Shown piece by piece: positions 1 through 21,638 of a stretch of 21,638 nucleotides of DNA (the first letter of the stretch is position 1; each line of letters opens with the position of its first letter). The translations under genes were made by a program, and so were the position numbers. The stretch spans positions 1-21,638 of the IMG/VR virus record IMGVR_UViG_3300027712_000175, one strand, 5' to 3'. The notes beneath the pieces were generated by a model. That model worked only from the letters and a program-made list of their open reading frames with translations. It ran no database searches and was not told the origin of the DNA. The stretch comes from a virus.

Positions 1-39
1 GCAGGGAGTGGAGAGGGGGGAGGATGGGGACCCCACCAT
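1..39 (-). CDS. start of a further gene, cut by the window edge
   Basis: An ATG overlaps the TAA stop of the HNH gene in a TAATG junction, the coupling used all over this genome, and the frame stays open for 13 codons (begins MVGSPSSPL) to the window edge. Nothing can be said from the sequence alone. In many tailed phages an HNH nuclease gene lies directly before the terminase small subunit, so that is the best guess from context only. Confidence 0.5.
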   Translation of the reverse strand, partial: MVGSPSSPLSTPC

Positions 40-386
40 TAGCGCCTTCGCTTAGGTCTATTTAAATTCTTCGCTTCGTTTGCTTCTTTTGCAGTCTTTA
101 GCCGGTGGCAATGCGGTGCAATACGGTCGTGAACTGCCCGTAGGTTCAGGAGGGAGTGGTCGTCACCTGGTACGACATGATCGACAGTGTCAGCGTTCGG
201 GCCTCCGCAGATGTAGCAGATGAACCCATCCCTACGGAGTACCACCCCCCTACGGGTCCTCCAGTCTTTTGGAAGACGTGCCGCCCTGGTACTGCCCTTC
301 CAATGAACTTGATGTTCTAAACACTTCCCACGATTGACGGCCAGCGCGACACAGCCTGGGTCAGCGCATGGAGTCGGGGCCAGCAT
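39..386 (-). CDS. HNH endonuclease
   Basis: A 115-residue HNH nuclease. A Cys pair (CYIC, about residues 57-60) and a later HCH form the zinc-stabilised part. The metal-binding core is VDHVVPGDDHSLLNLRAVH, around residues 68-87. The C-terminus is Lys/Arg rich. Phage HNH proteins of this size nick or cut DNA with one divalent metal ion, and those next to terminase often assist genome packaging and end cleavage. The start is in a TAATG overlap with the HAD gene stop, and the stop overlaps the next start in the same way, so it is translationally coupled on both sides. The packaging role is inferred from position, since terminase itself is outside the window; a homing-type or free-standing nuclease is the alternative. 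Confidence 0.85.
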   Translation of the reverse strand: MLAPTPCADPGCVALAVNRGKCLEHQVHWKGSTRAARLPKDWRTRRGVVLRRDGFICYICGGPNADTVDHVVPGDDHSLLNLRAVHDRIAPHCHRLKTAKEANEAKNLNRPKRRR

Positions 387-778
387 TAGAACCGTGAACG
401 GACACCGTTATCTATCAGCCACAGCACGACACCTGGCACTAATGGTTTCAGTCCGGCGAGGATTGCTTCGTTGTTGTCCGTAAAGTCCGTGACGCGGTGA
501 GCCTTGATGAGTCGGGCCTTTTCCTCGATGATGGCTTGCTCGGAGTTTGCGCGGCAGTAGTAGATACCACCAGTCCAGTTAGGTTCGTTTGCCTTGAGCC
601 AGTCAGCGGTGGCAGTCCGCACACCAGCAGAGCCACTAGGTCGGGCCGTGATGACGATGAATGCCACGTCAGGGACATAGAGGACCTTCGCTTGGCGGTA
701 GACCGTCTCAAGACTGCGGACGGGTGCCTGGGCGAAATCTACATTTGCGAGGGTATCGTCGAGGTCAAAGGCTTCCAT
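386..778 (-). CDS. HAD-superfamily phosphatase
   Basis: A 130-residue single-domain HAD protein. Motif I is at the very N-terminus (FDLDDTLAN; nucleophile Asp5, acid/base Asp7). Motif II is the Thr in VITARP, motif III a Lys in the helix after AIIEEK, and motif IV the Asp of FTDNNE. This is the layout of small Mg-dependent phosphatases, including the 3'-phosphatase domain of phage polynucleotide kinases and 5'-nucleotidases. The substrate cannot be told; nucleic-acid ends or nucleotides are likely in a phage. The start is ATG, two bases after the TAG of the HslV-like gene, with no clear Shine-Dalgarno (SD) sequence, so translation probably depends on reinitiation. Confidence 0.8.
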   Translation of the reverse strand: MEAFDLDDTLANVDFAQAPVRSLETVYRQAKVLYVPDVAFIVITARPSGSAGVRTATADWLKANEPNWTGGIYYCRANSEQAIIEEKARLIKAHRVTDFTDNNEAILAGLKPLVPGVVLWLIDNGVRSRF

Positions 779-780
779 GG

Positions 781-1263
781 CTAAAGACTAGGGCACGATA
801 GGACGATTGCCGGTGGCTTGACATTTGGCGTGAAGGTTGCAGCTGCTTCGATAGCGTCGACGATTCCGTTCATATCCGAGTGATTGACGTAGAGCGCACC
901 GAGAGCGACCTCACAGCCGGACCCAATGGCGGCGTAGTTAGCAGAATGCTGGAAGCCTGACCCTTCCTCGATCTCATAAATCTTGGAGCCCTGGATAACT
1001 AGAAAGCCAGCGCCCTTGTAGATGGGCTTCGCAGACTCCTCCTCGACGCGAAGAGCCAGGTCATCATGATTGCTAAGACTGTCCAGGTACTTAAACATGG
1101 ATCGACCGGCCTTGATGCTTCCGGCGTATCCCACTAGGCCGTTGCCGAAGTCCTGAACCTTGGGGTTAAACATCAGGACGGTTATGCGCTCATCGCTTGC
1201 AGCACTATCGGCACCCATGAATCCGACACCCTGGGGAGTGATTAGGGCAGCGATGCAGGTCAC
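781..1263 (-). CDS. HslV/proteasome beta-like Ntn hydrolase
   Basis: A 160-residue protein with the layout of a self-compartmentalising Ntn-hydrolase peptidase. The second residue is Thr (MTCIAAL), which would become the N-terminal nucleophile once Met is removed. In mature numbering Asp18 lies in GADSAASD and Lys34 in NPKVQDFG, matching the Thr1/Asp17/Lys33 triad of HslV and proteasome beta subunits. A GYAGS turn follows, and AIGSGCEVALGAL near residue 112 matches the conserved family motif AIGSG-x(4)-A. No propeptide is seen. The start is GTG, in a GTGA overlap with the membrane protein gene. No HslU- or Mpa-type ATPase is encoded here, so it would have to use a host unfoldase or act alone. 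Proteolytic activity and the target are inference. Confidence 0.75.
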   Translation of the reverse strand: MTCIAALITPQGVGFMGADSAASDERITVLMFNPKVQDFGNGLVGYAGSIKAGRSMFKYLDSLSNHDDLALRVEEESAKPIYKGAGFLVIQGSKIYEIEEGSGFQHSANYAAIGSGCEVALGALYVNHSDMNGIVDAIEAAATFTPNVKPPAIVLSCPSL

Positions 1264-1559
1264 GGAGCAACGCTAGTCGACTTCGCCACAGCGGTAGCAG
1301 GGCTCCCAGGCTGATGTCCTGATGGCGAGACAGGTGCCACAGGTGATGGGTCGTCCCTCCATGCGCGCAGATTCCGCGAGTAGACCACTAAGAAAGCCAT
1401 CGAGGCCACCGTAAAGCCGTACTGCCTTGTTCTCAGCCCGAATACGATCCACAGGACGGAGGCCAGAATCATCACGATCCAGCCTTGCCAACGTTTGCGC
1501 CCAACGAAGTACGCGCCGATAAGTCCTATCCCCTCGAGCGTCCACGACCATAACTCCAC
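1260..1559 (-). CDS. small membrane protein, PnuC-like spacing
   Basis: A 99-residue protein with about three hydrophobic helices in its first 70 residues (LEGIGLIGAYFVG, WIVMILASVLWIVFGL, GFTVASMAFLVVY), then an RNLRAW segment and a Pro/Ser/Ala-rich tail. The pattern of small residues followed by a Trp-containing helix and an Arg-Asn at the end resembles part of the PnuC nicotinamide riboside transporter family, and small proteins of this kind are common in actinophages. It is much shorter than full PnuC (about 200 residues), so transport is not assured. The start is GTG within TAGTG, overlapping the previous stop. The tail region is also open in another frame that encodes a possible zinc ribbon (1273-1362), so the true C-terminus deserves a check. 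Confidence 0.6.
   Translation of the reverse strand: MELWSWTLEGIGLIGAYFVGRKRWQGWIVMILASVLWIVFGLRTRQYGFTVASMAFLVVYSRNLRAWRDDPSPVAPVSPSGHQPGSPATAVAKSTSVAP
1273..1362 (-). CDS. possible zinc-ribbon micropeptide overlapping the membrane protein gene
   Basis: A 29-residue ATG-started frame lies inside the 3' end of the membrane protein gene in another reading frame. It carries ITCGTC and EPCYRCGE, a clean CxxC-x(12)-CxxC zinc-ribbon pattern. It ends nine bases before the start of the HslV-like gene. The SD signal is weak (GGAA about 10 bases upstream). The competing frame in the same bases is a low-complexity Pro/Ser/Ala tail, which is less protein-like, so this small frame could be real or be the conserved one of the two. 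It is a candidate only. Confidence 0.3.
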   Translation of the reverse strand: MEGRPITCGTCLAIRTSAWEPCYRCGEVD

Positions 1560-1912
1560 TAAAACCTGATTGGTGACTTAATAGTTTCGACCACGATTTC
1601 GTCGGGGAACACCGAGGTAATACCATTTTCAGTGTCATGCCAGGTGACTTCGTCATACTCAGCCTTGACGGCCTCGAGTGAGTGGAAGGTTCCTATGAGA
1701 TCTATCCCGTCGTAGGGGGTCTTGGCTATCAGGACGTAGATGTACTCCTCGTAGATCATGGGCATCGCGTGGCCGCACTCTTTCACGCCCATCTCGTGAT
1801 AAAAATACGTTTCATGTTTCCCCCAGTTGCCCGTCCGGCGGTGAGCCACTAAAGGCTTACGGCAGTTCCGACACCATTTTTGATTTATCTTCATCGTGAT
1901 TGGTGCGGTCAT
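1559..1912 (-). CDS. zinc-finger protein of unknown function (paralogue A)
   Basis: A 117-residue protein, counted from the ATG in an ATGA overlap with the upstream stop; a longer frame exists but would overlap that gene by 28 bases. The N-terminal part holds WCRNC, then YFYHEMG and KECGH, giving a CxxC...H...C zinc-binding module over about 40 residues. The remainder is acidic with no family I recognise (DLIGTFHSLEAVKAEYDE may be a short alpha/beta unit). The next gene upstream has the same N-terminal module with the same order and spacing. A regulatory or protein-binding role is possible. Confidence 0.65.
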   Translation of the reverse strand: MTAPITMKINQKWCRNCRKPLVAHRRTGNWGKHETYFYHEMGVKECGHAMPMIYEEYIYVLIAKTPYDGIDLIGTFHSLEAVKAEYDEVTWHDTENGITSVFPDEIVVETIKSPIRF

Positions 1913-2217
1913 AGTTCCATTCCACACCGAGGGCAATCGTTTCGTGCTTCATCTGATTCCGTGTCGCACGAAATAACGCTTTCACTGATTTCCGACATAG
2001 CGCCGATGGGTTCGATGCCGTTCAGTCCCTCCCAGAAAGCGTCTAGGTCTAGACGCGTCCATTGGTCAAAATCCTTGGCTTCATCAGCCGTTGGGTTGAC
2101 CGGCGTGGCGTATCGGATTCCGCATTGAGCCATTCCCGTCCTGGTGTGGACGTAGTACGTCTCCATCGCTGGGGTCATTATGGTTTCCCTACAGTTCCTG
2201 CATATTCCAACGCTCAT
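1909..2217 (-). CDS. zinc-finger protein of unknown function (paralogue B)
   Basis: A 102-residue protein opening with ICRNC, then YYVHTRTG and AQCG, the same CxxC...H...C module as its downstream neighbour. It adds a C-terminal CPRCG pair, so it could bind a second metal ion or complete a second site. The middle is acidic (WTRLDLDAFWEGLNG and an ISCDTESDEA run). ATG start directly after the coiled-coil gene, sharing the junction base. No enzyme motif is seen, and function is unknown. Confidence 0.65.
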   Translation of the reverse strand: MSVGICRNCRETIMTPAMETYYVHTRTGMAQCGIRYATPVNPTADEAKDFDQWTRLDLDAFWEGLNGIEPIGAMSEISESVISCDTESDEARNDCPRCGMEL

Positions 2218-2549
2218 TAGATTCCTCTCTGACTTGCCATAAGGGTACGAAGGCCGTCGAGCTGCGCGGTTAGGGCTCGGAGTGAACTACGGCGAGCGTC
2301 AAGTAAGGCTGACGCGACTAGGTGAGCCTTGCGCTCTTCCTCGGTATCTGCCGTGGCCAGGTCCTCGATCATGGCTTCGGTTGGCTTGGACTTCCATTCC
2401 GAGTAGCGGTGGCTTAATCGTGACTTTGCAAATTCAGCCTTGAACTTGGCCTCTGCCATCGCGGCATCGTAGGCCAGCGTCCTAATCTCCACGTCAATAA
2501 CGCTGAGTTCATGCAGAATGCGCTCGAGTTCCTGAGATGGGTTAGTCAT
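2217..2549 (-). CDS. helical coiled-coil protein, possible recombination accessory factor
   Basis: A 110-residue, highly charged, almost entirely helical protein (ELERILHELSVIDVEIRTLAYD ... LDARRSSLRALTAQLDGLRTLM). Two long heptad-rich helices flank a middle segment rich in Glu/Lys. The longer upstream frame is rejected because it would read through most of the 3' half of the DUF1599-type gene; the chosen ATG gives an 8-base overlap with that gene. Small coiled-coil proteins of this shape are frequent in actinophage DNA metabolism regions and are often tied to recombination, but nothing here proves it. Confidence 0.65.
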   Translation of the reverse strand: MTNPSQELERILHELSVIDVEIRTLAYDAAMAEAKFKAEFAKSRLSHRYSEWKSKPTEAMIEDLATADTEEERKAHLVASALLDARRSSLRALTAQLDGLRTLMASQRGI

Positions 2550-2937
2550 CAGATACCGGCTCCGGCCATCCCTCGGTTGCAATATTTTCCCAGGCGCGTT
2601 GAGCTGGGGATAGGTCTTGCATCTTGACAACGATTGGATCGCTCTCCGGCCACTCGGGCTGGCGATTGTAAAGGCAGTAACCGATAAGGGCATAGGTGGC
2701 GATGTCGAGAAAGTCGTCCAGGGCAGAATCGTGCAGCTGCGATCCACCCTGGGCGGTTTTGCTCAGGCGGCCCATTTTGTCGTTGGCTCGGATCATGGCG
2801 GCGACCCAAGGTTCGATACCGGCAAAGTTTGCTCCGTCGATGACGTTCTGAAACGCCTCTCGACTAGTTCCGTAGTCCTGAGACTTGGAATCGTGAAGGT
2901 CTTGGACTTGATCTAGTGCTCGCTGAAACTCGCTCAT
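2542..2937 (-). CDS. DUF1599 / nucleotide-modification-associated (MazG-like) protein
   Basis: A 131-residue all-helical protein. Its N-terminus has the HDSKSQDYG signature (His15, Lys18, Asp21), followed by WVAAMIRANDKMGRL and a later acidic helix with DSALDDFLDIATYALIGY. This matches the DUF1599 family, related to MazG-type NTP pyrophosphatases and linked by genome context in phages to nucleotide pools or base modification. The chosen ATG has the best SD in this stretch (GGAGGAGAGG, four to five bases upstream); the longer frame starts inside the Rpf-like gene. Enzymatic activity on a modified or non-canonical dNTP is inference. Confidence 0.7.
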   Translation of the reverse strand: MSEFQRALDQVQDLHDSKSQDYGTSREAFQNVIDGANFAGIEPWVAAMIRANDKMGRLSKTAQGGSQLHDSALDDFLDIATYALIGYCLYNRQPEWPESDPIVVKMQDLSPAQRAWENIATEGWPEPVSDD

Positions 2938-2996
2938 TGGCCTCTCCTCCGGTGTTGCCAGAGCAACGTAGCCACAATAAGGCAGGGGAGTGACAT
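2934..2996 (-). CDS. possible 20-residue membrane micropeptide
   Basis: A tiny frame, MSLPCLIVATLLWQHRRRGQ, starts three bases after the Rpf-like stop, has GAGG nine bases upstream, and ends in an ATGA overlap with the DUF1599 start. It has one short hydrophobic stretch followed by a basic tail, a positive-inside single-pass shape. An earlier in-frame ATG at 3014 would add six residues. It fills the only gap in a tightly coupled gene run, which is the main argument for it. It may only be a coupling leader peptide. Confidence 0.35.
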   Translation of the reverse strand: MSLPCLIVATLLWQHRRRGQ

Positions 2997-2998
2997 AT

Positions 2999-3364
2999 CT
3001 ACCAACCTCGACATAATCCGTCTTGGTCTGGTACAAAATTCGGTACACCGGCTCGGGCCTGAATCGTCCTGGCTACTAGGACTTGCTCTTCGGGGGTTGC
3101 CAGGCCGGCGTGAGACGCGTACTTCTGGCCTCCATACTCGAGCCATACATCGTTACGGAATCCGATACCACCTGAGTACCGCGATCCGTGCATCTTCCAG
3201 TTACCACCGGTCTCGCAGATTGCGACTCGGTTCCATTGCTTCATCACCTCTGGACTTACCAGGGGGATTTGCTTGGGGGCCGCAGCTCGAGCACTCGGGG
3301 AATGGGCTGGGGTTGGAATCAGTAATGCGGTTATTGCGATTGCGATAAGTGCGGTGCGCTTCAT
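2999..3364 (-). CDS. secreted Rpf-like transglycosylase
   Basis: A 121-residue protein with an N-terminal signal peptide (basic MKR, then the hydrophobic ALIAIAITALLI and small residues near 20-29). The remainder resembles the catalytic domain of resuscitation-promoting factors: WNRVAICETGGNW with probable catalytic Glu51, then SGGIGFRNDVWLEYGG and TPEEQVLVARTIQ. Cys50 and Cys118 could form the family disulfide. Rpf enzymes cleave peptidoglycan glycan strands in the wall of actinobacteria and can wake dormant cells. ATG start in an ATGA overlap with the HTH gene. It has no LysM, DUF348 or tail-protein part and sits away from the lysis genes, so it looks like a free secreted enzyme rather than an endolysin or virion component. 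Confidence 0.82.
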   Translation of the reverse strand: MKRTALIAIAITALLIPTPAHSPSARAAAPKQIPLVSPEVMKQWNRVAICETGGNWKMHGSRYSGGIGFRNDVWLEYGGQKYASHAGLATPEEQVLVARTIQARAGVPNFVPDQDGLCRGW

Positions 3365-3657
3365 GCGTCCTCTTTCACTATCCACACAACGGCGCTACGA
3401 CCTGACGCGGTTTTCTCACGTCGACCGGAGTCCTCGACAAGTCCGTAACTTACGAGCTCGACGCGGCGTGGGCGACAAGTGTTCGGTGACATAGCCAGCC
3501 GTTCACTTAGTTGCTCATCCGTTGATGGGTGTCTCCGTATGGCCTCGAGGACCTCTAAACGGAGTTGGCCGGTACGGCCCTTGATGCTGGTTGCGGCCTC
3601 TCGGCTGGTTACTGAATGGATCTGATAAGGCGCTTGGTCAAAGATGTTGAGTTGCAT
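3361..3657 (-). CDS. winged-helix DNA-binding protein
   Basis: A 98-residue winged-helix protein. A short N-terminal strand region (QLNIFDQAPYQ) precedes the core LRLEVLEAIRRHPSTDEQLSERLAMSPNTCRPRRVELVSYGLVEDSG, in which the STDEQLSERL / PNTCRPRRVEL helices make the helix-turn-helix. The wing follows (REKTASGRSAVVWIV). Proteins like this are common in actinophages and probably regulate phage genes. The SD is AGGGGA about six bases before the ATG. It lies three genes downstream of the tandem promoters with dyads, so it is one candidate for their regulator. Confidence 0.75.
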   Translation of the reverse strand: MQLNIFDQAPYQIHSVTSREAATSIKGRTGQLRLEVLEAIRRHPSTDEQLSERLAMSPNTCRPRRVELVSYGLVEDSGRREKTASGRSAVVWIVKEDA

Positions 3658-3688
3658 AAATAATCCCCTCTCCGAGACATTTACAAAC

Positions 3689-3814
3689 TTAGTTGGCTGG
3701 TACTTCCTGAAATTCCGTTGTCAGGTTCTTGTTCATGGGGCAGCGGTGAGCGACCTGAGTAGCAATCGCTTCGACCTCGTAATTGCACTTAGGGCATTGG
3801 AAGGTGCGCTTCAT
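3689..3814 (-). CDS. 41-residue zinc-ribbon protein
   Basis: A short gene: ATG in a TAATG overlap with the upstream stop, ending TAA. The protein begins MKRTFQCPKCNYEVEAIA, continues with TQVAHRCP, and ends in an acidic/aromatic tail. CPKC and HRCP give a three-Cys/one-His zinc ribbon. Very similar small CPxC...HRCP proteins are widespread in actinophages with no known function. Coupling and a clear metal-binding pattern make it a convincing gene despite its size. Confidence 0.7.
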   Translation of the reverse strand: MKRTFQCPKCNYEVEAIATQVAHRCPMNKNLTTEFQEVPAN

Positions 3815-3999
3815 TAGATCAACTCTCCCATCATCTCGTTGGCGGCAATCACGGTCACTTCATAATCCTGATGGCTCATCTCTGAGTAATCGGGCTCGAA
3901 GTAGTCCTCGATGATTTCGTGTACTGCCAGTGCGGTCATTCCATCGACTTCGAGGATTGTCTGAATCCGCTCGATTAGTTGCATTTCTGCCTTACTCAT
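3814..3999 (-). CDS. small acidic protein, first gene of accessory operon
   Basis: A 61-residue acidic helical protein (MSKAEMQLIERIQTILEVDG ... EIIEDYFEPDYSEM). The ATG at 3999 is chosen because AAGGAG lies seven bases upstream and a TTGACA promoter at 4037-4065 would start transcription about 30 bases before it; the longer frame would begin inside the -10 region. No family is recognised. Its size and net charge would suit a protein-binding inhibitor, but that is a guess. Confidence 0.65.
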   Translation of the reverse strand: MSKAEMQLIERIQTILEVDGMTALAVHEIIEDYFEPDYSEMSHQDYEVTVIAANEMMGELI

Positions 4000-4036
4000 T
4001 ATTGGTCTCCTTGGTTGAGTCGTTTCCGACAGGTCC

Positions 4037-4065
4037 ATTTTTTACCACCAAGGTACAGTTGTCAA
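4037..4065 (-). promoter_or_regulatory. promoter with operator-like dyad (proximal of two)
   Basis: Minus-strand -35 TTGACA (perfect consensus) at 4060-4065, 17-base spacer, -10 AAAAAT at 4037-4042. Within the spacer is an imperfect inverted repeat TTTACC-n5-GGTACA (plus strand, 4041-4057). The same 16-base sequence, with one difference, lies in the promoter at 8094-8124. It drives the accessory operon from 3999 leftwards. Confidence 0.6.
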
Positions 4066-4082
4066 GTCTTTACTTTGCCGTA

Positions 4083-4112
4083 TTTATACCGTTTTCGGTA
4101 TAATTTTGTCCA
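4083..4112 (-). promoter_or_regulatory. promoter with perfect dyad (distal of two)
   Basis: Minus-strand -35 TGGACA at 4107-4112, 18-base spacer, -10 TATAAA at 4083-4088. The spacer and -10 contain a perfect 7-base inverted repeat TTATACC-n6-GGTATAA (4084-4090 / 4097-4103), a probable operator. It sits 46 bases upstream of the proximal promoter, right after the VRR-NUC stop. Confidence 0.5.
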
Positions 4113-4115
4113 CTT

Positions 4116-4451
4116 CTAGGTAACAATTGCTCGAATCTGGTCGAAATCCCTCGGCCGCCAGACATAAACCTCAGCGTTAGGCAGGTTTTCGAGGCTTGCT
4201 AGGACTTCCTCCTGGATAGTACTGAGACGGCCTTTGTCGGTCTTGAGCTCAGCGAAGATAAGCCGGTCATCTCTCCAGGCGGTTATGTCTGGGTATCCGG
4301 CGAGGGTTGCCTTAGCCAGGTCGCTTCGCATAATCGAGTAGACCGTCCAGCCTTGCGATCGCATCTCACGCTCCAGCACGTTCTGAAAGTCGCGCTCGGA
4401 CTCCATCTTGGCCGTGGACTGAGCCTTAAATAAGTTCGGGCTCTTCGCCAT
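4116..4451 (-). CDS. VRR-NUC family nuclease
   Basis: A 111-residue PD-(D/E)xK nuclease of the VRR-NUC type. The helix ESERDFQNVLEREM precedes GYPD (Asp55), then FAELK (Glu68, Lys70) and the helix with TIQEEV (Gln80), the expected order and spacing of the fold's catalytic residues. Phage members act on branched DNA or as structure-specific nucleases beside replication genes; a Holliday-junction role is possible. The start at 4451 is chosen for its GAGGA SD; it overlaps the HNH gene by 26 bases. An ATG at 4406 is the shorter option. Confidence 0.82.
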   Translation of the reverse strand: MAKSPNLFKAQSTAKMESERDFQNVLEREMRSQGWTVYSIMRSDLAKATLAGYPDITAWRDDRLIFAELKTDKGRLSTIQEEVLASLENLPNAEVYVWRPRDFDQIRAIVT

Positions 4452-4821
4452 CTTCATCCTCGAGGACGTAATGCTGCTCACCCCAATAGAAGCGCATTCG
4501 CGCCCGTTCCGCAGCTCGGTACTCTGCCTCGGTGGCCCAGCTTGGTAAAGCGAAACCGTTGGCTGATGCCCAGGCTGGGTGGGTGGTGATAAATGAATGA
4601 CAGCTGCGGCATAAACTTATGCAATTAGTTGGATCGAGTATCGACCCACCTCGAGCGCGTGACTTAAGTTCGTGTACATCGGTGGCGTGGTTAGTGCACT
4701 CCTCGAGGCCGCATTGACACCGGTTCTCATCGCGATCTAGCACTATCTTCCGAACATCGGTCCGGTCCCCGAGTTGGCTCCGGCGCTTGGCACTCATCCC
4801 TCTTAGCGCTTTTCGCTTCAT
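4426..4821 (-). CDS. HNH endonuclease
   Basis: A 131-residue HNH nuclease starting in an ATGA overlap with the upstream gene. A basic N-terminus (MKRKALRGMSAKRRSQLGDR) leads to CQCG...C, then DVHELKSRARGGS, the N of DPTNCISLC, and CRSCHSFITTHP. This is the complete His-Asn-His core with two zinc-binding Cys pairs. The C-terminus turns strongly acidic. It lies between the initiator region and the VRR-NUC gene, so a part in replication or recombination is plausible; it differs in sequence from the HNH at the left end. Confidence 0.85.
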   Translation of the reverse strand: MKRKALRGMSAKRRSQLGDRTDVRKIVLDRDENRCQCGLEECTNHATDVHELKSRARGGSILDPTNCISLCRSCHSFITTHPAWASANGFALPSWATEAEYRAAERARMRFYWGEQHYVLEDEDGEEPELI

Positions 4822-5168
4822 AATTCTTCTGGGTTCCAGTCGGCCTCTGGCCAATGGTTTGTCCGTTGATATTGCAGAAGTCGAGAGCGCCAGCATGGGA
4901 CACAGAACATCGGCTTAGGACCCCAATAGCCACGAATCCGCTTTATCGCCCATTGGCCGCACTCATCACAATGCCCAGGCTGAAGGCTTTTGAGTTGCTC
5001 AAAGTTCTCACTAATCCGGTCAGCGATGCTCTCCCTATCGGGCAGTGGAGTCACTTTGAGGTTCTGCACGTAGTCCCATTCAACGCTGAGCTCATCGACC
5101 TGGAGTAGGTAGAGGGTGACGACAATCGGGGGAAAGCCAACTTCGTCGATGTCCGCTTGTTGAATCAT
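4818..5168 (-). CDS. protein with C-terminal zinc finger, unknown function
   Basis: A 116-residue protein. The first 60 residues are mixed strand and helix (PPIVVTLYLLQVDELSVEWDY, then ADRISENFEQLKSLQ). The second half has CDECG and, about 25 residues later, CVPCW, a treble-clef-like four-Cys zinc site, followed by a basic/aromatic tail. It starts nine bases after the replication-initiator-like gene. That position is where phages often keep a helicase loader or an initiator partner, but there is no AAA or other loader motif here. Confidence 0.6.
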   Translation of the reverse strand: MIQQADIDEVGFPPIVVTLYLLQVDELSVEWDYVQNLKVTPLPDRESIADRISENFEQLKSLQPGHCDECGQWAIKRIRGYWGPKPMFCVPCWRSRLLQYQRTNHWPEADWNPEEL

Positions 5169-5177
5169 GACATCACG

Positions 5178-5690
5178 CTATCCTCGAGCCTTAATCCTCC
5201 GCTGCTCCCGAATCACGTCTCGGGCCTCCTGAACTCTGAGAGGATTATCTGAGAAAGAAACACCGACGGAGTGTCCAGGCAAAACTTGAGCGCCGCCTAA
5301 TTGGTTATATAACGGTTCTCTGGGGGTTAGGTCGTCACTCTGACTACTCTGACCCTTCACTCTGACTACTCTGACACGTCGCTCTGACACTACCGAATCA
5401 CTTGGGACCTGTCGCTCTGACGACCCCAACTCTATTGTGAAGCGGTATTTGTTCGAGTGTCGAGGTGTCCAGTTTTTCGTCTTCATGATGATTCGCATAT
5501 CTCTGAGCTGCTTAATCGAGCGTTCGACCGTCGACCTCGAGAATCCACTCTCCAGGGCAATTGTCGAGATGCTGGGATAGGTCTCTGAGCCGTCTTCGTG
5601 CGCGTGTTCGGCCAGCACCAGGGCCACGGCCTTCGCAGGTCCCCGTAGATCGTGAAGTCTCATTACCGCCTTGATTACATTTACGCTCAT
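5178..5690 (-). CDS. winged-helix replication-initiator-like protein carrying an internal iteron array
   Basis: A 170-residue protein. Residues 1-85 form a helix-turn-helix domain of the type found at the N-terminus of phage replication initiators (VALVLAEHAHEDGSETYPSISTIALESGFSRSTVERSIKQLRDMRII). Residues 90-118 are a low-complexity Ser/Val/Arg linker, and the C-terminus ends in a basic helix (REQRRIKARG). The linker DNA holds six CTCTGAC repeats with 22-base periodicity, as in lambda O where the origin sits inside the initiator gene. ATG in an ATGA overlap with WhiB, SD GAGGAAAG. The initiator role is inferred from domain type, repeats and neighbours (WhiB, nucleases, SSB upstream). A plain transcription regulator is the alternative. 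Confidence 0.7.
   Translation of the reverse strand: MSVNVIKAVMRLHDLRGPAKAVALVLAEHAHEDGSETYPSISTIALESGFSRSTVERSIKQLRDMRIIMKTKNWTPRHSNKYRFTIELGSSERQVPSDSVVSERRVRVVRVKGQSSQSDDLTPREPLYNQLGGAQVLPGHSVGVSFSDNPLRVQEARDVIREQRRIKARG
5338..5421. repeat. iteron-like repeats, candidate replication origin
   Basis: Six copies of CTCTGAC (plus strand) start at 5338, 5347, 5360, 5369, 5382 and 5415. Every second copy gives steps of 22, 22 and 33 bases, close to whole helical turns. Two whole units share CTCTGACTACTCTGAC. Because 22 is not a multiple of three, successive copies are read in different codon frames, so the repetition is at DNA rather than protein level. An A/T-rich patch (aattggttatataac, 5299-5313) lies just beside it. 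Confidence 0.6.
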
Positions 5691-5941
5691 TTCTTTCCTC
5701 TCATCCTGAGTCGCTGGGCCGGCGTGGTTCCACCGAATACCCCATTTACTTCCGAGTTCGCTGATTCGTATTCCTTGATAAAGGCCAGGCAGTCGGGCCG
5801 GACCTCGCACCGCTTGCACCAGGCCACTGCCTTTTTCTCATTCTCAGGCCGAAAGAATAGGTCTATGTCCATTCCCTCGCATAATGCCCTAGAACGCCAC
5901 AGAGCGCGTTTTAGGGGCCTCTCACGCCTTTCCAAAGCCAC
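5687..5941 (-). CDS. WhiB-family Fe-S transcription regulator
   Basis: An 84-residue WhiB protein. Four Cys in the family pattern (ALCEGMD with Cys21; WCKRC with Cys42 and 45; PDCLAF with Cys51) would bind a 4Fe-4S cluster. GVFGG corresponds to the conserved G[VI]WGG turn, followed by the basic AQRLRMRGKK tail that contacts DNA. WhiB proteins are confined to actinobacteria and their phages, where they act with the housekeeping sigma factor; the mycobacteriophage TM4 copy interferes with host division. The longest start is GTG; a TTG two codons later has the better SD spacing. It follows a second WhiB gene with a 20-base overlap. Confidence 0.92.
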   Translation of the reverse strand: MALERRERPLKRALWRSRALCEGMDIDLFFRPENEKKAVAWCKRCEVRPDCLAFIKEYESANSEVNGVFGGTTPAQRLRMRGKK

Positions 5942-6299
5942 TCCTCTGAAGTCGCCATTCGCGGAGATACTTCGATCCTGCAGCCTGGCAACTATCGCAG
6001 GGTTGACTACCTGCCTTTTGATGGGCGCGGTATCCGGCGTAGGTACCGTGACCGGTGGGTTGCCTGATGGTCATTCCCCTGGCGTGACGTTCCCGTCGAC
6101 GCTGGGCGAAGGTCATCCCGGCCCTGATTCCCATCGTGTTCGGATCCTCGAGCGCGTCGGCCAGACACTCCGCCGATACGTCGCAGCTCGCGCATAGGGC
6201 CTTGATAGTTCCATCGGGTTGCTCCCTACGGTCATCGTCGGCGAAAAACATACTTACGTCCATGCCACGGCAGGCCGCCTCGAGTCGCCAGTTATTCAT
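5922..6299 (-). CDS. WhiB-family regulator with a C-terminal zinc-like extension
   Basis: A 125-residue protein. The N-terminal 75 residues are WhiB-like: AACRGMDVSMFF (Cys10), LCASC (Cys36, 39), AECLAD (Cys45), then GIRAGM in place of the usual GVWGG, and a basic AQRRRERHARG. A further 45 residues carry HGTYAGYRAHQKAG and PCDSC, then an aromatic/basic helix (KYLREWRL), a motif also seen alone in small actinophage proteins and likely to bind a metal. The ATG at 6299 is preferred to an in-frame TTG at 6305; GAGG abuts it, so coupling to the upstream gene (8-base overlap) probably matters. Confidence 0.85.
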   Translation of the reverse strand: MNNWRLEAACRGMDVSMFFADDDRREQPDGTIKALCASCDVSAECLADALEDPNTMGIRAGMTFAQRRRERHARGMTIRQPTGHGTYAGYRAHQKAGSQPCDSCQAAGSKYLREWRLQRSGFGKA

Positions 6300-6501
6300 C
6301 CTCAAGCCCGACGATGATTAGACCGGCAAAAACGTAGGCTGCGAAAACACAGACCGCCACGCTTCCGAAAGTCAGCATTAGACCTCCAGTTCCGTAGGAC
6401 GGGTGCTGACTCCATGCCAGGGCGATTCCGGTTGGGACTCCGATCACAGCTGCGATTGTTGCAGCGCGTCGACGTAACTTCGATAGACGATTCCGTCTCA
6501 T
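6292..6501 (-). CDS. small two-TM membrane protein
   Basis: A 69-residue protein with a very basic N-terminus (MRRNRLSKLRRRAA) and two hydrophobic segments (about 14-30 and 40-64), ending in the acidic LEDE. It is the first gene after the TTGACA promoter and has a strong SD (GAGAGGAG). No family is recognised. Its lead position in the WhiB/replication operon suggests early expression, perhaps acting on the host membrane. Confidence 0.65.
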   Translation of the reverse strand: MRRNRLSKLRRRAATIAAVIGVPTGIALAWSQHPSYGTGGLMLTFGSVAVCVFAAYVFAGLIIVGLEDE

Positions 6502-6530
6502 AATGGTTCTCCTCTCGTAGAACAGTGGTC

Positions 6531-6559
6531 ACTATTCCACGGATTCGAGAATCTGTCAA
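6531..6559 (-). promoter_or_regulatory. promoter of the WhiB/replication operon
   Basis: Minus-strand -35 TTGACA (6554-6559), 17-base spacer, -10 AATAGT (6531-6536), about 30 bases before the first start codon. The spacer holds the short dyad GATTC-n2-GAATC (6542-6553), unrelated in sequence to the dyads at 4041 and 8098. Confidence 0.6.
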
Positions 6560-6612
6560 TGACCATTTTTTACATTCTGAGGCCGCCGAATCAGATAACG
6601 CCCTAAAACGCC

Positions 6613-6642
6613 AAAAATCCCTCGCCTAAGTTGGACGAGGGA
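6613..6642 (-). terminator. intrinsic terminator downstream of ssb
   Basis: Minus-strand hairpin with a perfect 7-base stem TCCCTCG/CGAGGGA and an 11-base loop, directly followed by TTTTT. It ends the 8088-6707 operon before the next promoter. A second short hairpin (CCGGA-AAG-TCCGG, about 6667-6679) without a T run lies between it and the ssb stop. Confidence 0.8.
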
Positions 6643-6706
6643 TAATCGGTTTTGCAGTGTCAGGACCGGACTTTCCGGCCTTTATTGGATGTTGCCACCC
6701 TAGCGG

Positions 6707-7108
6707 CTAGAAAGGCTCATCGTCAGGGTTTGTCATCGTTGGGGTTGATTTAGTTGCCGTCACGGGGATAGCCACCGAGAACCGGAGCGATGGCGCGATG
6801 TCTTCGGCCACGATTTCCACCGTCGACTTCTTATCGCCTTCGGGGGTTTCCCATGAACGTTGCTCAAGGCGGCCGGTCACTAGTACGCGGTTGCCCTTCT
6901 TGAGTGAGTTAGCGGTGTTCTCAGCGAGCGGACCCCATGAGGTCACGTCGAAGAAAGAAACTTGCTCTTCCCAGGTCTGAGTTTGCTTGTTCTGCCAACG
7001 ACGGTTAACCGCGATAGCGAAACGAGTCTGAGCCTGTCCAGTCTTAGTGAACTTGAGCTCTGGTTCCCTGGTGATATTCCCAGAGACAGTGATAGTTACA
7101 TCGGCCAT
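6707..7108 (-). CDS. ssb: single-stranded DNA-binding protein
   Basis: A 133-residue SSB with one OB-fold (VTITVSGNITREPELKFTKTGQAQTRFAIAVNRRW ... FFDVTSWGPLAENTANSLKKGNRVLVTGRLEQRSW), a short linker and the acidic tail DDEPF that recruits host partner proteins. The linker is much shorter than in host SSB proteins, typical for phages. It coats ssDNA during replication and recombination. TAATG overlap with the upstream annealing-type gene implies joint production. The operon ends at the terminator just downstream. Confidence 0.96.
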   Translation of the reverse strand: MADVTITVSGNITREPELKFTKTGQAQTRFAIAVNRRWQNKQTQTWEEQVSFFDVTSWGPLAENTANSLKKGNRVLVTGRLEQRSWETPEGDKKSTVEIVAEDIAPSLRFSVAIPVTATKSTPTMTNPDDEPF

Positions 7109-7656
7109 TATTTGTCTACTTTCGTTTTGCGGAGTTCCCGTAATAGGACTCCGATTTCGTTGTCGTTAAGGTCCGTTGCCTTCTTAGGGTCTAAGAGTTG
7201 CAGGGTATCCATCACGAATGTTGATCGCTCATCCTTGGTCTTAAACCGTGAGGTGAGTAGATCGCCTAGTTCCTTGAGTTCGAGGTTGACTGGCTGAGAG
7301 ATGTTGACGACGTTGTTAGCACGATTGCGAACTTCATCGGCCGAAGCGATGCGCTTGGTCTCACCGGCTAGAGCTGCCACGATGGCGCGTCCCCAGGCTG
7401 ATGTCTCAGCGACCATGACTTCGGAGTTCTTGGTGTACGGAGTTAGACCAGGTACGGGCTCCCAAGCGGTTCCCATTCCAGGGCGCTCATCATCGGGCGA
7501 ACGGTAGGCCGCGGCCGTGTAGACCACGAAGTCCTTGTCACCGATATTGACAAACTGCATATCGACTCGTTGTAACGATCCAGTCGGGAACGCTTCCTTA
7601 AACTCTCGAATGCGTGTCGCGACATCGACGTAATCCTTAGCGAATGTATTGCTCAT
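7108..7656 (-). CDS. putative ssDNA-annealing / recombination protein
   Basis: A 182-residue protein. The N-terminal 110 residues contain a conserved pattern of phage recombination proteins: VDVATRIREFKEAFPTGSL, a beta core (FVVYTAAAYRS), a DDERPGMGTAWE loop and VAETSAWGRAIVAALAG, close to the [NT]AETSA[VW]GRA motif of ERF/Sak-type annealing proteins. The C-terminal part is a helical tail. It sits immediately upstream of ssb with a TAATG overlap, as annealing proteins often do. SD AGAGAGGACC before the ATG. The annealing activity is inferred from motif and context. Confidence 0.65.
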   Translation of the reverse strand: MSNTFAKDYVDVATRIREFKEAFPTGSLQRVDMQFVNIGDKDFVVYTAAAYRSPDDERPGMGTAWEPVPGLTPYTKNSEVMVAETSAWGRAIVAALAGETKRIASADEVRNRANNVVNISQPVNLELKELGDLLTSRFKTKDERSTFVMDTLQLLDPKKATDLNDNEIGVLLRELRKTKVDK

Positions 7657-7849
7657 GTTGGTCCTCTCTAACCGTGTTCATTCTGCCAGTCGCTTGTGAC
7701 ATCCAGCGCCAGGCCGTCATAGGGCTGACCTCCAACTTGGCGGCCACACTACGAATGGGGGCTCCTCCGCGATGCCATTGGCGCAGCACTTCATCGAGCT
7801 GACCGTTGTAGTCGATTTGCCGGAGGGTCTTTAGTGGTGACTCTTTCAC
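7637..7849 (-). CDS. small helix-turn-helix DNA-binding protein
   Basis: A 70-residue protein. LDEVLRQWHRGGAPIRSVAAKLEVSPMTAWRWMSQATG forms a helix-turn-helix of the transposase/resolvase-like kind (SVAAKLEVSPMTAWRWM being the two helices). GTG start in a GTGA overlap with the upstream gene. It lies one gene from the dyad-bearing promoter at 8094-8124 and is a candidate for its regulator. It overlaps the annealing gene by 20 bases. Confidence 0.7.
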   Translation of the reverse strand: MKESPLKTLRQIDYNGQLDEVLRQWHRGGAPIRSVAAKLEVSPMTAWRWMSQATGRMNTVREDQHEQYIR

Positions 7850-8088
7850 CGCGTAAGAGTAGCGATTAGATCGCCGATTACATCGTTGTAATGCGAAAAG
7901 TGTGCCACGAAAGTCGGGGAATCTTCGCCGCCCTCGAGCACTACCGAAATCCCATCATCGGTTAGATCGTGCGAGACCATAACTCGCTCGCCGTAGCGAG
8001 AGCCAGGGGACTCAAAGACCAGGGGGCTTAGGTCAGGGCTGATGAGCTCGAACCCTAAGTCAGCCAGTTGTGTGTGCAGTTTGCTCAT
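7846..8088 (-). CDS. small protein of unknown function, probably translated leaderless
   Basis: An 80-residue alpha/beta protein (LADLGFELISPDLSPLVFESPG ... GISVVLEGGEDSPTFVAHFSH). No family recognised and no Cys pairs or membrane helix. There is no SD before the ATG at 8088, and the predicted -10 ends six bases upstream, so the mRNA may start at the ATG. It is the first gene of the ssb operon. Confidence 0.6.
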   Translation of the reverse strand: MSKLHTQLADLGFELISPDLSPLVFESPGSRYGERVMVSHDLTDDGISVVLEGGEDSPTFVAHFSHYNDVIGDLIATLTR

Positions 8089-8093
8089 GTCTC

Positions 8094-8124
8094 ATTATGT
8101 ACCACGAAGGTACAGAAATGCAAA
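8094..8124 (-). promoter_or_regulatory. promoter of ssb operon with perfect dyad
   Basis: Minus-strand -35-like TTGCAT (8118-8123), 18-base spacer, -10 CATAAT (8094-8099). The spacer carries a perfect inverted repeat TGTACC-n5-GGTACA (8098-8103 / 8109-8114) that reaches into the -10. The core taccacgaaggtacag matches the promoter at 4037-4065 with one difference in 16 bases. Confidence 0.55.
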
Positions 8125-8129
8125 CGAAG

Positions 8130-8151
8130 TAAAAGCGACCCGAAGGCCGCT
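8130..8151 (-). terminator. intrinsic terminator at the end of the late region
   Basis: Minus-strand hairpin AGCGGCC-TTCG-GGTCGCT (one G-T pair) with a UUCG tetraloop, followed by TTTT. It is placed after the last late gene and just before the next promoter, cleanly splitting late from ssb-operon transcription. Confidence 0.8.
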
Positions 8152-8191
8152 CTTACGACTCGCACCAGGGAGAGGACTGGTCGAATATGCC

Positions 8192-8443
8192 CTAGCCGAT
8201 TGGATCGCTCTTAGGGTCGATTGGGTTGGAGGGTAGCGCACCGAGTAGCCATGACAGTTTCGGGCATCGCTCCTCGAGGCCGCGAATGACGGTGTAGTAC
8301 ACGGTTGTAATACACGGCATGAGGACCATCACAGAATCTGATGAAAGGTCTAGGCCAGACTTGACCGCCAGAGAGATGAGTAGACCGACTACCGAGGGGA
8401 CGGCCGTACGGATTACGTTCTTTTCGTAGTTGTTAAGAGTCAT
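8192..8443 (-). CDS. small membrane protein, holin candidate
   Basis: An 83-residue protein with two hydrophobic helices (TAVPSVVGLLISLAVKSGL and SDSVMVLMPCITTVYYTVI), a short loop between them, then a charged segment and Pro/Asp-rich tail. Length and topology fit class II holins or the conserved two-TM membrane proteins of actinophages. It is the last gene of the late transcript, some 4.7 kb from the endolysin. The ATG follows AAAGG and shares a TAATG junction. Confidence 0.6.
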   Translation of the reverse strand: MTLNNYEKNVIRTAVPSVVGLLISLAVKSGLDLSSDSVMVLMPCITTVYYTVIRGLEERCPKLSWLLGALPSNPIDPKSDPIG

Positions 8444-8628
8444 TATCTGCCTTTCTTGCAGTTGTGCTTCGAGGCCGTTTTCAACGTCGAGGCTAGGTGG
8501 GCGAACTGAACCGCCGTAGGATTCCCATGATAGAGCAGCTTCGTAAACCCACAGTCACAGGAATAGGTGATAGTTCCATCAGACGATGGCAAGGTCGCCC
8601 CATCCTCGAGGACCGGCGCTAAGGCCAA
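8443..8628 (-). CDS. small Cys-containing protein, unknown
   Basis: At most 61 residues, with CDCGFTK in the middle and a Cys near the basic C-terminus (HNCKKGR); a metal site with His or Cys is possible. The longest frame starts with TTG and overlaps the metallophosphoesterase gene by 50 bases. A TTG at 8592 with GGGG upstream gives a more usual 14-base overlap and a 49-residue protein. The strong coupling on its 3' side supports a real gene; function unknown. Confidence 0.5.
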   Translation of the reverse strand: MALAPVLEDGATLPSSDGTITYSCDCGFTKLLYHGNPTAVQFAHLASTLKTASKHNCKKGR

Positions 8629-9787
8629 TATTCATTGTAAGCATCCCTGACGGTGAGGATTGTCCAGTCGTCGAGGTCCACCACTTAGAGCCACCGTCCA
8701 TCGCAGGCACCTGGACGACTGTCCGGCCCGTTGCCTCGCTCATAGCGAAGTGATGTCCGTGTCCGCAGATAATCATCTCAGCATCGGCGGCAGACTGACG
8801 GCCTAGGGCTTGGCCCTTCCACCAGCCTTCCATCTTGGCGGCCGCGTTAGCGCCGGACCTGAACTGATGGCCGTGGGCGAACGTCACCGGTAGGCCGCCT
8901 ATCGCGATTGTGGCCGTTAGATCGTCGGAGTTGAGTTCCAGGGGGATGCTTACCTGGTCGTATTTGCTCGACATGGCAATCACTTCCCGAACCGTCTCGA
9001 AGCATGAAACGTCGCGATTATCCGTAAAATCGGTGAAAGCCTTGCCACCGGCTCGGTTCTCCCCGTGGTTGCCAGGTACACAGGGGGCGATTACCCGATA
9101 GCCAGCGTCCACGAACGCGTCGATGTAGGCGAGGATGAGCCGTCGAGCGATGCGGTCTTGCTCACGTTGGTTTTTGTCCTGCGACCATGAGCCCATCGCG
9201 TACCAGTCGTTTCCACAGCCCTCGACTAAGTCGCCTAGACCGGCCATCACGACGGTATCTGAACCGATACCAAACTTTCGCATCTGGGAGGCTCGAGCGA
9301 TCGCACGTTCTAGAGCTGCAAACACACGATCGACGGTCTCCGCGGTGCCACCCTCAACCTCGCCACTTTTACCCAACTGCCAGTCACTTAAAGCCATAAA
9401 AAACACTCGATTAGTGTCGACCAGTTTTACCGGCTTAGGTTTGCGCTTCTCTACAAGCTTGCGGAGTGCCTCTAAATCCTCCTGGTCGCCAGTCCGTTCA
9501 CGGGGCTTAATCGTGGCTCGGTAGTAAAACAGTCGACGAAGGCCGCCATCGGGGTCGGGCGCGTCCCAGGCGCGAATCTGAAGCGAGCCACCGACTACTT
9601 CAGTGCGCTCGGGGTCAAGGCCCCAATCTTTGATGAGCATGGCCCAGATAGATTCGTCCGGTTCTGAATCGAGGACCGCCGTTATCTTGCCGCCTTTAGA
9701 CCGGTCCCACTCGATGCCAGGCTCCCAGCCGTTAGGGTGCTGGAGTTTGTGGCGAGGCTTTTTGTCGAACTCGCTGAGGTCAGTCAC
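8579..9787 (-). CDS. Mre11/SbcD-like metallophosphoesterase
   Basis: A calcineurin-like metallophosphoesterase of about 400 residues. Metal-site motifs appear in family order: ALSDWQLGK (Asp-x-Gln in place of Asp-x-His), GLGDLVEG, VPGNHGE, FAHGHQ and ICGHGHH. This type is common in actinophages and is usually compared with Mre11-type DNA nucleases, though the substrate is unproven. An N-terminal region of about 120 residues rich in Trp and charged residues precedes the catalytic domain. The GTG at 9787 is preferred because it overlaps the upstream gene by only 8 bases; the longest frame begins at a GTG at 9862 and would overlap by 83. It sits among late genes. Confidence 0.85.
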   Translation of the reverse strand: MTDLSEFDKKPRHKLQHPNGWEPGIEWDRSKGGKITAVLDSEPDESIWAMLIKDWGLDPERTEVVGGSLQIRAWDAPDPDGGLRRLFYYRATIKPRERTGDQEDLEALRKLVEKRKPKPVKLVDTNRVFFMALSDWQLGKSGEVEGGTAETVDRVFAALERAIARASQMRKFGIGSDTVVMAGLGDLVEGCGNDWYAMGSWSQDKNQREQDRIARRLILAYIDAFVDAGYRVIAPCVPGNHGENRAGGKAFTDFTDNRDVSCFETVREVIAMSSKYDQVSIPLELNSDDLTATIAIGGLPVTFAHGHQFRSGANAAAKMEGWWKGQALGRQSAADAEMIICGHGHHFAMSEATGRTVVQVPAMDGGSKWWTSTTGQSSPSGMLTMNIGLSAGPRGWGDLAIV

Positions 9788-10004
9788 AACGACATTGTCC
9801 GCGTCGATGGGTTGAGACCGTGGTGGTAGTGGTTTTGATACCACGTTTCGAGAGCCAGCCACAAAGGCTAACTAGGGAGATCTCTGGGTGATCCATAGCC
9901 GCCTGAAACTTCGTGCGGTCCTCGAGCGACAGTTGCTCCATCGTTTTGCCGATGACACAACGCGTGTCGACAATGCTAAAAAACTCGGTCAGGTCAATAT
10001 CCAT
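9780..10004 (-). CDS. conserved small actinophage protein ending HRRGQCRC
   Basis: A 74-residue protein: an N-terminal helix region (DLTEFFSIVDTRCVIGKTMEQL), a second helix pair (DRTKFQAAMDHPEISLVSLCGWLSKRG) and a C-terminal VSTHRRGQCRC. The last segment, with a helix followed by HRRG and CxC, recurs in actinophage small proteins located just before the metallophosphoesterase gene and may be a helix-turn-helix with a metal-binding end. SD GAGAGAGG before the ATG. DNA binding is inference. Confidence 0.65.
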   Translation of the reverse strand: MDIDLTEFFSIVDTRCVIGKTMEQLSLEDRTKFQAAMDHPEISLVSLCGWLSKRGIKTTTTTVSTHRRGQCRCD

Positions 10005-10049
10005 AACAGCCTCTCTCGCAGTTATCCACAGGATAGACCCTCGGAGTGA

Positions 10050-10406
10050 TTATGCAATGTCTAAGAATGGAAGTGGCGAAACGTGAAATACGAAGTCGTA
10101 GACCGCCTTGGTCTTCGTCGTATCGGAGCCACCGGAGCGAGGTAGGGCCTTGACAATGACCTTCCATAGCCCAACGTTGTTAGTCGTGTCGATGTCGATA
10201 TAGACGTTGCCGGTCGATGGCACGAAAATCATGTTGGAGGGGTCGCCGGAGCCGTTGGTATAGGTGTAGGCCGATGTCATGGCATCTGGCGAGCGCACTT
10301 CGATTACCCATTTGTCGGGAGTGACGACCGTTCCACCAATTGAGGTGAGAGGCGAGGTCGTCTTGACCCGTACGACGGTACCTTCGAGGATGACTTCGTT
10401 GGCCAT
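10050..10406 (-). CDS. beta-rich structural protein, unknown
   Basis: A 118-residue protein dominated by beta strands (VILEGTVVRVKTTSPL, WVIEVRSP, NVYIDIDTTNNVGLWKVIVKAL, AVYDFVFHVSPL). The WKVIV followed by a final strand pair resembles an Ig-like domain. It is the end of the fibre-associated gene group. Probably a virion decoration or tail-associated domain; no specific family recognised. The ATG start lies two bases after the stop of the small repeat protein. Confidence 0.55.
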   Translation of the reverse strand: MANEVILEGTVVRVKTTSPLTSIGGTVVTPDKWVIEVRSPDAMTSAYTYTNGSGDPSNMIFVPSTGNVYIDIDTTNNVGLWKVIVKALPRSGGSDTTKTKAVYDFVFHVSPLPFLDIA

Positions 10407-10408
10407 GA

Positions 10409-10597
10409 TTACTCCATTCCGAGCGTGATAGTTGCAGTTGATTTGTCGAGGGTCATTCCGGCGCGTGAGTTGCCAAGGCTCATTCCGGCGCGGACCATTC
10501 CGAGGGTCATCTTGCCAGGGCGGCCGATTACTACTGGCTCCAATACGCCTTTATAAAAACCGGTAAATCCAGCCTTAAAAAAACCCTTACCGAACAT
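10409..10597 (-). CDS. small glycine/methionine repeat protein
   Basis: A 62-residue protein. An aromatic, glycine-rich N-terminus (MFGKGFFKAGFTGFYKG) is followed by nine-residue repeats (RAGMSLGNS, RAGMTLDKS, TATITLGME and a first degenerate copy). The repeats probably form short strands that stack. It lies directly after the fibre and a small unknown gene, so a tail-fibre-linked role is likely but unproven. ATG shares the junction base with the previous stop. Confidence 0.5.
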   Translation of the reverse strand: MFGKGFFKAGFTGFYKGVLEPVVIGRPGKMTLGMVRAGMSLGNSRAGMTLDKSTATITLGME

Positions 10598-10821
10598 TAG
10601 ATAGATCCTGCTATTGCCCAGGCTTCGGCCTCGGATATTAGGTGCGCTTGAGGCAGGTGCAGAACGTTGGCACCCTCCTCAAGCGTTAGTAGGCCCTTGA
10701 CGACTAACAGCGTTACGGCCACGCCAGCCGCGTCGAGCTCCCAATAGGGGATGACTACGTCTACTGCGTAGGGCTGACCTTGTTCGTCCCAGGCCATGTT
10801 TTGAGTTAAATAACCGTTCAT
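10597..10821 (-). CDS. small protein downstream of the tail fibre
   Basis: A 74-residue protein (MNGYLTQNMAWDEQGQPYAVDVVIPYW, then an Ala/Val/Leu-rich helix and an acidic C-terminal helix SEAEAWAIAG). The start is in the junction with the fibre gene stop. Small proteins right after a fibre gene are sometimes fibre assembly chaperones, but there is no sequence match that I recognise. Moderate hydrophobicity in the middle is not long enough for a firm membrane call. Confidence 0.5.
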   Translation of the reverse strand: MNGYLTQNMAWDEQGQPYAVDVVIPYWELDAAGVAVTLLVVKGLLTLEEGANVLHLPQAHLISEAEAWAIAGSI

Positions 10822-12866
10822 TAGGCCACCGCCGTCCAGAAGTTCGTAGCAGACTGAGATGGAGTAGTCGTCATTGGCGAAGCAAGGGTAGTGCGGCTAC
10901 CGACAGCACAGCACCGTTGATCCAATTTTCCGGCTGAGGGCGTAGGGCAGTTGAGGTTGATTTGTGCCGCATTGTTAGCGTTCAGCCGACCCAATGCTGG
11001 GGTGATTGGAGTTCCAGCGCCGGTTCCGGTGTAGTAAAGAAATCCAATCATGTAGTTGCCTTGTGCGATTGCGTAGGCCGATGTAAGTGTCCATGCCAGC
11101 GGACCAGTCAATCCGGTAAATCCACTGGGTTGCGCATTTCCAGTCGTGGCCAGAAGGTTGCCCGAGGTGTCGTAAATACCGAGGGCGTAATAGCCACCGG
11201 TTGCCTGATAGGTAGCGCCTTGTATTTGGTAAACCCAAATTTGATTCAGGGTCATTGGATAGGGAATTGTGATGGCGCTAAAATACTCATTAGTAGAAGT
11301 CATACTTACCGATGCCGCAGAGAGCGCACAGTTTGCAGGGTCGGCGTTCCACGCCTTCATTGAGTAGGTGTTTGTGTGGATGCTTGGATTAGGTGCGCCC
11401 ATTGACTGACTCGCCACTAGCGGGTCGGTGGAAGCGCCTGGAGTGGGTAGACCGGTTATTCGATTGGAACCCATAGCGATTGCGCCGGACATTGTTCCAC
11501 CGGACTTGGGCAGAGCTGCGGCCGCTAGGTCGTAGGCCGTCTTCACCGAGTTCGGGGTAGCAGCCGTAGTGGTAGACGTTGAGCTAGTGGAGTCAGTTAG
11601 TTGGACAGCGCCCTTGACTGAGGTCGAAGCGTCAGCGATTGAGAGAGTTCGGTCTGCCGTTAAGTCTCCACCACCAGCGAGAGGGGCAGTCGTGCTGATG
11701 AGTCGAGTCTTTGGAGTAGCAGCGTTGGCCAAGTCATAGGCGGTCTTGACGGAGTTCGGGGTCGCAGCGGTAGTGGTGGAGGTTGAACTGGTGCTGTCAG
11801 TTAGTTGAACTGCACCTTTGACCGTGGTAGTGGCATCGGCAATCGAGAGGGTGCGATTAGTAGACAAGTCACCACCACCAGCCAGGGGAGCCGTAGTGCT
11901 GATGGTCGTTGATGTGCCGACTTTATTTCCTAGATCCGTAGTCAGGTTTGTGACTTGGCTCTCGGTGATTTGAATGGCAGTCGATGTGGCCGAAGTGATG
12001 CGCCCTTCGGTGGACACGCCAATCGCCGGAACGCTTGAGGCTGAGCCGTAGGTGTTCGCAGCCACGCCGGTCAGCGACAGGGTGGGGTTAGGGTAGGTTC
12101 CGTCTAACGAGCCACCAGCAGGGCCACTAGGGGCATCTGTGGTCGGTGTAGCAGTAGTCACGCCGGTCACTCGACCCTTCGCATCTACCGTGACAACGGG
12201 GATGGCCGTACCTGAACCGTATGTTCCGGCTGGCGATGGAGCGAGGGCTGTCAGGGTGGGATTGGGATAACTACCCGTGAGGTCTCCACCGGCTGAACCT
12301 GATGGGGGAAGGCTCGATGGCGTTCCCGACACTTGAGCGTAGGGAACAGTTCCGACCTTGACGGTAGGGGCGGTGGCGGTTCCAGCGACCGTTATGGTTC
12401 CATCCGCAGCCGTGACGGAAGCGACCTTGCTATTCGCCGCTGAGAGGGCGCTAGAAGCCGTTGTAGAGGCCGTAGTAGCCGTTGTAGAGGCCGTAGTAGC
12501 CGTGGCTTGGAGATTTACCCAATCGGTCGCCGTATCCGTAGGGAAGACGTTTAACTTCGTGGCCGAACCGGCAGGGTGAGCGACTGCCGTAGTGCCGTCA
12601 AAGCCTCGAGTGGCAAAAGTGATGACACCGGTGGAAGGGTTGAGAGACGTGCATTTTACGGTTTCTTCAGTAGCGAGGCCGTAGTCCAACTTGATACAGA
12701 ATGAGCCGCTAGTCCCCAGGGGCTGAATGGTCTTGGCACCGGTCGAGTCCACTTCAACCCAGCCGGTTAGATCGCTGAAGGTAGCGGTCATGGCAGTTGA
12801 GGAGATGGCTGAAACTAGGTAGGTGGGAGGGCATCCACCACCGAATGAGTTACTCGCATATGCCAT
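10821..12866 (-). CDS. long repetitive tail fibre
   Basis: A 681-residue fibre. Residues 1-120 form a virion-attachment-like domain with a short Cys-containing strand region. An Ala/Thr/Ser-rich segment (121-148, TTASTTA units) may be a trimeric coiled coil. Two modules with GGDLTGSYPNPTL / DAKGRVTGVT and GGSLDGTYPNPTL / STEGRITSAT (about 193-298) follow. Two near-identical 68-residue modules begin at residues 322 and 390 (ISTTAPLAGGGDL ... VKGAVQLTDSTSST ... SVKTAYDLA). LPKSGGTMSGAIAMGSNRITGL leads into a C-terminal beta domain (about 495-681), the likely receptor-binding part. AAGGAG SD before the ATG. Confidence 0.85.
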   Translation of the reverse strand: MAYASNSFGGGCPPTYLVSAISSTAMTATFSDLTGWVEVDSTGAKTIQPLGTSGSFCIKLDYGLATEETVKCTSLNPSTGVITFATRGFDGTTAVAHPAGSATKLNVFPTDTATDWVNLQATATTASTTATTASTTASSALSAANSKVASVTAADGTITVAGTATAPTVKVGTVPYAQVSGTPSSLPPSGSAGGDLTGSYPNPTLTALAPSPAGTYGSGTAIPVVTVDAKGRVTGVTTATPTTDAPSGPAGGSLDGTYPNPTLSLTGVAANTYGSASSVPAIGVSTEGRITSATSTAIQITESQVTNLTTDLGNKVGTSTTISTTAPLAGGGDLSTNRTLSIADATTTVKGAVQLTDSTSSTSTTTAATPNSVKTAYDLANAATPKTRLISTTAPLAGGGDLTADRTLSIADASTSVKGAVQLTDSTSSTSTTTAATPNSVKTAYDLAAAALPKSGGTMSGAIAMGSNRITGLPTPGASTDPLVASQSMGAPNPSIHTNTYSMKAWNADPANCALSAASVSMTSTNEYFSAITIPYPMTLNQIWVYQIQGATYQATGGYYALGIYDTSGNLLATTGNAQPSGFTGLTGPLAWTLTSAYAIAQGNYMIGFLYYTGTGAGTPITPALGRLNANNAAQINLNCPTPSAGKLDQRCCAVGSRTTLASPMTTTPSQSATNFWTAVA
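11505..11903 (-). repeat. tandem 68-codon fibre repeat
   Basis: Two head-to-tail copies (about 11700-11903 and 11505-11699) encode nearly the same sequence, with the core VKGAVQLTDSTSSTSTTTAA identical between them. The DNA copies differ at many third-codon positions, so the duplication is old or the copies have drifted under protein-level selection. Confidence 0.8.
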
Positions 12867-12875
12867 TAGGGCTCC

Positions 12876-13154
12876 TTATTGGTCGACTTCGCCAAGCGCG
12901 GCATGGAAGCCGAGATGACGTTCGATTTTCGTGTCCAGTTGACGGACTGACTTCCATATCTGGTCGACTGTGTCTTTCATAGACGCGCCGCCATTGTTGT
13001 TCACCTGGTATTGGATGGAGTCGAGACGCGCAATCACCATCGCCTCACGGGTCACGCGCTCATCGTGCGCCTTACGGCCGCTTAGAACGAAGGTCGTAAT
13101 GACAGTGAGGCCAACGAGAGCAGAAATAACCGAGGTGATAGTGGCGAGAATCAT
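12876..13154 (-). CDS. one-TM protein with coiled coil (DUF2746-like), holin candidate
   Basis: A 92-residue protein: an N-terminal TM helix (ILATITSVISALVGLTVITTFVL), a basic stretch (GRKAHDERVTRE), a helix, then NNNGGASMKDTVDQIWKSV and a second charged helix. The NNGG-S-x-KD element and overall plan recall DUF2746, small phage proteins found next to endolysins. It overlaps the endolysin stop in ATGA. A pore-forming or regulatory lysis role is inferred from position and topology. Confidence 0.65.
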   Translation of the reverse strand: MILATITSVISALVGLTVITTFVLSGRKAHDERVTREAMVIARLDSIQYQVNNNGGASMKDTVDQIWKSVRQLDTKIERHLGFHAALGEVDQ

Positions 13155-13621
13155 GGCTTAGGAGGTTGGGTACTTGGCCACTTTTGCGTAGTGTCATAGC
13201 GGTAGAAACGAGCTGGGCGGCCGTCTTGGCTCACTCGACAGAACGAAGGGTCGCCTTCTTGACCCATCGAGGCGGTCAGTGGGTCGAATCCAGCACCGAC
13301 GATTAGAGCTGCGTGATCGCCCGTTCCAGCGCCATAGATCACAATGTCGCCAGGGCGAGCCATGACCTTCGAGATGCGCTTACCGTTAGCGATGAGGGTT
13401 CCGGTGTAGCCACGTCCGTTGTAGTGAAAGGCCGGACCGTGTGGGTCGCCAGCACCTGCCTGTCGGTAGCACCACGAAACAAAAGTCGAGCAATCCATCG
13501 TCATATTGTCCGTTAGCGCGTACGAGACGGGGCGAATCTGGGCGTAGTGAAACTTCTTGTGATTCTTGATGGCCCAGAGGCCCCATTGGGCGATGAGTTC
13601 TCGAACGTCTTTACCAGGCAT
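13151..13621 (-). CDS. endolysin, NlpC/P60-type cysteine peptidase
   Basis: A 156-residue single-domain enzyme. MDCSTFVSWCY gives the nucleophile Cys44 at the start of a helix, and GDHAALIVG gives His103; a third polar residue should follow in the next strand. ARPGDIVIYG is the family's conserved turn before the His. Such enzymes cut peptide bonds in peptidoglycan stems. No signal peptide and no separate wall-binding domain are present, so it probably relies on a holin. Coupled to the DUF2746-like gene. A virion-borne hydrolase is possible as it lies within the tail region. Confidence 0.82.
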   Translation of the reverse strand: MPGKDVRELIAQWGLWAIKNHKKFHYAQIRPVSYALTDNMTMDCSTFVSWCYRQAGAGDPHGPAFHYNGRGYTGTLIANGKRISKVMARPGDIVIYGAGTGDHAALIVGAGFDPLTASMGQEGDPSFCRVSQDGRPARFYRYDTTQKWPSTQPPKP

Positions 13622-14673
13622 TAGTTCATTCCAATAACGACGGTGGAGGTGTCGACGTTTCGTGATCCAGCGGAAGCCTTGACTCTTGTCGTAATAGCCG
13701 TAGAGGCCGTGTCGGTTGTATAGAAATAGCGCGTAGCCGTCACTTGTCCAGGTGCGTTCGCAGGGATATATGTCGCGTACTCGTAAGGCGTTCCACCGAT
13801 AGTTAGTTTGGCAAAGAAGGTGCAGGCGTTTGTGTCGGTGTCCTTGACAAAGGCCGTGAAAGTCACTTGATATTGAGTATTACCAGTGACCGTTACGTCA
13901 GCGCCGGTGGTCGTATAGGTAGAGCCCACGGTGGGATTGTTGGTAAAGTTTTGTGCCATTTGTGGGGGGCGAACGCCAACAATCAGGAGTGTTGATGGAT
14001 CGAGTGCTAGAAGTTCGCCAGCGTCGATAGAGGTTCCAATGCGCTGATATGGCAGGATTCCGCTAGTGATGGTCGTGGCGTTGATGTTGTTCGGAGCCGC
14101 TTCTTTCCATGCTGATCCGTTCCATACTTCGAGCACCTGGTTAGTCGTCGACCAGCCAAGACGGCCGAGGGTAGGTGAGGTAGGACGCTGGTCCGTGGTC
14201 CATATTCCTACGCCGTGGCTAAGGCAGTTTCGGGTGTCTTTGACGTTGCCCGAAGCAATAGACGTGGCGAGGGCTGGAACGGTTACGCGACCAATCTCGA
14301 TTTCGTAGATGCCGGTCGTGGTCTGGGTCAGAGCTGGGGCCGAAGGGGATGCCGCAGGGGTACCAGTCAGAACTGCCTGAACGATGGTGTTAGCGGATGG
14401 ATCGAGGCGCAGGATGACGAGGTCGATACGGGGGTTGCTGCTCGAGGCGCTGATGGTATTGGTTACGACCGCGTCCGAGTAGTACATGAAGCCGCGCACG
14501 ATGGCGAAGCCTGCTGCCGTCGTGACTGTCATGGTTCCGCCTGGAGCCGTTACCTGAAGCGCCGTGTCATTAGGGAATCCAGCCACGCCCGAGGTCTTGA
14601 GGCGATCAAAGAGATACGAGTACTGAGTCTCGGTAGTATCTGCATTCTCAAAAGGCCATGAAGTTTGCGTCAT
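13621..14673 (-). CDS. minor tail protein
   Basis: A 350-residue beta-rich protein with the familiar start of phage tail proteins (WPFENADTTETQYSYLFDRLKTSGV), then VRGFMYYSDAVV and RIDLVILRLD, which occur in baseplate or tail-tip proteins. GRLGWSTTNQVLEVWNGSAWKEA in the middle is a typical binding/knob strand pair. The C-terminal 130 residues form a beta-sandwich. SD AGGAGCC. Position between the C1q-like tail protein and the endolysin supports a tail-tip role. Confidence 0.75.
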   Translation of the reverse strand: MTQTSWPFENADTTETQYSYLFDRLKTSGVAGFPNDTALQVTAPGGTMTVTTAAGFAIVRGFMYYSDAVVTNTISASSSNPRIDLVILRLDPSANTIVQAVLTGTPAASPSAPALTQTTTGIYEIEIGRVTVPALATSIASGNVKDTRNCLSHGVGIWTTDQRPTSPTLGRLGWSTTNQVLEVWNGSAWKEAAPNNINATTITSGILPYQRIGTSIDAGELLALDPSTLLIVGVRPPQMAQNFTNNPTVGSTYTTTGADVTVTGNTQYQVTFTAFVKDTDTNACTFFAKLTIGGTPYEYATYIPANAPGQVTATRYFYTTDTASTAITTRVKASAGSRNVDTSTVVIGMN

Positions 14674-14674
14674 T

Positions 14675-15187
14675 TTAGGCTCCTAAATATTCGACGACGA
14701 AGTTAAACGGGGTGCTAGTTTGCGCGGCAAGAGTTCGAGCAGAGCCCGAATCCTGATAGACCATTAGGTCTAGCGTATCGTTCGCCAACAATCTTACCGA
14801 AGTAATAGAAACCGCTAGTCGAGTTGAGATTACGGCCTGCAAAACAACTCCACTTAGGTCGACCAGAGTTCCCCCAGCGTTTTTAGTGATCGTCAGGAGT
14901 CGCCGGTTTGTCGCGTTCGTATCCCAGCGAACATTCCCCCAGATTGCATAGCGACCAGCTGCGCTTACGGTCAGTCGACCGAGGGAGTGGGTGAAGATTC
15001 CGCCTAGGTTTTCGACTACCGTCCAGGCCGTTGATCCGGTTCCGTTCCCGATTGTGGTGGCCGTAATGTTCGCGATGGATTGCGTCGAGGTCGTGTTCAC
15101 TAGTTCAATCCGGCCTAGCGTGAGGTTACCTGGTACCGGCGCTGGAGCGTTTCGCTCGAGGTTGGATATTCGTTGTTCTAGGTTCAT
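14675..15187 (-). CDS. tail protein with C1q/TNF-like head
   Basis: A 170-residue protein. A short N-terminal helix (MNLEQRISNLERNAPAP) likely forms a trimeric coiled coil, then a jelly-roll-type domain: FTHSLGRLTVSAAGRYAIWGNVRW, then a strand with RRLLTITKNAGG, and SVRLLANDTLDLMVYQDSG, finishing FVVEYLGA. This strand order and the GRYAIWG / GDTLxLxVYQ features are those of C1q-like domains in phage tail tips, which bind receptors. ATGA-type coupling to the hub gene. Confidence 0.65.
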   Translation of the reverse strand: MNLEQRISNLERNAPAPVPGNLTLGRIELVNTTSTQSIANITATTIGNGTGSTAWTVVENLGGIFTHSLGRLTVSAAGRYAIWGNVRWDTNATNRRLLTITKNAGGTLVDLSGVVLQAVISTRLAVSITSVRLLANDTLDLMVYQDSGSARTLAAQTSTPFNFVVEYLGA

Positions 15188-16281
15188 TCGACTAGCGCCT
15201 GAGGGTAGCCAACGGTCGCGATAATTCGGACGCCGTCAGCCTCAATAGAGATTCCGACTTCCTGGACGATTTGCGTAATGGTATCCGAATTGACCACTAC
15301 GGCCACGGTGTCGCCCAGGTTCCAGTCCAGTTGGTAGCGCATGGTGTCGATGTCTCGAGGAGTGACCGAGATGGCTGAGATGGTAAAGCCGTTTTCGTTT
15401 AGGACTGCCGTTCCAATGTCGGCCAGATTGACGGCATCGTTACTCGAGCGCCCATCCACGAACTGCTCGATGCGCCGTCCCCAGGTGGATTCTGCAGCCG
15501 TGGAGTTTGACGTAACGACCTCGACCAGAGTGCGATCTATCCCCTCACCCTGACCGGCCACGATGGCTCGCGTTACGCCTGGAGCGGTGTAGGTATATTC
15601 CGAGGACTCAAGACGGTTATTGGCGATGTCCATGCGGATAGACGCTGAGAGGTCCTGAGGCTGAAAAACGGTAAAAACGAGGTTAGTCCCCACCTGCATA
15701 ATCTTGAAGCCCAGGCGGTCAATCTGGGCCAGTTTGCGGACAATCTGACCGAGGCTCTCGAAACGCGCGTCGATTCCTACCGTCGACCCGAAGATAGTGT
15801 CTGCCGTAAGGGTGAGATTCGTTATCTTTCGTGCGGCCGGTGCGCTAGGTCCGATGTTCCGGTCGATGAATCCATAGATCACCGTTGAGTTCCGGCCACC
15901 GACTGAGTCGTATTTGTTGGTTTGGGCCGTTACGTCTGAGTGGAAGGGGTCAGGGTACGCCAGGCGCTCATTAAGGATGACGGTGTCGTCCACGCCGCTT
16001 ATATCCCATACGCCAACAGGGTCATCTTGAGATTGCTTAAGTGTGGCCGAAGTAGTTGGACCGGAGATGATGGTTCCGGCTGGACCCGTGACGATAATGC
16101 CAGCGCCCCCGGCTCGGAGTAGAGCTGCAATCGGTGAGTCCCCACGAAGCGATACGTTCCACGCCCCGATGTTGTTAAACCGGAGGAGGAACTTAGCACC
16201 CACTAGATCGGCGGCCGTTATCAGCCCGACTCGGTCATAACTAGAGTTTCTGACTTCGACGATGAGTTCGCTGAGCTGCAC
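15184..16281 (-). CDS. baseplate hub / Gp37-like minor tail protein
   Basis: A 365-residue protein similar in plan to the ReqiPepy6 Gp37-like family of actinophage tail proteins. The N-terminus has repeated strands (LIVEVRNSSYDRVGLI, FLLRFNNIGAWNVSL), a VWDISGVDDTVILNERLAYPDP segment, and the C-terminus has the conserved LGDTVAVVVNSDTITQIVQEVGISIEADG followed by a final strand. These proteins form the hub or tail-tip ring under the Dit protein. It directly follows the Dit-like gene. Confidence 0.75.
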   Translation of the reverse strand: MQLSELIVEVRNSSYDRVGLITAADLVGAKFLLRFNNIGAWNVSLRGDSPIAALLRAGGAGIIVTGPAGTIISGPTTSATLKQSQDDPVGVWDISGVDDTVILNERLAYPDPFHSDVTAQTNKYDSVGGRNSTVIYGFIDRNIGPSAPAARKITNLTLTADTIFGSTVGIDARFESLGQIVRKLAQIDRLGFKIMQVGTNLVFTVFQPQDLSASIRMDIANNRLESSEYTYTAPGVTRAIVAGQGEGIDRTLVEVVTSNSTAAESTWGRRIEQFVDGRSSNDAVNLADIGTAVLNENGFTISAISVTPRDIDTMRYQLDWNLGDTVAVVVNSDTITQIVQEVGISIEADGVRIIATVGYPQALVE

Positions 16282-17138
16282 TAGTGCAGGACCTCACGCC
16301 TCGACGAGAACGTGCCCGTTACCTTGGTATCCGATGTAGCACTGGTTACTGAGACCGTGAGGGTCTGGTCGCCAGGTGGAATAGAGAACAGTTTGGGCGC
16401 GGTGCCTAGGCCGGAGTACCGGTTAGCGCCGGTCTGGTCTTTAACCGTTCCGGCTTCGCAGTCGATGGTGATGGTCGTCGCTGAGGTGATGGTGTCGTTA
16501 AAGGTAAAGCCAACTCCATTGAGTTGAATGGTTGTGAGGGTCGATGGCCCTTTGATTGTCCATACAGCCGGAGCATTGACATCACCCGTGTTCGTGACTG
16601 TGACCGTACCGAAAGCCTGCGAGGACTTGACTCGGAGAAAGGCCAGCGACTTAGGGGAGGAGCCAGCAAGCAGTCCTCGAGTGACTGAGCTCGAGACGAT
16701 AGAGACGGAGAATGGAGCGGTGGATTGCCAGAAAGGCTGGGGGGCCTGAAGGATTAGGTCCCATTGGCAGAAGTGGTCAGTACCCGTTGATCCGAACTGA
16801 GTCTCGCCGCCACCGGCCAGGTAGACATCGAGCGTCCAAGTCTCATCATTCTCATAAGTCACAGCAAGGGTTGCCTTATCCCGAAGGATGTAGGAGAGCC
16901 GCCGAAGTTTGGTCTCTGTCTCTTCGCGAGATTCCCCGAGAATCATTAAGGGAAGGTTAATTTCGCGCACGTCACGCTTTGAGAACCTAAAAGTTCCACC
17001 GTTGGAGGCGCTGGGGTCGATACGAAGTATGGGCGATGGAATGCCGAACCCCCGTAGCCCTATCTGGGGGACGTAGTTATCGTCATCGAATGAGATGGTG
17101 TCGCCGTTGGTACCGGTCAGAGTCATTGAGAGGGCCAT
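16281..17138 (-). CDS. distal tail (Dit)-like minor tail protein
   Basis: A 285-residue protein with Dit features: an N-terminal beta domain (ISFDDDNYVPQIGLRGFG, INLPLMILGESREETETKLRRLSYIL, LAVTYENDETWTLDVYLAGG), FCQWDLILQAPQPFWQS and a C-terminal carbohydrate-module-like beta sandwich. It sits directly after the tape measure gene, as Dit does in siphophages, and connects the tail tube to the hub. The start shares a base with the tape measure stop. Confidence 0.82.
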   Translation of the reverse strand: MALSMTLTGTNGDTISFDDDNYVPQIGLRGFGIPSPILRIDPSASNGGTFRFSKRDVREINLPLMILGESREETETKLRRLSYILRDKATLAVTYENDETWTLDVYLAGGGETQFGSTGTDHFCQWDLILQAPQPFWQSTAPFSVSIVSSSVTRGLLAGSSPKSLAFLRVKSSQAFGTVTVTNTGDVNAPAVWTIKGPSTLTTIQLNGVGFTFNDTITSATTITIDCEAGTVKDQTGANRYSGLGTAPKLFSIPPGDQTLTVSVTSATSDTKVTGTFSSRREVLH

Positions 17139-18679
17139 TACTTAAATCCCTTAGTTCTACTGATATCTATCGCCTTGGTTAAATCCTTATGGGAGTCAAT
17201 CGACTGATTAGGTGCAGCGTTATAGATCAGCGTGTTACCGGTTCCTCGATGCTGAGCCTGCTGCGCTCCGGTGGTTGCCTTCGGAGTCGTGAGCTGCGGC
17301 GTTAGGGGATTGTTCGTCAAGGTTAGGCCGCCGTCGATATTGCCGATGGTGCCAATGGTCTTGATATCGGTGTGTCCAGGGACCATGTTCCAGGCGCGAA
17401 TGAATAGGTTGATTCCGTGAATGATGAGGTTAAGGCCGTCTACGAAGACGTTAGCGAAGTCGATTGCCAATCCCTTAATGAACTCAAAACCTAATTTCAC
17501 ACCAGCGACGAAATCAGCGAAAATTGCCTTACCAATCTTGGTTTTGGTAAAAAACAGAACTAGACCGCCGATTAGAGCGGCGATTGCGAGAACGATTAGG
17601 CCGATGGGGTTAGCGTCCAGCACAAAGTTAAACGCTGCCTGGACTCCGGTTGCCACCGTAGTTACCGCCGTTACAATCGCCATTATCCCCTGGTAAATCT
17701 TAAAGGCCGCCACCACTGCCACGATGCCAGCGACAATAGGCAAAAGAAAATTTTTGTAGGTAATCATGAATCCAACGAAACCCTTGATGGCATCGAACAC
17801 GGGGTTTAGCTTGGTCTTGCCTTCCTTGAATCGCTCGATGAAATCCTTGATATAGGGAATTAACTTTGTCGAGATGTAGTCGCCAATCTTGTTAAAGGTC
17901 GGAAGCAGTGCAAGTCCTAGGGTTTCCTTGATCTGATTAAAGCCTTGCTTCATCTTGTCTGAGGCCGTTACACCGGCAGCGGCCGTTCCACCGACCTGAG
18001 TTTCGATAGCACCAAGGACCATGTTTTGCGCGTCGAGCAGTTTCCCTGATTTGACTAGGTTCTCAATCTTGATTTTCTCTTGATCGGTGAAGGTCACGCC
18101 AGATCGCGCTAGGGCGGTGATTCCCTTGACGGGGTCCTGGAGTGCCTTACCCAGTTGGACGGCGTTAGTCTCAGCGGACCCAAAGCCAGCGGCGGCTAGG
18201 TCCTGAGCTGCAAGGCTTGCACGATCAAACATTCCACCAGCCTTGCCAGCGGTCTTAGCCAGGTTGGCAAAGGTCAGCAACTTAAGTTGAGTCGACTTAA
18301 TGGTGTCGTCGTCGACACCGAGTTGAAGTTGCTGAGTTCCTGAAAGGTCCTCCAGGCGCTTTGCAACATCTCCAGCATGGTCCCCGAACAGACCCATTGA
18401 CTTCGTGACGTTCTCGAGTTTGCGGTTCGATGAGACTTCAGCCTCACCGGCGGCGATTAGGTCTTTAGTGAAGTTGGCGACAGCGCCACCCACAACAGCG
18501 CCCATGAATACGTTCTTAATCTTGGAAAGAGATGATCCGAAGCCCTTGGAGAAGTTGTCGCCTGAGCTGCGACCAAGGCCGCCCATCTTGGTTCCGACAC
18601 CTTTATCGAACTCAGTCTCGAAGCCCTTGAATGAGGGAACGATGGTGACATAGGCCGTTGCCAGAGCTCTTTCAGCCAT
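17138..18679 (-). CDS. tail tape measure protein
   Basis: A 513-residue protein opening with the standard ATAYVTIVPSFKGFE. Gly/Ala-rich helical body with repeated hydrophobic segments around residues 310-375 (FLLPIVAGIVAVVAAFKIYQGIMAIV; IGLIVLAIAALIGGLVLFF) and further helices (GFEFIKGLAIDFANVFVDGLNLIIHGINLFIRAWNMVPGH) before a disordered Thr/Gln-rich tail. The family sets tail length at about 0.15 nm per residue, giving roughly 75-80 nm here, which is short. No muralytic domain is visible. SD AAGG before the ATG; 8-base overlap with the chaperone frame. Confidence 0.93.
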   Translation of the reverse strand: MAERALATAYVTIVPSFKGFETEFDKGVGTKMGGLGRSSGDNFSKGFGSSLSKIKNVFMGAVVGGAVANFTKDLIAAGEAEVSSNRKLENVTKSMGLFGDHAGDVAKRLEDLSGTQQLQLGVDDDTIKSTQLKLLTFANLAKTAGKAGGMFDRASLAAQDLAAAGFGSAETNAVQLGKALQDPVKGITALARSGVTFTDQEKIKIENLVKSGKLLDAQNMVLGAIETQVGGTAAAGVTASDKMKQGFNQIKETLGLALLPTFNKIGDYISTKLIPYIKDFIERFKEGKTKLNPVFDAIKGFVGFMITYKNFLLPIVAGIVAVVAAFKIYQGIMAIVTAVTTVATGVQAAFNFVLDANPIGLIVLAIAALIGGLVLFFTKTKIGKAIFADFVAGVKLGFEFIKGLAIDFANVFVDGLNLIIHGINLFIRAWNMVPGHTDIKTIGTIGNIDGGLTLTNNPLTPQLTTPKATTGAQQAQHRGTGNTLIYNAAPNQSIDSHKDLTKAIDISRTKGFK

Positions 18680-19073
18680 TCGTCTGCCTTTCGGGGTTCA
18701 TCTTGCGGAGTGCTGCCTCGACCGCTTCCCTGGACATGGGCTTTGGTTTGTCAGCGTTATCCCACGGAGCCGGGTATCCAGGCGGTGCAGATTCCGAGTT
18801 GACTTTCGCCAGTAGGTCGAAGGTGTGCTTTAGCACAATCCACTCGAAACTAACGGGGAATGACCACCCTTCCTCTGACGCGTGAACGAAGGACGTTGGA
18901 TTCCTTCTCATCATAGCAATCAGGTCGATTGCCTCTCGGTAAGGGACGGAGTGACCTAGGTCGTTAATCGAGATTTGGAGAAAGTGCCGAAGGTCATAAC
19001 TGAGTTCGGGTCGGGCTCTTTCGATTAGATCGAAGAGCCAGAGGATTCCCCCAGGGAGGCCCCTTGCATCCAT
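18672..19073 (-). CDS. tail assembly chaperone, second frame (GT)
   Basis: This frame is the C-terminal part of a frameshifted tail assembly chaperone. Its reading enters from the upstream frame at the slippery site (19046-19052), giving GILWLFDLIERARPELSYDLRHFL and ending RQTNG, 125 residues after the shift and about 216 in the fusion. Its own ATG (MDARGLPGG) lies inside the upstream gene without a good SD, so independent initiation is unlikely. Rich in charged helical sequence, as T-type chaperones are. It acts with the tape measure protein during tail assembly and is absent from the virion. Confidence 0.85.
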   Translation of the reverse strand: MDARGLPGGILWLFDLIERARPELSYDLRHFLQISINDLGHSVPYREAIDLIAMMRRNPTSFVHASEEGWSFPVSFEWIVLKHTFDLLAKVNSESAPPGYPAPWDNADKPKPMSREAVEAALRKMNPERQTNG

Positions 19074-19321
19074 TCGGTAAAGAGACTGCCTAGCTCTTCC
19101 ATCGTGAGCTTGTCGCAGAGGGTCATTTCGTCAGAGTCCTCGCCGAAGATACCCTCGAGCAGACCAAAGAACTGATCTACCGCGTCCTCCATTTTGCGAG
19201 TGCGGCGAATAACTCCTGAGGGAATCGAGGTCGGGTGTGGAAGGGTTAGTTTCCCTGCCGAGGTCTTAAAGGTCACGGGGCCAGTGGCCGTCTTGTGATC
19301 CTGAGGTTCTTTCTTATCCAT
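19025..19321 (-). CDS. tail assembly chaperone, first frame (G)
   Basis: A 98-residue protein (MDKKEPQDHKTATGPVTFKTSAGKL ... EDAVDQFFGLLEGIFGE ... TMEELGSLFTEWMQ) located between the major tail protein and the tape measure gene, the fixed place of the lambda G/GT pair. The end GASLGESSGSSI is replaced in the frameshifted product. SD AGGAG before the ATG, just outside an 11-base-pair hairpin. Acidic, helical. Confidence 0.88.
   Translation of the reverse strand: MDKKEPQDHKTATGPVTFKTSAGKLTLPHPTSIPSGVIRRTRKMEDAVDQFFGLLEGIFGEDSDEMTLCDKLTMEELGSLFTEWMQGASLGESSGSSI
19046..19052 (-). other. -1 ribosomal frameshift slippery site (GGGGGAA)
   Basis: Minus-strand CTG GGG GAA can slip to CCT GGG GGA; the P-site GGG re-pairs fully after slipping one base back. 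Downstream, the -1 frame stays open and the zero frame stops within 8 codons. Position and gene context match the conserved G/GT frameshift of siphophages. Confidence 0.75.
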
Positions 19322-19330
19322 CTTGGCTCC

Positions 19331-19363
19331 TACTCCTGGTGCAGAAACTTTACACCAGGAGTA
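19331..19363 (-). promoter_or_regulatory. 11-bp hairpin between major tail protein and chaperone start
   Basis: Perfect inverted repeat TACTCCTGGTG / CACCAGGAGTA with an 11-base loop, 9 bases before the chaperone ATG. No U run follows, so it is not a normal terminator. The stem holds CTCCT, which pairs with an AGGAG in the other arm; a second AGGAG lies immediately after the stem and is the likely SD. It may protect the upstream mRNA end or tune chaperone translation. Confidence 0.6.
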
Positions 19364-19374
19364 TTAGCCGCAGA

Positions 19375-19899
19375 TTAACTAATAGAGGAGAAGAAAACGT
19401 CGGCAGCGCGGCCGGAGGTGACGTAGGCCGAAATCGTTACGCCGAAAGAAAGGGCTTCACCGTTCTTAATGTTGAGGGGCTCAATCTTCATTACTTCGCC
19501 CACGGGGATGTAATGGCGAACGGTCTTAGAGCCGTCGACCATGTCAATAACGAATGACTGCTTACCACCGGTAGTGCCAGGGGACCAAGTGACCTTGTTC
19601 GAGGCTGGGGCCGTACCGAAGTACTGAGTGGCGACAGCTGCGGTCATCTCGAGGAGTGTGAACTTGTAGGAGAGGTCAGATTCGGTAACGACTTCGCGAA
19701 CGAGGTCGGCGTTCTGCCATGAACGGATCTGGGCCGTGTTCCGGCTAGGGGTAACTACGACTCCGTCCGAGTGGACGTAACCGAGATCGGTGAAGCCGGT
19801 GAGGGCTGAGCTAGCGGAGGTGGGGGCGGTAGCGGAGGTAGCAGCGGCATAGACCGTTCCTGAGATTCCGACTACTACGTTTCCGGCGGTTAGTGCCAT
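19375..19899 (-). CDS. major tail protein
   Basis: A 174-residue tail tube protein: ALTAGNVVVGISGTVYAAAT, a Ser/Ala/Thr loop, FTDLGYVHSDGVVVTPSRN, DLSYKFTLLEMTAAVATQYFG and KIEPLNIKNGEALSFGVTISAYV. This is the usual beta-barrel plan of siphophage tube subunits in actinophages. It is encoded between the tail terminator and chaperone genes. SD AAAGGAACC; the hairpin just downstream could help accumulate its mRNA. Confidence 0.88.
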   Translation of the reverse strand: MALTAGNVVVGISGTVYAAATSATAPTSASSALTGFTDLGYVHSDGVVVTPSRNTAQIRSWQNADLVREVVTESDLSYKFTLLEMTAAVATQYFGTAPASNKVTWSPGTTGGKQSFVIDMVDGSKTVRHYIPVGEVMKIEPLNIKNGEALSFGVTISAYVTSGRAADVFFSSIS

Positions 19900-19913
19900 A
19901 TTGGTTCCTTTGG

Positions 19914-20297
19914 TTAGATGTCTGTGGCCTTGACCACGACTTCAGCGGATAGTGACCGGCGCTCTTGGCCTGAGTCGTCACCTAGACGAACCGGACCAGT
20001 TTGTACCGTAACGTGCTTGATATTCGTACCGGTGGCTCGCCTTACCAAGGACTCGACTTTATAGGCAAGGTCCGAAGCGGTGGCGTAGTCATTGGCATAA
20101 ATGTCAATTACGACCTGTCCGTATCGTAGCATTAGTTCGGTTTCGGTCCCTAGCGTGGCTGAGATGACGACTTGCTTGGCCGGTTCGGTTTTAGCCGCCG
20201 GGAGTTTTATGGTTCCCACTCGGACCGTAGCGTCGGCGAGTCCAGCCACGATGTAGGCAACTAAATCCTTTTCGATGTCGTTGTACTTGACGGGCAT
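19914..20297 (-). CDS. tail terminator protein
   Basis: A 127-residue protein starting PVKYNDIEKDLVAYIVAGL with the mixed alpha/beta plan of tail terminator/completion proteins (YGQVVIDIYANDYATASDLAYKVESLVRRA; LSAEVVVKA). These cap the tail tube and join it to the head connector. Called mainly from position directly before the major tail protein and after an HK97 gp10-like gene. The ATG shares a base with the preceding stop. Confidence 0.7.
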   Translation of the reverse strand: MPVKYNDIEKDLVAYIVAGLADATVRVGTIKLPAAKTEPAKQVVISATLGTETELMLRYGQVVIDIYANDYATASDLAYKVESLVRRATGTNIKHVTVQTGPVRLGDDSGQERRSLSAEVVVKATDI

Positions 20298-20635
20298 TAG
20301 CGGCCTCCAATGATGAACTTGTAAAGCGCGGCCAGCATATGAAGTTGGCCGGTCTTGTGGTAGTAGTTGAATCCTGCCGCAACTGCGACATCCCCTGGAG
20401 CGTTGGACTTGACGACCACTCGAGGACGGCGGCCGCGTGGTTCGTAGATCACGCTAAAACCTGCGTCGGAGTACCCGTCGATTGTTCCGCCTGGGCCATT
20501 GTCGGCCACGGTAGCCGTAGCGGCCATCTCATCGGCGACCTTCTGGCCAGCGTCCGTCAGGATGGAGCGCATACCGAGCTGATCCATAACGTCAATTAGC
20601 CCTTCCTCATGCCACTCGACGCGAGTCTTAGCCAC
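20297..20635 (-). CDS. HK97 gp10-like head-tail joining protein
   Basis: A 112-residue protein: EWHEEGLIDVMDQLGMRSILTDAGQKVADEMAATA, a Gly/Asp-rich loop, GFSVIYEPRGRRPRVVVKSNAPGD and a C-terminal helix LHMLAALYKFIIGG. A helix that packs against a strand pair and the position between head closure and tail terminator genes match gp10-like neck proteins. 8-base overlap with the upstream gene. Confidence 0.65.
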   Translation of the reverse strand: MAKTRVEWHEEGLIDVMDQLGMRSILTDAGQKVADEMAATATVADNGPGGTIDGYSDAGFSVIYEPRGRRPRVVVKSNAPGDVAVAAGFNYYHKTGQLHMLAALYKFIIGGR

Positions 20636-20945
20636 GGCGCTGACGGAGGTGGATTACCGTACCGACGGCACCGCCATAGGGCTTAGTCCAGTCCTGTTGA
20701 CCGTCGAAGAGCCAGTCGCTCCCACGGACCGTAAATAGGTCATTCGGGTAAGTGACTAGGGCAGAGGTTAGGTAAAGGGTAATGGTGGCGTCTGAGGGCG
20801 TTCTAGCGGCCTCTGAGTTGGTTCCCTGAGAGTTCCAGCCCACCAGAACATTGTCGACCGTGACCGTTGAGGTCGTATAGGTCGGATTCCCGAATGCATC
20901 GGTGGAGAGGGCCGTCGACCTGGTGATGGTGATGGTCTCACCCAT
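20628..20945 (-). CDS. head closure (stopper-type) protein
   Basis: A 105-residue, mostly beta protein (ITITRSTALSTDAFGNPTYTTSTVTVDNVLVGW, TITLYLTSALVTYPNDLFTVRGSDWLFDGQQDWTKP). The barrel-like succession of strands and the DLFTVRGSDWLFDG segment fit head closure/stopper proteins in the place directly after the adaptor gene. ATG start two bases after the adaptor stop. Confidence 0.65.
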   Translation of the reverse strand: MGETITITRSTALSTDAFGNPTYTTSTVTVDNVLVGWNSQGTNSEAARTPSDATITLYLTSALVTYPNDLFTVRGSDWLFDGQQDWTKPYGGAVGTVIHLRQRRG

Positions 20946-20947
20946 GA

Positions 20948-21478
20948 CTAGTCCTCAAGTTCGGTGTAGGGGTAGGGCATGTTATTTAGCGTGCCACGCG
21001 AGTAGGCGCAGCTCTCACAGCCACAGCCTGGTTGATGTAGCGGTGGCAGGTAGGGAGCGCCTTCCTCGTAGCCATTGCCCGTCATGATGAGGTTGCCAAT
21101 ACCGATTCCGGCGTAGGGGGCGAGGTCCACGGAGAAAGCCTTGCCAGGGACGATTGGAGAAAGCATCTCCTCTTCGTCGGGGGTCATCCATAGATCGACA
21201 TCGCCAACATTCTTGGCTGAGGTGAATGGGCCGGTGGTCTGGGATGAGTAGGTGGCGTTGTCGGGGTTGCGGAGTACGCGAGTGACCATGCGCGTAGTTA
21301 CGAAAGTGATGATGGCGGCGGAGAGTTTGCCAGCCGTCACGCGAGCCTGAATGGCTGGGTACGTCGAGAGAATGATGGCCTCAGCGTCTTGGATTAGTGC
21401 GCGGAGTAGTTGGTCATTGGTCGGGATATCGTCACCAATCCAACGTTCGCGGATGTCTTGGGGGGTTGTCCAGTTCAT
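20948..21478 (-). CDS. head-tail connector / adaptor protein
   Basis: A 176-residue protein. An N-terminal helical domain (PTNDQLLRALIQDAEAIILSTYPAIQARV; AAIITFVTTRMVTRVLRNPDNATYSSQTTGPFTSA) is like that of the Gp19/Gp15 adaptor family that sits under the portal. A central DLWMTPDEEEMLSPIVP segment is followed by a Cys-rich C-terminus HQPGCGCESCAYSRG, which may bind a metal ion and is unusual for adaptors. SD CGGAG before the ATG. It is the first gene after the capsid terminator. Confidence 0.8.
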   Translation of the reverse strand: MNWTTPQDIRERWIGDDIPTNDQLLRALIQDAEAIILSTYPAIQARVTAGKLSAAIITFVTTRMVTRVLRNPDNATYSSQTTGPFTSAKNVGDVDLWMTPDEEEMLSPIVPGKAFSVDLAPYAGIGIGNLIMTGNGYEEGAPYLPPLHQPGCGCESCAYSRGTLNNMPYPYTELED

Positions 21479-21506
21479 GAGGCTCCGTTCGAGGGTAGTA
21501 ATGCAG

Positions 21507-21538
21507 AAAGTGGGGCCGAGCCGAAGCCCGACCCCACT
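21507..21538 (-). terminator. terminator hairpin downstream of the major capsid gene
   Basis: Minus-strand stem of 13 pairs (two G-T) closed by TTCG, arms 21526-21538 and 21509-21521, followed by TTTCTG. A terminator or attenuator at this point is typical, since it allows capsid mRNA to exceed that of tail genes. Confidence 0.75.
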
Positions 21539-21557
21539 GTAAAAACTGCGGTACGGA

Positions 21558-21638
21558 CTAGGCCGTGGCGGTGATGTACTGAACAGCGGTGGCCTGAACG
21601 ACCTTCGAGCCGTAGACGTGAAGTCCGCGGATGATGTC
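21558..21638 (-). CDS. major capsid protein, C-terminal end only
   Basis: The last 26 residues of a gene that enters from the right edge: IRGLHVYGSKVVQATAVQYITATA before a TAG. The RGLHVYGxKVV end is that of HK97-fold major capsid proteins of actinophages. Position directly before the connector genes, plus the strong terminator after it, support the call, but most of the protein is outside the window. Confidence 0.75.
   Translation of the reverse strand, partial: DIIRGLHVYGSKVVQATAVQYITATA

Follow-up and report, generated by a model that had tools for sequence, protein, structure and literature searches.

A phased repeat array inside a winged-helix initiator gene as the probable replication origin of a phage

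The origin of phage lambda, ori-lambda, lies inside the O gene, where iterons are followed by an A/T-rich tract (PMC7466680, PMC6022878). In phage SPP1, oriL combines direct repeats and an A/T-rich region inside initiator gene 38 (PMC6316719). For the plasmid pSK41, the pfam13730 head of the pPR9 initiator and its adjacent origin region were used to replace the pSK41 counterparts, and replication was still supported (PMC5703833). A swap of the winged-helix domain has also been reported in Gordonia (PMC10684548).

Here we describe a comparable locus in a stretch of viral DNA of 21,638 nucleotides (IMG/VR record IMGVR_UViG_3300027712_000175), the whole of which we call the window. Its order, iterons and then an A/T tract within a gene, matches that of ori-lambda. 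The original prediction had read the array as a phage origin and had likened it to lambda O. On the sequence comparisons presented below the origin interpretation was very probably right, and the likeness in layout stands, with a different Pfam family and a different repeat type. The locus would give a predicted origin to a phage group for which none is described here.

The repeat array and its conservation

Six copies of CTCTGAC were present in the window exactly where they had been placed (array 5338–5421; Table 1). Successive spacings were 9/13/9/13/33, with equivalent copies 22, 22 and 33 apart. In its coding-strand form the repeat reads GTCAGAG, and the copies begin at offsets 269, 302, 315, 324, 337 and 346 of the gene (ATG at 5690). 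Their frames were 2, 2, 0, 0, 1 and 1. The copies thus occupy every one of the three reading frames, which rules out a repeat at the protein level, as had been claimed.

The repeats are direct and 7–11 bp long. Four copies (offsets 269, 302, 324 and 346; spacing 33/22/22) extend beyond the shared core; in the relative described below all four read exactly GTCAGAGNGAC, and in the window three do so while the fourth reads GTCAGAGTGAA. The shorter copies at offsets 315 and 337 are accessory, each lying 9 bp upstream of one of the last two longer copies. TRF independently found a 22-bp tandem unit at 5333–5388.

We compared the array with 20,000 synonymous recodings that kept the protein and followed the phage's codon usage. 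None contained six GTCAGAG copies (0/20,000), and the best 7-mer cluster, of four copies, arose once. Within the window, every other 7-mer stayed below five copies in any 84 bp. Lone CTCTGAC copies elsewhere in the window occurred at about the chance level and formed no second array. The motif arrangement alone was also tried as a search key among viral contigs and was rejected; it returned 11 unrelated, mostly low-complexity loci, and no initiator gene with such an array.

A single viral contig codes for a close relative of the initiator (L002), with 73% protein identity, and it is the only close relative. The contig (IMGVR_UViG_3300032225_000468; L043/L044) is 28,461 bases long and carries an identical 123-bp repeat at both ends; it therefore represents a complete circular genome of 28,338 bp. 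That genome is collinear with the window across nearly all of the window's length. All six repeat sites occurred at identical offsets in L002, one of them with a single change. The two sequences differed at 1 of 42 bases in the repeats and at 8 of 42 between them (p = 0.03), and at 47 of 269 bases of upstream coding sequence. The flank on the A/T side differed at 1 of 40 bases, versus 54 of 117 beyond it (offsets 393–509; p = 6e-8). Among codons specifying the same amino acid in both genes, 28 of 30 were identical in codons 99–131, and 55 of 80 upstream. The proposed check, that repeats and phasing should be conserved in relatives despite protein changes, thus came out in favor of the origin: L002 keeps both, while the bases between the repeats and the downstream protein sequence change. 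We concluded that this sequence pattern, taken from one genome pair, indicates selection at the DNA level, acting chiefly on the repeats and on the A/T-rich flank.

An A/T-rich patch had been noted next to the repeats. It is there (29% GC over 21 bp, in the lowest 0.2% of 21-bp windows), but it is small, and about 20 bp separate it from the nearest copy. In transcription order the gene holds the winged helix, the iterons, this gap of about 20 bp, the A/T-rich patch and a divergent C-terminal segment. GC skew failed to mark the array site because a one-sided coding bias dominates it.

Table 1. Coordinates of the initiator gene, its parts and its neighbor in the window
Feature	Position	Strand	Basis or remark
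Initiator gene, 170 aa: winged helix (HTH_36), linker, C-terminal helix	5178–5690	-	Profile matches, AF2
Winged-helix DNA-binding domain, codons 1–90, presumed iteron reader	5421–5690	-	HTH_36, AF2
Predicted disordered linker, codons 91–149; DNA holds iterons and A/T patch	5244–5420	-	AF2
C-terminal helix, codons 150–169, fast-diverging; candidate contact for host helicase or loader	5184–5243	-	AF2, divergence from L002
Iteron 1 (GTCAGAGCGAC)	5415–5421	-	First in coding-strand order; kept in L002
Iteron 2 (GTCAGAGCGAC)	5382–5388	-	Kept in L002
Accessory copy a (GTCAGAGTA), 9 bp before iteron 3	5369–5375	-	GTCAGAC in L002
Iteron 3 (GTCAGAGTGAA)	5360–5366	-	Kept in L002
Accessory copy b (GTCAGAGTA), 9 bp before iteron 4	5347–5353	-	Kept in L002
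Iteron 4 (GTCAGAGTGAC)	5338–5344	-	Kept in L002
A/T-rich patch, candidate unwinding element (AACCGTTATATAACCAATTA, coding strand)	5298–5318	.	29% GC
Downstream gene, 116 aa, CxxC...CxxC pattern	4818–5168	-	Adjoins initiator in L002 too

The initiator protein and its genome context

The initiator begins with an ATG at 5690 that shares bases with the upstream whiB stop codon (ATGA), and this start is kept in L002. Residues 15–68 match HTH_36 (Pfam profile, E = 1.6e-11), the sole domain above its cut-off. The best PHROG matches were to replication initiation (phrog_1032, replication initiation protein, 4e-13; phrog_391, O-like, 1e-10), and family matches were confined to the N-terminal part of the protein. 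An AlphaFold2 (AF2) model built with 19 related sequences showed a confident winged helix at residues 1–70 (pLDDT about 86–97), disorder across most of residues 90–149, and a C-terminal helix of 20 residues at 150–169. The repeats are encoded by codons 90–118, inside the predicted disordered linker, and so coincide with the least constrained part of the protein. Both the family matches and the predicted linker over the repeats agree with the original placement of the array in the linker of an initiator-like gene.

Structural comparison returned, among viral proteins, phage helix-turn-helix proteins that included a putative replication protein O. Matches among solved structures were generic winged helices with no significant E-value; the closest were mostly transcription factors, and the matches also included 4pql, 4pt7 and TubR-like folds. 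The initiator structures 4pql and 4pt7 we take to be RepA_N-type. The window protein combines an N-terminal HTH_36 winged helix with matches to PHROG 1032 and 391, the features of HTH_36-type phage initiators, and by profile and predicted structure it is a winged-helix phage replication initiator.

The absence of polymerase and helicase genes had been noted for the window, and it extends to the complete relative: no polymerase, helicase or primase was recognized there and DnaB_C was absent, in a scan of the large ORFs and part of the small ones. No helicase loader or P gene was recognized among the proteins scanned. Large ORFs of the relative match capsid, protease, portal, terminase, tail and tape-measure families and a phosphoesterase-type exonuclease; its head, portal and terminase genes are absent from the window. 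Among the small early genes are those for SSB, HNH, VRR-NUC and two WhiB proteins, together with several without assignment. Two adjacent WhiB-type regulator genes (5687–5941 and 5922–6305) lie directly upstream of the initiator, and this pair suggests an actinobacterial host. A scan of genome contigs found no prophage relative. The 116-residue product encoded downstream is a possible partner of the initiator.

Several other features of the window were recorded. The protein encoded at 781–1263 matches a phage HslV-type peptidase family (phrog_1040, E = 3e-20), and that at 2999–3385 has a transglycosylase-like domain (PF06737, E = 7e-17) such as occurs in resuscitation-promoting factors. Within a large tail-fiber-like gene, 11529–11908 holds two imperfect 204-bp repeats (76%); around this region the gene is longer in the relative (786 versus 681 codons). 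A syntenic phage (L015) shares the product of a neighboring 182-aa gene (72%), whereas its initiator-like gene is a different one; there, L015:9935–10032 holds three 15-bp repeats and then A/T-rich AGAATACAAAG repeats. This gene is another instance of the repeats-then-A/T design.

Repeats in other winged-helix initiator genes

We surveyed winged-helix initiator genes picked by similarity to a few seeds, namely the distant relatives L021, Rhodococcus phage Tonitrus and ctCJ8213. The hosts represented were Actinobacteria, Pseudomonas, Klebsiella, Morganella, Psychrobacter, Edwardsiella, Vibrio and others. The set comprised 56 genes in 16 clusters at 45% winged-helix identity, with 36 genes in one cluster; the first gene by name represented each cluster. 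Genes were scored by their best ungapped self-match at offsets 9–60, relative to within-gene synonymous-codon shuffles. Lambda O, the positive control, gave p = 0.003 by this method.

Significant intragenic repeats (0.01) were found in 12 of the 16 cluster representatives versus 1 of 45 control genes; the other four initiator clusters were without a significant array. Best spacings in the 12 significant representatives were 22 (three), 24 (five), 42, 45 (two) and 47, the larger values being roughly doubled spacings, and the 24-bp arrays may be partly protein-level. The arrays lie at about codon 90–180, past the winged helix, in a position equivalent to that in the window. The stretch right after the array was among the lowest 5% in GC within its gene in 22 of 25 genes, versus 12 for the matching upstream stretch. 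Related initiator genes adjoin replication P, primase/helicase or DnaB genes.

Sequences of the arrays vary: GTCAGAG in the window, AGGGGTGCCA in L021, ACGGGGTGC in Arthrobacter and Pseudomonas phages, and others elsewhere. The window shares its copies at a 9-bp offset with JBD68-like genes and with Bifidobacterium phage PMBT6. In many survey initiators (e.g. L053, L110 and L031), from very different hosts, the iteron cores approximate GGGTGC or TGAC variants. A link between a recognition-helix residue and the core (R with GGGTGC, S with TGAC) seemed possible; it has exceptions and is not claimed. In a limited, partial search of the literature we did not find a rule of repeats of about 22 bp described at the level of the survey.

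Probable origin function and comparison with known systems

The locus presents phased DNA-level repeats in an initiator gene, conserved beyond what the protein needs, and an adjacent A/T-rich candidate unwinding region that is short but conserved. We consider it highly likely that the array is the phage's replication origin, carried within its initiator gene. From sequence and analogy, the best reading of the locus would be an intragenic iteron origin read by its own product, like ori-lambda, SPP1 oriL and the pSK41/pPR9 rep gene. The winged helix would bind its iterons from a single side of the double helix (22 and 33 bp being about 2 and 3 turns), and the bound array may strain and open the downstream A/T-rich patch. 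The C-terminal helix could then bring the host helicase and its loader, after which the host replisome would copy the phage from a theta-type start as in lambda.

Three alternatives were weighed. The array might act solely as an operator, at which the winged-helix protein represses or times early-operon transcription with no origin function; the solved folds closest to the winged helix are mostly transcription factors, and the array sits in the early region beside two whiB genes. However, it lies deep in coding sequence, away from the operon start, and is followed by a conserved A/T-rich patch; moreover, the matched families are replication initiators and related genes adjoin P, helicase and primase genes. 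We regard this explanation as improbable. Still less probable is a role in partition, as a centromere-like site, or in packaging. Phased direct repeats do mark parS/parC sites and TubR-like winged helices were among the fold matches, yet no ParA, ParM or TubZ-like gene was recognized among the proteins scanned, the relative's terminase genes are several kilobases off, and initiator genes from phages of varied hosts show the arrangement as well. Recent, functionless replication slippage, which the low-complexity linker and the 22-bp tandem unit might invite, is the least probable, as the copies keep their place and sequence in a relative of 73% identity although the bases between them change, the array goes beyond the synonymous null, and the phasing recurs across clusters.

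Beyond the locus itself, we tentatively propose, with rather less than even confidence, that linker iterons phased at about 22 bp are general in HTH_36 phage initiators across hosts, and that winged helix and iterons move as one self-contained cassette; the window would hold a minimal version of 170 residues, in which a C-terminal stub brings in the host helicase with no recognizable loader. If this is true, winged-helix swaps such as that in Gordonia (PMC10684548) should bring their iterons along. More interesting than the single locus is the wider pattern: looking for DNA-level repeats spaced by about 22 bp in the linker region of winged-helix initiator genes is a simple rule by which origins could be found in many phage genomes directly from sequence.

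Among described systems, the window protein resembles lambda O in having an N-terminal DNA-binding domain, a linker that spans the origin and a C-terminal part (PMC7466680, PMC6022878). Iteron spacing is 20/24/23 bp in lambda versus 22/22/33 in the window. In contrast to the short direct repeats of the window, lambda iterons are 18-bp inverted repeats. Lambda O matches Phage_rep_O (PF04492), whereas the window protein lies outside that family and matches HTH_36. The C-terminal part of lambda O is far longer than that of the window protein (about 40 residues), and no counterpart of lambda P was recognized here. The likeness to SPP1 gp38/oriL, drawn from its published description, lies in the intragenic direct repeats and A/T-rich region; SPP1 differs in having its own helicase loader and helicase and a second origin.

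Closer in kind are the HTH_36 phage initiators, such as Arthrobacter phage RedFox gp46, Pseudomonas phage JBD68 gp54 and Microbacterium phage Margaery gp51. The proteins tested, those of JBD68, Tonitrus and GF-2, have the HTH_36 Pfam domain in common with the window protein. Like the window gene, the genes of this kind carry repeats in the equivalent place with a 22-bp period, and the JBD68-like ones also have the 9-bp offset copies. They differ from it in their iteron sequences (GGGTGC type or others) and in their C-terminal domains, which are longer and of a different kind.

In the pSK41 RepA_N system and its pPR9 chimera, the origin likewise lies centrally in rep, is read by the DNA-binding head and encodes the linker (PMC5703833). 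These are Firmicutes plasmids with antisense-RNA control, and pSK41 has a DnaD-like C-terminal domain. Together with lambda and SPP1, the pPR9 exchange of head plus origin is, by analogy, the strongest outside support for reading the window array as an origin.
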